A stretch of 64,000 nucleotides of DNA from Candidatus Eiseniibacteriota bacterium (GTDB lineage Bacteria; Eisenbacteria; RBG-16-71-46; CAIMUX01), in NCBI GenBank assembly GCA_903844735.1, contig CAIMUX010000133.1, positions 1-64,000 on the forward strand, in the 5' to 3' direction. Shown piece after piece: positions 1 to 64,000 of this stretch. The translations under genes and the position numbers were made by a program. The first letter of the stretch is position 1, and the number at the start of each line of letters is the position of its first letter. Under the pieces are notes generated by a model. That model was not told where the DNA came from and ran no database searches. It saw nothing but the letters and a program-made list of their open reading frames with translations.

Positions 1-136
1 AATCTGCGTAATCTGCGTAATCTGCGTAATCTGCGTAATCTGCGTAATCTGCGTAATCTGCGTAATCTGCGTAATCTGCGTAATCTGCGTAATCTGCGTA
101 ATCTGCGTAATCTGCGTAATCTGCGTAATCTGCGTA
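1..136. repeat. 9-bp tandem repeat array
   Basis: Fifteen perfect head-to-tail copies of the 9-mer AATCTGCGT run from the window edge to about 136, so the array may extend further left. It ends roughly 95 bp before the start codon of the glycine-rich secreted protein, which places it in that gene's upstream region. The unit is a multiple of three, but no long coding frame through it is supported. Copy number of such perfect short arrays commonly varies by slippage. Confidence 0.95.
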
Positions 137-231
137 GGTCGGCGTGGACAGTGAGTGGCAGAGCAGCCCGGTCACGGCTAAGCCGCCGGCCGGATTCCAG
201 GCAAGAACATGTCCGTCCCAGGAGGAGTTCC

Positions 232-1566
232 ATGATGGTTCCCCGCAGTGTTCCAAGCATCACCGGCGGCGTTCGCCGGGTCATCGACGGCCGGATCGTC
301 GGCTATCGGTCGCTGGCAGTTGGCATCCTGGGGCTTGTGGCTTGTGCTTCGTTCGCCTTTGCGGCGCCGAATGTCCATTCCGATGGGTCGGACGGGGCGT
401 TTGCTCCGACGGCAGCCACGACGACCATCAACCTTGGGCTGGCGTCGACGGGGACTTGGGACCAGCCTGGCGAGGTGAGTGGGAATGGTGTGTATGATCC
501 GGTGAAGTGGGCGGTGGTGTTCAAGTATGTCTCGGTGAACATTGCTTCGGGGAAGACCGTGACGTTCCTCAACCATCCGTCGGGGGCTCCGGTTGTCTGG
601 CTCGTGCAGGGCGACATCACGATCGTGGGTACGATCAACGTGTCCGGGGCCGGCTACAATCTCACAGGGTCGTTCGCGAACGCTGGTCCGGGAGGATTCG
701 CTGGCGGCAGAGGGCGCTTGAGCGCCTCCAACTCGGGGAGCGCGGGACTCGGGCCCGGCGGCGGCGGCCACAGTTCGGCGGCTTTCGGTAGCGCCGGCTA
801 TGGTCTCGCGGGCAATGGCACGCTGGCAGGAATCATGTACGGAAATGCGCGCATCCTGCCGCTCATCGGCGGTTCCGGCGGCGGAGGCAGCGAGAACGAT
901 CCCGCCTCGGGTGGCGGCGGCGGTGGTGCGATTCTACTCGCCTCCCAAGGCGCTGTCTCAATAAGTGGATCCGTCAACGCTGGGGGCGGTGCCGGCTCGA
1001 TCAACTACGGGAGCTACTACTATGACTCGGGTGGCGGATCCGGCGGAGGCATTCGGATCATCGCCAACAGTGTGGTCGGTGCTGCCGGAGGACTCCAAGC
1101 GCAGGGCGGCGGGGGTATGGCTGCTGGCAGCGTCGGTCGCATTCGGGTGGAAGCGAATACGCTAGGGTTGACCGGAAGCAGCGGTCCCGATTATACGTGG
1201 CTTAGTCCCTTGGAGAGCGACATCGCCGTCCTCTGGCTGCCCGACACCGCTCCCCGGATCCACGTCGTTACCGTGGGCAGCCAGACCGTCCCAGACGATC
1301 CGCTGGGCCAGTTCAACCCGCCCGGCGATGTCCTCCTCGTGACCACCGACCCGCAGCCGGTGGTGCTGCAGGCGTACAACGTCCCGACTGATCTCCCGGG
1401 CCGATGGCTGGTGAAGCTCCGCGTGACCCAGCGAAATGGCACGTCCACGATGATCAACGCCGACTATCAGACCGGCGACGCGCTGTCCTCCACCTGGCAG
1501 GCCTCGTTGACCGGTGTGCCGCTGAACGACTTCGTCGCGGTCCAGGCTCGGGCCTCCGCGCAGTAG
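232..1566 (+). CDS. secreted glycine-rich protein (cassette A, copy 1)
   Basis: A predicted secreted protein of 444 residues; no enzymatic family is recognised. The start is the ATG-ATG pair at 232/235, which has an AGGAGG-like site just upstream. Residues about 28-45 are hydrophobic and end in AFA-AP, a plausible signal peptidase site. Residues about 145-310 are very rich in Gly with alternating Ser/Ala and short beta-prone stretches (GGGGGGAILLAS, GGGSGGGIRIIAN), as in repetitive beta-helix or adhesin-like surface proteins. The last 115 residues are non-repetitive and are clearly similar to the remnant at 7369-7735 (shared NVPTDL, RW-VKLRV, FVA). The gene is followed by cassette gene B. Role on the cell surface is inference. 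Confidence 0.8.
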   Translation: MMVPRSVPSITGGVRRVIDGRIVGYRSLAVGILGLVACASFAFAAPNVHSDGSDGAFAPTAATTTINLGLASTGTWDQPGEVSGNGVYDPVKWAVVFKYVSVNIASGKTVTFLNHPSGAPVVWLVQGDITIVGTINVSGAGYNLTGSFANAGPGGFAGGRGRLSASNSGSAGLGPGGGGHSSAAFGSAGYGLAGNGTLAGIMYGNARILPLIGGSGGGGSENDPASGGGGGGAILLASQGAVSISGSVNAGGGAGSINYGSYYYDSGGGSGGGIRIIANSVVGAAGGLQAQGGGGMAAGSVGRIRVEANTLGLTGSSGPDYTWLSPLESDIAVLWLPDTAPRIHVVTVGSQTVPDDPLGQFNPPGDVLLVTTDPQPVVLQAYNVPTDLPGRWLVKLRVTQRNGTSTMINADYQTGDALSSTWQASLTGVPLNDFVAVQARASAQ

Positions 1567-1625
1567 TTCCCGCGGTCCCTCATCGTGCGTACGCCAACCC
1601 AACGGACCGAAGCGTGGAGGATCTT

Positions 1626-2312
1626 GTGGATCGCAAAGGACTGGGTCGCGCCGGCGGGATAGGCTGGCTGGTGGTCGTTCTGGTGTTGCCGGGCGAGGGT
1701 GCGGTGCGCGCCCAGGAGTTCACGGACGCTATCTCGCGGAAGGTGTCGGTGCTGAACGGGGCGGGTGAGTTCGGCGATGCGGTCAGTCGTACAATCGCGG
1801 TCGGGAACGGGACGCAGGAGTTTGTCGACGCGAATGACCGATTGCTCTCGGTCACGACGACGCTGTATAGCGATGCGATTGCGCGGCAGGTGGCGGTTTG
1901 GAATTCGCCGGCGGGGATGGTGGAGGGGTTTGGGGATGCGAGTGGGAGGTTGTTTTCGGTTTACGTGGACTCCGTGCAAACTGGCGGGTCGATCGTCGCG
2001 TGGGGACCGTGCGATCTTGATTCCGCTCTCTGCGCCGTGCCCCCGCCCAATTCGGGGTTCGTGGCGGTCGCCACAGCCTCTTGCGACAACTTCGGTCTCA
2101 AGTCTGATGGGACAATCGTGAGCTGGCACTCGGAGGACCCGTTTTCCCCCTGCCCGGAAGGGTGGGGGGATGCTGTCCCCGAGCCGAACTCCGGCTTCGT
2201 GGCGGTCTCGGGAGGCTATTACTACAGTTTGGGCCTTAGGTCGAACGGGGAGATTGTGGCGTGGGGAGCTTTGGGGAGGATCGCCTCTTTCTCTTCCTTT
2301 CGGATGAGATGA
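1626..2312 (+). CDS. secreted repeat protein with RCC1-like blades, 3' truncated (cassette B, copy 1)
   Basis: The GTG start at 1626 follows GGAGG at 1616-1620. A signal peptide ends near AVRA-QEF. It is followed by five short repeats of the form (F/Y)xDAxxRxxxV and then RCC1-like units (GSIVAWG; GFVAVATASCDNFGLKSDG; GFVAVSGGYYYSLGLRSNG). The RCC1 frame is cut at about 2268, exactly where a 69-bp repeat begins, and the last residues (LGRIASFSSFRMR) are read from the repeat. The paralogue at 7755-8870 continues into a Cys-rich part and a C-terminal sorting domain, both missing here. This copy is therefore probably truncated and not properly anchored or exported. Confidence 0.75.
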   Translation: MDRKGLGRAGGIGWLVVVLVLPGEGAVRAQEFTDAISRKVSVLNGAGEFGDAVSRTIAVGNGTQEFVDANDRLLSVTTTLYSDAIARQVAVWNSPAGMVEGFGDASGRLFSVYVDSVQTGGSIVAWGPCDLDSALCAVPPPNSGFVAVATASCDNFGLKSDGTIVSWHSEDPFSPCPEGWGDAVPEPNSGFVAVSGGYYYSLGLRSNGEIVAWGALGRIASFSSFRMR

Positions 2313-2337
2313 CAATGAAGGCTTGGGGCTGGTTGAT
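2269..2337 (+). repeat. 69-bp direct repeat, copy 1
   Basis: Positions 2269-2337 and 3491-3559 match at 68 of 69 bases; the one difference is T at 2310 against C at 3532. The last 23 bases are the start of a reading frame beginning MKAWGWL, which looks like the first residues of a signal peptide. The repeat therefore seems to be a leader plus the 5' end of a secreted-protein gene. A shorter relative of the first 41 bases lies at about 8918-8958, downstream of the intact cassette B gene. Confidence 0.93.
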
Positions 2338-2380
2338 CGTTCTATCCGTACCGAAACCGGCTACCGCCCGTGGGCGCTGA
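2315..2380 (+). pseudogene. 5' end of a secreted-protein gene (21 codons)
   Basis: An ATG inside the 69-bp repeat opens a 21-residue frame, MKAWGWLIVLSV followed by PKPATARGR, with a charged start, a hydrophobic core and an Ala-x-Ala-like region. This looks like a signal peptide without a body. In the second copy of the repeat the same start runs only MKAWGWLMA before a stop. Most likely both are gene starts cut off by recombination; expression is doubtful. Confidence 0.4.
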
Positions 2381-2440
2381 TCCTTCGGTGAACCGCCGAT
2401 GTCCGTCGCCGTCCCCGGGTTCTATCCCTGCGCCGGGTGC

Positions 2441-3297
2441 TCACGTGTCACCGCCTCGTTCTGCCTCCCGATCGAGAATGGCGCGTCCTTCGGTGGTGAG
2501 TCGGTACTTCTGCAGGCGACTGTTTGGAGTATCCGGCAGCGTGTACTCGATGATTCCCTGTTCCAGAAGATTGCGCACCGTACGCTGCAGCGAGCCGGTT
2601 CTGGTTTTCAGCCCCAACGCGCCGGCGACCTCGCTCATCGATCGCGGAGCCCGGCGCAGCAATCCCAGGACCTGCCCTGACTGCACCCCTGACTGCACCC
2701 CTGACTGCACCCCTGAAGGGGCGAGAGAGGGGCCATCGACTGCGGTCCCTGTACGCACGGGCAATCGGATGAGAAAGTGCGTTCGGTCCCCATCGCTTTC
2801 GAACCGCGGCGGCGCCGAGCCATTCTGGGCCATCACCTTGAGGATCTTGGGAATCCCCGTCGAGCACCCCTCGGTGAGGTCGAGCTCCTTCAGAAACTCG
2901 CCGATTCGCCGGTTGCGATACCGACGACTGACCGCCCGGCCGGCCTGAAGATCTTCCATGCGTATCGAGCGATCCGGTCCCGGAAAGCTCAACACCACCA
3001 GTTCGTCGGGCGTGATGCGCACTTCCACCGGTTCCCGCACCTCGTACGAGCGGTGGTACACGGCATTGACCACGGCCTCTTCGATCGCCGCCCTCGGGAA
3101 ATTCCAGAACCGCTCTGCTTCGGGACGATCGGCGTGCTTGATGACGGTTTCCTTGAGATAGTGGCGCTCGATGTAGTCGATGGCGTCGCGGGTGATGCGT
3201 GCCAGTGGTCCCTGAAAGATCTTCTCCTCGAAGCGATCGCCTCCCGCGCCCTCCGGAAACCACACGACATCGATCTGCGTCGCCGGAAAGAAGCGAT
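2441..3297 (-). pseudogene. AlbA_2/RecG-like ATP-binding regulator, C-terminal part
   Basis: This is the C-terminal two thirds of a COG2865-type putative transcriptional regulator (AlbA_2 domain, GHKL-like ATP-binding part, winged helix). Visible signatures are FWNFPRAAIEEAVVNAVYHR (ATP-binding N-box-like), PDELVVLSFPGPDRSI and GCSTGIPKILKVM, then three SGVQ repeats and a C-terminal winged helix (SMSEVAGALGLKT). The homologous part begins at HRFFPATQ near 3297. The N-terminal AlbA_2 domain is missing, because 3296 onward is instead the sense strand of a sorting-domain fragment. The open frame continues to 3802 through unrelated DNA, so a single long chimeric protein could be made in theory. 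A remnant is more likely. Confidence 0.75.
2684..2724 (-). repeat. three 12-bp units coding SGVQ
   Basis: The plus strand reads CTGACTGCACCC three times in succession around 2684-2724. On the minus strand this encodes SGVQSGVQSGVQ, a flexible linker between the ATP-binding and winged-helix parts of the regulator. Such linkers are frequent in this family. Confidence 0.7.
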
Positions 3298-3442
3298 GCG
3301 TGGCGTCTTGGATGGACGCACGATCACACAGGAATGGGACGGTCGAGACGATGCCGGGCGGGAAACGCCGACCGGGGTCTATCTGGCCCGGCTGCGCAGC
3401 GGATCGGGTGAGGTGCTCGCGAAGCTCATCAGGGCGCGGTGA
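3296..3442 (+). pseudogene. C-terminal half of a type IX/FlgD-like sorting domain
   Basis: In the plus frame ending at 3442 the sequence reads VLDGRTITQEWDGRDDAGRE, then TPTGVYLARLRSGSGEVLAK and LIRAR-stop. It is nearly identical to the end of the protein at 7755-8870. The downstream bases (TGA AACGGAACGG.GCCTCAGGC) also match, so this is a piece of gene plus its 3' flank. It starts abruptly in the middle of the domain, and no upstream reading frame belongs to it. The missing first half has a matching orphan fragment at 9833-9964. Confidence 0.8.
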
Positions 3443-3490
3443 AACGGAACGGAGCCTCAGGCAAATGCTGAGTGGTGGGGGCGGTCTTCT

Positions 3491-3559
3491 CTTTGGGGAG
3501 GATCGCCTCTTTCTCTTCCTTTCGGATGAGACGACAATGAAGGCTTGGGGCTGGTTGAT
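3491..3559 (+). repeat. 69-bp direct repeat, copy 2
   Basis: Second copy of the repeat at 2269-2337 (one mismatch). Its left flank is the normal 3' flank of a sorting-domain gene, also seen at 8871-8917. Its right edge is exactly where the nucleotidyltransferase-like gene on the minus strand loses its homology. The repeat therefore marks a recombination junction. Confidence 0.93.
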
Positions 3560-3802
3560 GGCGTGACCGCCGCGCAGGTACTTGAGCTGTATGGGGGGAA
3601 CCGCGATCACCTCAGCTTGAAGATCGTCGAGTGCCCGACGCAGCCGGACCAGGTTGGCGGCATCGGCCAGGATGGCGAGGTCTGTGTCGCGGCTAAACTC
3701 GGCTGCGCCGTAGAACACGCACGCCTGTCCGCCCATGAGCAGGGCGCGAACGCGGTGCGCGCGGATCGAAGAAAGGACTTTGAGTATCGGGTTCGGGATC
3801 AA
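3557..3802 (-). pseudogene. nucleotidyltransferase-like gene, N-terminal fragment
   Basis: About 82 residues from MIPNPILKVLSSIRAHRVRA resemble the N-terminus of small nucleotidyltransferase-fold proteins: ALLMGGQACVFYGAAEFSRD, then TDLAIL with the GG/GQ and DxD-type elements. Proteins of this kind are usual in mobile toxin-antitoxin-like pairs. Homology stops at YLRGGHAI, exactly at the edge of the 69-bp repeat. The frame then runs antisense through the repeat and into the regulator fragment. The start overlaps the upstream 76-codon gene, as expected for a translationally coupled pair. Nearly certainly inactive. Confidence 0.75.
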
Positions 3803-3923
3803 GTGACCCTCCGAGCGCGAGGTAAGCCGGCCAGAGCCTCTCGCTCTCCAGCCAGCGTTGGACCGGCGTGAGTCGGTACCATTCGGCCCATTCCTCTCCG
3901 ACGAGCTGTTCCGCCCGGATCAT
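3693..3923 (-). CDS. small partner protein of the nucleotidyltransferase (76 aa)
   Basis: A 76-residue acidic/aromatic protein: MIRAEQLVGEEWAEWYRLTP, then LGGSLDPEPDTQSPFFD and a basic tail ending RVLRRSRV. I recognise this from recall as the small conserved hypothetical protein commonly encoded directly before a nucleotidyltransferase-fold gene; it has no assigned function that I know. The downstream nucleotidyltransferase begins inside its 3' end (3802), so the pair would be coupled, but the partner is truncated here. Its intactness next to a broken partner suggests recent damage. Confidence 0.65.
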   Translation of the reverse strand: MIRAEQLVGEEWAEWYRLTPVQRWLESERLWPAYLALGGSLDPEPDTQSPFFDPRAPRSRPAHGRTGVRVLRRSRV

Positions 3924-3941
3924 GAAGAACTTATAGCAGGT

Positions 3942-4029
3942 TCACGCCCGTGGGTAAATCGCGGTCGTTCCGGGGGCATCCGCGATGTCGTAGTGCTCAA
4001 GCTTGCCGGGGAAGTGGACTCGGACTCGA
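3942..4029 (-). pseudogene. unrecognised C-terminal gene fragment
   Basis: A short minus-strand frame reads VHFPGKLEHYDIADAPGTTA and ends IYPRA-stop, without a start codon or ribosome-binding site. It lies between the truncated DUF5615 start and the 76-codon gene and looks like the end of some gene. I cannot assign a family. It could also be a chance open stretch. Confidence 0.25.
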
Positions 4030-4083
4030 TCATGCCGCGATCTTGATCTGCGGATCCACGCCTCCGTCGGCGACCAGAGTCAT
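4030..4083 (-). pseudogene. DUF5615 (PIN-like toxin) start, truncated
   Basis: The ATG at 4083 overlaps the DUF433 stop in an ATGA arrangement and opens MTLVADGGVDPQI before running into KIAA-stop. DUF5615 PIN-like proteins typically start with (M)xLVADEGVD.QIV. They are usually the second gene of a DUF433-DUF5615 pair with just this overlap. Only the first 13 codons are left, so the toxin half of the pair is lost. Confidence 0.6.
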
Positions 4084-4319
4084 GAGACCGTCTTGCTGAG
4101 TGGATGGGCGACCTCTGTTTTCATCGCCTCGGCAGCGAAGGCTAGGGCCGCCAGCACCCCCTCCCGAGTGAGCCGAGGATGCGCCCCAAGAATGTCTTCC
4201 AACGACTCTCCCGCCGCCAGCTTCTCCAGGATGAGCTCGACGGTGATCCGGGTGCCCAGGATCACGGGCTTGCCCATCATGATCTCCGGGTCGGAAACAA
4301 CTTTCTCCGTGATGTTCAT
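4080..4319 (-). CDS. DUF433 antitoxin-type protein
   Basis: A 79-residue protein starting MNITEKVVSDPEIMMGKPVI at 4319, with GGAG 8 bases upstream. The diagnostic DUF433 core is visible: DPEIMMGKPVILGTRITVEL, ILEKLAAGESLEDILGAHPR and LTREGVLAALAFAAE. DUF433 proteins are VapB-like helix-turn-helix antitoxins and normally pair with a DUF5615 PIN-like ribonuclease. Here the partner survives only as a 13-codon start, so this is an orphan antitoxin. A longer frame with an upstream start at 4391 exists but does not match the family N-terminus. Confidence 0.88.
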   Translation of the reverse strand: MNITEKVVSDPEIMMGKPVILGTRITVELILEKLAAGESLEDILGAHPRLTREGVLAALAFAAEAMKTEVAHPLSKTVS

Positions 4320-4636
4320 GGTCGAAACTCCATGGCCAAGATCCGACCGATTCTGCCGTCGCATGTGCCAGAGTATCCGGGACGAGAGCAAGCGTACCCA
4401 GGAACCGATCGCACTGCTACGATTTGCCCATCATCCGGCGGGCAGGACTCTTTGCAAGGGCCGGATGAGCCTACGTTGCCGAGCAGAGCGAACTCGTCGC
4501 CCGGCGAACCGGGGACGGGCAAAACCGCACGACGTGCGAATGCCGGCGTCTGGGCCGAACGCAAGGAATTCTCCCAGTGGGCCGGCGTCAGATCGATCGA
4601 TGTCTCCGTTGGAATCAGCGTCCCGGGCAGGGTCAT
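4316..4636 (-). CDS. hypothetical small ORF overlapping an AbiE-like fragment
   Basis: A 106-codon frame (MTLPGTLIPTETSIDLTPAH...) whose ATG overlaps the stop of the preceding minus-strand fragment at 4633-4636 (ATGA), a layout typical of coupled genes. The first 20 residues look gene-like. After about residue 35 the composition becomes Cys/Gly/Pro-rich and irregular, suggesting that the original gene is broken there. I recognise no family. It may be only the start of a lost partner gene. Confidence 0.3.
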   Translation of the reverse strand: MTLPGTLIPTETSIDLTPAHWENSLRSAQTPAFARRAVLPVPGSPGDEFALLGNVGSSGPCKESCPPDDGQIVAVRSVPGYACSRPGYSGTCDGRIGRILAMEFRP

Positions 4637-4812
4637 GCGATCGAGTTCTGATACGGTTGCATGACCCTCACCAGGCGGCAGATGCGTGCGAAACGAGCGA
4701 GCTCGGTCACGCCGGCGCGATGTCGGCGACTGAAATCCCGAACGGCCTCAACCGCGACGGCGATGCCGGCCTTGTGGCGGTGCTTGAAACAGTCCGCCAC
4801 CGCGATGGCCGG
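4633..4812 (-). pseudogene. C-terminal fragment of a toxin-antitoxin-type protein
   Basis: The minus frame reads GDPAIAVADCFKHRHKAGIA, then VEAVRDFSRRHRAGVTELAR, FARICRLVRVMQPYQNSIA and a stop. The (E)LxRFARICRVxxVMxPY ending resembles C-termini of AbiE-like or other nucleotidyltransferase-partner proteins, but this is from memory and uncertain. The fragment is fused to the DUF4143-type fragment immediately upstream; the junction is near 4812. It therefore has no N-terminus of its own. Confidence 0.4.
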
Positions 4813-4960
4813 ATCTCCCGAACCGCGAATGCCGACGTCAAGATGTCGAGGTAGCGGCACACGGTAGTGTCGGCCACGTCGAAGGCCCGGCCGAACTCAG
4901 AAGAGCGTTCCACGACGGACCGTGGAGGCGGGCGAGGACGGACCAGAATCGGCGAAGTCC
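4812..4960 (-). pseudogene. DUF4143 ATPase fragment (frameshifted)
   Basis: The minus-strand translation gives VLARLHGPSWNALL in one frame and SSEFGRAFDVADTTVCRYLD, ILTSAFAVREI in the next. Together these match the helix-turn-helix segment of COG1373/DUF4143 AAA ATPases (..GxxWNxSEFxRAxGVADTTxRRYLDILT..). The change of frame between the two parts and the loss of everything after REI mark it as a remnant. Confidence 0.6.
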
Positions 4961-4975
4961 GTCGGCCGGTGCGAA

Positions 4976-5209
4976 TCAGGCTCCGTCGGTGGTTGACCTC
5001 ACCGAGATCAGATCGCTGTCCGAGATCGGGCGCACATCATCGGACGTCAAGGTCGCCACGGCCTGCGTCTTTCCCGCGGCCGTAACGACCTCGACCTCGA
5101 GGTCGACCGAGCCGCAAACCTGAACCACGGCGCCGAGATCGCCCTGGCAAAGACCGTATTGAGGGAGGTCACGCCGGAGCACCACCGTATCGAGAAGCTT
5201 GTAGGTCAT
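4976..5209 (-). CDS. DUF4926 domain protein
   Basis: A 77-residue protein: MTYKLLDTVVLRRDLPQYGL, CQGDLGAVVQVCG, LEVEVVTAAGKTQAVATLT, DDVRPI. This is the compact beta-barrel-like DUF4926 pattern (LLDTVVL..DLPE.GL..GDLGAVVEV....VEFV...G.T.A..TL...D.R). The function is unknown. DUF4926 genes frequently follow DUF6883 genes, and here the ATG overlaps the DUF6883 stop (ATGA at 5206-5209), so the two are translationally coupled. A two-gene toxin-antitoxin-like role is inference from the context only. Confidence 0.85.
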   Translation of the reverse strand: MTYKLLDTVVLRRDLPQYGLCQGDLGAVVQVCGSVDLEVEVVTAAGKTQAVATLTSDDVRPISDSDLISVRSTTDGA

Positions 5210-5547
5210 GCCCCCCCCGCTGGAAAGGCGGTAACGAAACGGGGAAAGTCCTCATGGGACCGGATGATCCAGACGGTCACGACGACCGCCTCCCCCCCGA
5301 TCAGCAGGTCGATCGCACCACGCATCCGACACTTTCGCCCATACGATGTTTCCTCCATGGCTTCGACGGTTCCGGAGTCTGCCACGTCGAGCAGGACCGA
5401 CTCAAGAAGTCGCCAATCTTCGGCCAAGCATCCGAGCCTGGCGAAATATGCGGCCTTGAGGCAACCGACCGGATGGGCGAAGGACAGGAGATAGCCGGTC
5501 AGCTTGGCGGGATCGATGACGGCACGCGCTGCCCCGGAGAGACTCAA
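5206..5547 (-). CDS. DUF6883 domain protein
   Basis: A 113-residue protein starting at TTG 5547, which has GGAGG nine bases upstream. The frame is open to 5817, but the upstream part does not match the family. Diagnostic segments are KLTGYLLSFAHPVGCLKAAY, ETSYGRKCRMRG, AVVVTVWIIRSHEDFPRFVT and AFP. DUF6883 proteins are small and occur in toxin-like cassettes and as C-terminal domains of polymorphic toxins. It overlaps DUF4926 by four bases. The upstream open stretch (5548-5817) includes a repeat shared with 8976-9026 and was probably joined to this gene by recombination. Confidence 0.8.
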   Translation of the reverse strand: MSLSGAARAVIDPAKLTGYLLSFAHPVGCLKAAYFARLGCLAEDWRLLESVLLDVADSGTVEAMEETSYGRKCRMRGAIDLLIGGEAVVVTVWIIRSHEDFPRFVTAFPAGGA

Positions 5548-5707
5548 GCTCTCGGCCCTCCAGTCGTCAATGAAGCGGGCTAGGGCGACGACGTGGAAGA
5601 TCTGCAGCGGGACCTGCTGGAAGTCATAGAGATGCCGCTGCAGGACGGTGAGCCCACGTTCGAGTCGGAGTTTGTCGGGGTTCCATGAGGTAGCGTTCAC
5701 GCGGCCA

Positions 5708-5757
5708 CATGACCTGGATGAACTGGCGGCGGGCTGAGAATCGATCGATCCGAGTCT
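5708..5757. repeat. about 48-bp dispersed repeat, copy 1
   Basis: CATGACCTGGATGAA.TGGC begins a block shared with 8975-9025 at roughly 85-90 percent identity. One copy lies just 5' of the DUF6883 unit and the other just 3' of the MqsA-type gene. It is not part of a recognised gene and may mark an old junction. Confidence 0.75.
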
Positions 5758-5839
5758 GTGCCGGTTTCTCGGTCCCGCAGAGATTTGACGGTGTTCGCCC
5801 GGCGAGAGGTGTGTCACCCGTGCCTTGGGGGCGTGTCTG

Positions 5840-6217
5840 TTACGCGGTCAGCGCACCGATCGGGAACACAGCAACACCGTCGTCGCGGACGTAGCCAAAG
5901 CCCGTGGCCGTGATCACCGCCGGCGCGATCGGCTCGCCCGTCGCGACCGTATCCACGCGAGCCTTCAGGCGGAGGAGGTGCTCGGCCGCCATCTCGATCT
6001 CGCCCAGACCGAACAGCACCTTGAACGCCGCCCAACGACCGTCGAGCATCTCGATGACTACAGCGGCTTCGAGGCCTGTCTCCTCCTCGGGCGAGACCGG
6101 GGACCCGGTCAGGATGAAGTACTCGCTGCCTCGGCGATCGTCGACGGCCCGGCGGAGGCGGTTCCAGATCTCCGGCGCCCGACGCCACTTGTCAATCAGC
6201 CCGGGGCCGTCTTCCAC
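5840..6217 (-). pseudogene. DUF4143 AAA ATPase with large internal deletion
   Basis: A 125-codon frame starting MEDGPGLIDKWRRAPEIWNR. The first 45 residues match the Walker-B side of COG1373 ATPases (PGLIDKWxxAPxIWNxxRRAVDDR, FILTGSPVSP). The remaining 75 match the extreme C-terminal nuclease-like domain (MLDGRWAAFKVLFGLGEIEM, GEPIAPAVITATGFGYVRDD, GVAVFPIGAL). Family members have about 250-300 residues between these blocks, so the centre is deleted in frame. The Walker A part is also missing. The protein cannot hydrolyse ATP and is treated as a remnant. Confidence 0.7.
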
Positions 6218-6351
6218 ACGCTAAACTGCGCCGTTCACGGTTCTCTTTCTGCGCGAGTGGCTTAGCCGGCGCATGGCCCTGGTGGCGATGTTGGCGCCAG
6301 CCGGGTGTTGCTCGTGACCTTGGGGTGAGGGCGGGCGCGTTCTCGCTCCTG

Positions 6352-6785
6352 GGGGGGCCACCGTACCATTGTTGTGGCCGGCTATGCACACGTGAGTCGG
6401 CCTTCGTGCCATTGTCCCGGTCGGCTACCCGCACGTGAGTGGGCCTTCGTGCCATTGACCCGGGCGGCTACCCGCACGTGAGTGGGCCTTCGTGCCATTG
6501 ACCCGGGCGGCTACCCGCATGCGAGTGGGCCTTCGTGCCATTGTCCCGGGCGGCTACCCGCATGCGAGTGGGCCTTCGTGCCATTGTCCCGGGCGGCTAC
6601 CCGCATGGGAGTGGGCCTTCGTGCCATTGACCCGGGCGGCTACCCGCACGTGAGTGGGCCTTCGTGCCATTGTCCCGGGCGGCTACCCGCACGTGAGTGG
6701 GCCTTCGTGCCATTGTCCCGGTCGGCTACCCGCATGCGAGTGGGCCTTCGTGCCATTGTCCCGGTCGGCTACTCATGCGTGAGTG
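6352..6785. repeat. 43-bp tandem repeat (minisatellite), about 10 copies
   Basis: The block GTGGGCCTTCGTGCCATTG followed by (A/T)CCCGG(G/T)CGGCTACCCGCA repeats with an exact 43-bp period. Phase marks are at 6395, 6438, 6481, 6524, 6567, 6610, 6653, 6696 and 6739, with a degenerate copy at 6352 and a partial one at 6782. Copies differ only at a few sites (GACCC or GTCCC; CACGTG, CATGCG or CATGGG). There are no unique spacers. The open frames through it are repeat artefacts because 43 is not a multiple of three. Confidence 0.95.
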
Positions 6786-6790
6786 CACCA

Positions 6791-7296
6791 TGATGATTCC
6801 GTCATGACGACCCGTACGCGCTGCGCCCGCAGCAGTCGACAGACGCGACTGGCATGCTGCCAAGCAGGTTACGCGTTCCGTTCGCCTTTCCTGCCCATGC
6901 CCGCAGGCGACCATGGCGGCCAGGGCTACGGCCCCGGCTGCGCCCCAGGCGTTGCCCCGCAACAGCCTGACAGTCTCACCGCGGCCGGGATGCGCCACGG
7001 ATCGATGGTCAGCGAGTGGACCGATCGTCCGGCCCGCCGTGTCGGCGCGAAACCTTGTCGGGGGCCGCATTGGGCCCGTTCCTCAGGTCCGGTGGTTCGG
7101 CGGGAGGGGCTCCGGCTCCGCCGTGCTGGCGCAGGCACCGCCCGCATTGCAGATTCCGTTGCGGTATGTCTTGACGTTTTCAGAAGGGGGGTAGAATTGA
7201 CAGACGCGATTCTTCCCGTCGGGTTCGTGTTGTCTGCACGGAGTGGAAAGTCGGCGAACCGGTGTCGCAAGGAAAGAAACGTCCCCTGGAGGTGTC
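6791..7296. other. intergenic region upstream of decayed cassette A copy 2
   Basis: About 500 bp between the minisatellite and the ribosome-binding site at 7288. Open frames here have irregular composition and no recognisable product. The only signal I see is a weak promoter-like pair near the right end (7171-7197). Confidence 0.5.
7171..7197 (+). promoter_or_regulatory. possible sigma-70-type promoter
   Basis: TTGACG at 7171-7176 and TAGAAT at 7192-7197 are separated by 15 bases, shorter than the optimal 17. It lies about 100 bp before the GGAGG-ATGATG start of the decayed cassette A gene. Confidence 0.35.
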
Positions 7297-7735
7297 ATGA
7301 TGCGGTTCTATCAAGGCGAACAGCATCAACCTCACCGGTTCCAGCACACCCAACTACAGCCAGATGTGACCGCTCGAAAACGACGAGGCGGTGATCTGGC
7401 CGCCCGCGGACGCCCCGGCGGTCCGCGTCACGACACTCGCCGGGCTGCCCGTCCCGGCCGATCCCACGTCGGACTTCATTCCACCGGCGGATCTCCTCGT
7501 CGTCGCCACCGACTCGGTCGACGTCGAGATCGAAGCGCAGAACGTGCCGACCGACCTCGCACGCCGGTGGAACGTGAAGCTCCGGGTCGTGCTCCGCTCG
7601 GGCGAGGAGTACCTGCGCTCGGCAAGCTACGAGTCGGGCGACAGCACGCTCTCCCACTGGTCCGCGACGCTGCCGCCGCTGCCGGAGGCCGAGTTCGTCG
7701 CCATCGGAGCCCGCGTCTCGAAGCCGGGCTACTGA
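7297..7735 (+). pseudogene. internally deleted copy of the glycine-rich gene (cassette A, copy 2)
   Basis: The ribosome-binding site and tandem ATG-ATG at 7297 mirror the start of the gene at 232. After a few codons the sequence jumps to the end of that gene: INLTGSSTPNYSQM, an in-frame TGA, then PLENDEAVIWPPADAPAVRV, EIEAQNVPTDLARRWNVKLR and EFVAIGARVSKPGY. The whole glycine-rich middle, about 1 kb, is missing. The start codon is out of frame with the conserved tail, so no full product is possible. The tail alone could be translated from 7391 (114 residues) but lacks a signal peptide. Confidence 0.75.
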
Positions 7736-7754
7736 GCCGGTCCGGGAGGTCAGC

Positions 7755-8870
7755 ATGCATCCAAACCGATGCGGGCCCACGCCCGTCCGGGGCCGCGGCC
7801 GTCGCGTCCCGGGCATCCGCTATGTGCTCTCTGCAGTCTCGTGCCTCTTTCTCCCTGCCGCAATCGCAGGCGCCGAATCTGTCCCGATCGAGGACGCGAT
7901 GGGTAGGAATTTCACGGTCATCCGCGCCGGGGCGCCGGCGCCCATCGCGGATGCGTTCAGCCGGGAGGCGACCGCCTTTCGCCCGGAGCGCACGGCGGTC
8001 ATCGCGTCGATAGCGGATGCGTTCGGCCGGGAGTTCTCGGTCTACCGCCCGGTGCTGCCGGTGCCGGTACCGGTGCCGGTGGAGGACGCGTTTTCGCGTG
8101 AGTTCGTTGCCATTGGGGCGCCGGTAGACGCCGGGATTTCGGATGCCGCGTCGCTGGAGTTTGCGGTTTTTCGGCAGGGTCTGGCGGTGCCGATAGCGGA
8201 TGCGGGGGGGCGGGAGTTTTCGGTTTACTTGGACACGGTGCAAGTCGGTGGGTCGATTGTAGCGTGGGGACCGTGCGATGATCATTGGGGTGACGCGCAC
8301 ACGTACCTGGCCGTCCGGAATCCTTCCTGGTGGGGGGCCTGCTGTGCCCCCACCGGCGTCTGCACAGTGAAGCCGGCGGCGGCATGCGCGACGCCGAGCA
8401 TCTGGCAAGGCCCGGGGTCCAACTGCCTGGTGAACCCGTGCCCGCAGCCGCCGGGTGCCTGCTGTGCCCCGGACGGCGCGTGCACCGTGATAGAGCAGTT
8501 GGCGTGTACCGATCCGAGCTTCTGGCAGGGACCGAGCATCCCCTGCACGCCCAACCCCTGCACCGTTAGCGACGTGGATGATGTTCCGCTCGCCACCACG
8601 CTGGCCTTCCGGGTCGCGCCGACTCCGTTCGCACAGAGAACGGCGCTGGTCTTCGCCGGACCGAAGGGGACGGAGGCGAGCCTGCAGATCTTCGACGTTG
8701 CCGGTCGCAGGGTGCGAAGCGCCTGGCGCGGCGTCTTGGACGGACGCGAGATCACACGGGAATGGGACGGGCGCGACGATGCCGGGCGGGAGACACCGAC
8801 CGGGGTCTATCTGGCCCGGCTACGCAGCGAAGCGGGCGAGGTGGTCGTGAGGCTCGTCAGGGCGCGGTGA
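7755..8870 (+). CDS. secreted repeat protein with C-terminal sorting domain (cassette B, copy 2)
   Basis: A 371-residue protein; the ATG at 7755 follows GGGAGG. A signal peptide ends near AIAGA-ES. Next come six repeats of the type (I/V)xDAxxREFxVxR (for example IADAFGREFSVYR, VEDAFSREFVAIG), then the GSIVAWGPCD element that begins the RCC1-like part in copy 1. Here that part is very short. It is followed by two Cys-rich units (GACCAPTGVCTV and GACCAPDGACTV with later Cys). Residues about 288-371 form a FlgD-like/type IX sorting domain (IFDVAGRRVRSAW, EWDGRDDAGRETPTGVYLAR). Export to the outer surface is inferred from this domain. Function is unknown. Confidence 0.85.
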   Translation: MHPNRCGPTPVRGRGRRVPGIRYVLSAVSCLFLPAAIAGAESVPIEDAMGRNFTVIRAGAPAPIADAFSREATAFRPERTAVIASIADAFGREFSVYRPVLPVPVPVPVEDAFSREFVAIGAPVDAGISDAASLEFAVFRQGLAVPIADAGGREFSVYLDTVQVGGSIVAWGPCDDHWGDAHTYLAVRNPSWWGACCAPTGVCTVKPAAACATPSIWQGPGSNCLVNPCPQPPGACCAPDGACTVIEQLACTDPSFWQGPSIPCTPNPCTVSDVDDVPLATTLAFRVAPTPFAQRTALVFAGPKGTEASLQIFDVAGRRVRSAWRGVLDGREITREWDGRDDAGRETPTGVYLARLRSEAGEVVVRLVRAR

Positions 8871-8917
8871 AACGGAACGGCGCCTCAGGCGAGCACTGGG
8901 GGGTGGGGCGGTCTTCT

Positions 8918-8958
8918 CTTTGGAAAGGATCGCCTCTTTCTCTTCCTTCCGTGAATCC
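8918..8958 (+). repeat. partial copy of the 69-bp repeat family
   Basis: CTCTTTGGAAAGGATCGCCT plus the following CTTTCTCTTCCTTCCG match the first part of the repeats at 2269 and 3491 with a few changes. It follows the stop codon of the sorting-domain gene after about 45 bp, which appears to be the natural position of this element. Confidence 0.75.
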
Positions 8959-8974
8959 GGCGTTCAGGCTAAGG

Positions 8975-9026
8975 CATGACCTGGATGAATTGGCCGCTGG
9001 CTGTGAGTCGATCAATCCGAGTGCGC
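8975..9026. repeat. about 48-bp dispersed repeat, copy 2
   Basis: Counterpart of 5708-5757 in the same orientation. It lies between the 3' ends of the converging sorting-domain gene and the MqsA-type gene. Confidence 0.75.
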
Positions 9027-9033
9027 ACAGAAC

Positions 9034-9258
9034 TCACGCCGCATAGCGCTGGATTTCCACCTCGGTTCCCCGGGCCGCCGCCGTTTCAGCACGCCCAAGC
9101 AGGTCGCTGGTCACTCCCTCGGACAGATAGTACTCCCCGCAGTTGTTGCATACATCGGCCGGGACTTCCTTGAAGACGACCGTACAACCGTTGCGCTGCA
9201 AGCTGACGGTGACACATCCGGGTACAGCCTGGCCATGTCTGCAGATGATGCAGTTCAT
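9034..9258 (-). CDS. MqsA/YgiT-type zinc-finger antitoxin
   Basis: A 74-residue protein: MNCIICRHGQAVPGCVTVSL, VVFKEVPADVCNNCGEYYLS, EGVTSDLLGRAETAAARGTE, VEIQRYAA. The two Cys-x2-Cys pairs (CIIC and CNNC) are the zinc site of the YgiT-type N-terminal domain found in MqsA-family antitoxins. The C-terminal DNA-binding domain of full MqsA is absent, as is common in the short members paired with DUF4258 toxins. The start overlaps the DUF4258 stop by four bases (ATGA), so the toxin gene comes first. The pair looks intact. Confidence 0.9.
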   Translation of the reverse strand: MNCIICRHGQAVPGCVTVSLQRNGCTVVFKEVPADVCNNCGEYYLSEGVTSDLLGRAETAAARGTEVEIQRYAA

Positions 9259-9542
9259 TCTGTCCTCCGTGTCCTAAAGTCCGGACTCCATAGTTCAGGG
9301 TCAGGATGATACGCCGTGACGACGATGCCAGTCGCCGTCGTCTCGTCCACACCCAACACGAGATGAATGTGTCTTCCACCGACGAGACCCAGCAACAGGT
9401 GGCTGGGAAAGGGGTGGTCGTCGGAATAGGAAACCACAATCTCTCCGTGGTCGATCACGGCCTGCACATCCTCGACCGAAATCCGCCTCTGAAACATCTG
9501 TCTCACCGCGTGGCCGCTGAACCGGATCGTGGTGAGCTTCAT
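9255..9542 (-). CDS. DUF4258 domain toxin-type protein
   Basis: A 95-residue protein starting MKLTTIRFSGHAVRQMFQRR at 9542. The DUF4258 pattern is present: an early H with R..M..R.I, DVQAVIDHGEIVVSY, then PSHLLLGLVGGRHIHLVLGV and VVTAYHPDPELW. DUF4258 proteins are small RelE-like-fold candidates for mRNA-interferase toxins and are usually followed by a YgiT-type antitoxin, as here. The open frame extends to 9755, but the extra N-terminus is not family-like and runs through intergenic sequence. Both genes appear complete, so this is one of the few potentially active toxin-antitoxin pairs in the region. Confidence 0.88.
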   Translation of the reverse strand: MKLTTIRFSGHAVRQMFQRRISVEDVQAVIDHGEIVVSYSDDHPFPSHLLLGLVGGRHIHLVLGVDETTATGIVVTAYHPDPELWSPDFRTRRTE

Positions 9543-9832
9543 GACGAGCCTGCCTTCCGGTCTTGTCCGTGTCGTCGAGCGGCACTTCCTGCCGCGGCAT
9601 GCGGTGCCAACGCTACCCGGGACCGCCGGCGTCGCACGGCCCGGGGCGTCCGGCGGAGCCGAGGCGGGCTCAAGCCACCCCAATCGCGGCGCCTCGTGCC
9701 GCGTTGGGACAGCCAACTGGTCCGCCATGATACGAGAGAGCTCAGTCCTGCGCAACGATGAGCAGGTTGTATGACTGTGGGGGTGCTGACGGATCTCTCA
9801 TTGCTGATAGTGCAGCTACTCGCCGCCAAGCT

Positions 9833-9964
9833 CGGTTTCCGAGTCGTGCCGACTCCGTTCGCGGAGAGGACCGCGCTGGTCTTCGCCGGACCGAAGGGGA
9901 CGGACGCGAGCCTGCAGATCTTCGACGTGTCCGGGCGCAGGGTGCGCAGCGCCTGGCGCGGTGT
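9833..9964 (+). pseudogene. N-terminal half of a sorting domain
   Basis: The plus frame reads FRVVPTPFAERTALVFAGPK, GTDASLQIFDVSGRRVRSAW, RGV, nearly identical to the first half of the sorting domain of the protein at 7755-8870. Homology stops at CTGGCGCGGTGTC, within a few bases of the point where the C-terminal half fragment at 3296 begins. The frame is open from 9771 and continues into the next ORF, giving a chimeric 138-codon reading frame. Confidence 0.8.
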
Positions 9965-9977
9965 CAACGGTACGGAC

Positions 9978-10187
9978 ATGTTGACACATGAAGAGAAGCT
10001 GGAACCGCTGGAGCTTGCGCATTCGACGACCACGCGCGACGAGTTTCACGCCCTCAAGCTCGGCTCGCGGCCTGTGCGGTCGGCCCCGCTCGACTTGGAC
10101 CGATACCTCGAATTTCTCACGGCGATGAGCAGATTCCAGCCGATTCCCCATCGTGAGGCTGTGGAGTACCGTAACGTCCTCATCTGA
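9978..10187 (+). CDS. small hypothetical protein (69 aa)
   Basis: MLTHEEKLEPLELAHSTTTR followed by a basic region and PLDLDRYLEFLTAMSRFQPI. This resembles, by recall, small conserved proteins of mobile gene pairs that carry a (P)xDLDxYLxFLTxxN motif near the C-terminus; the function is unknown. The ATG at 9978 has no clear ribosome-binding site. The frame is also open upstream through the sorting-domain fragment. Confidence 0.5.
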   Translation: MLTHEEKLEPLELAHSTTTRDEFHALKLGSRPVRSAPLDLDRYLEFLTAMSRFQPIPHREAVEYRNVLI

Positions 10188-10279
10188 GCCTCCGGGTCCC
10201 TGATGCCCCGATCCGCCCCGTCCGGGGTCCGATTGATCTTGTCCATCTCCTCCCCGATTCACAGATCAAAGACACCGAT

Positions 10280-10825
10280 TCAGGACTCCCCGCCATCCCC
10301 CGCCTCGTTCGCGAAGGGAAGCGCTCCGTACCGTCCCTGAAAGGCCGCGCGCAACTCCGCCGCCCACTCACCCGCATCGCCGCACACGATCCAACTGAAG
10401 AGCAGCGAGCGGTGATCACGGAGTTGCCATACGAAGCGCCCGCCCCGGGCCCCGATGGCCGCGCCGCCGCCGAAGCGGACGTGACGCTTGATGCGTTGCT
10501 GCAGTTGACCACGCACGCCCGTGCCGCCGGCCTCCCCGATGAAAAGCACGATCGCACCCGCGACCCACCTCTCGGTCAGCGTCTCGATCGGCATACTGGG
10601 ATCCCGGCCGCGATAGTGCCCGGCCACGCTGCGGGACAGAAACACCGGTGGCAGCGCGGACTCTCGCACGATGGCGTACACGCCCCGCGCGACCGGCACC
10701 TCGGCACAGCGCGAACCCGCGAGGTCGGCGGCTGTCGCGAAGCCTGCGAAACCGGCAGCGCGCAACGCCTCGATGGAATCGAAAGATTGGTCCCATCGAT
10801 GGGACGAATGGCCGTGGCTTTCCAT
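10280..10825 (-). CDS. hypothetical protein with GIY-YIG-like features
   Basis: A 181-residue soluble protein. The pattern ARGVYAIVRES, then AIVLFIGEAGGTGVRGQLQQ, RIKRHVRFGGG and GGRFVWQLRD, LLFSW resembles small GIY-YIG-nuclease-like proteins (GVYxI....YIGKA....LxxRLxxxxRF). The catalytic Tyr of the second motif is replaced (FIGEA), so nuclease activity is doubtful. Such proteins are usually annotated as hypothetical. It is the first apparently intact single-copy gene after the decayed region and is transcribed divergently from the lysine aminotransferase unit. Confidence 0.65.
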   Translation of the reverse strand: MESHGHSSHRWDQSFDSIEALRAAGFAGFATAADLAGSRCAEVPVARGVYAIVRESALPPVFLSRSVAGHYRGRDPSMPIETLTERWVAGAIVLFIGEAGGTGVRGQLQQRIKRHVRFGGGAAIGARGGRFVWQLRDHRSLLFSWIVCGDAGEWAAELRAAFQGRYGALPFANEAGDGGES

Positions 10826-11187
10826 GGTTCCCCTCCACGCCAGCCCGTGGTCCGAAGTTGCGATGAGGAAGCCACCGCGGTCCGCTCGAGGTCTCCGGGT
10901 CGGCGTGTAGGATACGCTACGGGTCTTCGCCCGACACCTTTCCTCCGAATGTCAGGTAATCCGATCGGGGGTTGTCCCGCCCCCCTCCCACCCGTTATGC
11001 TTGGGTGGATGCAGAGGATTCCGACCGCGCCGCGGTCGTTCGCGGCAGGACTCCCCAAACGGGGCGGGGTCGGGAATATGGCCGGACTCAGCGGCATCGC
11101 GGACTGTCTCATCTGCCCCGCGATCCGGTCGCAATGATTCGGAGGCCTTAACCGTTCGAGGCCTAAACCGGGAGCGCAGGAGGAAAC
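10826..11187. other. divergent intergenic region
   Basis: About 360 bp between the hypothetical gene on the minus strand and the 18-codon frame at 11188. Apart from the promoter-like pair at 10972-11001 I see no gene. There is no recognisable tRNA or known riboswitch. Confidence 0.5.
10972..11001 (+). promoter_or_regulatory. candidate promoter for the lat unit
   Basis: TTGTCC (10972-10977) and TATGCT (10996-11001) with an 18-base spacer. It lies about 190 bp before the 18-codon frame and 440 bp before the aminotransferase start. It is a fair but not strong match to a sigma-70-type promoter. Confidence 0.4.
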
Positions 11188-11244
11188 ATGAACCGCCAGA
11201 CGCGACGCATGCTTCTGTGCATCTACCTCGTCTGCAACCTCTGA
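11188..11244 (+). CDS. 18-codon peptide upstream of lat
   Basis: AGGAGG directly precedes this ATG with ideal spacing, the best ribosome-binding site in the neighbourhood. The frame encodes MNRQTRRMLLCIYLVCNL and stops. The peptide has a basic start and a hydrophobic end. It is followed by about 200 bp of GC-rich sequence before the aminotransferase. It could be a leader peptide, a small membrane peptide or the start of a decayed gene. It has no run of Lys codons, so a classical lysine attenuator is not supported. Confidence 0.4.
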   Translation: MNRQTRRMLLCIYLVCNL

Positions 11245-11442
11245 CGCCTCCTCGCCGGGCCGCGCGCGGGGTTCCCCTGACGGGATCCCGCAACCGGTGA
11301 GACGACCCTGCCCGCGGGGCCGGATCGCTCTCCAACCCGGCGGCCTCAAAGGTCAACCGCCACCGATAGCCATTACCGATACGAAGCCATGAACCAAAGA
11401 GCCGGCGGGCCACGCCCCGACCGGCCCGAGGAGGACGCCCAC

Positions 11443-12810
11443 ATGCCCCTTTCCCACATCGCCCCGCCTGAGGTTCTCACGAGTCTTCGCAAGCACATGC
11501 TCATCGACGGCTTCGATATGGTCCTGGACCTGGAGAAAAGCCACGGATCCTGGCTGATCGATGCGACCACCGGCCGGAGCTTCGTCGATTTCTTCTCCTT
11601 CTTCGCCTCCGTGCCGGTGGGAATGAACCACCCCCGACTGACCAGCGGCGAGACGATCCAGACGCTGGGGCGCCTGGCGGTGAACAAGCCGACGAACTCG
11701 GACATCTACACAGTGGCCATGGCCGAGTTCGTGGACACGTTCTTCCGCGTCGGCGTTCCGTCGCACTTCAAGTACTCCTTCTTCGTGGAGGGAGGCTCGG
11801 TGGCAGTGGAGAACGCGCTCAAGACCGCCTTCGATTGGAAGGTGCGCAAGAACCTGGCCCGCGGCTACACGCCCGAGAAAGGGTACCCCAACGGCCACGG
11901 CCACCAGGTGATTCACTTCCACGGCTGCTTCCACGGCCGCACCGGCTACACGCTTTCCTTGACCGACTCGCCCGACCCGCGGAAGACCCAGTGGTTCCCG
12001 CGCTTCGAGTGGCCTCGGGTAACCACCCCGGCCGCGGTCTTCCCGATGGAGGGGGCGAACCTGGAGCACACCATCGCTCTGGAGACGCAGGCGATCCAGG
12101 AGATCAACGCAGCACTCGACCGGAACAAAGACGACATAGCGGCCCTCATCATCGAGCCGATTCAGGGCGAAGGAGGCGACAACCACTTCCGTCCCGAGTT
12201 CCTCGCCGCCCTGCGTCGCCTCGCCGACGAGCGCGAGTTCCTACTGATCTTCGACGAGGTGCAGACCGGCATGGGGATCACCGGCACCTTCTGGGCGCAC
12301 GAGCAACTCGGGGTGAAACCGGACGTCATTTCCTTCGGGAAGAAGACTCAGGTCTGCGGCATTCTCGCCGGCCCCCGCGTCGAGGAGAACGAGCAGCATG
12401 TCTTCAACACCAGCAGCCGGATCAACTCCACCTGGGGCGGAAACCTCATCGACATGGCTCGCTGCCGCCTCTACCTCGAGATCATCGAGGAGGAGAGTCT
12501 GATCGAGAACGCCAGGAAGCAGGGGGCTCACCTTCTCTCCGAGCTCCAGAAGATGGCGGCGGAACTGCCGGACCTGGTCACCAATGTCCGCGGGCGAGGC
12601 CTGATGTGCGCCTTCGACCTGCCGGCCGGGGACCATCGCTCGCAGTTCATGCAGAAGGCCTGGGAGGAAGGCGTGATGATCCTCCCCTGCGGAACCCGCT
12701 CGGTCCGCTTCCGCCCGGCGCTCAACATCGACGCCGAAACGATGGGCGAAGGCCTGACCCGCGTGCGGCGCGTGCTGCTCGCCATCGATCGTATGGGCGG
12801 ACCGCTGTGA
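11443..12810 (+). CDS. lat: L-lysine 6-aminotransferase
   Basis: A 455-residue class-III PLP aminotransferase that moves the epsilon amino group of L-lysine to 2-oxoglutarate, giving aminoadipate semialdehyde/piperideine-6-carboxylate. The ATG at 11443 follows GAGGAGGA with 7-base spacing; the frame opens earlier at 11389 but without a site. Lat-type signatures are present: SFFASVPVGMNHPRL, FFVEGGSVAVENALKTAFDW, FHGCFHGRTGYTLSLT, IIEPIQGEGGDNHFR, LIFDEVQTGMG, and the PLP lysine in SFGKKTQVCG. The product is the substrate of an antiquitin-type dehydrogenase such as the one at 52179-53693. The downstream polyferredoxin starts 14 bases later, so the two may share a transcript. Confidence 0.92.
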   Translation: MPLSHIAPPEVLTSLRKHMLIDGFDMVLDLEKSHGSWLIDATTGRSFVDFFSFFASVPVGMNHPRLTSGETIQTLGRLAVNKPTNSDIYTVAMAEFVDTFFRVGVPSHFKYSFFVEGGSVAVENALKTAFDWKVRKNLARGYTPEKGYPNGHGHQVIHFHGCFHGRTGYTLSLTDSPDPRKTQWFPRFEWPRVTTPAAVFPMEGANLEHTIALETQAIQEINAALDRNKDDIAALIIEPIQGEGGDNHFRPEFLAALRRLADEREFLLIFDEVQTGMGITGTFWAHEQLGVKPDVISFGKKTQVCGILAGPRVEENEQHVFNTSSRINSTWGGNLIDMARCRLYLEIIEEESLIENARKQGAHLLSELQKMAAELPDLVTNVRGRGLMCAFDLPAGDHRSQFMQKAWEEGVMILPCGTRSVRFRPALNIDAETMGEGLTRVRRVLLAIDRMGGPL

Positions 12811-12826
12811 CAGGCGGACCGGCGTG

Positions 12827-14017
12827 ATGAGAGGACCGCTTCGCCCGCTGTACCTGCGGCGACTGGCGCAGCTCGGGATCCTCGGCGCCGTGACCTGGCT
12901 CGCGCTGGGCCACGGCCGCCGGCCCTTCGAGGCCTTCTGTCCGTTCGGCGGCGTCGAGGCGGCCTGGGGCCTCATCCGCCAAGGCACCTACAGTTGCACC
13001 ACGAGCGAGATGAACGCCGCCATGCTCATCGGGGTGGCGGTTCTCGCCCTTTTCGCCGGGAAGGCGTTCTGCTCTTGGATCTGCCCCGTGGGCTTCTTCG
13101 GAGAGATGCTGTACAAACTCGGGCGCGTGATCCCGTTTCTACGTGGCGTGATGCTGCCGCTGCACGCCGACCGGTGGCTGCGGCTGCTCCGCTATCCGTT
13201 CACCGTCCTCATGCTGGTTCTGACGTATCGCGCCGGCGAGCTGGTCTTGCGAGGTTATGACCCGTTCTACATCCTCTTTTCCGGCTTCGGTCACGGCACC
13301 CTCGGTCTGGTTTCTGCTGTCGCCATCGGTGTCTTCGTCCTGGGCTCCGTCGTGGTGCCGATGCTTTGGTGCCGGTTTCTCTGCCCGCTGGGCGCAGTGC
13401 AGGACCTGGTGGCGCGCTTCGGCCTGCTGCGCCTGCACCGCAGTAGCCCGGCATGCACCTCGTGCGGCGCATGCGATCGAGTCTGCCTGCAGCGCATCGC
13501 GGTGAGCACGCCTGCAACCATCGCTTCCATCGACTGTACCCGGTGCCTCGACTGCATCGACGCGTGCCCCACCGGCGCGCTCACGGTAAGACTCGGGACG
13601 CCATGGCCAGGCGGGGCGCGTACGGCAGCGTGGAAGGTGTCTCGGTGGCTGGTGCCGGTGCCGGTGGCCGCGGCCATGGTCCTCGGCCTGCGGGTGTCGG
13701 AGCCGCTCACGCTGCCGACCGCGGAGGCGTCGTTCTACGACTCTGCCGATCTGGCCATGCCCGAGACCTGGTCTTACACCGTCGAAGGGGTGAAGTGCAC
13801 AGGGACTGCGAACTTCTTCATCGGCCGAGCTTCGGCATTCGCGGGCGTCGCCGCCATCAAGGCCTACGCCGGAACGAACCGCGTGGTCATGACCTTTGAC
13901 CGGGTCCGAATCAGCGCGGAAGCGCTTCGCGACTCGATCGACGCGCCGGTGAGAAACCCGCGGACGGGAGAACCGATCAGAGTTTTCCGCGTCAGGGAGA
14001 TGAAGCAGGGGGGCTAG
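12827..14017 (+). CDS. membrane polyferredoxin (NapH/CcoG-like) with C-terminal HMA-like segment
   Basis: A protein of about 396 residues with several transmembrane helices. It has two membrane-adjacent Cys pairs typical of NapH-like polyferredoxins (FCSWICPVG and CRFLCPLGA; an FCPFGG precedes them). These are followed by two soluble 4Fe-4S motifs (CTSCGACDRVC and CTRCLDCIDACPTGAL). A further membrane segment follows (VPVPVAAAMVLGL). The tail, VEGVKCTGTANFF to SAEALRDSI, looks like a degenerate heavy-metal-associated or Memo-like alpha/beta domain with a single Cys. Likely role is electron transfer from quinol or across the membrane to an unknown acceptor. GTG 12824 and ATG 12827 are both possible starts. 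Confidence 0.8.
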   Translation: MRGPLRPLYLRRLAQLGILGAVTWLALGHGRRPFEAFCPFGGVEAAWGLIRQGTYSCTTSEMNAAMLIGVAVLALFAGKAFCSWICPVGFFGEMLYKLGRVIPFLRGVMLPLHADRWLRLLRYPFTVLMLVLTYRAGELVLRGYDPFYILFSGFGHGTLGLVSAVAIGVFVLGSVVVPMLWCRFLCPLGAVQDLVARFGLLRLHRSSPACTSCGACDRVCLQRIAVSTPATIASIDCTRCLDCIDACPTGALTVRLGTPWPGGARTAAWKVSRWLVPVPVAAAMVLGLRVSEPLTLPTAEASFYDSADLAMPETWSYTVEGVKCTGTANFFIGRASAFAGVAAIKAYAGTNRVVMTFDRVRISAEALRDSIDAPVRNPRTGEPIRVFRVREMKQGG

Positions 14018-14115
14018 CACACATCCCCTTCCCCCCGGTTCCTGCGACTGCTACGATGTCGCCCGTCTTCCGGCTGACCGGCCCGGGCCAGGGAAAGGCC
14101 CGGAGGAGGGGCTGC

Positions 14116-15312
14116 ATGGGCTCGACGAACTCGTACCAACCGATGGTAGAGATCACACGCAACGCTCGATTGGAATCGCTCCATCGCGGCGCGGTGGCCG
14201 TGGTCGACGCGCGGGGCAAACTCGTGGCCTCGCTGGGCAACCCCAAACAGCCGGCCTACCTCAGGTCGGCGGCCAAGCCGTTCCAGGCCCTGGCGCTCAT
14301 CTGTTCGGGCGCGGCCGACGCCTTCGGTGTGACCGAAGAGGAGTTGGCACTCATCTGCGGCTCCCACAGCGGCGAGGCCTGCCATATCGCGATCATGGAG
14401 AGCCTGCTTCGCCGCACCGGCCTGCGGGCCGAGCAGCTTCACTGCGGAATCCATCCCCCGTTCGACGCGCAGGCCCGGCGCACCCTCGTCGAGTCCGGAA
14501 TCACGCCTACCGTGCTCCACAACAACTGCTCGGGGAAACACGCCGCAATGCTCGCCACCTCGAAGCACCTGGGTCTAACCCTGGAGGACTACGCCGACCC
14601 CGAGCACGGCGTGCAGACGGCCATTCAGGGCATCCTGGCTTTCCTGGCCGGGCTCGAGCCTCACGAGATCGAGATCGGCGTCGACGGCTGCGCCGTTCCC
14701 GCCTTCTACGTGCCGCTGCGCAGCTTCTCCCTGGCCATGGCGCGCCTGGCGGCCGCCGGCGAGGGGACCGATGAGGTGAGGCAGGAGGACGAGGCGCTCG
14801 AAGATGCTCTCTACGATGAAGAGGACGAGGTCGACGGCACCGAGGGGGGAGGCACCGGACGCGCGGAAACCGCGACCGGCGGCGCGCTCGACGGCGAGAC
14901 CGACGAGTCGCTGCCCGTCTCGCTACCGGACGGGCTGGCCCGCGTCTGGCGCGCCATGATCTCACACCCGGTGATCTTCGGCGGATCACGCGGTCGGCTC
15001 GATACCGACCTCATGCGCGTCGCCGCCGAACACGGTGTCCCGCTGGTGGCCAAGAGCGGCGCCGAAGGGGTCTACGCCATGGCTGTGGTCAGTGACGGCG
15101 AGGCCTACGGCATCACGATCAAGATCGAGGATGGCGCGGAGCGTGCCCGCAATTCCGCCGCCATCGAAGTCCTGCGCCAGCTCGACCTGCTGCCCGAGGA
15201 GGCGATCGACCTTCTCTCCGGCTACCATCAGCCGGTGATCCTCACGCGACGAGACGAAGCCGTCGGCGAGGTCAATCCGATCTTCCGGTTGAACCGGGGG
15301 CTGCCGGCGTAG
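14116..15312 (+). CDS. L-asparaginase, Rhizobium-etli/thermolabile type
   Basis: A 398-residue cytosolic enzyme of the COG4448 asparaginase family, hydrolysing L-asparagine to aspartate and ammonia. The ATG at 14116 follows GGAGGAGGGG; an upstream ATG at 14056 lacks a site. Family signatures are LRSAAKPFQALALI, LICGSHSGEACH, VLHNNCSGKHAAMLA, VDGCAVPAFYVPL and SGAEGVYAMAV. Between MARLAAAGE and GLARVWRAMI lies an acidic insertion of about 60 residues rich in Asp, Glu, Gly and Thr. It is not part of the family fold and probably forms a surface loop. No second asparaginase type is seen. Confidence 0.88.
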   Translation: MGSTNSYQPMVEITRNARLESLHRGAVAVVDARGKLVASLGNPKQPAYLRSAAKPFQALALICSGAADAFGVTEEELALICGSHSGEACHIAIMESLLRRTGLRAEQLHCGIHPPFDAQARRTLVESGITPTVLHNNCSGKHAAMLATSKHLGLTLEDYADPEHGVQTAIQGILAFLAGLEPHEIEIGVDGCAVPAFYVPLRSFSLAMARLAAAGEGTDEVRQEDEALEDALYDEEDEVDGTEGGGTGRAETATGGALDGETDESLPVSLPDGLARVWRAMISHPVIFGGSRGRLDTDLMRVAAEHGVPLVAKSGAEGVYAMAVVSDGEAYGITIKIEDGAERARNSAAIEVLRQLDLLPEEAIDLLSGYHQPVILTRRDEAVGEVNPIFRLNRGLPA

Positions 15313-15337
15313 GCGTTGATCCCCGGCTACTCCCGGA

Positions 15338-16792
15338 TTATTCCCCCACGCGAACGATCCGCAGAATGTTCGTCGCCGCAGGCATCCCGGCTGAGCCCGC
15401 CGTCAGGACGAGCGTGTCGCCGCGGCGGACCTCGCGGTGTTCGCGCATGACCTCGATTCCCCGGCGCATCATGTCATCGACGCTGCGCGTTATCGGCAGG
15501 AGCAGACTGCGCGTGTTCCAGTGAAGCGTCAGGCGCCGCCGGGTCTCCTCGGACGGGGTGAGCGCCAGCACCGGAACCGGCGGCCGGCACCGGGAGAGCA
15601 GCCGCGCGGTGCGCCCGGTCATAGTAAAAGCCCCGATCCGCTGCGCCCCGATCCGCACCGCCAGCTCCACCGCGGTTCGCGCGATGGCATCGAGCGGATC
15701 ATCGGTACCGACCTCCCCGCGTGCGGCGTCGGCCCCGATTTCCGCCGCGCTGCGAGAAAGCCACGGTCGATCGGCCTCGCCCGCCACGCGAGCCAGTACT
15801 TTCACCGCTTCGACGGGATAACGCCCCGAAGCCGTCTCCGCGGAGAGCATCACCGCGTCGGTCCCGTCGAGGATGGCATTGGCCGCATCCGAAACTTCGG
15901 CGCGCGTCGGCACCGGCGATGTGACCATCGACTGGAGCATCTCGGTGGCGGTAATGGTGAAGACACCCCGGGTCCGCGCCCGGCGCAGGATCTCCTTCTG
16001 CCACAGCGGCACTTGCTCCAACGACAGCTCCACACCAAGGTCGCCCCGCGCGACCATCACGCCGTCGGTGACATCGAGAATCCGGTCGAGGTCGGCGAGG
16101 GCGGCCGGCTTCTCCAGCTTGGCGATGATGAGCGGCGGCTGCGGACCCAGAAGGCGGCGCACGCGCACGATGTCCTCGGCCGTCTGCACAAACGAGATGG
16201 CCACGAAGTCGGCCCCTTGACGCACCGCAAAGGCGGCATCCTTCCGGTCCTTCGGCGTGGGCACCGTGAGCGCACAGACGCGCCCCGGCAGGTTCACGCC
16301 GGCATGCTCCTTGAGCTGCCCGCCGCGCGTCACCTTCGCCCGCAGCGTGTGCCCCTCTCGCCCGAGGATCGTCACCGCCAGCCGACCATCGTCGAAGAGG
16401 ACGGGGTCGCCCGCGCGCAGCTCACGCGAGAGATCGGGCAGGGCCAGGACGAGCCGCCCCGGCACGCTGCGCATCGTCGGGGCCGGCCGGCCGCCGGTGA
16501 AGACCAGGCGGACTTCCGACCCGCGTGGCATCGGCACCAACCCGCCACCCTCGTTGCACGCGGTCCGCGCCTTGGGCCCTTGCAGGTCGACTAGGATTCC
16601 CACCGGCTTTCCCACACGGGCCGCGGCGGCACGGGCCCGAGCCATCAGCACCGTATGCTCCTCGTGCGTGCCGTGCGACATGTTGAAGCGGAACACGTCC
16701 ACCCCGGCCTGGACCAGGCGCAGCAACACCGCCTCACCGTTCGTGGCGGGACCTAGCGTAGCGACAATGCGAGTGGCCTGCGGGAGCTTCAT
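15338..16792 (-). CDS. pyk: pyruvate kinase
   Basis: A 484-residue enzyme converting phosphoenolpyruvate and ADP to pyruvate and ATP, the last step of glycolysis. Typical blocks are TRIVATLGPATNGEA, FRFNMSHGTHEEH, VDLQGPKART, TVPTPKDRKD, DFVAISFVQTAEDI, IIAKLEKPAAL, GVMVARGDLGVELSLEQVP (metal and phosphate site), TATEMLQSM and DGTDAVMLSAETASGRYPVE. The C-terminal domain (RTAVELAVRIGAQRIGAFTM) is present. The start at 16792 has GGAGGAGGATCC and AAGG upstream. The gene is divergent from the EamA transporter. Confidence 0.95.
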   Translation of the reverse strand: MKLPQATRIVATLGPATNGEAVLLRLVQAGVDVFRFNMSHGTHEEHTVLMARARAAAARVGKPVGILVDLQGPKARTACNEGGGLVPMPRGSEVRLVFTGGRPAPTMRSVPGRLVLALPDLSRELRAGDPVLFDDGRLAVTILGREGHTLRAKVTRGGQLKEHAGVNLPGRVCALTVPTPKDRKDAAFAVRQGADFVAISFVQTAEDIVRVRRLLGPQPPLIIAKLEKPAALADLDRILDVTDGVMVARGDLGVELSLEQVPLWQKEILRRARTRGVFTITATEMLQSMVTSPVPTRAEVSDAANAILDGTDAVMLSAETASGRYPVEAVKVLARVAGEADRPWLSRSAAEIGADAARGEVGTDDPLDAIARTAVELAVRIGAQRIGAFTMTGRTARLLSRCRPPVPVLALTPSEETRRRLTLHWNTRSLLLPITRSVDDMMRRGIEVMREHREVRRGDTLVLTAGSAGMPAATNILRIVRVGE

Positions 16793-16906
16793 CCTTGGAT
16801 CCTCCTCCTCGGGTCGGGCGTGCTATCTTCGGCCTGTCCATCGGCGACCGACGTGTCGAATCGCGGTCGCGGCCTGTCCCGTCACCACCCGCCCCGGGGG
16901 AGGATC

Positions 16907-17899
16907 GTGCGGCACCGACACGCGCTCGGCCTGTTTTTGGTATCGGTCATCTGGGGCACAACCTTTGTCGCGGTGAAGACCGCGATGGACCATGCCTCCC
17001 CCGTCCTCTTCGTCGGGGTCCGTTTCGCTCTGGCCACCGTCGCCGCTATCCCCTTGGTCCGCTGGCGTGAACCGGGCCTCGGGGCCGCGATGCGGGCGGG
17101 CCTCCCCCTCGGTCTCGTGCTGGCCGGGGCGTATGCAAGCCAGACGCTCGGGTTGACCATGACCTCTCCGGCGCGGTCCGCCTTCGTTACCGGGCTGAAT
17201 GTCAGCCTCGTGCCGGCGTGGGCGCTTTTGCTCACCGGGCACCGGATCGCCCGGCTGAGCCTTCTCGGGCTCGTCCTCACCCTACCCGGGCTGTGGCTCC
17301 TGACATCACCCGGGACGGGATCGTGGAGTCGGGGCGACACGTGGACCCTTGTCTGCGCGGTACTGTACGCCCTTTACCTCGTCTTGGTGGAGCGATCGGC
17401 GAGGCGACATGCTCCGGGAACCCTGCTCTTCTCGCAGCTCGCCGCCACGGCGGTGGTGGCCTTGATCGCCGCGCCGATTCTGGAGCACCCGCGCTTCGAG
17501 CCCGCCGCTCCCCTTCTCGCCGCACTGGCCCTCACAGCCTTCATCGCCACGACAGGCACCACCTGGATCCAGCTTCGATGCCAGCCCAAGGTCGGTCCGA
17601 CACGCACAGCGCTCATCTTCGCCGGCGAGCCTGTTTTTGCCGCGTTTTTCTCGTACCTATGGTTCGGCGAGCGCCTGGGTGTTCCGGGTTGGGCGGGAGG
17701 CGGGCTAATTCTGGCGGGGGTGCTCGTCTCTGAGCTGGGCGCGGTGCGGGCGGGTGCGGCCATTCCACCCCTTCCCCCCGTCGTGCTCAGAACCGATAGC
17801 CGAGGTCGAGCGAGGCGAACGGGCTCATCAAACTCGACGTCTGCGAGACGATCGCCCCGACGTGGTATCGGCCGCGGGTCCACGCGACCCCCCATGTGA
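16907..17899 (+). CDS. EamA/DMT-family transporter
   Basis: An inner-membrane protein with about ten hydrophobic helices in two EamA repeats; the substrate is unknown (metabolite export is typical). The GTG at 16907 follows GGGGGAGG, giving a start (VRHRHALGLFLVSVIWGTTF) that matches the family. The signature PARSAFVTGLNVSLVPAWA and the second-repeat FAGEPVFAAFFSYLWFGERL are clear. The family fold ends near SELGAVRAG (about 17,755). The last 45 residues are Arg/Ser/Pro-rich and read antisense through an outer-membrane-protein fragment, so the original stop codon may have been lost. Confidence 0.85.
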   Translation: MRHRHALGLFLVSVIWGTTFVAVKTAMDHASPVLFVGVRFALATVAAIPLVRWREPGLGAAMRAGLPLGLVLAGAYASQTLGLTMTSPARSAFVTGLNVSLVPAWALLLTGHRIARLSLLGLVLTLPGLWLLTSPGTGSWSRGDTWTLVCAVLYALYLVLVERSARRHAPGTLLFSQLAATAVVALIAAPILEHPRFEPAAPLLAALALTAFIATTGTTWIQLRCQPKVGPTRTALIFAGEPVFAAFFSYLWFGERLGVPGWAGGGLILAGVLVSELGAVRAGAAIPPLPPVVLRTDSRGRARRTGSSNSTSARRSPRRGIGRGSTRPPM

Positions 17900-17930
17900 A
17901 CTCATGCCCTAGCCCGGACGATCCCGCCTC
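17787..17930 (-). pseudogene. C-terminal end of an outer-membrane beta-barrel protein
   Basis: The minus frame GLGHEFTWGVAWTRGRYHVG, AIVSQTSSLMSPFASLDLGY, RF-stop has alternating hydrophobic residues and a C-terminal Phe, the usual insertion signal of outer-membrane barrels. No start codon or upstream barrel sequence exists, because the DNA polymerase IV gene begins right behind it. It is a remnant of about 45 codons. Confidence 0.5.
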
Positions 17931-17950
17931 AATTCCTCCGCAATCCCTCC

Positions 17951-19420
17951 TTACGCAGCGGCCAGGATCTTCTCCAGAAACCAGCGATGGCGCGCCGCCT
18001 GCCGGCTCCCGGTCTGCCGCAGGCAGTAGACGACCCATGTCGCACCGTCCTCCATGCGGAGCTCGTGATAGTGCCGCCTAACGTACGTTTCCGGGCTGCC
18101 GGTATCGGGACGGAGGCCTTTCCAGGAACGGAGGCGCGTCGCCACCCCGTACGCGGTGCCGCGCCACGCAAAGGCCGGTGGCAGTCCGGGCTCACCCCGC
18201 GCCATCGCCACCGCATCGAAGGCGCCTGTCTCGGGCTGGATCTCCTCGCTGACCAGCCGGGGACGGCAAAGGCGGGCCCGCGTGAGCGCGTCGTCGCCGA
18301 ACCGCTCGGCGATCCGGTCGGCCGTCTCCGCCAGCGTACGGCGCCGCTCCCGGCCCGGGCCCTCAAAGAGATCACGTGGACGGAACGACTCCGGCTCAAT
18401 CCCGGCCACCCCGCAGCCGATGAGCCGTACCGGCCGGCCGTTCCAGGCCGCGCGAAAAAGCGTGCGGACCTCCACGAAGATGCGGTCCTCGTCGGCGGTG
18501 GACGTGGAAAGCGTGTGGCGACGCGTCAATGTCTGAAAGCCGGCATCCCGCAGCTTGAGTTGCACGGTGCGGCCGCAGGCGCCATCGGCGCGCAGTCTCC
18601 GCGAAACGCGGATCGCCTGGGCAAGGAGCACCGACTCGAGAAACTCCGCGTCGAGGCTATCGCGGGCAAACGTCTCTTCGTGGCTGTACGACTTGGCCTC
18701 AGCGTCGGGGACCACACCGCGATCGTCCTCCCCCCTCGCCAATCGCGCCAAGGCCGCGCCGTGCTCGCCGAAGCGCCGCGCCAGCACTCGCTTGTCCACC
18801 TGCGCCAAGTCGCCGATAGTGGCCAACCCCAGCGATTCGAGCACGGCCAGCGTCTTCGGCCCCACGCCCCAAAGCCGGCCCAGCGGCAGCACGGCGAGGA
18901 ACTCCCGCACCCTTCCTTCTTCCACCACCACGAGGCCATCCGGCTTCTCGAGATCGGACGCGATCTTGGCCACGAATTTCACCGGTGCGACCCCCACCGA
19001 GGCGATGAGGCGCGTCTCCTCGCGAATGGCTCGCTTGATCGCTTCGGCCACGCCGCGCGGCGACCCAAGCGCACGCTGCGTGCCCGCGAGATCGAGAAAC
19101 GCCTCGTCCAGCGAGAGCGGCTCCACCAAGGGCGAGTGGCGTGCGAAGATCGCGCGGATGCGCTCCGATTCCTCGCGGTACTTGGCGAAATTCACGGGCA
19201 GACGCACAAGCCCCGGACAGAGCCGCTCGGCGCGGCCCATCGGCATCGCCGAGTGGATGCCGAAACGACGGGCTTCGTAGGAAGCCGCGGCCACGACCCC
19301 GCGCCCCGAAGCCGGCCCCCCCACCACCACCGGCTTCCCGGCAAGCCAGGGCGCGTCCCGGATCTCGACCGAGGCGTAGAAGGCATCCATGTCGACGTGG
19401 GCAAAGACGCGCTCGCTCAT
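17951..19420 (-). CDS. dinB: DNA polymerase IV with C-terminal DUF6504-like domain
   Basis: A 489-residue Y-family translesion polymerase. Catalytic motifs are VFAHVDMDAFYASVE (metal site), YEARRFGIHSAMPM, and PLSLDEAFLDLAGTQ (SLDE). The thumb helix-hairpin-helix is at LWGVGPKTLAVLESLG, and a little-finger domain follows (FLESVLLAQAIRVSRRLRAD, VQLKLRDAGFQTLTRR). The usual protein is about 350-400 residues. Here some 90 further residues follow (PPAFAWRGTAYGVATRLRSW, YHELRMEDGATWVVYCLRQT, HRWFLEKILAA), which look like a DUF6504 domain normally found with ImuB-type damage-response genes. The start has GGAG 8 bases upstream. It ends just before the outer-membrane-protein remnant. Confidence 0.92.
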   Translation of the reverse strand: MSERVFAHVDMDAFYASVEIRDAPWLAGKPVVVGGPASGRGVVAAASYEARRFGIHSAMPMGRAERLCPGLVRLPVNFAKYREESERIRAIFARHSPLVEPLSLDEAFLDLAGTQRALGSPRGVAEAIKRAIREETRLIASVGVAPVKFVAKIASDLEKPDGLVVVEEGRVREFLAVLPLGRLWGVGPKTLAVLESLGLATIGDLAQVDKRVLARRFGEHGAALARLARGEDDRGVVPDAEAKSYSHEETFARDSLDAEFLESVLLAQAIRVSRRLRADGACGRTVQLKLRDAGFQTLTRRHTLSTSTADEDRIFVEVRTLFRAAWNGRPVRLIGCGVAGIEPESFRPRDLFEGPGRERRRTLAETADRIAERFGDDALTRARLCRPRLVSEEIQPETGAFDAVAMARGEPGLPPAFAWRGTAYGVATRLRSWKGLRPDTGSPETYVRRHYHELRMEDGATWVVYCLRQTGSRQAARHRWFLEKILAAA

Positions 19421-19680
19421 CAGGACTCTCCGTCCCGGCCGAGGCCGGGGGCGTGGGAGAGAGTAGCAGTAGACAGTAAACAGTAGACAGAAGACAGAAG
19501 TCAGGATTCAGAAGCCCGTAGCCCGTAGCCCGTAGCCCAGCGGTATTCGTTCCTCACTCCGAATCTCAGGGGGCACGAGCATCGCCGGCCTCAGATAGGG
19601 ACTTGGGCTGCGCCCGCACCCGCCGTATTCTTAGGCAACGTCGCCGGGGTGGCGAACCGGTATCCGGGGAGGAGGCGTGC

Positions 19681-22503
19681 ATGCGAACCCGAACGCTGTG
19701 GTGGGAGTCGCGTTGGATCCTGGTGGCGGTGTTCCTGGCGGCGGCGATCCTGATAGGGGCGGCGCCCCCCGCCGTTGCCCGCATCGGTGACGGACGGCTC
19801 GTTCTCCACTGGCGTGGCCCGACTCCTGAGGGTTCGGCTTTCTTGCTCTCACCACACGGCGATAAGCCGATGGTCGTCCGGCTGCAGGACCGACCCGATT
19901 CCACAGCCTCGTTCGATGACATCGCCTCAGGCCGGGCCCTCCTTGACCTCGCGGGCCCGGACGGGCGGCCTCTTCTGCGGTGGAACCTCCTGGTCGTCTC
20001 CGAGCTGACCACGACGGCTGTCGTGCAACTCGACACCGGTGTGCTCGAGGTTTCGGCGATCCACCCCGATCCGTTCGGCAATACCGAGGAATGGGGACCC
20101 GCCGACCTCGCGGCCCTGCCGGGCCTGGGCATTGATGGAGCGCGGCTCGCGTCGATCCCCTCCTCTGCGATCGCTGCACCCGAGATCCGCGGGGCCATGA
20201 CCGGCCTTACCACGCGATTCGGTTCTCCCGTCTACGGCCTCGACCGCGACGCGATCGGCTATCAGCAGCCGCTGGGCAACGCCGCGGCCTGGCTTGCCAC
20301 ACCGACCCCATGGATCCTCACCGACCGGAGCGCCGCAGCCGGATTCTCACTTCTCGCTGGCGGCGCCAGCGGGGCCGGCAGATGGGGACGCGTGCGCGCG
20401 CGAGCCGAGCGGCAACTCGGGCCTTTTGGCCACACGGAAGCGGAGGCGGTCATCGGGGGTGCTGCGATCGGTGATGCCGGTCCTCTCGGAATCGGGAACG
20501 ACAAGCTACCCAACAACGACCTCCAGGACATGGAGGTGCTCGGCCGGGTCTTCGCACAACCCGCGGGCGGCCTGCTGCGGCTGCACCTGCACGCCCTCGG
20601 CATCAGCCGGAATCACTTTCTCCAAGAGTTCGCCCGCGACACAGAACACAACCCACGGCAGGACCGCTCCGCGCTGACCGCCTCGGCCGCGTGGGACCGG
20701 CGCGTGGGACGACATGCCCTCTGGTTGGAGGCCGGTTATTCCCGGAGTCTCAACAAGACGGGTGACGGCCAGGCATTCGACGCGCTGCGCGAGTACCGTA
20801 TCGGCACCAATGGCTACAACGACCGGGTGAGCGACGACGGGCTCTACTGGTGGGGAGGGGGCAAGACGGACCCGTCCGTTCCGCCTCACCTGTACAACTA
20901 CTACACGCAGGAGCTGGCCACCACGTGGACCCTTCGCGGGGAAAGCCGCTTGCGCTCATCGCCCCGCACACCGCTGCGCCTTGGGGCTGAGGGTTCGTTC
21001 ACTACTTGGCGCTGGTACGAGCACCTCGACCCGATCATCGACGCGAAGAACACCGCGGCGGACGGCGGCTTCCAGTATGCCTCGTACCTCGGCTATACGC
21101 GCGACGCCTCCGCTCACATGGACGATGATCTGCATGCCGCCCCGAAACCGCGCACACTCGCACTCTTCGCCTCGCAGCAGGTGCCCATGGGGCCGGCAAC
21201 TCTCGAAGCCGGTGCACGCTGGTCCAGCTTCTCGCCCGGCCAGGGGGCCCTGCGTGACCTCGCCAATCCGTTCAGCGGGGACAGCATCCCGGACGCGGCC
21301 GATTTCCTCGCCGTAAAGAGCCTCGACGGCGTGGACCCACGCGTCGGCCTGTTCCTTCCTCTCGGCGAGCGCGCCGCCGCCTGGATCGACATGGGCCGCA
21401 CGCGCGAGACCCCACCGCTGGAGGCACTCTATGTCTCGCCGGAACGGCTTTTGCGACAGGCCGGGTGGGCCCGCGACGGCCAGTTACATTCACGCAGTGA
21501 GAGCGACCAGGTCTTCGGCAACCCGGCGCTCAAGGCGATGCTTCACAACCGGCTGACCGTCGGCCTACACCGCGACCTACTTCCGGGACTTGCCCTGCGC
21601 CTTACAGGCCGAATGGAGCAAGTGCTCGATAGCTGGGTAGCTCGCCGCGTCGACGCGGGCAAGGATTCCCTTACCTACTACGACAACCGCGGGAAACAGC
21701 GGGAACGCGGTCTCCGGGTCGCCGTGGACGCAGTGACAACAAAGCGATCCCGGCTCCGCCTCGCGTGGGACGTTTCCCGGCGCGAAACGAACGTCATCGA
21801 ACCCGCGCCGCTCTACCGCGGACTGCTCCTCCCCGGCCTTCCGACCGAAGGTACCGGCGTTCGGGAGACAGGCAAACTTCCGGATCTGTGGTTGGACGAC
21901 CCGAGCGTGCAGGGCTGGTTCCCTTCGATCTTCGACCGAACACATCAGGTCTCCCTCGCCTGGCTGGCGCGGCTGGACCGCAACGCGATCGGCTCGGTCG
22001 CCGGTTCGCTGCTGGATCGTGGCGACGTCGCCGTCATGATCCGCGCCGCTTCGGGCCGGCCCTACACGCCGACCTACGTGGCGGCGGACGGCCTGATGGG
22101 CGGAAACGAGGCCTCCGCCTTCATTCCGGGAGACCCGATCGATCGCAACGGAAACGACAAGCTGGATGCTTCCGAGGTGAACGCCGGCCGCATGCCCTGG
22201 ACCTGGCAGATCGATCTCGGACTGCAGCGCCGATTCCGCCTCGTTCAGTGCAATTGGACGCTGTTTCTCGAAGCACGGAATCTGCTCGGACAGAAGAACC
22301 CCCGTGCGGTCTACGGCGCCACGGGCGAAGTGGACAACGACGGATGGCTGGACTCGGGGAAAGGCCGGACCTATCTCGCCGATCTCGTCAGCCGCGGGAA
22401 GGACGCAGAGAAGTTCCGTCAGGACTACCTGGATCGTCTCGACGACCCCAACCGCTACGAAGAGGGACGGACCCTGCGGGTGGCGTTGGGTCTCGATCTG
22501 TAG
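19681..22503 (+). CDS. TonB-dependent-receptor-like outer-membrane barrel protein
   Basis: A 940-residue exported protein. The ATG at 19681 follows GGGGAGGAGG; the signal peptide is WILVAVFLAAAILIGAAPPA followed by VARIG. After about 170 residues of N-terminal domain a long series of amphipathic strands begins, with receptor-type barrel features such as DPRVGLFLPLGERAAAWIDM, TPPLEALYVSPERLLRQAG, NPALKAMLHNRLTVGLHRDL and the late ASGRPYTPTYV and LFLEARNLLGQKNPRAVYG. A DRNGNDKLDASE loop looks like a calcium-binding element. No TonB box or complete plug is obvious. It is followed 20 bp later by the Memo-like lipoprotein. The ligand is unknown. Confidence 0.75.
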   Translation: MRTRTLWWESRWILVAVFLAAAILIGAAPPAVARIGDGRLVLHWRGPTPEGSAFLLSPHGDKPMVVRLQDRPDSTASFDDIASGRALLDLAGPDGRPLLRWNLLVVSELTTTAVVQLDTGVLEVSAIHPDPFGNTEEWGPADLAALPGLGIDGARLASIPSSAIAAPEIRGAMTGLTTRFGSPVYGLDRDAIGYQQPLGNAAAWLATPTPWILTDRSAAAGFSLLAGGASGAGRWGRVRARAERQLGPFGHTEAEAVIGGAAIGDAGPLGIGNDKLPNNDLQDMEVLGRVFAQPAGGLLRLHLHALGISRNHFLQEFARDTEHNPRQDRSALTASAAWDRRVGRHALWLEAGYSRSLNKTGDGQAFDALREYRIGTNGYNDRVSDDGLYWWGGGKTDPSVPPHLYNYYTQELATTWTLRGESRLRSSPRTPLRLGAEGSFTTWRWYEHLDPIIDAKNTAADGGFQYASYLGYTRDASAHMDDDLHAAPKPRTLALFASQQVPMGPATLEAGARWSSFSPGQGALRDLANPFSGDSIPDAADFLAVKSLDGVDPRVGLFLPLGERAAAWIDMGRTRETPPLEALYVSPERLLRQAGWARDGQLHSRSESDQVFGNPALKAMLHNRLTVGLHRDLLPGLALRLTGRMEQVLDSWVARRVDAGKDSLTYYDNRGKQRERGLRVAVDAVTTKRSRLRLAWDVSRRETNVIEPAPLYRGLLLPGLPTEGTGVRETGKLPDLWLDDPSVQGWFPSIFDRTHQVSLAWLARLDRNAIGSVAGSLLDRGDVAVMIRAASGRPYTPTYVAADGLMGGNEASAFIPGDPIDRNGNDKLDASEVNAGRMPWTWQIDLGLQRRFRLVQCNWTLFLEARNLLGQKNPRAVYGATGEVDNDGWLDSGKGRTYLADLVSRGKDAEKFRQDYLDRLDDPNRYEEGRTLRVALGLDL

Positions 22504-22522
22504 ACAGAAGGAGGAACTCATT

Positions 22523-24232
22523 ATGGCCTCCTGGCTCTCTCCCTCGTTCGACTGGGGTTGCGCCGCCCAGCCTCTGCTCGGCTCGGCGGCCGCCCCGTGG
22601 TGGAGCTGGGCCCTCGCTTTCGTCTTTTGCCTCACGCTGGGAAGCTGTTCATCCGGCGGCACCGGTGAGGGCGACAAGGTGCGCCAGCCGGTCTTCGCGG
22701 GAAGCTGGTACGAAGGCAGTCCGGCCGCACTCGACTCGAGCGCCGCCTGCTTTCTTCGGGGCGAAGGACGGCCGTCGGTACCGTTCCCCGAAGGATCGGC
22801 CGAAGCGCGTCAATGGGCCGAGCAAGGGCGCTACCCCGTCGCTGTCGTCGTCCCGCACGCCGGACACGTCTACAGCGGCCCCTGCGCGGGGTTGACTCTC
22901 GGTCTCCTGCGTGGGGCGAAGGTCCGCCGCGTGGTCCTCATCGGCCCGAGCCACCGGCTCTCTTTCCGCGGCGCTGCGCTGCCGGAGGAGGCCGCGTTCG
23001 CCACCCCGCTCGGCCGGGTCGAGCTGGACCACGACGCCATCCAGGCTCTGGGCCGTCAGCCCGGCTTCGCGGTCCACGCCGCCGCCCACGCCTCCGAGCA
23101 TTCGCTGGAGATCGAGCTCCCGCTCTTGCAGAGGGCGTTGTCTCCGGGCTTCACCTTGGTGCCGATCGTGATCGGCCGCGTGGGCCGCGACGAGCTGCGG
23201 TCGATCGGCGCGGCGATCGCCTCGGTGCTGGAAGAGCCGGGCACCATCCTCGTTGTCTCGTCGGATTTCACTCACTTCGGCCCCAATTACGACTATCAAC
23301 CGTTTCGCACCGACGTGCCGCGCCGGTTGGCCGAGCTCGACGGCGGGGCGGTACGCAAGATCCTCTCCCGAGATCTCGACGGCTTCGAGTCCTACCTGGA
23401 CTCCACCGATGCGACGATCTGCGGTGCGGCGCCGATTCGGGTTCTTCTGGAGGCCCTGAAGGGACGCGACCTCGTGGGCCGGTGGATCGACTACTACCGC
23501 TCAGGGGACCAGCTAGCCGACTTCACGAACACGGTCAGTTATGCCGGGCTGGCGTTCTTCCCGGCTGCGCGGACCGGGGCGCACGCCGCGGCGCAGGCCG
23601 AGCCGCAGGCCGGGACACGGGCCGGGGCCGGCGCGGCAAAGATGCCACTGGAAGCTCCCGGTGCACGTTCGCTCGACACGCGCGAGCAGGCCTTTCTCCT
23701 CGATTTCGCCCGGCAGACGGTGCGTGCGGCGGTGCGCCGCCGACCGCTGCCCACTACGGAATTGCCGGTCGGCTTCACTGCCGACAGTCCCCTACGCGAG
23801 CACCGCGGCGTCTTCGTAACGCTCACCGAGAAACGCGACGGCCAACTCCGCGGATGCATCGGCAATATCCTCGGCGACCGACCCTTGGTGGAAGGGGTCC
23901 TCGACAACGCCGTGAATGCGGCGCTGCACGACCCGCGTTTCCTCGCGGTCACGCCCGAGGAAGAGCCGCGTCTGCATCTCGAAATCTCCGTGCTCACGCC
24001 CCTCCAAGCGGTGTCGGGTCCGGAGGCGATCGTCATCGGCCGCGACGGGGTCCTTCTCGAAAAGCAGGGACGTCGCTCGGTCTTTCTCCCACAGGTTGCT
24101 CCCGAACAAGGATGGGATGTCCCGACCATGCTCCGCCACCTTGCCATGAAGGCCGGCCTGGAGCCCGACGACTGGAAAGAGGGGGCGAGCTTCCAGATCT
24201 TCCAGGCCCAGGTCTTCGAGGAGGCCCACTGA
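22523..24232 (+). CDS. Memo-AMMECR1 fusion, predicted lipoprotein
   Basis: A 569-residue protein joining an AmmeMemoRadiSam B (Memo) domain to an AmmeMemoRadiSam A (AMMECR1) domain. The ATG at 22523 follows GAAGGAGGA. The N-terminus has a hydrophobic stretch ending LTLGSC, a possible lipobox with Cys 42. Memo features follow: PVFAGSWYEGSPAALDSSAA, VVVPHAGHVYSGPCAG, IGPSHRLSF, HASEHSLEIELPLLQRAL, SSDFTHFGPNYDYQPF. After an Ala/Gly-rich linker AMMECR1 is clear: FVTLTEKRDGQLRGCIGNIL, ALHDPRFLAVTPEE, LEISVLTPLQAV, FLPQVAPEQGWD. Both domains are thought to act in an unknown radical-SAM-linked modification. Placement outside the cytoplasm is unusual. The stop overlaps the next gene. Confidence 0.85.
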   Translation: MASWLSPSFDWGCAAQPLLGSAAAPWWSWALAFVFCLTLGSCSSGGTGEGDKVRQPVFAGSWYEGSPAALDSSAACFLRGEGRPSVPFPEGSAEARQWAEQGRYPVAVVVPHAGHVYSGPCAGLTLGLLRGAKVRRVVLIGPSHRLSFRGAALPEEAAFATPLGRVELDHDAIQALGRQPGFAVHAAAHASEHSLEIELPLLQRALSPGFTLVPIVIGRVGRDELRSIGAAIASVLEEPGTILVVSSDFTHFGPNYDYQPFRTDVPRRLAELDGGAVRKILSRDLDGFESYLDSTDATICGAAPIRVLLEALKGRDLVGRWIDYYRSGDQLADFTNTVSYAGLAFFPAARTGAHAAAQAEPQAGTRAGAGAAKMPLEAPGARSLDTREQAFLLDFARQTVRAAVRRRPLPTTELPVGFTADSPLREHRGVFVTLTEKRDGQLRGCIGNILGDRPLVEGVLDNAVNAALHDPRFLAVTPEEEPRLHLEISVLTPLQAVSGPEAIVIGRDGVLLEKQGRRSVFLPQVAPEQGWDVPTMLRHLAMKAGLEPDDWKEGASFQIFQAQVFEEAH

Positions 24233-25167
24233 CCCCGCTGGCATCCATCCGCACCCTCGGTCTCTTCTCGCCGGGCAGTCCCCCACGCGGCGAGACCCTG
24301 GAGGCCGGCGTCTCGTGGCTCGAGTCAGTCGGCTTCCACGTGCGCCGCGGCTTGACCGCCGTGGCCGGGGAGGGTCTGCACGCCGGGAGTCCCGAGGACC
24401 GGGCCGCCGACTTGCACAGTCTTCTGCTCGACCCCGGCGTCGACGCCGTACTCGCCACTCGTGGCGGTAGCGGCACCCTCGCTCTGCTGCCCCTGGTCGA
24501 CTTCGCTCTGGCCGCACGCGCGCGAAAACCGCTCATCGGCTGGAGCGATCTCACGGCGCTCCACCTGGCCCTCTGGCACCGCGCCGGTATCACCGGCATA
24601 GCGGGTCAGGTCGCGGTGCAACTGGGGCCGGACCTGCCCGCGTGGAGCCGCGAGCGTTGGCTGGCCTGCGTGCGCAATCGCGATTTTGCAGGCCCGGTTC
24701 CTTTGCCGGATGGACCGAAGCTCGCCACTCTCACACCCCTTGAGCCTCTCACGTTTCTAACGCCAGGCACCGCGGAAGGACGGCTTTTCCCTTGCAACTT
24801 CTCGCTGCTGGTAAGCCTCCTCGGAACCCCCTGGATGCCACCGCTCGACGGCGCGATCCTGCTCCTCGAGGACATACAGGAGACCCCGCAAAGCCTCGAC
24901 CGCATGGTGAGCCGGATGCGCCTCACGGGCGCCGACCGGGGGCTCGCCGGAGTGATCCTCGGGCAATTCACCGGGTGCGGCCCGCGCGGCACGAGCAGCG
25001 TCACGGAGGAGCATGGGCGCGAGCTGCTGCACGGTTGGGTCCGGTCGCTGGGCGTGCCCGCACTGGGCGGCTTCCCCCACGGGCACGAGTCTCTGGCCAC
25101 GGCCCTGCCGTTCGCCCGTCCGGCACGGCTCGATACCGATCCGCCGGGGCTGCATCTGCTCGCCTAG
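24229..25167 (+). CDS. LD-carboxypeptidase (peptidase S66 family)
   Basis: A protein of about 312 residues of the LdcA/MccF family, which trims the terminal D-Ala from muropeptide tetrapeptides during murein recycling. Features are TLGLFSPGSPPRGETLEAGV, ATRGGSGTLALLPLVDF (nucleophile Ser region), PLIGWSDLTALHLALWHRAG, LLLEDIQETPQSLDRM (Glu) and GFPHGHESLATALPFARPAR (His). Homology reaches almost to the end of the preceding gene, yet no ATG, GTG or TTG is available there. A CTG at 24229 overlaps the Memo-AMMECR1 stop (CTGA) and follows GAGGAGG, so a CTG start with coupled translation is likely. Confidence 0.85.
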   Translation: MTPLASIRTLGLFSPGSPPRGETLEAGVSWLESVGFHVRRGLTAVAGEGLHAGSPEDRAADLHSLLLDPGVDAVLATRGGSGTLALLPLVDFALAARARKPLIGWSDLTALHLALWHRAGITGIAGQVAVQLGPDLPAWSRERWLACVRNRDFAGPVPLPDGPKLATLTPLEPLTFLTPGTAEGRLFPCNFSLLVSLLGTPWMPPLDGAILLLEDIQETPQSLDRMVSRMRLTGADRGLAGVILGQFTGCGPRGTSSVTEEHGRELLHGWVRSLGVPALGGFPHGHESLATALPFARPARLDTDPPGLHLLA

Positions 25168-25813
25168 TTTCGCGTCCGGATCTTGGACCTGCGCGGAACT
25201 CAGGAGTACATCAGGAGCTATGCGGCACCGCCCATGCCGGCTTGATCAGTTGTTCCGCTCACCTTTTTGACAATGCCGCCACCCGGCCGGCTGGCGGCAC
25301 TCACGGGGACGAAAGGACCTTGATCGCCACCGCGCTCCACGCGGAAGAATCCACCATCGCTTCCACTCCGTCCGTGCCACCGATGGAAAGAACTACCGAG
25401 CTGTTCTGCCGGCTGCCGAAGTCCGTCCGGCGGATCCACAGAAGACAGATCGCTTTCCGCCGGCAGTTTGCAAGCCTTCCGCGCGGAACAGGCCGGAACG
25501 CCCGGCGGGTGAGCGCAACTGGACCGTGGAGGCGTGTTCGCGCCGGCCGACTCTTCCTCAGGAATCCAGCCCCCGCAATCCATTGGATCGGGTACAATGG
25601 ACGGGCTTGGGTCGCTTCCGCTCTCGGCCACCCCGGCACACTTATTGAGCTGGGTTATTCCGGATCGCCCGCCGGCAAGTCCGGACAGCGACACGACAGC
25701 CCCGGCACAGACGTCTCCGGCGACCTATGGACCCCTGAGCGTTCCCCCATCGGGCCTTTGTCCCCACGCTTGGCAGACCGCGGTCGACCCGGCGCAAACG
25801 AAGAGGTAACCCC
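25168..25813. other. intergenic region without recognised features
   Basis: About 645 bp between the LD-carboxypeptidase and the lipoprotein gene. Frames are open on both strands, but their translations have no family signatures or ribosome-binding sites. A TACAAT near 25,592 could be a -10 element for the downstream pair, but no convincing -35 is spaced correctly. Confidence 0.5.
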
Positions 25814-27850
25814 ATGCGTTCACTCAGGCTGTTGTGCGTCCTCGCGTGCCTTCTCTCGGCAGGCGGATGCACCGTCGAGAAGCCCGCCGCTCCGAGCTTC
25901 GACACCACTGTCTACGTGCCCATGGGCGAGCGGAGCACCACGGGGCTGGATCTGATGCATGACAGCGACTACATCGAAGGGGACTCCACCGGAGATGGGC
26001 CGTTGACCTTCGTCATGAAAGGGGCCGTCAATGCCTTCGAGGTGGGCAGCGCCCTGGATGTGGAGGTGCCCGGGTCCGACTTCGAGCTGACCCTCGCCTC
26101 CATCGCGGTGCAGCCCCCCACCTCTGTCGATGTGAGCTTTCCCTTCACGACCCTCTACCTCGACGCCCTTCCCCCCGACAATATCGTCCCTCCGTTCACC
26201 ATCGCAGGAGCGCGCGTCGAAACCCCGGCCCAGGATTCGTTCTCGTGGCTGAGGCTCGACTCCGGGCAACTGCAAGTCGAGATAGCGAACGGCCTGGGCG
26301 TGGACCTGGGCCGAGACGGAGGGGAACCGTTTTGGATCCGTGTGGTCGATCGTTTCGACGGAAGCCTCGTGAAGGAAATCCATTTGGGTGAGGTCCTGCA
26401 CAGCGGATCGACCGCGACGATCAGCGCGCGCCTGGACGGCGCAAGTTTTCACAACATTCTCGACATCGAGATCTGGGGAGAGAGTCCGGGAAGCGGGGAC
26501 AGTCCGGTGCAGGTCGGCCCGCAGAGCCTGTTGTCCCTGCGTCTCTCCTTTTCCTCGCTGACCGCGGATTCCGCCGTGGCTCGGGTGCCGGTCCAGCGGG
26601 CCACGGTCAGCCGATCCGTCCCTTTGGGCGGGGGAATCCACCTCCGCGAGGGTGCCGTTCAGGAAGGCCGTCTAACCATGCACTTGAGTAACAGCCTCCC
26701 GCTGTCGGCCACGGCCCGCGTGGAGCTTTCGGATGTGTGGCGCGGAGGAGCCCCGGTCGAGCAGGTCATTCAGCTTCCGGCCGGCGGTTCCATCCCCGCA
26801 CCGGTATCGGTTGTGGTCGATCTGGGAGGCGCCACGGTGACCGCCCCGGCCGGAACCCCCTCGCTCGACGGGCTTCGCTACGAACTTCAGGTGGCGAGCG
26901 AGGCCGCCACGGGCATGGTCCGGGTCGGTGTCCACCAGAAGGCGTCCGGCCGGTTCGAGCCCGGTGTCATACGGTTCAGCCAGGTGCAGGGGGACTTCGA
27001 CCGCAAGCGAGTCACGGTGCCCCCCACGGATACGGCCTTCGAACCGCCGGAAGGGATCGAGGATCTGGACTTCCAGCAGGCGAGTTTGGCCCTGGAGGTG
27101 GTGAGCACGGTGGGGCTCTCCTCCGAGGCCACCATCACCGTGCAAGCCACGTCCGAGGCGGGTGGCCCACCCGTGACGCTCAACCTGCACTTCCCCGTTC
27201 CGGCTGCATCATCTCCGGGAACGCCGGTTGTGACGAGGGCCACGGTGGATGAGACGAACTCGAACATCCTCGAGTTGATCCGGTCCCGGCCGCGCCGTCT
27301 GACCTTGGGCGGCGAGATCTTAGTCGGTGGAGGCGGCCAAACCGGCACCATTCGGCGGAGCGACTCGGTGAGCGGCACGTATGCGCTGACCGCCCCCCTG
27401 CGCATGACGATCGGCCGGGTGTCCCATCGCGCGGAGCCCTTCCGGACCACCCTCTCGAAGGACGATCAGGACCGGATCCGCGAGGACCTCATCTCCGGCG
27501 CGGCCGTTGGCAGCGTGGAAAACCACTTTCCCGCGGGATTGACCGCCCACATAGCCTTCGCCGCACGAGAGGAGGATCTCGCCGCCGACCCCGACGTCGT
27601 TCTCGACTCGATCCAGGTCGCTTCCGGCCGCGTGGATCCCGTGAGCGGCCGCGTCGTGAGTTCAGTCAGCTCTTCGTTCGAAATCCAGGTGAGCCCTGAG
27701 CAGATCGCCTTCTTCGCCCGGGACGAGTTTTACGGGCAGGTCACCTTCACCATGCAGAGTCCCGACGCCCAGGCCATCGTCGAAATGACGGCCCTGGACT
27801 ATGTCAACTTCCGGGGAATGCTCCAGTTCCGCGTGAGGGTTCAGCCATGA
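25814..27850 (+). CDS. large lipoprotein of unknown function
   Basis: A 678-residue predicted lipoprotein: MRSLRLLCVLACLLSAGGC gives a clear lipobox with Cys 19. The rest is beta-rich, with repeated immunoglobulin-like stretches and no catalytic motif that I recognise. The ribosome-binding site is GAGGT before ATG. Its stop overlaps the next gene's ATG (ATGA at 27847), so it forms a coupled pair with a DUF5723-type outer-membrane barrel. From context it may be a periplasmic or surface partner of the barrel. I do not assign a function. Confidence 0.75.
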   Translation: MRSLRLLCVLACLLSAGGCTVEKPAAPSFDTTVYVPMGERSTTGLDLMHDSDYIEGDSTGDGPLTFVMKGAVNAFEVGSALDVEVPGSDFELTLASIAVQPPTSVDVSFPFTTLYLDALPPDNIVPPFTIAGARVETPAQDSFSWLRLDSGQLQVEIANGLGVDLGRDGGEPFWIRVVDRFDGSLVKEIHLGEVLHSGSTATISARLDGASFHNILDIEIWGESPGSGDSPVQVGPQSLLSLRLSFSSLTADSAVARVPVQRATVSRSVPLGGGIHLREGAVQEGRLTMHLSNSLPLSATARVELSDVWRGGAPVEQVIQLPAGGSIPAPVSVVVDLGGATVTAPAGTPSLDGLRYELQVASEAATGMVRVGVHQKASGRFEPGVIRFSQVQGDFDRKRVTVPPTDTAFEPPEGIEDLDFQQASLALEVVSTVGLSSEATITVQATSEAGGPPVTLNLHFPVPAASSPGTPVVTRATVDETNSNILELIRSRPRRLTLGGEILVGGGGQTGTIRRSDSVSGTYALTAPLRMTIGRVSHRAEPFRTTLSKDDQDRIREDLISGAAVGSVENHFPAGLTAHIAFAAREEDLAADPDVVLDSIQVASGRVDPVSGRVVSSVSSSFEIQVSPEQIAFFARDEFYGQVTFTMQSPDAQAIVEMTALDYVNFRGMLQFRVRVQP

Positions 27851-29331
27851 ACAGGCCGTTTGATCTGAACGAGTACGACGAACGCACCGGAACCTGCGCG
27901 GCTGTCCCGGACCGAAACGCAATCGGGATCGGGACACCGGCTGTTTGTGCCCCGCAGAGGGCGATGGGGCGGCTCCTTCCGTTGCGTCTGATCCCGGTTC
28001 TGACCGCAATTCTGGCGGCGGTTCCGGCCGCGGTTCCAACCAAGGCCGAGGTAGCCTCGCTGGGTCTGGCGGGAGCCTACAGCCTGCGTGCCCGCGGCGC
28101 GGACGCGCCGACGTGGAATCCGGCCACGCTCTCCTGGAACGAAAGCTGCGATCTGCGCCTCTTCTCCGCGCAGGCATCGGTTCGCAACAACAGCTTCACC
28201 CTCGGCGACTACAACCGGTGGAACGGGGCTGCATGGAGCGAGTCGGACAAGCGGGAGATCATGGACAGAATCCCCGCTGCCTCCTTCGAAGGCCGCTTCA
28301 GCGGCTCGGCCGACGGCCCCGGTATTGCCCTGCGCGGTCTGGCCGTCACGGTCGGCAATGAAACGGCCGGCTTGCTGCGCGTGCCCCGTGAATTCGCCCG
28401 GCTCATCCTCTACGGAAACAACCCGGAGGAAAGCTTCAGCTTGGCCGGCGCGGGCGGTTCGGCCCTTGCATGGAGCGAGCTGCGCTTGAGCTATGCGCGT
28501 GAGGTGACGCGCCTGCGGGGGTCATCCGCGACGCGCACACCCCGCGGGGCCCAAGCGGCCGGTTGGGCGCAGGCACCCCACGGAAAACAAGCACCCGTTG
28601 GGACGCAGGTGGGCGGCGGAATCCCGGTCGCACTCGGAGCCAGCATCAAGTACCTGAAGGGATGGGGGTATGGCGAAGTGGTACGCGCCGATGGCGGCAT
28701 CACAACCACCATGGACGGAATCGCGGGCCAAGCAGTCTTGGCCGGGCGCACGGCCCGCGGCGGATCCGGCATCGGCCTCGACTTGGGCGCGGCCGCCCGC
28801 ATGCCCAACGGCTGGGACGTGGGCCTCTCTCTACGCAACGTGCCGGCCGCCATCCGCTGGTCGGATCGTCCGGAGGAGCGGATCGAACAGGCCACGGCCG
28901 ACACCCTGACCATGCAAGACCTGGATGACAGCGAAGACCTCGCGACCACGAGCACTACGACTCGTCCCACCGCCGCGTTCCGTAGCTCCATCCCCGCCAC
29001 GCTCACCCTCGGGGTGGGACGAACATTCGGCCGCCACTACCTGGCGGCCGACCTCCGGCAGGGGTTCGCCGATCGTGCGGGGGTCAGCAAGACGCCTCGA
29101 CTCGCGGTCGGCGCCGCTCGCCGGCAGTGGCGCTGGCTGGAAGGGCGCCTCGGTGTGGCGGTGGGCGGCGTGGACGGCCCGGTCTGCGCGGCGGGACTCG
29201 GGCTGGCGGTCTGGAAACTGCGCTGCGATATGGCCGTCTCGTCGGCAGGGAGTTGGAACCTCACGTCTCCCCGCGGGGTCGCGGGCGGCGTCTCTCTCGG
29301 GATGCGCTGGACGGGAGAGGAATTGCGTTAG
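27847..29331 (+). CDS. DUF5723-type outer-membrane barrel protein
   Basis: A 494-codon frame. The ATG at 27847 overlaps the lipoprotein stop, but a second ATG at 27964 begins directly before the signal peptide (MGRLLPLRLIPVLTAILAAV, PAAVPTKAEV) and may be the real start. The mature N-terminus ASLGLAGAYSLRARGADAPT WNPATL is the typical DUF5723/FadL-like opening of FCB-group barrel proteins. The later strands (ATLTLGVGRTFGRHYLAADL, FADRAGVSKTPRLAVGAARR) and the end GGVSLGMRWTGEELR fit a barrel. An Ala/Thr/Pro-rich loop (TPRGAQAAGWAQAPHG) interrupts it. Function unknown. Confidence 0.75.
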   Translation: MNRPFDLNEYDERTGTCAAVPDRNAIGIGTPAVCAPQRAMGRLLPLRLIPVLTAILAAVPAAVPTKAEVASLGLAGAYSLRARGADAPTWNPATLSWNESCDLRLFSAQASVRNNSFTLGDYNRWNGAAWSESDKREIMDRIPAASFEGRFSGSADGPGIALRGLAVTVGNETAGLLRVPREFARLILYGNNPEESFSLAGAGGSALAWSELRLSYAREVTRLRGSSATRTPRGAQAAGWAQAPHGKQAPVGTQVGGGIPVALGASIKYLKGWGYGEVVRADGGITTTMDGIAGQAVLAGRTARGGSGIGLDLGAAARMPNGWDVGLSLRNVPAAIRWSDRPEERIEQATADTLTMQDLDDSEDLATTSTTTRPTAAFRSSIPATLTLGVGRTFGRHYLAADLRQGFADRAGVSKTPRLAVGAARRQWRWLEGRLGVAVGGVDGPVCAAGLGLAVWKLRCDMAVSSAGSWNLTSPRGVAGGVSLGMRWTGEELR

Positions 29332-29399
29332 CCGGGCTCGTTCCTCCATATCGAGTCTGACCGAACCGATTCGGTTCCGCTGGAACTCTCGCCTTTCGA

Positions 29400-30041
29400 T
29401 CATCCGAGGCGAACTCGCACCTCACACGCGGGGCAATAACGGGCATCCTTCAGATCCACCTCTTCCGCCGTGTTGCTGTAGTGCATCACACAGCCGCGGT
29501 CATCGCAATGCTTCAGGCCATAGGTATGGCCGATCTCGTGCAGGGCCTCCTTCTCCAGGCGCCGCAGGACAAGATCCGGAGCGGCCGGCAGCCCGTAGAA
29601 CTCCGGATGGAGTCGGTGGGTCGAGGTCAGAGCCGTGCGCGCATCGAGAAAGGCGAGACCGAAGACGAAGGTAAGAATCGGAATGAACAGATCCACCTCG
29701 GTGATGCCCAAGATTCGACTCGCCCCCCGGCTTGCCGGCAAGTCATCGACAACCTGAAGGAGTTTTCCGGCGTTCCACTGCCGCCGCACCGGGTCGAAGG
29801 CGGTGTCCGCCGAGATCGGCCGATCGAGGATCCGAAACGGTAGGTCGAGGACTTCGCCTAGGATCAGTTCCAGATACTTCAGGTGGGCCTGATCCACCGA
29901 TCCGACCGCCACGATCAGACCGCCGCCCTCTTGTGCCTGATCCGGCGCGCGCACCCCGCAGGGTGCCTGCGTCCCGCCGGGCGCTTGCGTCCCGCCGGCC
30001 GCCGCCGTCATACCCGCGTGATCTCCGCCGGCCGCGGGCAT
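29400..30041 (-). CDS. archaemetzincin-type zinc metalloprotease
   Basis: A 213-codon frame. The core from GLIVAVGSVDQAHLKYLELI is an archaemetzincin: ILGITEVDLFIPILTFVFGL, ALHEIGHTYGLKHCDDRGCV (HExxHxxGxxHC zinc motif), a Met-turn in CVMHYSN, and CPAC near the C-terminus for the structural zinc. Substrate unknown; aminopeptidase activity has been reported for relatives. The first 40 residues are a low-complexity Gly/Thr/Gln/Pro sequence (GGTQAPGGTQAP) without family match, and no good ribosome-binding site is visible. The true start may be internal. Confidence 0.88.
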   Translation of the reverse strand: MPAAGGDHAGMTAAAGGTQAPGGTQAPCGVRAPDQAQEGGGLIVAVGSVDQAHLKYLELILGEVLDLPFRILDRPISADTAFDPVRRQWNAGKLLQVVDDLPASRGASRILGITEVDLFIPILTFVFGLAFLDARTALTSTHRLHPEFYGLPAAPDLVLRRLEKEALHEIGHTYGLKHCDDRGCVMHYSNTAEEVDLKDARYCPACEVRVRLG

Positions 30042-30089
30042 CGTGCCCGCTCACCTTCCACACTCGCGGCCGAGCGCACGCCGCTGACC

Positions 30090-31493
30090 CTACTCACCCG
30101 GCCGCTGCAGCCCATAGCGGCGGATCTTGTTGTAGAGGGTGACCCGGTCGATGTCGAGAGCGCGGGCGGCCTGGCTGATATTCCATTTGGCCTCGCGCAG
30201 TACCCCCTCGACGTGCACCCGCTCGGCATCGGCCAGAGTGCGGCCCCCAGGTCCGGCCGCCGGCGCGCCGGCAAATGGCAGGTCGGTCGGCTCGATACGA
30301 CTGCCGCGACAGATCACCACCGCCCGCTCCACCGCGTTTTGCAGCTCTCGTACATTGCCCGGCCAGTCGTGTCGTAGGAGAAGGTCCATCGCTTCGGGAG
30401 CGAACACCAGCGGAGGGCGACTCATCGCCCGAAGATAGCGCTCCAGGAAGTGCTCGGTAAGGAGAGGGATATCCTCCTTGCGTTCGCGCAACGACGGCAT
30501 CCGTATCGTCACGACATTCAGCCGGTAGTAGAGGTCCTCTCGGAAGGTCCCCTCGGCCACCATCGCCTCCAGATCGCGATTGGTGGCCGCGATCATGCGG
30601 AAATCGACCGAAATCGTTCGGTTCCCGCCCACCCGGGTGATCATCCGCTCATCGAGCACCCGTAGAAGGACCATCTGCGTCTTGGAGCTGACGTCGCCGA
30701 TCTCGTCGAGGAAGATGGATCCCCCGTCGGCCAGCTCGAACTTCCCCTTCCGCTGGTATTGCGCGCCGGTGAACGCCCCGCGCTCGTGCCCAAAGAGTTC
30801 GCTCTCCACCACTCCGTCCGGAAGGGCCCCGCAGTTGACGATGACGATCGGCATATAGCGCCGACGGCTGTGAGCATGGATCGCCCGGGCCACCAGTTCC
30901 TTGCCGGTGCCGCTCTCTCCGCGGACCAACACCGTGGAGTCGGTCTCCGCCACGGAGCGGATGAGGTCGAGAACCTCCTGGATCGGCGAGGATCGGCCCA
31001 CGATCTCGTCGAACCGCCACATCTGCTCTATGTTCGTCTTGAGGCGACGGTTCTCTTCCTCGAGGTCGCGCCGTGCCAGGGCGTTGCGCACCACGCGCTC
31101 CAGGTCGTCCGGGTCGAACGGCTTGGAGATGTAATCGTGGGCCCCCTCCTTCATCGCCTGCACCGCCGAGTCAACCGAGGCGTAGGCGGTCATGATGATG
31201 ATGACCGCCAAGGGGAACGCCTCGCGGATCCGGCGCTGTAGTTCGAGCCCGTCCATCCCGGGCATCTTCACGTCGAGAATGAAGAGGTCCCAGTGCCCTT
31301 CCGCCAGAAAGGTCAACGCCTCCTTGCCCCCGGGGGCAACGCCCACGACGTACCCTTCCATCTCAAACCACGCCCGCAGCGAGTCCCGAACGATCTCTTC
31401 GTCGTCAACCACGAGGATTCGCATCGGACCGTCCCTGCCCGGCCCGCTGCCACCGACCGGTTTCGCGGGCCGCGTAGTCTCGTCGGACATCAA
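30090..31493 (-). CDS. NtrC-family sigma-54 response regulator
   Basis: A 467-residue activator with three domains. Residues about 24-140 are a receiver (MRILVVDDEEIVRDSLRAWF, phospho-Asp in FILDVKMPGMDG, Lys in YISKPF). Then comes an AAA+ domain with Walker A GESGTGKE, the sigma-54 contact loop ELFGHERGAFTGA, Walker B GGSIFLDEIGD and the arginine finger region. A Fis-type helix-turn-helix ends it (WNISQAARALDIDRVTLYNK). The ATG overlaps the stop of the heme-motif kinase (ATGA), so it is the cognate regulator. Its promoter targets would use sigma-54; I found no convincing -24/-12 site in the window. Confidence 0.95.
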   Translation of the reverse strand: MMSDETTRPAKPVGGSGPGRDGPMRILVVDDEEIVRDSLRAWFEMEGYVVGVAPGGKEALTFLAEGHWDLFILDVKMPGMDGLELQRRIREAFPLAVIIIMTAYASVDSAVQAMKEGAHDYISKPFDPDDLERVVRNALARRDLEEENRRLKTNIEQMWRFDEIVGRSSPIQEVLDLIRSVAETDSTVLVRGESGTGKELVARAIHAHSRRRYMPIVIVNCGALPDGVVESELFGHERGAFTGAQYQRKGKFELADGGSIFLDEIGDVSSKTQMVLLRVLDERMITRVGGNRTISVDFRMIAATNRDLEAMVAEGTFREDLYYRLNVVTIRMPSLRERKEDIPLLTEHFLERYLRAMSRPPLVFAPEAMDLLLRHDWPGNVRELQNAVERAVVICRGSRIEPTDLPFAGAPAAGPGGRTLADAERVHVEGVLREAKWNISQAARALDIDRVTLYNKIRRYGLQRPGE

Positions 31494-33304
31494 GATTCTC
31501 CTTCTGTCTCGCTCCGCGTCTGGTGCCGGGGCATGCGGAGCAGGAACCTGCTCCCACGCCCCGGCGCGGAGTCGACCGTGATGGTGCCGCCATGGCTGCG
31601 CACGATGGTGTAGGCCACCGCCAGGCCGAGGCCGGTCCCGCTGGCAGCGGTCCCATCCTTGGTAGTGAAGAACGGCTCAAAGACGTGCTTGCGGGTTTCC
31701 TCGTCCATGCCCATGCCGCTGTCCCGCAGGACGATCTCCGCCTGCCCGTCCGTGCCCGAGACGTGGGTCGCCACCGTAAGCTCGCCCCCCTGGGGCATCG
31801 CCTCGCAAGCATTGATCAGGATGGAGAGCAGCGCCTGTTTGATCTGCTGCGCATCGCATTCCACGGCGGGAAAGGTAGGATCCAGCTCGAGATGAGCATG
31901 GATGGAAGAGAGGTCCAGTTGGTGCTGGACGAGTCTCACCGACTGACGGATGACCTCATTGAGGTCGTTCCCCGTAACCTGGGGCCGCGAACTCCGCGAG
32001 AAGGCGAGAAGGTTGCGCACAATCTCGCCGCAGCGCGCGGCCTCCGACTCAATCCGCCCCAGCCAGTCGGCCACTTCGGGTCCGGCAAGGGAGCCGAGTG
32101 CGGCGGCGGTTTCCCCTCCGTCGAACGGCGATCCTTCCTTGTCCCCTGAGGCAGCCGTGCCCGGCGCCTTCCCGCCGGATCCCCCCAAGCTGGGTGCGCC
32201 TCCCCGGGGCGCCCCGCCGCCGGATACCCCGTCGCCGGATACCCCGCCCTCGGATGCGCCCCCGCCTGGAGTTCCCTCACCCGCGGCTTTGGCCGCACCA
32301 CGGCTCATCTTCTTGAGAAGAAGCCGGGCGTAGGTCCGGATCCCCGCGAGCGGGTTGTTGATCTCGTGCGCCACCACCGCCGCCAGCTTGCCGAGAGATG
32401 CCATCTTCTCGACCTCGATCATCTCGTCCTGGGCGCGGCGCAAGGCCGCGCTCTTCTCGTCCACGCGGCGCTCCAGCGTCCCCGCCCACTCCTCGCTCTC
32501 GCGCCGCGCCTCTTGCAGGTCGGCGGTCATCTGGTTGAACGCCCGCACCAGCTCGCTCAGCTCGCTGTCGAAGCGGTCGGGCACCCGCATCGCGAGATTG
32601 CCGGCCGAGACCGCGCGCGTGGCCGCGAGGAGGTTCTTCACCGGCCGATTGAAGGTGCGCCGGACGAAGAGAAAGGAAAGCCCGGAGACGATGGCCATCA
32701 CAAGCAACGACGAGAGGACAAAGTTCCGGCTCCACCGCTGCGTGTAGGCGTCGATCTGCTCCAGCGACATCTGCACGTCGAGCACCCCGAGCACCGCCTG
32801 GCCCGGCGCATGCACATGGCAGGCCGCGTTGGAGCAATCGGGATCGTTCCCGACGGGATGGATCGTCCCCATCACTCGGTGTCCCCCGGCACGGTAGATC
32901 CTCGTGCGCTCACCGCGCTCCAGGCGGGTCAGTGGTCGGGCGGAAGAGTGACATCGGTCACAGGCGTCAGCGCTCAGATCGACGCGAACGCCCACCTCCG
33001 TGGGCAGCGAGGAGTAGCGGATGGTGCCGGTCTTGTCGTAGATGCGAACCCGCTGGAGCTGAGGCTGACGGCCGATCTCGAACAGGACATTGGCCAGCTC
33101 GTTGCGATCGTTGCGGAGCATGGCCGTGCGGGTCGACCGACGGATGATCTCTCCGAGTCGGTCTTCCGACTGGAGGACCAGGTGCTCCTGTCCCTGGCGG
33201 GAGAGGCGGCCATAGACGACCCCGAACACGGCGAGGAGCACCGCCATGCTCGCCACCGTCGCCAAGGCCAGCTTGGTGCCGAGTCCCGGCCCTCTCCTGC
33301 CCAT
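31490..33304 (-). CDS. membrane histidine kinase with c-type heme motifs
   Basis: A 604-residue sensor kinase. A transmembrane helix (about 11-33) precedes a periplasmic domain with CDRCH (Cys115-His119) and CSNAACH (Cys157-His163), the first a classic CxxCH heme c site and the second a spaced variant. A second helix (about 195-215) is followed by HAMP, a coiled coil, and the HisKA box MASLGKLAAVVAHEINNPLA (His313). The ATPase domain has NACEAM, DSGMGMDEE and TGLGLAVAY. Within HisKA, residues about 336-407 are a Gly/Ala/Ser-rich insertion between the two helices of the dimerisation hairpin. It likely senses redox state or a gas. It lies directly downstream of the NrfD-like gene. Confidence 0.93.
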   Translation of the reverse strand: MGRRGPGLGTKLALATVASMAVLLAVFGVVYGRLSRQGQEHLVLQSEDRLGEIIRRSTRTAMLRNDRNELANVLFEIGRQPQLQRVRIYDKTGTIRYSSLPTEVGVRVDLSADACDRCHSSARPLTRLERGERTRIYRAGGHRVMGTIHPVGNDPDCSNAACHVHAPGQAVLGVLDVQMSLEQIDAYTQRWSRNFVLSSLLVMAIVSGLSFLFVRRTFNRPVKNLLAATRAVSAGNLAMRVPDRFDSELSELVRAFNQMTADLQEARRESEEWAGTLERRVDEKSAALRRAQDEMIEVEKMASLGKLAAVVAHEINNPLAGIRTYARLLLKKMSRGAAKAAGEGTPGGGASEGGVSGDGVSGGGAPRGGAPSLGGSGGKAPGTAASGDKEGSPFDGGETAAALGSLAGPEVADWLGRIESEAARCGEIVRNLLAFSRSSRPQVTGNDLNEVIRQSVRLVQHQLDLSSIHAHLELDPTFPAVECDAQQIKQALLSILINACEAMPQGGELTVATHVSGTDGQAEIVLRDSGMGMDEETRKHVFEPFFTTKDGTAASGTGLGLAVAYTIVRSHGGTITVDSAPGRGSRFLLRMPRHQTRSETEGES

Positions 33305-33344
33305 TTCCCTCCTGCGGGCCTGCGGCCCGGCGCCGGCGCGCCGG

Positions 33345-34507
33345 TTAGTGCTTCCCGAAGATCGGCAGGTTCTTCACGGCGAGACGAAAGAGGAAGAACC
33401 CCACGGCAACGACCGACATGGTAACGGCAATCTCCATCCAGGTGGGGAAGTAATCCGCTCCCAAACCCCGCACCATGCCGGTGATGCTGACGTTGAGACG
33501 GTTCAGCACGAAGCCGAGCACGACGAGCACCGCCCCGAGGAAGAGTCCCCGCTCGGAGTTTCGCCACTTCGGCACCGCCAGCACGATGACCGGGGCCACG
33601 AGACCCAGAGCCACCTCGAGGAGAAACATCCGCTCCTCCATCGCCCCCGGGTTGAAAGCGGCGAAGGCGTGCCGTCCGCGCAGATCGAGGAAGCGGAGCA
33701 CCCCGGTCACGATCAGCACGACCAGTGACACACTCCCGAGATCCGAAAGGATCGACATCTGCAGCCGGTGACCGAAGGCGCGATGGCTGAGGAACGACTC
33801 GAAGATCACCATCGCGCAGCCGACGCCGATCGCAGAGAGAACGAAGAGAATCGGCAGGATCGGCGTGTACCAGAGCGGATGCAGCTTATTCGGGACGATG
33901 AGAAAGAGCGATCCGAGCGATGATTGGTGCAAGAACGAGAGAATGACCCCGAGGATCACGAGCGGCAGCATCACCGACCGCACGATCCGCAGAGCCCAGT
34001 CCCACCGCAGCCGTTCGAAGACGATCGGACTGAACTCGAGCGACAGAACGGTGGTGTACAACGTAACGCACCAGCCGACCTCGAACATCACCGAGTGCGG
34101 GTTCCACATGACAAGCGGGTGCCAGACCCGCCACGGCTGCCCCAGGTCGAAGAGAGCGCACCCACGACGAGAAGGTACCCGAGAAACGCGGTGAGAATGG
34201 CGGGGCGCACCACCGGTTTCATCTTGTGGATGTTGAACAGGTGCACCGTGGCGGCCATGGTGAAGCCTCCGGCCGCCAGGCCGACGCCGCAAAGGACGTC
34301 AAAGCCGATCCACAAGCCCCAGGGAAAGGCGTCGGAGAGGTGGGTTGACGCCCCCAGTCCTCTGGAAAAGCGGATCCAGGTGGCATAGGCCCCGGCCGCC
34401 AGGGTAACGAGAAAGATCACGCCCCAGAAGGAGGGCCGCCACGCCTTGCGTCTCTTGCGCAAAGGCACGGGAGCGGTACTCGAAAGGGCCGTGCTGCTAC
34501 CGTTCAC
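33345..34507 (-). pseudogene. NrfD/HybB-like membrane subunit, frameshifted
   Basis: Quinone-linked integral membrane subunit of the NrfD/PsrC/HybB family with about ten helices. The reading starts MNGSSTALSSTAPVPLRKRR at 34507 and is normal to AFLGYLLVVGAL. There the frame must change to continue LFDLGQPWRVWHPLVMWNPH, SVMFEVGWCVTLYTTVLSLE in the frame ending at 33345. A single base appears to be missing near 34150-34160 (GCTCTCTTCGAC where GCTC.TCTTCGAC is expected). Both halves are otherwise intact and family-like, including FLHQSSLGSLFLIVPNKLHP and AVKNLPIFGKH. This could be a real mutation or a sequencing/assembly error. It overlaps the ferredoxin gene by four bases. Confidence 0.9.
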
Positions 34508-35367
34508 GCCTTCACCCCATCCTTCCGCACCGCCACCGCGCCGGCACCGTCCTCACCCGCCCCGTCCCTCCGCACGGCCCCCGGGCCCGCAACATCTTCG
34601 CCCCTGCTTGCCCAGGAGACGTCCTCCTCCGCCAGTGTCATCCTTCGGTTGATGATCCAGAAGATCCCGAAGAGGGCCGTCCCTGCCGTGATAGCGAAGG
34701 TGGGGATCTTCGACAGCACCCTGAAGGTGAGCTCCGGCAACGATTCGATCCCGGCGTTGGTCGGGAAGCCGAGGGAGGCGAAACCGTGGCCCTTGGGCGC
34801 GAGGAAGAAGACCGAGGTCCCGCCGACTTCGCGTTCGCCGAAGATCTGCATATCGTAGGTCTCCGGGGCGGCGTCGACGCGCTTGCGCGCCTCCCGCAGC
34901 ATCTCCTCACGTTCGCCGAAAAGCGTGGCCCCGGTGGGGCAGGCCTCGGAACACGCGGTTGGCTCGCCTTTGGCGAGGCGGTGATCGCAGAGGATGCACT
35001 TGCGGACGAGCGGCACCGGCTTGTCCCACTCGTACTTCGGAACGCCGAACGGGCAGGCCACCATGCAGTAGCGGCAGCCCATGCACCGCTCCGCGCGGTA
35101 GGAGACCGGCCCTTCCGGCGTCTTGTGCAGCGCCGCCACCGGGCAAACCGAAGCACAGGCCGGCTGCTCGCAGTGCATGCATATCTTGCGCACGAAGATC
35201 CGGTCGCCGTTCTCCAGAGCCCCCTTGTCCAGCACCGCCGTCCAGGATTGGTGGTTCCAGGTCTCCATGGGCGTTTCCGGATTGCCGTGTTCAGCGGCAC
35301 AGGCCGAATGGCAGGCACCGCAACCGACGCACTGCGTGACATCAATCAGCAGACCCTTAGCGCCCAC
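34504..35367 (-). CDS. NrfC/HybA-like 4Fe-4S electron-transfer protein
   Basis: A 287-residue ferredoxin subunit with several 4Fe-4S motifs: CVGCGACHSAC, CMHCEQPACASVCPVAAL, CMGCRYCMVACPFG and CILCDHRL....CSEACPTGA. A C-terminal helix (FAITAGTALFGIFWIINRRM) would anchor it. The GTG at 35367 follows GGAGGG; the frame is open to 35418 but without a site. It should pass electrons between the NrfD-like quinone subunit and an unknown partner. The absence of a catalytic molybdenum, nickel or heme subunit next to it is notable. The last 30 residues (GEDGAGAVAVRKDGVKA) are Gly/Ala-rich. Confidence 0.9.
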   Translation of the reverse strand: MGAKGLLIDVTQCVGCGACHSACAAEHGNPETPMETWNHQSWTAVLDKGALENGDRIFVRKICMHCEQPACASVCPVAALHKTPEGPVSYRAERCMGCRYCMVACPFGVPKYEWDKPVPLVRKCILCDHRLAKGEPTACSEACPTGATLFGEREEMLREARKRVDAAPETYDMQIFGEREVGGTSVFFLAPKGHGFASLGFPTNAGIESLPELTFRVLSKIPTFAITAGTALFGIFWIINRRMTLAEEDVSWASRGEDVAGPGAVRRDGAGEDGAGAVAVRKDGVKA

Positions 35368-35452
35368 AACGGTTTCCCTCCTGGATTGGTACGCAAAGAG
35401 CCGAGTCCGGGGGCCCACAGCCCACCGGACCCGACCTCAGCTCAGCGCCGAG

Positions 35453-36094
35453 CTAGCCCTTCAAGAACGAATCGACAAAGCCGTCCCAGACATTGTCAGG
35501 CTCGTGCCGCATCCAACCGGCCGCGGGCTTGCCGCCATCGGGGAGCGCCATGGCCGGGGCCGGCATCGCTTCGGCCGCCACGAAGTCACGTAGCCGAGCC
35601 CACTCCTGGGAGAACCAGCGCCGGGCATCTTCAGCCATCGGCAGGGCACCGAGATCCTGGCGGGGCTGCACCGGATCGATCGAGAGAAGCCAGCCGTTCG
35701 CCTCATCACCGACCGGCGGAACCACGACCCCGTCCAGCGGCGAGTGGAAGACGACGGTCCGGCTGCCCCAACGAGCGGTAAACAACGGCTGCCCCTTACG
35801 CACCCGAGTGCCGGACACCGGCGCCTCGACAACATCCGGTTCGCCGAACGCGGAGCGAACCAGGGCGTCGAGGGCGATGCGAGCCTGCCCCGAAGGAATC
35901 AGCCCGACCATCAGGTGGGACGGAGTCAGAAACACGCCACCCGGCAAGTCGGGCTCAGGCAGGATCGCGGCCAGAAGACCGCCCGAACTCATGGCCGGCA
36001 CGTAGGCCACCGCCTTGCGACGGGACGCCCACTGCACCAGGACATCCGCGACTAGGAACGCGACGATCGTCAAAATGACAAACAGGGCGACCAT
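35453..36094 (-). CDS. membrane-anchored GcvH-like protein, no lipoyl lysine
   Basis: A 213-residue protein. The ATG at 36094 has GAGG 8 bases upstream. The N-terminal helix is MVALFVILTIVAFLVADVLV. The following domain has the glycine-cleavage-H/biotinyl-lipoyl fold signature (LTPSHLMVGLIPSGQARIAL, DALVRSAFG, then VEAPVSGTRVRKGQPLFTAR and VVFHSPLDGVVVPPV). In true H proteins a lysine in V(K)A sits eight residues before the SP/AP of the second hairpin. Here that segment reads GSRTVVFHSP with no lysine, so lipoylation is not expected. It is coupled to the neighbouring GcvH-like gene. Proteins of this type accompany NrfD/NrfC modules in other bacteria. Confidence 0.8.
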   Translation of the reverse strand: MVALFVILTIVAFLVADVLVQWASRRKAVAYVPAMSSGGLLAAILPEPDLPGGVFLTPSHLMVGLIPSGQARIALDALVRSAFGEPDVVEAPVSGTRVRKGQPLFTARWGSRTVVFHSPLDGVVVPPVGDEANGWLLSIDPVQPRQDLGALPMAEDARRWFSQEWARLRDFVAAEAMPAPAMALPDGGKPAAGWMRHEPDNVWDGFVDSFLKG

Positions 36095-36099
36095 GGAAC

Positions 36100-36915
36100 T
36101 CACCTCTCTTTCGGCGGAGCTTCCGCTCCACCTTGTCTACTGCGCCCCCTCCCGGGTGCGCGGGACGACGAACGGCCAGTGTACACTCGCTCCGCCCCGA
36201 TCCAGCGGCGAACCAGGGCTGGGTAGTCGGCTCCGGCCCAGCCTGCAAGCCGGTCCAGATCCAACTCCCCGCCATCGGGCAGGACAGGCCTGCCTGCCGA
36301 CGATCCGGCAGCCAGCCCCAGACACTCTTCCTGGAACCTTGACCACTCCCGAGCCATGTCGAGGCCGGCCGTGCGGCCGAAGGAGAATCGCCCAAGCTGC
36401 CGCTCCAGGCGCGGGACGCTCAGCACCAAGATCCAGGCCCGGGTGTACGGGTTGCGCAGCATCGAGGCAAGGCGCCCCGGAATCGGCCGATGCACGCGGA
36501 CAACATCGCCGCTCACCGGGCTGGCAAACTCGATTGTCCCACCGTCGAAGTGGGCGCGCACAGCGACCTGCCCTGATCGAAGGCAGTCCCCGGGATCGGG
36601 AAGATCAAAGCTCCGGGCCGGGCGGATCAAGCTCGCAGCCACCGGGTCAAACCCAATCTGGACCTCTCCGGCGGGAAGTACCCGCAACCACAAGTGCTGC
36701 GGGTCGTGGAAACGGTCGCCCCCCGCCGGAATCCGCTGGCCCGGAAGAGCGCCGGAAGACCGTGGGGAGGCTTGAGTGACTCGGGCCGCCATCGATGCTT
36801 CGGGGTGGAACAAGGCCTCGACAGGGCATCCTGAGCATTGGTACTCACGGTCACACAATCGGTAGGTGAGCAGTCCCGCCCACATCCAAACGCACTTGTT
36901 CAGATCGTCGCTCAT
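36100..36915 (-). CDS. GcvH-like protein with N-terminal Cys motif
   Basis: A 271-residue protein; the ATG at 36915 follows GGGAGG. The N-terminus carries CVWMWAGLLTYRLCDREYQC SGCP, a Cys cluster (CxxxxxCxxC type) that could bind a metal or a cofactor. The middle is GcvH-like (HDPQHLWLRVLPAGEVQIGF, DPVAASLI, FASPVSGDVVRVHRPIPGRL). As in the neighbour, the residue expected to be the lipoyl lysine is not lysine (FDGGTIEFASP). The C-terminus is Arg/Gly/Ser-rich. It is the first gene of the redox module, overlapping or nearly touching the next gene, and probably defines the operon start. Confidence 0.8.
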   Translation of the reverse strand: MSDDLNKCVWMWAGLLTYRLCDREYQCSGCPVEALFHPEASMAARVTQASPRSSGALPGQRIPAGGDRFHDPQHLWLRVLPAGEVQIGFDPVAASLIRPARSFDLPDPGDCLRSGQVAVRAHFDGGTIEFASPVSGDVVRVHRPIPGRLASMLRNPYTRAWILVLSVPRLERQLGRFSFGRTAGLDMAREWSRFQEECLGLAAGSSAGRPVLPDGGELDLDRLAGWAGADYPALVRRWIGAERVYTGRSSSRAPGRGRSRQGGAEAPPKER

Positions 36916-37511
36916 CGGAACCTCCCGGATCGGCCGTGCATCATCGTTCCACCGTCCCTAGTGTCCAGAAGCATGCCATCACCCCGACCCCGATGGCAAT
37001 TTCCATAATTGGAAACCTTGCAATCGAATACGGCAGAGCTATGTCACTTAGGGGACGCACCTCCTCCGGGAGCGATGCCGACAGTGGAGAATTATTCAAC
37101 GCCGCCACCGCTGACAATGCTGCCACAGCGATGTAACCACATGCAAGTACTTGTCATGATTATGATCGATGAATATTTCATCGTTGTGTTGTTATTTCCG
37201 CCACACATGGCAGACGACACCCACCATGTCGGGGCAGCAGGCATCGCCCCTTGTTTCGACAGTTCCGCAGGTGACCGTGCCGACCCAACCAGCTCCGCTG
37301 GATTGTGGGCGGCGCATCACGAGGTCCGTAGACCGGCGAAAGACATCCCGACGGAAAACGGCGAAGTGGGAAGAAACCAGGTGACAGCCCAGCTTGTTGC
37401 ATCCAGGCCAGAAGTAATCGAGCGAAAAGCGTCCTTGCTGCATCCAAGCTTGAGGAGTATACTCAGGAAAGGATCTTATGCGGCTTCTCTAGGTTGTGGA
37501 GGGCTCGTCAC
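36916..37511. other. divergent intergenic region with lower GC
   Basis: About 600 bp between the redox module and the thioredoxin-fold gene, with visibly more A and T around 36,980-37,200 than the surroundings. It is the likely site for the promoters of both units. I looked for a sigma-54 element (TGGCAC-N5-TTGC) toward the minus strand and found none convincing. Confidence 0.45.
36941..37126 (-). CDS. possible small membrane protein upstream of the redox module
   Basis: A 61-codon frame with a GTG start and no ribosome-binding site. The C-terminal part (ARFPIMEIAIGVGVMACFWT) is hydrophobic like one transmembrane helix. It ends 26 bp before the GcvH-like gene on the same strand. Its codons are more AT-ending than those of the neighbours, which argues against a real gene. 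Confidence 0.25.
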   Translation of the reverse strand: MAALSAVAALNNSPLSASLPEEVRPLSDIALPYSIARFPIMEIAIGVGVMACFWTLGTVER

Positions 37512-38090
37512 GTGGTCCGTAGCGGTCAAATGGGTTCCCGGGTTTGCTTCCTCACGGCCATTCTCGCCTTCATCTGCCTCCTCCCGCGTCCCGCATCCGC
37601 CATTTCCATCGGAGACCGGGCTCCCAATTTCACCCTCACCGACCAGAATGGCGCAAGTTGCAGCCTTTCGGGGAACGCAGGGAGCGTCCGGCTGATCTAT
37701 TTTTTTGGACACAGTGCCCAGGTCTGCGCCGAAACCGCCCGCCAGGTCGGTGCGGACTTCGAGTCCGCCTACGGTCCGAAGGGGCTGGTCGTCCTCGGGC
37801 TTGAGTGCTGGGACGGCACAGAACAGCAACTCCGCGACTTTGCTACGGCCAACGGGGTCTCCTACCCACTACTCGGGAACGCCGGGGCCACCGCCCGTCA
37901 ATACGATGTTCCCTACCAGAGTTTCGTGGTGCTCGACACCGGCGGCCTGGTTCGTCTGGTCATCCTGGGTCCCGACGCCTCTGCCTATAACCGCGATCAG
38001 ATCGAGACGACGATAAAATCGCTCCTGCAGAACCCGAGCGCGACGGAAGAACAGACGTGGGGAGCGATTAAGGTGCTGTTCAGCCGCTGA
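37512..38090 (+). CDS. exported thioredoxin-fold (AhpC/TlpA-like) protein
   Basis: A 192-residue protein; the GTG at 37512 follows GGAGGG with 8-base spacing and gives a signal peptide (CFLTAILAFICLLPRPASA). The fold is peroxiredoxin/TlpA-like: IGDRAPNFTLTDQNGASCSL, LIYFFGHSAQVCAETARQVG, LVVLGLECWDGTEQQLRDFA, GVSYPLLGN. The usual CxxC is missing; only one Cys (AQVC) lies at the start of the active-site helix. The chemistry is therefore more like a 1-Cys peroxidase or non-catalytic. A periplasmic role is inferred. It overlaps the converging queD by about ten bases. Confidence 0.8.
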   Translation: MVRSGQMGSRVCFLTAILAFICLLPRPASAISIGDRAPNFTLTDQNGASCSLSGNAGSVRLIYFFGHSAQVCAETARQVGADFESAYGPKGLVVLGLECWDGTEQQLRDFATANGVSYPLLGNAGATARQYDVPYQSFVVLDTGGLVRLVILGPDASAYNRDQIETTIKSLLQNPSATEEQTWGAIKVLFSR

Positions 38091-38463
38091 TCCCGCCGCT
38101 GCCGGCCGGGCCCTCGTATTCACAACGACTGTGGGGAGTCTCGAAGATCGTCACCCGGTAGAGGCCTGGAAGCCGCGGCTGCAGCCGCTCCCAGATCCAC
38201 GCCGCAAGTAGCTCCGAGGTTGGGTTCTCCAGGTCGGGAATGGCGTTCAAGAGCGCATGATCCAACGGATCCAGAACCGCCCGCACTGCCCCACCGAGGT
38301 CTCCGTAGTCGATGACCCACCCTCGCTCTGGATCGATCTCGCCACGAACCGAGATCTCCACCTCGAAGCTGTGCCCGTGGACGCGGCGGCACTTATGCTC
38401 CTCCGGCACCATGGGCAGAAAGTGCGCCGCGTCGAACCGAAACCGCTTGGCCAGTGTGTGCAT
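38080..38463 (-). CDS. queD: 6-carboxytetrahydropterin synthase / 6-pyruvoyl-tetrahydropterin synthase family
   Basis: A 127-residue enzyme of the PTPS family, which in most bacteria makes 6-carboxytetrahydropterin for queuosine and other 7-deazaguanines. Zinc ligands are visible: FDAAHFLPMVPEEHKCRRVH GHS supplies His, His and His with Cys nearby. Catalytic residues appear in LDHALLN and ETPHSRCEYEG. The length matches the family. ATG 38463 gives MHTLAKRFRFDAAHF; an ATG seven codons earlier is also possible. No other queuosine genes are in the window. Confidence 0.9.
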   Translation of the reverse strand: MHTLAKRFRFDAAHFLPMVPEEHKCRRVHGHSFEVEISVRGEIDPERGWVIDYGDLGGAVRAVLDPLDHALLNAIPDLENPTSELLAAWIWERLQPRLPGLYRVTIFETPHSRCEYEGPAGSGGISG

Positions 38464-38544
38464 GACCGCCCCATGATACCGCATCTGCCAACCGAAGCCA
38501 CCTGGAACTCAGATTCGGAGTAGCTGCGAACGAATACGACTGGC

Positions 38545-38635
38545 TTCGGGCTTCAGGCTTCACGCTGCGGGCTTCACGCTGCGGGCTTCAGGCTGCGGGC
38601 TTCGGCCTGCGGGCTTCAGGCTTCGGGCCGAAGGT
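38545..38635. repeat. degenerate about 15-bp tandem repeats
   Basis: Short units around CTGCGGGCTTC with AGG, ACG or GGC between them recur six to seven times. The spacing is near 15 bp with irregularities. Confidence 0.7.
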
Positions 38636-38697
38636 CGCCGAGCAGTCTCTGGAGGCCAAGGATTGAAGTCCGACGGCCGAAGCCATGGCGACGCGGG

Positions 38698-38806
38698 CGT
38701 ACGTTCCGTACGTCGAGGAGTCGGGCCGCGGCAGTCGGCCGCAGATGGGAGGCGCGCGCCGACCCGGCCCCGCAGGCGTACGCTTCGTACGTCGAGGAGC
38801 CGGGGC
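38698..38806 (+). repeat. duplicated CGTACG palindrome element
   Basis: GCGTACG, TTC, CGTACGTCGAGGAGTCGGG at 38,697-38,725 is repeated as GCGTACG, CTT, CGTACGTCGAGGAGCCGGG at 38,776-38,804, 79 bp apart. Each copy has two CGTACG palindromes three bases apart. They lie upstream of the ferredoxin promoter and could be protein-binding sites or part of a dispersed repeat. Confidence 0.65.
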
Positions 38807-38852
38807 AAGCGCAACGAAGCAGACGCGGCCGAATCCCGCGGCCCAGCCAGGT

Positions 38853-38882
38853 TTGACGCGCGTGCGGATCGGGCGCTATGAT
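38853..38882 (+). promoter_or_regulatory. sigma-70-type promoter of the ferredoxin gene
   Basis: TTGACG (38853-38858) and TATGAT (38877-38882) with an 18-base spacer, the best promoter match in the window. The expected transcription start is about 60 bp before the ferredoxin ATG. Confidence 0.7.
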
Positions 38883-38949
38883 GCCCCCTCGCCCGGGGCG
38901 CGACCCGGTAGGATGTTGGATATTCCTGTCACCAGGGAGGTCGAGAACC

Positions 38950-39240
38950 ATGGCTACTCACATCACGAACGAGTGTATCAACTGCGGCGCCTGCGAGCCG
39001 GAGTGCCCCAATGGAGCAATCCACGAGGGAGACGAAATCTACGTGATCGAGGCCGACCTCTGCTCGGAGTGCGTCGGCTTCCACAACGAGGAACAGTGCC
39101 AGGCGGTGTGCCCGGTTTCCTGCTGCCTGCCCGATCCGAACAACCCGGAGTCGGAGGAGCAACTCGCGGCGAAAGCCCGCCGGATCCACCCCGAAAAGCC
39201 GTTCGACATGGGCACCATCCCCTCCCGGTTCCGCAAGTAG
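38950..39240 (+). CDS. YfhL-type 2[4Fe-4S] ferredoxin
   Basis: A 96-residue ferredoxin; the ATG at 38950 follows AGGGAGG. Two cluster motifs are clear: CINCGACEPECPNGAI and CSECVG followed by an insertion and CQAVCPVSCC. The longer spacing between the second Cys pair and CxxxCP is typical of the Alvin/YfhL group. It is a small soluble electron carrier. A good promoter lies upstream, and the next gene (htrA) begins over 300 bp later, so it is probably monocistronic. Confidence 0.92.
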   Translation: MATHITNECINCGACEPECPNGAIHEGDEIYVIEADLCSECVGFHNEEQCQAVCPVSCCLPDPNNPESEEQLAAKARRIHPEKPFDMGTIPSRFRK

Positions 39241-39554
39241 CGAATCCGACGACGGCGGCGACACGCAGCCAAACGCGGGCCGATGCCGGCCGGGTTGTCA
39301 GGGCACCCCGGCCGGTGCGCATACCCGGCGAGCCCTCGGAACGACCGTGCCTCCATTCTCGGACTCTACCTCGTGGATCCCTCCGCCTGGGAAGTCCCCG
39401 AGACGGTGCGCCTCGTGGCGACCGCGCGGGAACATTCATCAAGCGCCGGGGTTCTCATGCATCCGAAATCCCATCGATCCCGAGAAACGGGATGTGGCGC
39501 TACGAGCGCCGGGACGCAACGGCGGCACCCTCGTGCCGTGGAGGTAAGGAAGAC
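39241..39554. other. intergenic region before htrA
   Basis: About 314 bp. Frames are open through it because of high GC, but no start, ribosome-binding site or family match is seen apart from the GGAGGTAAGGA site of htrA at its right end. Confidence 0.5.
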
Positions 39555-41081
<1,527 letters not shown>

Positions 41082-41233
41082 GATTGGCAGTCCGTAGGTC
41101 GGGGATGCGATCGGTATCCCCGGCTTCGGCGTTCCCGGCTTCGGCATCCTGGCTTGTGTTACGCAAGATCACAGGTCGGAGAGGAAGCGGTTCATAGGAA
41201 TCCGCGGTGTGAACAACCGCTGTTCGAGAAAGA

Positions 41234-41533
41234 ATGAGGCCACGAGTGAGCCCGACTCTTGACAAGACCCAGACCGACGAGGCGAACGGAAGCGATGCGA
41301 CTGCTGCCGAGTTCCACACGATCCGCAGCAAGTACGAGTTCGTCATGGCCTGTGCGAAGGAAGCCGAGCGGCTGAACGACCGCCTGCGCAATAACGGCAT
41401 CCGGCCCAACCGGAAGGTGACGGTTGATGCCATCGAACGGGTGAAAGTGGGCAACTCGAAGATCACCTACAGCGAGCCGCAGGCACCGCCCGATGAGTCG
41501 CCCAAGGAGACAACGTACTTCTTCGGGTCCTGA
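41234..41533 (+). CDS. rpoZ: RNA polymerase omega-like subunit
   Basis: A 99-residue protein with the omega-type core SKYEFVMACAKEAERLNDRL and VDAIERVKVGNSKITY. Omega binds the beta-prime subunit and helps assembly of RNA polymerase. Residues 1-25 and the last 20 are variable and charged or Pro-rich. The ATG at 41234 has a weak purine-rich site (GAGAAAGA). The usual neighbours gmk and coaBC are not here. The assignment rests on the short core motif, so it is probable rather than certain. Confidence 0.7.
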   Translation: MRPRVSPTLDKTQTDEANGSDATAAEFHTIRSKYEFVMACAKEAERLNDRLRNNGIRPNRKVTVDAIERVKVGNSKITYSEPQAPPDESPKETTYFFGS

Positions 41534-41727
41534 CGGAGGAAATCGCGGCCGGACTGCGTTTCTCAGCACTGCACGCCCCCGCCCGGGCCCGCCGCGTTGG
41601 GCCCTGCCCGGCCTCCCCGCCTCGTCTGCCCTCCCCGACGGGCTGCGTTCCGGCATCCCGCATGTATTCGTGTTACACTCAGTAGGAGGAGCCGACCTGC
41701 CACTGGCCGGCGCCGTAGCAAGCTTGG

Positions 41728-41782
41728 CGGCCGCCACCACACCGGGGCAGATCTTTGGGAATGCCCCTCGGAGGGTTTTCGC
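41728..41782 (+). promoter_or_regulatory. conserved leader with hairpin before M1 peptidase 1
   Basis: The 55 bases before the ATG (CGGCCGCCACCACAC...) match the leader of the second peptidase gene. GGGGCA (41744-41749) can pair with TGCCCC (41762-41767), placing a stem-loop just before the GGAGGG site (41770-41775). The stem is kept in the other copy although the loop differs, so the RNA structure may matter for translation. Confidence 0.5.
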
Positions 41783-44557
41783 ATGACGTCGGCCTACCTG
41801 CGCCGCATTCAGCCGGTTGTCCTGATCGCCGTTCTCGCGACTCTCGTCCTCTCCACGGCGCCCCCCGCCGTTGCCCGCACCGGGCCGGAGTCGGGGACTC
41901 AGCCGGCGGAATCGGAGTGGTTCCCACCGACGAAAGCCGGCTGGCCCGGCGCCTGGCTCGACCCACGCAATTCGGCGCCGTATTTGGCCTTCCACCAGAC
42001 AGCGGCGAAGCAAGCCAAGTCAGCGCTGCGGGAGGAGCCGACCTCCAACCAGGCGCTCTACGACGCCCGATACTACGCCCTCGATCTCTCGCTGAACCCG
42101 ACCACCCGGATCCTCACCGGTGTGGTCACGATGTGGCTCACCGTCACGGGCGGACCTCTGACGCAGGTCGACCTGGATCTCGCAGACAACATGGTCGTCT
42201 CCTCATTAACCTCCGCCGGAATTCCGGTCACCTTCACGCACACTGGCGGGATCCTGCGGGTTAACCTCGACCGTACGTACGCCAACGACGAGAACGCGAC
42301 ACTGGTGATCCAGTACGCGGGCAACCCGGCCGGTGATGCCTTCGGGTGGGACACCGCGGAGAGTCAACTGATGATCTGGACGCTGAGTGAGGCATTCGGC
42401 GCCCGGGACTGGTGGCCCTGCAAGGACTATCCGGACGACAAGGCTGACTCCGTCGACGTGCGCGTCACCGTCCCCACCGGCCTCATCACCGTCAGCAACG
42501 GAAATTTGCGCCAGCAATCGGACAACGGCACCCAGGCTTTTAGCTGGTGGCACGAATCGCACCCGATCACCACCTACCTGGTTTCATTGGCCATTCACAC
42601 GTACCATGTCTACTCGGACTGGTACGTCCCCGCCTTCGGTGACTCCATGGCCATCACCTTTTACAACTACCAATCGAGCATTCCCGGCGTGGAGCCGGTC
42701 CAGGCCAAGGTGAAGAACATGATGGCGATCTTCGCCGCCCGTTTCGGCGAGTACCCCTTCCTCGACGAGAAGTACGGCCACGCCGAGTTTCCCTGGGGCG
42801 GCGGGATGGAGCACCAGACCGTTACCAGCCTCGGGTATTTCGGGGAGGGCGTAGTGGCGCACGAATTGGCCCACCAGTGGTGGGGCGACATGGTCACCTG
42901 CGCCAACTTCCACGATGTTTGGCTGAACGAAGGACTCGCCACATACTGCGAGGCGATCTACCGCGAGGGACTGGACGGCCCGGACGCCTACCTCGACGAA
43001 ATGCTGGCCGCGCAATACCTGGGCGCGGGAACCATCTATGTCCCCGACACCAACGACTGGAACCGGATCTTCGATTCCAACCTGTCGTACAACAAGGCGT
43101 CATGGGTCCCGCACATGCTCCGCGGGATCATGGGTGACTCGACGTTCTTCGCCGCGATGGGGGAATTTCGTAATCGCTTCGCTTATCGCTCAGCGACCAC
43201 CGGGGATTTCCGGGCCACCATGGAGGACATCTCCGGGCGCGACCTCGGGGCGTTCTTCCAGCAGTGGATCTACGGCGAATACTACCCGATCTACCACTAC
43301 GGCTGGACTGCCGCGCCGGCGGGTGGTGGATGGGATGTCACCCTTACCGTGAACCAACTGCAGAGTTGGCAGCTCTTCACCATGCCGATCCAGGTCGTGG
43401 TCACGACGGCGACCGGGGAGCGCACCTTCCAGGTGGAGGATGCTCTCGCCAGCCAGGTTTTCACTCTGCACACCGACGCGCAGCCCACGGAGGTGGCGCT
43501 GGATCCAAGCCACTGGATCCTGCGCCAGGTCCTCGCCCCGCTGCCCACGCCGACGTTTGACAGACAGCTCCTTCTGGTGAACGGTGTCGATTGGGCCACC
43601 TACGGCACAGAGATCACCACCGCCTACCAGGACCGCTCGTTCACCGGCGGTTACCCCGTGGACTTCTGGGACGTCTTCGCTGCGCCGTCCGGTGGATATC
43701 CTACGTCTCTCCCGGCGCCACTGGGGCACGGTACGTTGACGCCTGAGGTGATGGCCCACTACAAGACGGTCGTCTGGGTCGGAAACAACTACAACGGCGA
43801 CCTGGCCTCCTGGATGGACTCGCCCGTCTATTCGTATCTGCAGGCAGGCGGGAATCTCCTGCTCCTGACGCGGCAGGGGAGCCTGTTTCTGAGCGGCCCT
43901 CTGCAGACCTATCTCGGGATCTCCTTCCTGAGCACCGGGACCATCTACGACTGCATCGCCACCTACCCTGGGCTGACAAACATCAGCCGGCTGGGGACGC
44001 AGGACCAGGTGAGTGGTTTCAGCACCACCGTGGGATCGGAGACAACGCTTCTGTACAAGGCGGTGAGCGGGCACACGCCCAACTGGGGAATCGGTGCAAT
44101 CCGGATCCCGCCGGCGGGGGGCACCTACAACCCGCAAGGAGGACGCCTGGCGTTCCTCAGCGGGCGGGCCTACCGCTGGAACCACGCGAACCTCAAGACC
44201 AACTGCGAATTCATCCTCGGGAACCTGCTGGGGCTCCCGCTGGTCACCGGCTCGCAAACGGTAGGGATCCCCGCGCGGTTGTCGCTGCGTCCCGCTTCGC
44301 CGAACCCTTTCAGCACTGAGACGGAGTTGCGGTTCGTGCTTCCGACCGCGGCGCAGGCCCAAATCGAGGTTTTCGACCTCGCAGGACGCCGGGTGCGGAC
44401 GCTGCCGGAACAGCCGATTCTGTTTCCGGCCGGCGAGCACCGGCTCCCCTGGGACGGACTCGACGAGTCCCGGCGACCGGTCTCCTCAGGAGTCTACTTC
44501 CTGCGCCTGCAGGCCGGCGGACAGACGCGCGAGGAGCGGGTCTTGCGGGTGCGCTGA
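41783..44557 (+). CDS. secreted M1-family metallopeptidase with C-terminal sorting domain, copy 1
   Basis: A 924-residue exported aminopeptidase-like protein; the ATG at 41783 follows GGAGGG. The signal peptide is VVLIAVLATLVLSTAPPAVA. The M1 domain has GGGMEHQT (substrate loop, about residue 340), HELAHQWWGD (zinc, His 360 and 364) and WLNEGLATY (third zinc ligand). A later domain (LLLVNGVDWATYG, VVWVGNNYNGDLASWMDSPV) resembles a glutamine-amidotransferase-like fold. The end is a sorting domain (IEVFDLAGRRVRTLPEQPIL, LPWDGLDESRRPVSSGVYFL). It should cleave peptides outside the cell or on its surface. A strong terminator follows. Confidence 0.93.
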   Translation: MTSAYLRRIQPVVLIAVLATLVLSTAPPAVARTGPESGTQPAESEWFPPTKAGWPGAWLDPRNSAPYLAFHQTAAKQAKSALREEPTSNQALYDARYYALDLSLNPTTRILTGVVTMWLTVTGGPLTQVDLDLADNMVVSSLTSAGIPVTFTHTGGILRVNLDRTYANDENATLVIQYAGNPAGDAFGWDTAESQLMIWTLSEAFGARDWWPCKDYPDDKADSVDVRVTVPTGLITVSNGNLRQQSDNGTQAFSWWHESHPITTYLVSLAIHTYHVYSDWYVPAFGDSMAITFYNYQSSIPGVEPVQAKVKNMMAIFAARFGEYPFLDEKYGHAEFPWGGGMEHQTVTSLGYFGEGVVAHELAHQWWGDMVTCANFHDVWLNEGLATYCEAIYREGLDGPDAYLDEMLAAQYLGAGTIYVPDTNDWNRIFDSNLSYNKASWVPHMLRGIMGDSTFFAAMGEFRNRFAYRSATTGDFRATMEDISGRDLGAFFQQWIYGEYYPIYHYGWTAAPAGGGWDVTLTVNQLQSWQLFTMPIQVVVTTATGERTFQVEDALASQVFTLHTDAQPTEVALDPSHWILRQVLAPLPTPTFDRQLLLVNGVDWATYGTEITTAYQDRSFTGGYPVDFWDVFAAPSGGYPTSLPAPLGHGTLTPEVMAHYKTVVWVGNNYNGDLASWMDSPVYSYLQAGGNLLLLTRQGSLFLSGPLQTYLGISFLSTGTIYDCIATYPGLTNISRLGTQDQVSGFSTTVGSETTLLYKAVSGHTPNWGIGAIRIPPAGGTYNPQGGRLAFLSGRAYRWNHANLKTNCEFILGNLLGLPLVTGSQTVGIPARLSLRPASPNPFSTETELRFVLPTAAQAQIEVFDLAGRRVRTLPEQPILFPAGEHRLPWDGLDESRRPVSSGVYFLRLQAGGQTREERVLRVR

Positions 44558-44583
44558 GTCACGCGCGCCAGATGGAGATGGAG

Positions 44584-44611
44584 GCCGGGGGCGGATGCTC
44601 CCGGCTTTTTT
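44584..44611 (+). terminator. rho-independent terminator
   Basis: A 9-bp stem GCCGGGGGC / GCTCCCGGC (one G-U pair) with the loop GGAT is followed by six T residues. It starts 27 bases after the stop of M1 peptidase 1. Confidence 0.85.
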
Positions 44612-44890
44612 GCGCCACTCTCCCTGCGCCGCGGTTCTGGCCCGGTGTCGTCGTGCCGTTGCCTTTGCATCGCGATCTTTGCACCGCTGTCCTCGCGCCA
44701 CGGTCTTTGTACTGCGCTTCCCACAGCGACCTCTCCGCGCCTCTCGTTTGACGGCCGATCTCGTTGTCCACCCCAGGTGTGCTTCGCGGCGTGCGAAGCT
44801 TGCTTCTCACCGCCTATCACCTGGCAGGCCTTCCCCCATCGCGCTACGATCCGACACCAGCTAGCATTCGGTGTTCTGTACGCTACACTG
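44612..44890. other. spacer between the two M1 peptidase genes
   Basis: About 280 bp with degenerate short repeats (CGCG or CATCG plus CTTTGCA/CTTTGTA units). No gene is supported. TACACT near 44,884 could be a -10 element, and a similar TACACT lies upstream of the first peptidase near 41,675. Confidence 0.4.
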
Positions 44891-44931
44891 GTCACGTGGC
44901 GCCGATCGGCCAAGGCTCGGCGCCACGTGAC
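44891..44931. promoter_or_regulatory. perfect 15-bp inverted repeat
   Basis: GTCACGTGGCGCCGA (44891-44905) and TCGGCGCCACGTGAC (44917-44931) are exact inverted copies separated by 11 bases. There is no T-run, so it is not a standard terminator. It lies between a TACACT-like -10 and the conserved leader of M1 peptidase 2 and could be an operator or a very stable RNA hairpin. Confidence 0.75.
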
Positions 44932-44937
44932 CTCTGA

Positions 44938-44993
44938 CGGCCGCCACCACACTGGGGCGGGTCCACGGGGTTGCCCCCTCGGAGGGTCTCCAC
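44938..44993 (+). promoter_or_regulatory. conserved leader with hairpin before M1 peptidase 2
   Basis: Counterpart of 41728-41782. GGGGC (44954-44958) pairs with GCCCC (44973-44977) just before GGAGGG (44981-44986). Loop bases differ from copy 1 while the stem is kept. Confidence 0.5.
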
Positions 44994-47825
44994 ATGAAGT
45001 CGGCTCGTCTGCACCGCACCCTTCTCGGCTTCCTGCTGACCACTTTTGTCGCCCTGGGGCTCACAACGGTGTCCATCGCCGGAGCCCGCCCGGACCCGGG
45101 ATCGCGCACGCTCCCGACCGAGCCGGAGTGGTACCCGCCGACCAAGGCCGGATGGCCGGGCGGGTGGCTTGACCCGCGGGACCCGGCCCCATATCTGGCC
45201 TTCCACCAGGCGGCGGCGATGCGGGCGAAGGCGGCACTGCGCCAGGAACCAACACCGAATCAGGCACTGTATGACGCGCGGTACTATGCTCTTGACCTCT
45301 CGCTGGACCCAACGGCCAAGATCCTCACCGGTACGGTCACGATGAGGCTCACGGTCACCAGCGGGCCGCTGTCCGAGATCGACCTGGATCTGGCGGACAA
45401 TATGGTCGTGGACTCACTGTTCACGGTCGTTGACGCACTGTCTTCCGCCCGCGTGCCGACCACGTTCACCCACACCGGCGGAATCCTGCGGGTCAGCCTC
45501 GACCGCACCTACATCAACGGCGAGGACGCAACTCTGGTGATCCAGTACGCGGGCAACCCGGCGGGAGCCGCAGTCTTCGGATGGGACACGGCGGCCGGCC
45601 AGCCGCTGATCTGGACCCTGAGCGAGGCGTTCGGAGCCCGGACATGGTGGCCGTGCAAAGACTACCCGGACGACAAGGCCGACTCCGTCGATATACGCGT
45701 CACCGTCCCCACCGGTCTCATCACGGCGAGCAATGGGAGACTCCGCGAGCAATCGGACAACGGCACCCAGGCCTTCAGTTGGTGGCACGAATCGTATCCG
45801 ATCACAACCTACCTCGTTTCGCTGGCCATCCACTCCTACCACGTCTACTCGGACTGGTACCATCCGGCACACGGCGATTCGATGGAGATCACGTTCTACA
45901 ATCTTGCGTCGAGCCTTCCGCGCGTGGAAGCGGTCCAGGCGAAGGTGAAGGACATGCTGGAGATCTTCGCCGACCGCTTCGGCGAGTATCCCTTCGTGGA
46001 CGAGAAGTACGGCCAAGCCGAGTTTCCCTGGGGCGGCGGGATGGAGCACCAGACCTGCACCAGCCTCGGGCATGGCGCCTTCGGTGAGTGGATCATGGTC
46101 CACGAGCTCGCCCACCAGTGGTGGGGCGACATGGTCACCTGCTCCAGTTTCCACGACATCTGGCTGAACGAGGGGTTCGCCACCTACAGCGAGGCGATCT
46201 ATGCCGAGGCGCTGGGGGGCCGGGCAGAGTACCTCAAAGAGATGCGGGGCACGCAGTACTTCGGTCGAGGAACGCTCTATGTTCCCGTCACCGACGACTG
46301 GAATCGGATCTTCGATCGCTTCCTGTCGTACAACAAGGCATCGTGGGTTCCGCATATGCTGCGCGGAGTCATGGGCGACTCGACCTTCTATGCGGGACTG
46401 CGCGAGTACCGCACCCGTTTCGCCTACCGTTCGGCCGGCACCGCGGATTTCGCCGCCGCAATGAGCGAGGTCGCGGGCCCCGGCCTGCGGCCGATGATCG
46501 AACCGATGATCCATCGTTGGATCATGGGCGAGGGGTACCCGATCTACCGCTATGACTGGACGGAGGCGACGGATGGCCCGGGCTGGGCAGCGCGCGTCCG
46601 ACTCCGGCAGGTCCAGGAAACGCCTGTCTTTCCGATGCCGGTACGTCTCGTCGTGCGGGTCGAGGACGCCGGCGGCGACACCCTACAGACGTTCACGGTC
46701 GAAAGCACGGGACGGGACTCCACCTACACCCTCAACCTGACGCGACGGCCGCTGCGCGTCGACGTCGACCCTGAGGAGTGGATCCTGCGCCGGGTGATGC
46801 CGCCGATCCCCGCGCCGACCTTTGCGAAGCCCCTCCTCGTCGTAAACGGCGTGACGTGGAGCGGGGAGAAAGGCACGCTACTGCGCGCGGGGTACGAGGC
46901 ACGGGCCTTCACCGCCGGGTACGATTTCGATTTCTGGGACAATCAGGCAGCCCCGGGCGACGGATACCCGGCGACACTCCCCTTGCCGATCGGGCACGGT
47001 CCGGTTTCCGGAGAGGTGCTCGCCCGGTATAGAGCCGTGCTGTGGGTCGGGGACAACTTCGGCAGCGACCTCGTCCACTGGACCAACTCGCCGATGCACG
47101 CCTACCTGGAGTCGGGCGGAAACATCCTGCTCCTCGTTCCCAGCGCCCGGACGTTCCTGCTGGAGCCGTACAGGGCCTGGCTGGGTGTGTCCTGGGCGGA
47201 CGGCGATAGCGTGGTGACCTCCGGCGAGGCCATGGCGGGATGGCTCCCGGACCTGGGCGTCCCCGTCGAGAGTACCCAGAACGCCGTTTCGTTCTTCACC
47301 GTCGATAGTGCCAGCGTAGGGAAAGACGTGCTGCTCTTCGCGGATCGGGGCGACTCGACCCGCGCCTTCGGTCTGCTCGGCCCTCCGGGAGGGGTCATGG
47401 CCCGTCCGGCGGGCGGGGTCACAGGCCCTTCCATGGGCGGGCGCTTCGCGCTGATCGGAGGCCGGCCCTACCGCTGGAACCCGGGTGACCTGCGCGCCGC
47501 GATGGAGGCGATCCTGCCGCAGTTGCTGCCGCCGGTGTCGGCCGGTGCCCGGTTGGCGGTGCGAACGGCCGGACCGAACCCGTTTCGCAACCGGACGAAG
47601 GTGGCGTTCTTCTTGCCGGAGACGATGACGGCACGCCTGGAAGTCTTCGACGTCGCGGGACGCAGGGTGCGCACGCTGCGCAACAATCTGTCACCCGCAG
47701 GCTGGAACGCCGAGACCTGGGATGGGCGAGATGCTGCCGGGCACAACGTGGCCTCGGGAGCCTACTTCGTGCGCTTGGCCGCGGGCGGGAAGACGGCGAC
47801 GGACCGGCTCGTCCGGATCCGTTAG
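44994..47825 (+). CDS. secreted M1-family metallopeptidase with C-terminal sorting domain, copy 2
   Basis: A 943-residue paralogue of the preceding gene with the same architecture. It has a signal peptide (LLGFLLTTFVALGLTTVSIA), GGGMEHQT, HELAHQWWGDMVTC (His 370 and 374) and WLNEGFATYSEA, then the amidotransferase-like region (LLVVNGVTWSGEKG, VLWVGDNFGSDLVHWTNSPM) and a sorting domain (LEVFDVAGRRVRTLRNNLSP, TWDGRDAAGHNVASGAYFVR). The N-terminal domains are very close, and the C-terminal thirds have diverged. This points to tandem duplication followed by specialisation of the non-catalytic part. Confidence 0.93.
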   Translation: MKSARLHRTLLGFLLTTFVALGLTTVSIAGARPDPGSRTLPTEPEWYPPTKAGWPGGWLDPRDPAPYLAFHQAAAMRAKAALRQEPTPNQALYDARYYALDLSLDPTAKILTGTVTMRLTVTSGPLSEIDLDLADNMVVDSLFTVVDALSSARVPTTFTHTGGILRVSLDRTYINGEDATLVIQYAGNPAGAAVFGWDTAAGQPLIWTLSEAFGARTWWPCKDYPDDKADSVDIRVTVPTGLITASNGRLREQSDNGTQAFSWWHESYPITTYLVSLAIHSYHVYSDWYHPAHGDSMEITFYNLASSLPRVEAVQAKVKDMLEIFADRFGEYPFVDEKYGQAEFPWGGGMEHQTCTSLGHGAFGEWIMVHELAHQWWGDMVTCSSFHDIWLNEGFATYSEAIYAEALGGRAEYLKEMRGTQYFGRGTLYVPVTDDWNRIFDRFLSYNKASWVPHMLRGVMGDSTFYAGLREYRTRFAYRSAGTADFAAAMSEVAGPGLRPMIEPMIHRWIMGEGYPIYRYDWTEATDGPGWAARVRLRQVQETPVFPMPVRLVVRVEDAGGDTLQTFTVESTGRDSTYTLNLTRRPLRVDVDPEEWILRRVMPPIPAPTFAKPLLVVNGVTWSGEKGTLLRAGYEARAFTAGYDFDFWDNQAAPGDGYPATLPLPIGHGPVSGEVLARYRAVLWVGDNFGSDLVHWTNSPMHAYLESGGNILLLVPSARTFLLEPYRAWLGVSWADGDSVVTSGEAMAGWLPDLGVPVESTQNAVSFFTVDSASVGKDVLLFADRGDSTRAFGLLGPPGGVMARPAGGVTGPSMGGRFALIGGRPYRWNPGDLRAAMEAILPQLLPPVSAGARLAVRTAGPNPFRNRTKVAFFLPETMTARLEVFDVAGRRVRTLRNNLSPAGWNAETWDGRDAAGHNVASGAYFVRLAAGGKTATDRLVRIR

Positions 47826-47891
47826 ACGGCGGCGCTGCTTGCGGCCGCTCGCATTCCGGAAACTTCGGTCCAGAGAGGCAAGGAGGACATC

Positions 47892-48320
47892 GTGAAAGCC
47901 GTCGTACGCAGGATCGGTGGAGTCGCCATGGTCGGCAAGGCCGACAGCGGGCACTGGGTGCCGATGGACGGACCAGAGGACGTGGGCGGCTTTACGGGCG
48001 GCTCGCGGCCGCTCGAGCTGTTCCTGATCGGCTTGGGTGGCTGCACCGGAATGGACGTTCTGTCTATCCTAGCCAAGAAGCGGGTCAAGCTGGACGATTT
48101 CGAGATCCAACTTGAGGCCGATCGGGCCGACGAGCATCCCAAGGTGTTCACCGCGGTCCGACTCGTCTTCCACTTCTACGGCGACGATCTGAGGCTGGAG
48201 GAGCTTCAATCTGCGGTGGATCTCTCGGAGCAGAAGTACTGCTCGGCCTCAGCCATGTTGCGCTCTACCTGTCCCGTGGACGTGCGCATCGAGATCCACC
48301 CACCCCGGCCCGCGCGGTAG
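47892..48320 (+). CDS. OsmC/Ohr-family protein
   Basis: A 142-residue protein; the GTG at 47892 follows AAGGAGGA. The family's two redox Cys are visible (LIGLGGCTGMDVLSIL and EQKYCSASAMLRSTCPVDV). OsmC proteins reduce organic hydroperoxides with lipoyl or other dithiols. The N-terminal GGVAMVGKADSGHWVPMDGP matches the short YhfA-like branch. It sits alone between the peptidase and a membrane TPR gene. Confidence 0.88.
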   Translation: MKAVVRRIGGVAMVGKADSGHWVPMDGPEDVGGFTGGSRPLELFLIGLGGCTGMDVLSILAKKRVKLDDFEIQLEADRADEHPKVFTAVRLVFHFYGDDLRLEELQSAVDLSEQKYCSASAMLRSTCPVDVRIEIHPPRPAR

Positions 48321-48368
48321 GCAATCGGCAGAACCCGCACGGAGGGAGCCACGCCAAGTCCAGCCGGC

Positions 48369-50684
48369 TTGCCCGGCAAACACGGTGGCGCATCCGTTGG
48401 ACGCGTCCGGAGGGGCGGCGCGATCAAGCTCGGACGAGGCGAGACCAGGGTCGGGCCAGGCGCTTCGCCGAGCTCGGCCGGGCCCCCGGAGAGGCCGTCG
48501 TCATGGCGTTTCTCCCCTGCCGGATGGCTCCTCGTGCCGGTCGCGGCACTGTGCGTCTTTCTCGCCGGATTCCACTCGGTTATCGACCCGGACATCTGGT
48601 TCCACCTGCGGGCGGGACGGGAGATCCTCGCGGGTCACCTGCCACGCACCGACACGTTCTCCTTCCCCTCCGCCGGAAACCGGTATGTCGACTTGCATTG
48701 GATCTTCCAGGCGATCGCAGCGATCGTCTTCCGAGTGGGCGGCGAGCCGGCCCTCGTCTGGATGAGTTGCCTCGCCGTCCTCGGCACCTATGCGATCGTC
48801 TTTCGACTCGCTTGCCGGCACGCGCCCGCGCCGCTCGCGGCAGTCCTCGTGGCCCTGGGTGCCATCGTGGCAAGCGAGCGCTTCAGCCCACGACCGGAGA
48901 TCCTCTCTTTCCTCTGGTTCGCACTCTCGGTGTGGTTGCTACAGCGCCATCGTGAGGGATCCCGCCGGGCGGCGTGGGTGTTCCCGGTGGTCACGCTTCT
49001 TTGGGTGAACTCGGAAGGGCTGTTTATCCTGGGGTTCTTGCTCCTGGGGGCGGCGATCCTGGATGCGCCGCGGGACCGGCGTCTCTGGCAGGTACTGGGA
49101 CTCTCCGTGGCGGCTGCGTTCGTGAACCCGTGGTTCGCAGAGGGAGCGATTCACCCGTTCGTTCTCTTCACTCGCATCAGCCAGGCGATGCCGATCTATT
49201 CGCGCACCATCGCGGAGTTCCTCGGGCCGTTCCACGATGAGGCGATTCACCCGGCTGTGGTGGTCTTCCCGTACTACCTCGGCGCGATCGGGTTGGCGCT
49301 CGCGGCGGTGGGAGCGCGGCCCCGTCGAGGCGAACTGCTGGTCACCGCCGCGATGGTCTATCTTTCGCTCACCGCGCGCCGAAACCTGGGCTTGTTGCCG
49401 ATCGCGGTGACGCCGGTGCTGGCTAGATGGCTGACGCAGGGATGGGCCTGGCCCCGGGTGGAGTCACGCCTTCACGGACTGCCATCCTCCGTGCGGCCCG
49501 CGCTCTCCGTGACGGCGGCGGGACTCGCCTTCTTGGGTCTCGGCTGGTTCGCCCTCGGACTTGCCACGGACCGGATCTACGCCCACGCCGAGACGAACCG
49601 GAGGTGCGGCACGGCGCCTGCGCCGACCGCCTTCCCCCGCGGCGCGGCACGGTTCCTGCGCGAGAACCGGATACCCGGCCCGCTCTTCAATACTTTCGGG
49701 GCCGGGGCGTACCTGATCTCAGCGTACCCGGAGGAGAAGGTCTTCATTGATGGGCGGCTCGAGGTCCACTCCACGGCGCAGTACGAGCGCTATCTGCGCA
49801 TGCTGTCGGGCGGCCCGGCCTGGCAGCAGGCCGACGCGCAATACCAGTTCAACGCGACGCTCGTGCAGTACATGGAGGCCACGGAGCTGATGCTAGCGCG
49901 GCTGCGCGACCCGGTCTGGGCGCCGGTTTTCCTCGACGACAACGCCATCGTCCTCCTGCGCCGTACCGATGCGAACCGGTCCATCATCGAGCGCGAGGGA
50001 ATCACCAAGCAGAGGCTCGCCGAGCGGTTCCCGTCGCTGAACGCCGCCGCAGCGGAGGCGGTGCCCAATCCGCCCGTCCCGTCGTGGATCGCTCGCCACC
50101 TTGGCGTCGTTCGCTTCCCCTGGAGCGAGATGACCCTCGGCCAGTTCTTCCTGGCGATGGGACTCGATGGTTTCGCCGGCGCACAGTTTGCCGCCGCGGT
50201 CGCCGCAGCCCCGGCCCTGGCGGCGCCGCGTGTGATGCTCGCCACGGTGCTGAGCCGTCTGGGAAGTCCTGCGGCCGCGTTACCGGCCCTCGAGTCGGCC
50301 CAACGTATGGGCGGGGGACGTGGTGCGCGGTCACGCACGGAGATTGTGCGGGGGGACATCCTCCTGGCGCTGGGCCGCTCGGCGGAAGCGGTGGCCGTCT
50401 ATGACCGCGCCCTTTCCGCCTCGACCTCACCGCCGCAGATCGCCTCGCTCCTGGCGAGCCGTGCGCGAGCGAAGCTGCAGACAGGTGATGTCGTAGGTGC
50501 GGCCGGCGACATCGATGAGAGCCTGAGGATCTTGCCCGGGAATCCGCAGGGGTGGCTTGTGAAGGCGACGATCGAGGAGAAGCGGGGCAACCGTGCAGGC
50601 GCGCTCCAGGCCTACCAGCACTGCCGGGATCTCGGGGGGCAGACACCGGAGGTGCTGGAGACGATTCGGCGGCTGGGGGGCTGA
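48369..50684 (+). CDS. multi-pass membrane protein with C-terminal TPR repeats
   Basis: A 771-codon frame with a TTG start; the exact start is uncertain because no good site is present. After about 45 variable residues the first helix (WLLVPVAALCVFLAGFHSVI) is followed by DPDIWFHLRAGREILAGHLP, a lumenal loop like those of GT-C-type membrane glycosyltransferases. About ten more helices follow. The soluble part contains FNTFGAGAYLISAYPEEKVF, IDGRLEVHSTAQYERYL. From about residue 590 come TPR-like helices (ILLALGRSAEAVAVYDRALS, IEEKRGNRAGALQAYQHCRD). It is probably a cell-envelope glycosyl-transfer protein or a relative. Substrate unknown. Confidence 0.7.
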   Translation: MPGKHGGASVGRVRRGGAIKLGRGETRVGPGASPSSAGPPERPSSWRFSPAGWLLVPVAALCVFLAGFHSVIDPDIWFHLRAGREILAGHLPRTDTFSFPSAGNRYVDLHWIFQAIAAIVFRVGGEPALVWMSCLAVLGTYAIVFRLACRHAPAPLAAVLVALGAIVASERFSPRPEILSFLWFALSVWLLQRHREGSRRAAWVFPVVTLLWVNSEGLFILGFLLLGAAILDAPRDRRLWQVLGLSVAAAFVNPWFAEGAIHPFVLFTRISQAMPIYSRTIAEFLGPFHDEAIHPAVVVFPYYLGAIGLALAAVGARPRRGELLVTAAMVYLSLTARRNLGLLPIAVTPVLARWLTQGWAWPRVESRLHGLPSSVRPALSVTAAGLAFLGLGWFALGLATDRIYAHAETNRRCGTAPAPTAFPRGAARFLRENRIPGPLFNTFGAGAYLISAYPEEKVFIDGRLEVHSTAQYERYLRMLSGGPAWQQADAQYQFNATLVQYMEATELMLARLRDPVWAPVFLDDNAIVLLRRTDANRSIIEREGITKQRLAERFPSLNAAAAEAVPNPPVPSWIARHLGVVRFPWSEMTLGQFFLAMGLDGFAGAQFAAAVAAAPALAAPRVMLATVLSRLGSPAAALPALESAQRMGGGRGARSRTEIVRGDILLALGRSAEAVAVYDRALSASTSPPQIASLLASRARAKLQTGDVVGAAGDIDESLRILPGNPQGWLVKATIEEKRGNRAGALQAYQHCRDLGGQTPEVLETIRRLGG

Positions 50685-50686
50685 GC

Positions 50687-51676
50687 CTACACGCGCACCA
50701 GCACCCTCCCCCGCTGCCCGCCCCGCAAGATCGCCAGCATCTCCGGCTCCATATCAGCCAACGGCACTTCGCGGCTGATGAGATCGAGACTGGCGAGTTT
50801 CCAATCCCCGGCAAGACGCGCCCAGAGCGCCCGTCGCTCCGGCATCGGCAGGCTCGCCGATGCGATGCCCAGCAGGCTTACGCCGCGCAGGATGAACGGG
50901 TAAACGGTGAGCGGGAGATCATGCGAAGCGGCATTGCCGCAGACCGCCACCGCTCCCTCGTAGTCGATGGAACGGGTGACCGCGGCGAGGATGCCTCCCC
51001 CTACCGTGTCGATCGCCCCGGCCCAGCGGCGCGCCAGTAGCGGCCGGCTCGTGGCATCGCTGATTTCCTCCCGCGGGATGATGCGGGAGGCACCCAGACA
51101 TCGCAGGAACTCCGCCGCATCGGTCTTGCCGGTAGCGGCCGCCACGGTATACCCGGCACGCGCCAGCAACGCCACCGCGATGGAACCGACTCCGCCGCCG
51201 GCCCCCGTGACGAGAACCTCGCCGCTTTCAGGTCCGACGCCGCGCGCGGCGATCCGCTCTATGGCCAGCGCGGCGGTGAATCCGGCGGTGCCGAGCTGCA
51301 TGCTCTCTCGCAGCGAGAGCCCCGAAGGCAGCGGCACAACCCAACTCGCAGGCACTCGGACCCTTTCGCTGAAGCCGCCCGCAGTGTTCATGCCCAGGTC
51401 GTAGCCGGTGACGAGTACGGGATCGCCGGGACCGAAAGCCGCAGCCGCGCTCTCGACCACGGTCCCCGCCGCGTCGATCCCAGGTGTGTGGGGATAGGAG
51501 CGGGTGACGCCTTTGTTCCCGGTCGCGGAGAGCGCATCCTTGTAGTTGAGCGAGGACCACCGGACGCGAATCAGAACCTCGCCGGGAGGCAGATCCTCTG
51601 TCTCCCGCTCCGCAAGCCGGCGCGTGAACGTGCCATCGGCCTGCTCCTCAACCCACCAGGCACGAAACGTCGGCAT
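50687..51676 (-). CDS. YhdH/YhfP-type quinone oxidoreductase (acrylyl-CoA reductase-like)
   Basis: A 329-residue zinc-free medium-chain dehydrogenase. Signatures are RVRWSSLNYKDALSATGNKG, RSYPHTPGIDAAGTV, GYDLGMNTAGGFSERVRVPA, LGTAGFTAALAIERI and VLVTGAGGGVGSIAVALLAR (NADPH site). Relatives such as AcuI reduce acryloyl-CoA with NADPH. It ends 3 bp after the TPR gene on the opposite strand and is followed by thioredoxin upstream on the same strand, 11 bp away, so the two may be cotranscribed. Confidence 0.9.
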   Translation of the reverse strand: MPTFRAWWVEEQADGTFTRRLAERETEDLPPGEVLIRVRWSSLNYKDALSATGNKGVTRSYPHTPGIDAAGTVVESAAAAFGPGDPVLVTGYDLGMNTAGGFSERVRVPASWVVPLPSGLSLRESMQLGTAGFTAALAIERIAARGVGPESGEVLVTGAGGGVGSIAVALLARAGYTVAAATGKTDAAEFLRCLGASRIIPREEISDATSRPLLARRWAGAIDTVGGGILAAVTRSIDYEGAVAVCGNAASHDLPLTVYPFILRGVSLLGIASASLPMPERRALWARLAGDWKLASLDLISREVPLADMEPEMLAILRGGQRGRVLVRV

Positions 51677-51687
51677 GGCGGCAAGCC

Positions 51688-52008
51688 CTACAATCCGAAG
51701 TGCTGGGTGACGAGCTTCTGAATCTTCTCCTTCGACTCCAGGCCGACGAACTGATGCACCTTCTGCCCGTCCTTAAGGAAGACCACGGTGGGTACCGACA
51801 TGACTCCGAACTTCTTCGCGGTCTCCGGCGCCTCGGCGACATCAACCTTGAGGAAGCGGACTTTCTCTCCGAGTTCACCGGAGAGCTGGTCCAGGATCGG
51901 CTCGAGCTTCTTGCACGGCCCGCACCAGGTAGCCCCGAAGTCCAGGATCACCGGCAGACCTGACTGCTCAACCTGCGCCGCATAGGTGTCATCCATCACG
52001 TGCTCCAT
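51688..52008 (-). CDS. trxA: thioredoxin
   Basis: A 106-residue thioredoxin. The ATG at 52008 follows GGGAGGG. The active site is LDFGATWCGPCKKLEPILDQ (WCGPC), with the conserved cis-Pro in VMSVPTVVFLKDGQ. It reduces disulfides in the cytosol and is kept reduced by thioredoxin reductase, encoded at the right end of the window. The frame remains open upstream to 52407, but that stretch is antisense to the dehydrogenase gene and Arg-rich. Confidence 0.95.
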   Translation of the reverse strand: MEHVMDDTYAAQVEQSGLPVILDFGATWCGPCKKLEPILDQLSGELGEKVRFLKVDVAEAPETAKKFGVMSVPTVVFLKDGQKVHQFVGLESKEKIQKLVTQHFGL

Positions 52009-52178
52009 GCTGCCCTCCCGTCTGTGGTGTGTCGTGTCCCGTCCCGTCCGTCTCGTGTCACGTCGTCGCGAGCCGGGGCTTGGCGCCTCGTGTTGCGTCG
52101 CGAGCCGTGGCTCGACGCCTCGTGCCGCGTCGTATCTCCGATGGCGGGCGCCACAAGCCGTGGTACGCCGTCGCCCCA

Positions 52179-53693
52179 TCAGAATTCGAACTGCACTCCC
52201 TGGGCCAGCGGGAGATCGTTCGACCAGTTGAGGGTGCAGGTCTGCCGGCGCATGTAAGCCTTCCAGGAGTCGCTCCCGGCTTCTCGCCCGCCACCCGTCT
52301 CCTTCTCCCCTCCGAACGCACCGCCGATCTCCGCCCCCGATGTGCCGATGTTGACATTGGCGATACCGCAATCGCTCCCCCGCGCGCTGAGGAACGTCTC
52401 GGCCCACTGCATGTTGCGCGTAAAAATGGCGCTGGAGAGCCCCTGGTCGACCGAGTTGTGCAGGGCGATCGCCTCCTCGATGGTGTCCACCGTGAAGAGA
52501 TAGAGGATGGGTGCGAAGGTTTCCTCGCGGCAGATCTTCATCCCCGCGTGAGCCTTGATCAGCGCGGGCTCCACGAAGTGCCCCGGACGGTCCAGACGGT
52601 TGCCGCCGCGAAGAACCTCGCCGCCCTCCGCGCGGATCTGCTCCATCGCCCTCATCATCGTCTCAACCGCATCGCCGTCGACGAGTGGCCCCATGAGGGT
52701 GGCCCGGTCGAGCGGGTCACCCACACGCACCGAGGGATAGGCGCGGCGCAGCTTCTCCGTGAGATCAACCGCCACCGCGCGGTGCATGATCACGCGCCGC
52801 GTGCTGGTGCACCGCTGCCCGGCGGTGCCCACGGCCCCGAAGAGCACCGCCCGCCGCGCCAGTTCGAGGTCGGCGTCGGGCATGACGATGATGGCGTTGT
52901 TTCCGCCCAGCTCCAGGATGGAACGGGCGAAGCGTTCGGCGGTGGCCGTGGCGACGTGGCGGCCCTGGGAGGTCGACCCGGTGAAAGAGATGAGCGGCAT
53001 CCGGCGATCGTGCAGCATTCGCTCGCCTACCATCGAGCCCCGGCCCACCGCCAGCGTGAAGACACCGGTGAGGCCGTTGCGCTCCATCACCCGGCTGGCG
53101 ATCTTCTGCACCGCCACCGCGGTCAGCGGCGTCGTCGAAGACGGCTTCCAGACCAAAGTGTCGCCGCAGGCGGCCGCGATCATGGCGTTCCACGCCCAGA
53201 CCGCAACCGGGAAGTTGAAAGAGGTGATGACGCCCACGGTGCCCAGCGGATGCCATTGCTCATACATGCGATGGCTGGGACGCTCGCTGTTCATGCTGTG
53301 GCCGTAGAGCTGCCGGGAAAGACCGACGGCGAAGTCGCCCATGTCGATCATCTCCTGAACCTCACCCTCCCCCTCGGCCAAGACCTTGCCCATCTCGATC
53401 GAGACGAGGCGGCCGAGAGCGGCGCGGTGTCGCCGCAGCTCATCGCCGAGTTGGCGCACGATCTCGCCGCGGCGCGGCGCGGGCAGCAGGCGCCAGCTTT
53501 CGAACGCCCGGGTCGCCGCCGCCGCCACGTGCTCGTAGTCGGTTTCGCCGGCCTGGAGAACGACCGCAATCGGTTCGCCGGTCGTTGGATTGACGGAGAC
53601 CAGCTCTCCGCCGGAGGGATGCTCCACCCAGCCGTCGGCGAAGACTCCGGAATTCACGTCCCTGAGCCCCAGTTCGCTCAGGCAGTCCTTCAT
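52179..53693 (-). CDS. amaB: antiquitin-type aldehyde dehydrogenase (piperideine-6-carboxylate dehydrogenase)
   Basis: A 504-residue ALDH7-family enzyme oxidising aminoadipate semialdehyde/piperideine-6-carboxylate to 2-aminoadipate with NAD. Signatures are GTVGVITSFNFPVAVWAWNA, FTGSTSQGRHVA, ILELGGNNAIIVMPDADLEL and the nucleophile region GTAGQRCTSTRRVIMH (Cys). NIGTSGAEIGGAFGGEKETG GGREAGSDSWKAYMRRQT is the substrate loop typical of ALDH7. A GGAGAGGAGA site precedes ATG 53693. It can act on the product of the lysine 6-aminotransferase at 11443. The gene is divergent from rho. Confidence 0.9.
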   Translation of the reverse strand: MKDCLSELGLRDVNSGVFADGWVEHPSGGELVSVNPTTGEPIAVVLQAGETDYEHVAAAATRAFESWRLLPAPRRGEIVRQLGDELRRHRAALGRLVSIEMGKVLAEGEGEVQEMIDMGDFAVGLSRQLYGHSMNSERPSHRMYEQWHPLGTVGVITSFNFPVAVWAWNAMIAAACGDTLVWKPSSTTPLTAVAVQKIASRVMERNGLTGVFTLAVGRGSMVGERMLHDRRMPLISFTGSTSQGRHVATATAERFARSILELGGNNAIIVMPDADLELARRAVLFGAVGTAGQRCTSTRRVIMHRAVAVDLTEKLRRAYPSVRVGDPLDRATLMGPLVDGDAVETMMRAMEQIRAEGGEVLRGGNRLDRPGHFVEPALIKAHAGMKICREETFAPILYLFTVDTIEEAIALHNSVDQGLSSAIFTRNMQWAETFLSARGSDCGIANVNIGTSGAEIGGAFGGEKETGGGREAGSDSWKAYMRRQTCTLNWSNDLPLAQGVQFEF

Positions 53694-53745
53694 CGATTCT
53701 CCTCTCCGTTCCCGAGATCAACGATCGTGGAATGGATCACGACGG

Positions 53746-53774
53746 TTGCGCTCGCCGGGCCCAGCCCCTAGAGT
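53746..53774 (+). promoter_or_regulatory. candidate promoter for rho
   Basis: TTGCGC (53746-53751) and TAGAGT (53769-53774) with a 17-base spacer. A transcription start near 53,781 would exclude the TTG at 53778 and favour translation from GTG 53901. Confidence 0.45.
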
Positions 53775-53900
53775 GGTTTGTCCGGCCCCAGGGATCACCA
53801 GGCCGGCCCGACGGCCCCACGAGCCGACAAGAGTAACACAGGCTTGGCCCAAGCACAGACCGCGCGGACGACAGAACCCGTCCGCCGCACCGGAGTTCCC

Positions 53901-55583
53901 GTGACCCCCGACGAAGACCGCCCGGAGAGAATCGCGCCCGCCGATGCGGTGGACAGCCGCAAGCCCAAGCGGCGCACCGCCACTCCACGCAAGAAGCCGA
54001 TCGCTGATCTGGGTTCGGCGCCGGTTTTCACGCCCGCGACGCCGCCCAAACCCGGCGCCCCACCTGCGGCCGGCCCACTCCGGCGGCGCAGGAGCCCGAC
54101 GGCCGAACCGGGGGCAGAGAGAGCGACGGCGAAACCGTCCGCCGATGCCCCCCCGGCGCCCCGGCGCCGCGCCAACGCACCTCGGCTCCGCGGCAAGCCG
54201 GAGGCCCCGGTTCCCGAACCGCCCGCGATCTCCGTGGATGAAGAGCCGGTGAGTGAGAGCCCCCTGGCTGCCCGGCTGCGACCGCGCCCCTCCCCACATC
54301 CATCGAGGGACCGGCCGCCGTTGCCCGGATCCCCGGTGAGCCAGCCGCAGCCCGACCGACCGCAGCCCGGCCAGTCGCTGCCCGGCCAGCCGCAGCCCGG
54401 CCAGCCGCTGCCGAGCCGGCCTTCCCACGACCGGCACTTGCCGAGCCGGCCCCATTATGACCGGCCGCGCGTCGATGATGCGCCCGGCCACGGCGAGCGC
54501 GAGTCGAACCTTGAGAGGCGCATCGACAGGATCCAACGCGAGAGGGAGGCGTCGCGCTACCATCGCGGGGGCGGCCGGGGCCCCGAGCCACCCCGCGTCG
54601 ATCTGGTCCAGAATCGTTCTGCCCTCGCCCGCATCCAGCCCAGCCGTTCGGGCATGGGTGGCGGCGGATCCCGCTCCTTCCGCGGCGGACGCGATTCGCG
54701 CAAGCGCGACCTCCTCGAAGGACTCAACATGCTCCACCGTGGCATCAGCGTCGACCCGTACCAGAGGCTGGTCCTGGAGACCGTCCCCGACAATCTCTCC
54801 ACGCGCGTCGTCGACCTGATCGCTCCCATCGGCCGAGGCCAGCGCTGTCTCATCACCTCACCGCCCAAGGCCGGAAAAACGATGCTCCTGATGACCATGG
54901 CCGAGGCGATCATTCGCAACCACCCTGAAGTCACGGTGGTGGTGCTGCTCGTGGACGAACGCCCCGAGGAGGTGACGTTCTTCCGCCGCGGTGTCCCGTG
55001 CCAGGTCATGGCCAGCAGCAATGACATGACGCCCGAGGACCACGTACGCACCGCCGAAGAGACGGTCGTGCGCGTGGCCGACCTAGTGACGGAAGGGAAG
55101 GATGTGGTTCTCTTTCTCGATTCCATCACCCGGTTGGCGCGGGCCTATAACGTGTTCGCGGAGGGCAGCGGCCGCACCATGTCGGGCGGCATCGATGCCT
55201 CGACGATGTACGGCCCGCGGCGCATCTTCGGAGCGGCGCGAAAGATCGAAGGCGGTGGCAGCCTGACCATCTGCGGCACAGCCCTCATCGACACCGGCTC
55301 GCGCATGGACGAAGTGATTTTCCAGGAGTTCAAGGGTACCGGGAATACCGAAATCGTCATGAGCCGCGACCTGGCCAACAAACGGATCTTTCCCAGCATC
55401 GACATCATTCTCTCGGGCAGCCGCAAGGAGGAGAAGCTCTACCCGGTCGACGTGGTGAGCCGGATTCACATCCTCCGTCGATTCCTTGCCGACCGAAAAC
55501 CGGAGGAGGCGATGCTCGGACTGATGAAGATGATGGAGCGCTACCCTACGAATCGGGACCTCTTGCGAGCACTGGGAAACTGA
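53901..55583 (+). CDS. rho: transcription termination factor Rho with disordered N-terminus and no cold-shock domain
   Basis: A 560-residue Rho if read from GTG 53901 (GGAG 5 bases upstream; the frame is open from TTG 53778). The hexameric ATPase core is complete: RVVDLIAPIGRGQRCLITSP, PKAGKTMLL (P-loop near residues 321-328), VVVLLVDERPEEVTFF, FLDSITRLARAYN (Walker B), SGGIDASTMYGPRRIFGAAR (Q-loop), FKGTGNTEIVMSRDLANKRI (R-loop). About 280 residues before it are Pro/Arg/Gln/Gly-rich with tandem (Q/S)LPGQPQPGQ-like and RGG-type stretches. I see no cold-shock/OB RNA-binding domain, which normally occupies this place. RNA capture by the basic tail is inference. Confidence 0.9.
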   Translation: MTPDEDRPERIAPADAVDSRKPKRRTATPRKKPIADLGSAPVFTPATPPKPGAPPAAGPLRRRRSPTAEPGAERATAKPSADAPPAPRRRANAPRLRGKPEAPVPEPPAISVDEEPVSESPLAARLRPRPSPHPSRDRPPLPGSPVSQPQPDRPQPGQSLPGQPQPGQPLPSRPSHDRHLPSRPHYDRPRVDDAPGHGERESNLERRIDRIQREREASRYHRGGGRGPEPPRVDLVQNRSALARIQPSRSGMGGGGSRSFRGGRDSRKRDLLEGLNMLHRGISVDPYQRLVLETVPDNLSTRVVDLIAPIGRGQRCLITSPPKAGKTMLLMTMAEAIIRNHPEVTVVVLLVDERPEEVTFFRRGVPCQVMASSNDMTPEDHVRTAEETVVRVADLVTEGKDVVLFLDSITRLARAYNVFAEGSGRTMSGGIDASTMYGPRRIFGAARKIEGGGSLTICGTALIDTGSRMDEVIFQEFKGTGNTEIVMSRDLANKRIFPSIDIILSGSRKEEKLYPVDVVSRIHILRRFLADRKPEEAMLGLMKMMERYPTNRDLLRALGN

Positions 55584-55585
55584 CG

Positions 55586-55618
55586 GGCCGGCCTGTGCGG
55601 GACCGGCACACGCCGGCC
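55586..55618 (+). terminator. hairpin after rho
   Basis: GGCCGGC, C, TGTGC (55586-55598) pairs with GCACA, C, GCCGGCC (55606-55618) with one mismatch and a 7-base loop. No T-run follows, so it may protect the RNA end or act with other factors rather than terminate alone. Confidence 0.5.
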
Positions 55619-55908
55619 GGGCCGACTCATCCGCCGCGGGGCCTGCCCTGGCTCTTGTCCGCACGTCCCCGGCCAGCACGGATCTCGATCGACGCCCGTT
55701 CACCCACCCCCTGACGCTCACCCGAAGCCGCACGGTCACTCCCCCGGGAATGCCGTGCCGGTTCCCCGCGTAGTCCCCCTCGTCCCAGCCGCGCGCGAGG
55801 TCGGGACGAACGAAATCCGCGGGCGCCGAACTCTCTCCACGAGCGCAGCCCCGCACCCGATTCACCCGGCCGTGCTCACCGGATGCGGAATCAGAAAGGA
55901 CCATAGCT
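55619..55908. other. intergenic region without recognised genes
   Basis: About 290 bp between the rho hairpin and the VWA protein. I see nothing beyond the weak ribosome-binding site AAAGGA before 55909. Confidence 0.4.
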
Positions 55909-58134
55909 ATGACACGCTCATCGCTCCCCCATACTCATCGCAGAAGCCGAGTTGCCACCCAACTCCCCGCCCAACTCCTCACCTTCCTCTTCCTCCTTCT
56001 CGCCGGTCTCGGCGCGGCGGTCGTCGTCTTCGCCTCTTCCGGCGCCGACACCCGCAACGGCGCGATCGCGGGCACGGTGCGCGATACCGCGGGTGGACCG
56101 CTGGCGGGCGCATCCGTGCTTGTGGCCACCACGCCGCTCGCGACCCTGAGCGGGATTGACGGCTCGTTTCGGATCGACGGCCTCTCCGCGGGTTCATACG
56201 CCCTCGATGTGCGCCTCGCAGGCTACCGGCCCGCGCGATTGAGCGACGTCCGTGTGAAACCGGGAGACACGGTCCATGCCGAAGTGCGTCTCGAACGGGA
56301 AGGGGCCGGAGTCGCCCTTCCCGGCACGGATCCTCAGGCAATCACCGGGTCGGCCAAGACCCGGGCGGAAACGGAGACGAAGCGCGACAACGGCGGGAGC
56401 CTCGACATCCTGCACTCGTCGGCATCTCCAGACGCAAGCTCGCCCAGCCATTCCCGCCCGGAAGAGATTGGTTCCGGGCGTCAGGAACTCCGGATGAGCA
56501 TCATGAAACCGCCATCCGCCTCCGACCGGGCATCCGGTCTCGCTCCGCTATCCCCGATCGTGCCGACCACCGGCGGATCCCGCTTGCCGAACGACGAGGC
56601 GTTCGATTCGATGTTCTTCCGCCACTACGGCGTGAATCCGTTCGTCCCCGCCGACGAAGACTCGCTGTCCACCTTCGCGTTGGACGTCGACGCCGCCTCG
56701 TACACGCTGACCCGTCGCTATCTCGGTTTGGGACGCCTCCCCGACCCCGCCGCGGTACGCGTCGAGGAGTTCGTGAATTACCTGCCACAGGGCTATCCCG
56801 AGTTCGAGGACGAGGACTTTCGGATCTTCCTCGAGGGCGCGCCCTCCCCATTCGGCCCCGGCTACCAACTCCTGCGCGTGGGGCTCAAGGCCCGCACGGT
56901 GTCTGAGCGGGCACGCCCGCCGCTCAATCTCACGTTTGTCATCGACGGTTCGGGTTCCATGGCCCGCGAGGATCGTCTTGGCCTGGTGCAGGCATCGCTG
57001 CGGATGCTGGTGGACAAGCTGCGCGACGGTGACCGCGTGGGGATGGTTCTGTTCCAGACGGACGCCCGCGTGATTCTCGATCCGGTCATCCTAGGCACCC
57101 ATCCCCGGGTGGAATGCGGGAACAGCGATCATCACCGAGACTGGTCACCCTTCGACAAGCACCATGACGATCGGTGCGAGCACGGTTGGTCACCTTCCGG
57201 TCGCCAATTGGTGCTCGACGCCATCGACCGGCTCGTCGCCGGCGGCAGCACCAACGCCGAAGGAGGCCTCCTTTTCGGGTACGACATGGCGCGCCGTTCC
57301 TTCCGCTCCACCGCGTCGAACCGTGTGATTCTCTGTTCTGACGGCGTGGCCAACGAGGGTCGCACCGGCGCCGAGTCGATCCTGGCTCGCGTGCGCGACG
57401 AAGCGGACAAGGGGATCCGTCTCACCGCCGTCGGCTGCGGGATGGGTAACTACAACGACGTCCTCCTCGAGCAACTGGCCGATCGCGGCGACGGAAACTA
57501 CTTCTACGTCGACGATCTCTCCGAGGCGCGCCGGGTTCTCGTCGACGGCCTGACCGGCACGCTGTTCACGGTCGCCGAAGACGCGAAGGTGCAGGTCGCC
57601 TTCGACCCCGCGCGCGTGCTGCGCTACCGGCTCCTCGGCTTCGAGAACCGCGACATCGCCGACCGTGACTTCCGCAATGACAGAGCCGACGCCGGCGAGG
57701 TCGGCCCCGGTCACGAGGTGACCGCTCTCTACGAAGTGAAGCTCGCAGCCGGCGCACGCGATGGACGGCTCGCCACGGTTCAGGTGCGCTACGCCCGTCC
57801 TCGCGAGGAAGAGGGGGGCCGGCGCGAGGCGCGGGAGATCGCGGCGGTGTTCGACTCTCGACAGCTCTGCCGCCGTTTCGAGTCAGCGTCGCCCTTGTTC
57901 CGGCTCGACGCGGCCGCCGCCGAGTTCGCAGAGATCCTGCGCGGCAGTTACTGGGCGCAGGAGAGCCGCCCCGCCGATGTCACCCCGGTCGCCCGGCGGG
58001 CCGCCGAGGACCTGCGGCACGCGTCCTGGGGTGGTGTCGGTCCCCGCGCCGCGGACGCCGCCGCGGAGCTGGTGTCGATGTTGGAGCAGGCAGGCACGCT
58101 GGAATGGCAGTTGAGTCGGAACGAAGAAAAGTGA
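55909..58134 (+). CDS. YfbK-type von Willebrand factor A protein with carboxypeptidase-regulatory-like domain
   Basis: A 741-residue exported protein with a hydrophobic segment LLTFLFLLLAGLGAAVVVFA. Residues about 48-130 are a carboxypeptidase-regulatory-like beta-sandwich (NGAIAGTVRDTAGGPLAGAS, FRIDGLSAGSYALDVRLAGY). The YfbK N-terminal motif follows (DEDSLSTFALDVDAASYTLT, RVEEFVNYLP). The VWA domain has a MIDAS DGSGSM near residue 346 and VILCSDGVANEGRTGAESIL. A DUF3520-like C-terminus completes the family pattern (AEFAEILRGSYWAQESR). An insertion rich in His and Asp (HHRDWSPFDKHHDDRCEHG) sits in the VWA domain and may bind metal. Function unknown. Confidence 0.9.
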   Translation: MTRSSLPHTHRRSRVATQLPAQLLTFLFLLLAGLGAAVVVFASSGADTRNGAIAGTVRDTAGGPLAGASVLVATTPLATLSGIDGSFRIDGLSAGSYALDVRLAGYRPARLSDVRVKPGDTVHAEVRLEREGAGVALPGTDPQAITGSAKTRAETETKRDNGGSLDILHSSASPDASSPSHSRPEEIGSGRQELRMSIMKPPSASDRASGLAPLSPIVPTTGGSRLPNDEAFDSMFFRHYGVNPFVPADEDSLSTFALDVDAASYTLTRRYLGLGRLPDPAAVRVEEFVNYLPQGYPEFEDEDFRIFLEGAPSPFGPGYQLLRVGLKARTVSERARPPLNLTFVIDGSGSMAREDRLGLVQASLRMLVDKLRDGDRVGMVLFQTDARVILDPVILGTHPRVECGNSDHHRDWSPFDKHHDDRCEHGWSPSGRQLVLDAIDRLVAGGSTNAEGGLLFGYDMARRSFRSTASNRVILCSDGVANEGRTGAESILARVRDEADKGIRLTAVGCGMGNYNDVLLEQLADRGDGNYFYVDDLSEARRVLVDGLTGTLFTVAEDAKVQVAFDPARVLRYRLLGFENRDIADRDFRNDRADAGEVGPGHEVTALYEVKLAAGARDGRLATVQVRYARPREEEGGRREAREIAAVFDSRQLCRRFESASPLFRLDAAAAEFAEILRGSYWAQESRPADVTPVARRAAEDLRHASWGGVGPRAADAAAELVSMLEQAGTLEWQLSRNEEK

Positions 58135-58389
58135 TGAGGCGACCGGCGACGGCTTGGGACAGATTCCACGGCGTCGCCGGCGTTCTCCGGGAGACTGTAT
58201 CGGTGGAACAGCGATTTCTGCAGATCTCCATCCGGGTCAAACCGGGCCGGGCCTTCCAGTCAGGCAGCCCTGCTCCGGTTCGCGGACACCGGCGGCCGGA
58301 AAGACGGATCGGCAGATTGACCATCCTGGCCCGATGGAATATGCTGGTTGGTTCCGGACATTCGGCATTCGCTGCAAGGAAGGGACCCG

Positions 58390-59400
58390 ATGCAAGGAGC
58401 TCGCCTGAAGGAACTGGCCGCGCGCATCTCGGGGGCCCGTTCCGTGCTGCTGACCACCCACTTCGGCCCCGACGGAGACGGTGTCGGCTCGACTATGGCG
58501 CTAGGTGAGGCGCTCGAAGAGCACGGGATTTCCGTCACGCGCCTTCTGCCCGAGCCGCTCCCCCGGCGCTACCGCTTCCTCGATCCGCACAGCCTGACCA
58601 CCCATCCCGCCGAGGCGAAGGAGCGGCTGGGCGAACGCCGTTGGGACCTGGGGCTGGTCCTCGACACCCATCAGTGGGAGTTGCTGGAGGACGCGGCAGA
58701 GTGGCTGCGTACCCGCACGGCGGAGACTGTGTTCCTCGACCACCACCCGCAGGCCGCGGCGATGCGGCCCGAAGTCTACGGCGACGCCGATGCCGCCTCC
58801 ACCGGGGAGCTCGTCTACCGGCTCCTTCACCAGAGCCTCGGCTGGTCGATCACCGCGTCGGTAGCGGAGGCTCTCTACATCGCCATCAGCTTCGACACGA
58901 ACTCCTTCAAGCACATTCGTAGCAATCCGGCCAGCCTTGCCATCGCGGCCGACTTGGTGACACGCGGCGTCGACACGAACCGGGTCTACCGACACCTCTT
59001 CGGCTCCAACTCACCCGCCAAGGCCCGTCTTCTCGGATGGGTCTTGAGCTCTGTGCAATTCGACTGCGGGGGACGACTCGCGTGGGTCTGCATCCCTCAT
59101 CGCCTGGTGGACGAGCTTGGATTGGAACGCGACGAGATGCGCGACTCCATCACCCATATTCTAGAGATCGACGGCGTGGAGGTGGCTGCCACGCTGAAGG
59201 AGATGGAGCTCGGCAAGGTGCAGATTTCGTTGCGTTCCAAGGGTGCGTTCCCGATCAGCGGAGTGGCGGCGGCGCTTGGCGGCGGTGGTCACCCGATGGC
59301 CGCGGGGTGCGATCTTGCCGGATCGTGCGAGAAGGCCTGGGTGCGGCTGGGCCCCCTCCTCGTGCAGTTGGTGGAGGCGGTGCCGGACTGCCGATGCTAG
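58390..59400 (+). CDS. DHH/DHHA1 phosphoesterase, NrnA-like
   Basis: A 336-residue protein; the ATG at 58390 follows AAGGAAGGG. DHH-domain motifs are HFGPDGDGVGSTMALGEAL, LVLDTHQWE and FLDHHPQ. The DHHA1 end has ISGVAAALGGGGHPMAAGC. NrnA-type enzymes degrade short RNA oligonucleotides and 3'-phosphoadenosine phosphate in the cytosol. SFDTNSFKHIRSNPASLAIA matches the family's fourth motif. The length is typical. It is separated from the VWA gene by 255 bp with no recognised feature. Confidence 0.92.
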   Translation: MQGARLKELAARISGARSVLLTTHFGPDGDGVGSTMALGEALEEHGISVTRLLPEPLPRRYRFLDPHSLTTHPAEAKERLGERRWDLGLVLDTHQWELLEDAAEWLRTRTAETVFLDHHPQAAAMRPEVYGDADAASTGELVYRLLHQSLGWSITASVAEALYIAISFDTNSFKHIRSNPASLAIAADLVTRGVDTNRVYRHLFGSNSPAKARLLGWVLSSVQFDCGGRLAWVCIPHRLVDELGLERDEMRDSITHILEIDGVEVAATLKEMELGKVQISLRSKGAFPISGVAAALGGGGHPMAAGCDLAGSCEKAWVRLGPLLVQLVEAVPDCRC

Positions 59401-59409
59401 CGCCGAGGT

Positions 59410-59820
59410 TCACCGGACGATGACGCACCGTCCAGTCGTGGCTCCCTCCGGCGTCGATGCCCGAACCAGGTACACTCCCGCGGCGACCGCGTGACCATCC
59501 GCGTCGCAACCGTCCCAGGAGAGATCGTGAGCGCCGCCGCCTGGGATCACGGTCGAGAGACGGCGCACCAGGCGGCCGGCGGGACCGTAGACGCTCGCCT
59601 GGACCGGACCAGGAATCTGTGCCGCGAAGCGGATCACGGTCCGGGTTGAACTCGGATTCGGAATGATCCTCAAAATTCGCGTGGACAGACCTCCGCCATC
59701 AAAACCAACGCCCGCTGGATCGCATTGCACGGGCAAGACCTGGAGACCGGATTGATCGTCCGCGCGGTCCAACGCGACGGGAAGCACGCTACCCGAGAGG
59801 CCGGAAACCATAACGCTCAT
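59410..59820 (-). CDS. short protein with C-terminal sorting domain
   Basis: A 136-residue protein. ATG 59820 has GGAGGG five bases upstream; the frame is open to 59925. The last 85 residues form a FlgD-like/type IX sorting domain (ILRIIPNPSSTRTVIRFAAQ, ASVYGPAGRLVRRLSTVIPG, DLSWDGCDADGHAVAAGVYL). Only about 45 residues precede it, with a weak hydrophobic start (MVSGLSGSVLPVAL) that is short for a signal peptide. It may be the remaining end of a larger exported protein or a genuine minimal one. Confidence 0.65.
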   Translation of the reverse strand: MSVMVSGLSGSVLPVALDRADDQSGLQVLPVQCDPAGVGFDGGGLSTRILRIIPNPSSTRTVIRFAAQIPGPVQASVYGPAGRLVRRLSTVIPGGGAHDLSWDGCDADGHAVAAGVYLVRASTPEGATTGRCVIVR

Positions 59821-59991
59821 AAAGCCCTCCAACTCGGACGAATTGTAGCGAGCCGCCCGCTGATCGGACAATCCGGTGGATCGGCAGAACACGGAAATGT
59901 TAAAGAAAACCCTCGATATTCGCAAGAGGAGTCCGGCACGGGTTCCTATTCGGGCTTCGGGCTACGCGAGTAGTGCCGTTCCGAAACAGGT

Positions 59992-60513
59992 TCAAAGGCT
60001 CACGTTCTTCGATTCCTTCACGAGCTCCCGTAACTTCCGCTCCATGAGGGCTCGGCGCATCGGGCTCATCCGGTCCACGAACAGCCGGCCGTCAAGATGA
60101 TCGATCTCGTGCTGCAGGACCCGAGACCAGAGCTGGTGGAACTCTTCTTCGCACTCCGACCCGGTCTCGTCGTGGTAGCGCAGGAGGATCCCCTCGGGCC
60201 GCATCAGATCGGCACTCAGGCCCGGCAGCGAGAGGCACCCTTCGTCGAAGCTCCACTCGTCCCAGGCGTCGATGATCTCGGGATTGATAAAGACCCTCGG
60301 TCCGTCACCTCCGTCGCGGTGCGTGGCATCAGCCACCAGGAGTCGCAGGGATAGCCCGACCTGCGCCGCAGCCAGCCCCACGCCGTTGTTCTCGAACATC
60401 GTCTCCACCATGTCCACGGCAAGGCGGCGGATCTCGTCGTCCACCACCGCGACCGGGGCCGATTTCCGGCGGAGAACAGGATCGCCATAGAGCCTGATCG
60501 GCAGAATCGCCAT
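59992..60513 (-). CDS. def: peptide deformylase
   Basis: A 173-residue metalloenzyme that removes the formyl group from nascent proteins. All three motifs are present: GVGLAAAQVG, EGCLSLPG and LQHEIDHLDG. The start MAILPIRLYGDPVLRRKSAP at 60513 matches the family; upstream in-frame sequence does not. It lies downstream of the ETF-quinone oxidoreductase on the same strand, 62 bp away. Confidence 0.95.
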   Translation of the reverse strand: MAILPIRLYGDPVLRRKSAPVAVVDDEIRRLAVDMVETMFENNGVGLAAAQVGLSLRLLVADATHRDGGDGPRVFINPEIIDAWDEWSFDEGCLSLPGLSADLMRPEGILLRYHDETGSECEEEFHQLWSRVLQHEIDHLDGRLFVDRMSPMRRALMERKLRELVKESKNVSL

Positions 60514-60575
60514 ACCTCTGGTTCGTCTCCCCTCGTCGATGTCCCACGGCCGTCGGCCGCCTGCGGGGCTCGTGC

Positions 60576-62252
60576 CTACAGCCCGGTGTAGACCGGTCCT
60601 TCCCCGCCTTGGGGCGGGACCCAGGTGATGATCTGGTACGGGTCTAGAATGTCGCACGTCTTGCAGTGAACACAGTTGGTGAAGTCGACCTGCAACCGCT
60701 TCCCACCCCGCATTTCGTCGGGAATCATGTGGTAAACCGATGCCGGGCAGAAATGCTCGCAGGGATTGCCGTACTCCTCGGTGCAGCGGCTGCGGCAGAT
60801 CTCCGGGTCGACAACATGCAGATGACAGGGCTGGTTTTCCTCGTGCACGGTGCCGGAATGAAAGACGGAGGTGAGCTTGGCTGAGACCAGACGCTGCGGG
60901 TCATCGACCGTGAGTGCCGGGGGCTCTGCTGAACGACCGCGAGCTCGCAGTTGTGCCCTCGTCAGGAAATGCTCATGGTCCGGCTTGACCCCGGGGCGCC
61001 GGGCCGGCCAGCGCCCACGAGTAGCGAGCTGGATCCCGGCCTTGACCATCCCACTCCACAACCCGCCCTGAAACGCGGAACGGAAGTTCCGACAACCGTA
61101 CATCTCGGCATGCACCCAGCTTTCGCAGATCCGCGCTTCGTAGGCGGCCAGCCGCGCCGCCCCGGTGTCGCCGGCGACGAGGCACTCGTGCACCGTCTCC
61201 GCGGCCAACATGCCGGTCTTGATGGCCAGGTGAATCCCCTTCAAGCGCTGGGCATTCAGGTAGCCTCCGGCGTCTCCCGCCAGAAGCACGCCGGCGGCGT
61301 ACGGTCGCGGCAGAGCCCAGTAGCCTCCTTCGGGGATCGCCTTCGCCCCGTAGCGAAGCAGCTTCCCTCCGACGATGCGCGCACGGACGAACGGATGGGT
61401 CTTGAACTCCTGGAGGAACCGGTGTGCATCGAGGAACGGGTCGCCCGCATCGAGTCCGATCGCCACGCCGAGGGAGATATGGTTGGCGCCCATCTCATAG
61501 ATCCAGCCTCCGCCGTAGGTGTGGCGGTCGAGAGGGAAACCCACGGTGTGGAAGACGCTCCCGCGCCCGGCCCGCCCCTCCGGCACCTCCCAGACCTCCT
61601 TGGCGCCGGTGGCGTAGCTCTGCGGATTCCGCCCCTCGTCGAGTTTCGCCCGCGCCAATAGGACCTTCGCGAGACTGCCCCGCGCCCCTTCGGCCAGCAC
61701 CGTCACCTTGGCGCGAATGTCGACCCCCGGCTCGAAGTTCCCTCTCGGCTTCCCATCCTTGTCGAGCCCCTTGTCACCGATGCGCACACCGACCACACGG
61801 TCCTCGTCCCAGAGGAGCTCCTGCCCCGCGAAACCGGGGAAAAGATCAACGCCTGCGTCTTCGCAGCGTTCCGCGAGCCAGGTCACGAGTCGGTTCAGAC
61901 TGACCAGCAGGTTGCCGTGGTTCTGCATCGGCGGCGGCATCACGGGGAAGCGCCAGGTTCCGGTACGGGTCAGGAACATCACGGCGTCACCGCGGACCTC
62001 CCCCTCGACAGGGCAGCGGCGCGCCTCGTAGTCGGGAATCAGCTCGCGCAATCCTCGCGGATCCATCACGGCCCCCGAGAGCGAGTGATTACCGAAGGTG
62101 CCGGCCTTCTCGATGAGCGCCACCGTGGCATCACCACCCTCGGGCCCGCGATCCGAGAGCAGTCTTTTCAGGTGGAGGGCACAGGCCAGCCCGGCGGGAC
62201 CACCTCCCACCACCAAAGCGTCGACGTCGAGGACCTCCCGTTCGAACTCCAT
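60576..62252 (-). CDS. electron-transfer flavoprotein-ubiquinone oxidoreductase
   Basis: A 558-residue FAD and 4Fe-4S enzyme passing electrons from reduced ETF to membrane quinone. The N-terminus has the FAD motif VDALVVGGGPAGLACALHLK. Mid-protein features are FEPGVDIRAKVTVLAEGARG, GGWIYEMGANHISLGVAIGL and GVLLAGDAGGYLNAQRLKGI. The C-terminal cluster is CTEEYGNPCEHFCPASVYH with FTNCVHCKTCDILDPYQ. ATG 62252 is preferred because the family starts with the FAD domain; the frame begins at 62279. No ETF subunits are in the window. It could serve amino-acid or fatty-acid dehydrogenases. Confidence 0.93.
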   Translation of the reverse strand: MEFEREVLDVDALVVGGGPAGLACALHLKRLLSDRGPEGGDATVALIEKAGTFGNHSLSGAVMDPRGLRELIPDYEARRCPVEGEVRGDAVMFLTRTGTWRFPVMPPPMQNHGNLLVSLNRLVTWLAERCEDAGVDLFPGFAGQELLWDEDRVVGVRIGDKGLDKDGKPRGNFEPGVDIRAKVTVLAEGARGSLAKVLLARAKLDEGRNPQSYATGAKEVWEVPEGRAGRGSVFHTVGFPLDRHTYGGGWIYEMGANHISLGVAIGLDAGDPFLDAHRFLQEFKTHPFVRARIVGGKLLRYGAKAIPEGGYWALPRPYAAGVLLAGDAGGYLNAQRLKGIHLAIKTGMLAAETVHECLVAGDTGAARLAAYEARICESWVHAEMYGCRNFRSAFQGGLWSGMVKAGIQLATRGRWPARRPGVKPDHEHFLTRAQLRARGRSAEPPALTVDDPQRLVSAKLTSVFHSGTVHEENQPCHLHVVDPEICRSRCTEEYGNPCEHFCPASVYHMIPDEMRGGKRLQVDFTNCVHCKTCDILDPYQIITWVPPQGGEGPVYTGL

Positions 62253-62275
62253 CCGATCTTCCCCCCCCCCTCCCC

Positions 62276-63055
62276 TCACTCCTCCGCAGGGACCAGCTTG
62301 CCGTTCCCGCGCACTTTCCGCCGATCCTTTTCGTGCGCGCGCAGGCGCGGTACCAGCCGGGCAAGGTGCCCCAGCAGCGCCAAGGTGCGCTCGCGCTCCG
62401 ACATCGTCTGGAGCAGCGCCTGTCGCTCGTCGACACCCAGCGGCATCCGTACCGCGACAGCGAAGCTGAAACGGTCGGCGTCGGCCGTGGCCGCACCGTC
62501 GGCAGTGGCCGCAACTTCGGTGTCGGCCCTGGCCGCGGCGTCGGCCTTGGCGTCGACGCCGGCGCCGGCCGTGCCCTCGGCATTCGCGTCCCTATCAGGA
62601 TCTATCGCCCCATCCTCCGCGCCCAGCGTTCCGCCCAGCAGGTCATCGTCATCAGCCAACTGCGCATAGTCACGGAAGAGACGTTCCAGCAGGAGCCGAT
62701 CCTCCGCATCCGGCCCCGGGCCGGGTTCATCGCAAACCGGCTCGGTTCGGGACTCGAGATACCCGTCCGCATGCTCGCGCAGGTCGAGCAGAGCGAAGCG
62801 TTCCCCACCTCGGACGAGGACATCGGAGCGCCCATCCGAATAGGCCTGAAGCACGTGGACGATTCGTGCAACGCAACCAACGCGGGCCAACTGCCCGGCA
62901 TGCATACGCACCACGCCGAATGGCCGGCCTCCTTCGAGAACGTGCCGGGCCAGTGCCCGATAGCGCGGCTCGAAGACGCGCAAAGGCAGGAGCGCCCCCG
63001 GCAGAAGCACAAGGTCCAGGGGGAAAAGCGGAAGCCAGTCTTCGGTCGTGTTCAT
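62276..63055 (-). CDS. Lon N-terminal (LAN)-domain protein
   Basis: A 259-residue protein with the Lon substrate-binding fold: LPLFPLDLVLLPGALLPLRV, FEPRYRALARHVLEGGRPFG, GCVARIVHVLQAYSDGRSDV, LVRGGERFALLD. There is no AAA+ or protease domain. Relatives are regulators or adaptors of unclear role. Between LADDDDLLGG and FSFAVAVRMP lies an inserted low-complexity stretch of about 55 residues made of Ala, Asp and Thr (AKADAAARADTEVAATADGA). A GGGAGA site precedes ATG 63055. The stop lies close to the ETF-quinone oxidoreductase start. Confidence 0.85.
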   Translation of the reverse strand: MNTTEDWLPLFPLDLVLLPGALLPLRVFEPRYRALARHVLEGGRPFGVVRMHAGQLARVGCVARIVHVLQAYSDGRSDVLVRGGERFALLDLREHADGYLESRTEPVCDEPGPGPDAEDRLLLERLFRDYAQLADDDDLLGGTLGAEDGAIDPDRDANAEGTAGAGVDAKADAAARADTEVAATADGAATADADRFSFAVAVRMPLGVDERQALLQTMSERERTLALLGHLARLVPRLRAHEKDRRKVRGNGKLVPAEE

Positions 63056-63108
63056 CCGTTCTCCCTACCGCATCCCTGCTCCCTGCTGCGTCCCGGCCGG
63101 GCGACCGG

Positions 63109-64000
63109 CTACCGCCCCTCAGCCTCGAGGAAGCGCTCGGCGTCGATAGCAGCGCGACACCCGGTCCCGGCCGCGGTGATCGCCTGCCGGTAGATATGGT
63201 CGGCGGCGTCGCCGCAAGCGAAGACTCCGGCGACATTGGTCCGCGTGCTCGGCTCCTGCACCCGAAGGTAGCCGACGTCATTCATGTCAAGCTGCCCGCG
63301 GAACGGGGCCGTGTTCGGCTCGTGGCCGATGGCGAGAAAGAGCCCCTCCACCGGCAGCTCCCACTGGCGTCCGTCGCGCGCATCCTCCAGCCGGAGTCCG
63401 CGCAGCTTTCTCTCTTCTACTCCCAGGCACTCCAAGACGCGGGTGTTGAGAAGCCACTGGATCTTTTCATTCTGCTGCGCTTTGTCGAGCATTGCCTTCG
63501 AGGCACGGAAGCCTTCGCGCCGGTGAATGATTGTCACCTTGGTCGCAAAGCGCGTGAGGTAAGTTGCCTCCTCCATAGCGGTGTCACCGCCGCCGATCAC
63601 CGCGATTTCCTTACCACGGAAGAAGAAGCCGTCGCAGGTGGCGCAGGCGGAAACACCTGCTCCCTGCAGCGCTTGTTCCGAGGGCAGGCCGAGGTACTTG
63701 GCCGTGGCCCCGGTGGCGATGATGAGAGTGCGCGTCACCACCGGCTCGCCGTCCTCGATGGTCAGCAGGAAGGGGCGCATCGAGAGATCCGCCCCCGTCA
63801 GCGTGCCGCTCTCGAACGTGGCGCCGAACCGCTCGGCCTGAGCCCGGAAACGGTCCATCAGGTCAGGCCCGGTGACCGCCTCGGGGAAACCGGGGTAGTT
63901 CTCGACTTCGCTCGTGATGGTGAGCTGTCCGCCCGGTTGACGCCCATCCAGTACCAGCGGGGCGAGGTTGGCGCGCGCTGCATAGATGGCCGCGGTGAGG
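63109..64000 (-). CDS. trxB: thioredoxin reductase (5' part outside the window)
   Basis: Reading continues to the window edge, so the N-terminus is missing. Present are the end of the FAD domain (LTAAIYAARANLAPLVLDGR, QPGGQLTITSEVENYPGFPE), the redox-active CATC in SACATCDGFFFRGKEIAVIG, the NADPH-binding GGGDTAMEEA and HRREGFRAS, and the closing FAD motif GVFACGDAADHIYRQAITAA. It transfers electrons from NADPH to thioredoxin (trxA at 51688-52008). It lies 54 bp upstream of the Lon-N-domain gene on the same strand. Confidence 0.95.
   Translation of the reverse strand, partial: LTAAIYAARANLAPLVLDGRQPGGQLTITSEVENYPGFPEAVTGPDLMDRFRAQAERFGATFESGTLTGADLSMRPFLLTIEDGEPVVTRTLIIATGATAKYLGLPSEQALQGAGVSACATCDGFFFRGKEIAVIGGGDTAMEEATYLTRFATKVTIIHRREGFRASKAMLDKAQQNEKIQWLLNTRVLECLGVEERKLRGLRLEDARDGRQWELPVEGLFLAIGHEPNTAPFRGQLDMNDVGYLRVQEPSTRTNVAGVFACGDAADHIYRQAITAAGTGCRAAIDAERFLEAEGR

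Follow-up and report, generated by a model that had tools for sequence, protein, structure and literature searches.

The 69-bp direct repeat near the start of the window (the whole 64-kb stretch of DNA analysed here) is probably the stretch that two pieces of one ancestral gene tail still have in common after local rearrangement in a decaying island of genes. In copy 2 its left half corresponds to the 3' arm and T-rich tail of a predicted intrinsic terminator. What had been supposed to be a new recombination site gives way to a more ordinary account, in which part of a terminator has survived as a remnant in this island.

Copies of the repeat and the joints around them

Copy 1 (2269..2337, plus strand) and copy 2 (3491..3559, plus strand) are identical at 68 of 69 bases, the sole difference being T/C at repeat position 42, and a diverged partial copy formed by the terminator arm and tail of gene B lies at 8918..8951 (plus strand; 31/34 bases match). 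The single difference and the partial copy behind gene B had both been noticed in a sequence-only reading of this DNA, and both are confirmed. By position-by-position matching, the next best site in the window reaches only 37/69 and is itself this related partial copy, which excludes chance as the source of the 69-bp match. The same reading proposed a genome-wide search, and named an absence of further copies as evidence against its own view of the repeat; across 5,401,399 bases in 142 contigs we found only the two full copies, with partial relatives at 8918-8951 and on contig C53 (C53:13227-13259). Both partial copies sit downstream of genes with a matching FlgD-like 3' end. The repeat core has no match in viral contigs, and the region around the repeat has none among plasmids or phages.

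Each full copy adjoins a truncated gene. Gene A, encoding a secreted RCC1-repeat protein (1616..2268, plus strand), is cut at 2268 (joint J1, 2268/2269); its RCC1 homology reaches 2267, at the left edge of copy 1, and tblastn with the RCC1 genes of relatives stops at the conserved IVAWG of the RCC1 repeat, 1-3 bp before the 69-bp repeat, so that the loss of homology claimed earlier for this edge holds. On the other side of copy 2, a nucleotidyltransferase-like gene (3560..3802, minus strand; without Pfam or NCBIfam match) retains 81 N-terminal codons and is cut at J3 (3559/3560), presumably just at the right edge of the copy as the earlier reading had it, with homologues covering only residues 1-65 of the remaining 81. 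Between the copies lies a further joint, J2 (3297/3298), which was absent from the sequence-only reading and which brings the joints around the repeat to three rather than two: RCC1 to repeat, AAA4 to FlgD, and repeat to nucleotidyltransferase. To the left of J2 is the C-terminal half of an AAA4-type gene (2441..3297, minus strand; HATPase_c_4 and Fic-like_C) whose 5' half is gone; what is left matches, from FFPATQIDVV onwards, the latter half of a homologue of 522 aa (L165). FlgD homology starts at the very next bases, where a FlgD-like C-terminal domain is represented by its second half and stop codon (3298..3442, plus strand), 88% identical to gene B.

This content bears on whether a mobile element inserted here, at 2338-3490, with a 69-bp target-site duplication. 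The 1153 bp are indeed flanked by direct repeats, yet the insert consists of half an AAA4 gene and half a FlgD domain with no transposase or integrase, and the fused target, running from RCC1 through the repeat into the nucleotidyltransferase, would be meaningless. Known transposon target duplications are also far shorter than 69 bp, and we regard such an insertion as extremely improbable.

At a fourth joint, J4 (9965/9966), a FlgD-like domain (9819..9965, plus strand; 86-91% identical to three paralogues) breaks off after its first half, at most 10 bp from the point where the half at 3298 starts. The two halves, first at 9819-9965 and second at 3298-3442, stand in reversed order and 6.4 kb apart, and their matching cut suggests a single gene that suffered one break, after which its halves came apart, although identity to the paralogues falls short of proof. 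Linearisation of a circular intermediate within FlgD would have an attractive geometry, with the second half at 3298 and the first ending at 9965; we rejected it as the missing AAA4 half, which the model requires to the right of 9965, was not recognised there. Right at J4, and overlapping the start of a small ORF, is a perfect 8-bp inverted repeat, GTGTCAAC-N11-GTTGACAC (9961-9987), a candidate operator-like sequence or element end. A search of RNA families returned a single sub-threshold match, at 9960-9997, and none at the 69-bp repeat.

Fragments wrongly joined in a draft assembly could produce a similar picture. The genome is a draft of 142 contigs with a contamination estimate of 5%, and the contig carrying the window (C133) starts inside a 9-bp tandem array. 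Ordinary reads, however, are longer than the 69-bp repeat, no shared repeat that could mislead an assembler was seen at J2 or J4, and on contig C53 the same family shows joints independent of these. The joints without shared repeats and the independent locus make assembly error less likely, and we consider it an unlikely, though not negligible, source of the arrangement.

The minus strand from 2441 to 3802, comprising the nucleotidyltransferase fragment, the antisense of FlgD and the AAA4 half, forms a single open frame of 453 aa. We rejected a functional fusion protein: 28% of shuffles also leave the middle part open, and on C53 the strands antisense to the FlgD ends are open as well (ORFs 13196-13648 and 11159-12526). 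The openness of the frame is thus not beyond chance and gives no evidence of selection.

A predicted terminator in the left half of the repeat

The predicted intrinsic terminator (3477..3520, plus strand) begins 35 bp past the FlgD stop codon (3440-3442), and no other terminator-like site in the region is as strong. Its stem-loop (3477-3510) has 15 pairs and a 4-nt loop (3492-3495, at the left edge of the repeat), followed by a pyrimidine-rich, T-rich tail, TTCTCTTCCT. The fold of 3440-3560 has an energy of -50.9 kcal/mol (z -3.6), and 0 shuffles were equally good. Copy 2 thus shows what is expected of a rho-independent terminator, namely a G+C-rich stem-loop, a T-rich tract directly after it and a position behind a gene end, and the hairpin is kept in paralogues. 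A hairpin at the matching place also folds in gene B and in both paralogues on C53 (C53a and C53b), with z-scores (B -1.6, C53a +1.4) of which neither is significant alone.

The first base of the repeat coincides with the last one of the 5' arm, which places the repeat's left edge at the tip of the hairpin. Cut at this tip, copy 1 has kept only the 3' arm and the T-rich tail, followed by ATG AAG GCT TGG GGC TGG TTG AT. Unlike a rho-independent terminator it lacks a complete stem, and the full stem is predicted no longer to fold; with the 5' arm absent, its fold is no better than shuffles (z +1.3) and a short stem of 7-8 pairs is left.

The reading frame in the right half had been taken for the start of a signal-peptide gene, MKAWGWL, and this assignment is not confirmed. 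A secreted-gene start would be expected to run on into a mature protein and to have homologous starts elsewhere. The frame meets a stop after 21 codons in copy 1 and after 9 codons in copy 2, and a degenerate search of the genome found DNA encoding MKAWGW at no sites besides copies 1 and 2. Its similarity to the start of gene A is not beyond chance (62/1000 shuffles were as good), and no significant likeness to neighbouring gene starts was found.

Related gene tails in the window and on C53

Gene B (7755..8870, plus strand) is an open gene for a secreted protein of the RCC1/FlgD family with a residual RCC1 start and a FlgD-like end, and appears itself to have lost most of its RCC1 repeats. The tail of copy 2 (3298-3524) is 88% identical to the end of gene B (8726-8951), 82% to C53:13460-13227 and 78% to C53:11444-11242. 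Copy 2, B, C53a and C53b thus have both FlgD end and terminator tail in common, at 77-88% identity, and form one gene-tail family. Its four members leave homology at different points of the repeat: position 69 in copy 2, 34 in B, about 41 at C53:13227 and about 12 at C53:11242.

C53 carries the same gene set with joints of its own, glycine-rich to RCC1 at 13942 and DUF433 to FGE near 12475. The DUF433 gene block of the window (4037..4432, minus strand) is 87% identical to C53:12475-12884, with different flanks, and on C53 this block (12884-12475) directly precedes a truncated FGE-sulfatase-like gene with the shared FlgD end. Across 11300-13942 of C53 (L019), adjoining genes differ in their N-terminal parts (RCC1 in one, FGE-sulfatase-like in the other) and are closely similar in their FlgD C-terminal end and 3' flank, a gene pair that would fit domain shuffling in secreted proteins.

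These comparisons bear on a dedicated site, the proposal of the sequence-only reading that the 69-bp repeat is recognised by dedicated recombination and that secreted-protein genes are cut and joined there. Part of that proposal stands, as gene fragments really are joined where the repeat lies; the copies are near-identical, each has one edge at a joint, and one edge falls at the tip of a hairpin. The specific site does not stand. A site-specific recombination site should occur in several genomic copies that share their edges but not their neighbours, whereas here full copies are limited to two in the genome, the partial relatives have other edges, and the related tails depart at four different points. 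Furthermore, the island joints at 3297/3298, 9965/9966, C53:13942 and C53:about 12475 are without the repeat, and the conserved left half is accounted for by the terminator. Among the island genes that were family-searched, no recombinase was recognised in Pfam matches. We therefore hold a dedicated site to be very unlikely.

Origin of the repeat

With the fragments, joints, terminator and paralogues established, we infer an order of events, the involvement of template switching and a role for the hairpin. A repeat ends, by definition, wherever either copy is cut, and the coincidence of edges and joints is a consequence of that definition; as the cut lies to the left in copy 1 and to the right in copy 2, the 69 bp are their overlap, and a recognised sequence is not needed. 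The ancestral tail would have run from a FlgD-like C-terminal domain through its stop codon and intrinsic terminator into a short downstream stretch. Its setting would have been a decaying island of duplicated secreted-protein operons, each with a glycine-rich gene and an RCC1/FlgD gene, together with toxin-antitoxin genes. Local rearrangement, by ordinary illegitimate recombination or template switching, would have placed one piece of the tail behind the truncated RCC1 gene (copy 1), while the other piece stayed and was joined to the truncated nucleotidyltransferase (copy 2).

The three joints could have arisen by more than one route. A tandem duplication of the unit comprising the second half of FlgD, the repeat and the AAA4 half would account for the AAA4 to FlgD joint, and two later deletions, from RCC1 to the hairpin tip and from the end of the repeat to the nucleotidyltransferase, would account for J1 and J3. 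Alternatively, a single template-switching event during replication would yield all three, which is more economical than a duplication and two deletions. The pattern published for template switching is one of duplications mixed with deletions (PMC2621351), as here. The MMBIR described there resembles the present case in its short duplicated piece, deletions and blunt fragment joints, and differs in that here the parental sequences for scoring microhomology are lost. No Ku gene was found in a search of the genome, which makes Ku-dependent end joining unlikely; end joining would need other routes.

As a DNA hairpin, the terminator stem may have promoted the break at its tip (J1), a suggestion drawn from one joint and from a coincidence noticed after the fact; none of the other joints showed a comparable hairpin. 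Breakage at palindromes through cutting by SbcCD is known (PMC3315005, PMC4245961), and large deletions in bacteria are promoted by inverted repeats (PMC3519483). The likeness to hairpin cleavage by SbcCD/Mre11-Rad50 (PMC3315005, PMC4245961) is that an inverted repeat has one of the present joints at its tip; the difference is one of scale and evidence, with a 15-bp stem here against a 460-bp palindrome in PMC4245961, and a single joint known from sequence alone.

The order of the ancestral genes is likewise inferred, as we found no close relative with the unrearranged order. Searches for an unrearranged locus gave no match in the same-family genomes G001 and G002, order-level relatives matched only in short RCC1, FlgD or other pieces, and the flanking aminotransferase used as a query in the named genomes found distant loci only, 51-58% identical.

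A broader notion is that the terminator hairpins of this family are recurrent break points, at which C-terminal sorting domains and N-terminal domains (RCC1, FGE-sulfatase-like, glycine-rich) are shuffled above chance. We consider this a long shot. Should the link between hairpin and joint prove true of many genomes, it would reveal how new N-terminal parts come to stand before a shared C-terminal domain in secreted proteins.

The surrounding island

The first 11 kb of the window consist of repeated pieces of one gene set. These include a glycine-rich gene (238-1566) with a fragment at 7334-7719, and the RCC1/FlgD genes, namely that at 1616-2268, gene B and fragments. The other island genes are DUF433, DUF6883, DUF4926, MqsA-like and DUF4258, several of them of toxin-antitoxin type.

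An island so rich in toxin-antitoxin-like genes recalls integron cassettes, and the genome's own integron integrase might have gathered these and the secreted-protein pieces. The integrase is encoded on a contig other than that of the repeat (L172; G000:C76:898-1854, minus strand; 412.7 bits against a cut-off of 265), and a C-terminal fragment of an integrase (L173; G000:C115:3238-3369, minus strand) lies at the end of contig C115. Under the strict R''/R' consensus, however, no attC-like RYYYAAC/GTTRRRY pair was found in the window, C53, C76 or C115, and, unlike cassettes, the genes here occupy both strands and are broken internally. An integron origin is accordingly highly improbable. C76 and C115 have a 186-bp stretch in common (85%).

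Past 12 kb, the window has one other strong repeat pair only, and its remainder holds no comparable repeats besides that paralogous 1.4-kb pair (41725-43148 and 44935-46389, 78% identical) and one 35-bp match. Within the island, a direct repeat of 63 bp (81%) at 5693-5755 and 8960-9022 lies beside the toxin-antitoxin-like genes DUF6883 and MqsA-like. An intergenic tandem array at 6355-6785 has about ten copies of a 43-bp unit. The 9-bp array in which the contig starts (AATCTGCGT) occupies positions 1-137, and its translation reads as an NLR repeat.
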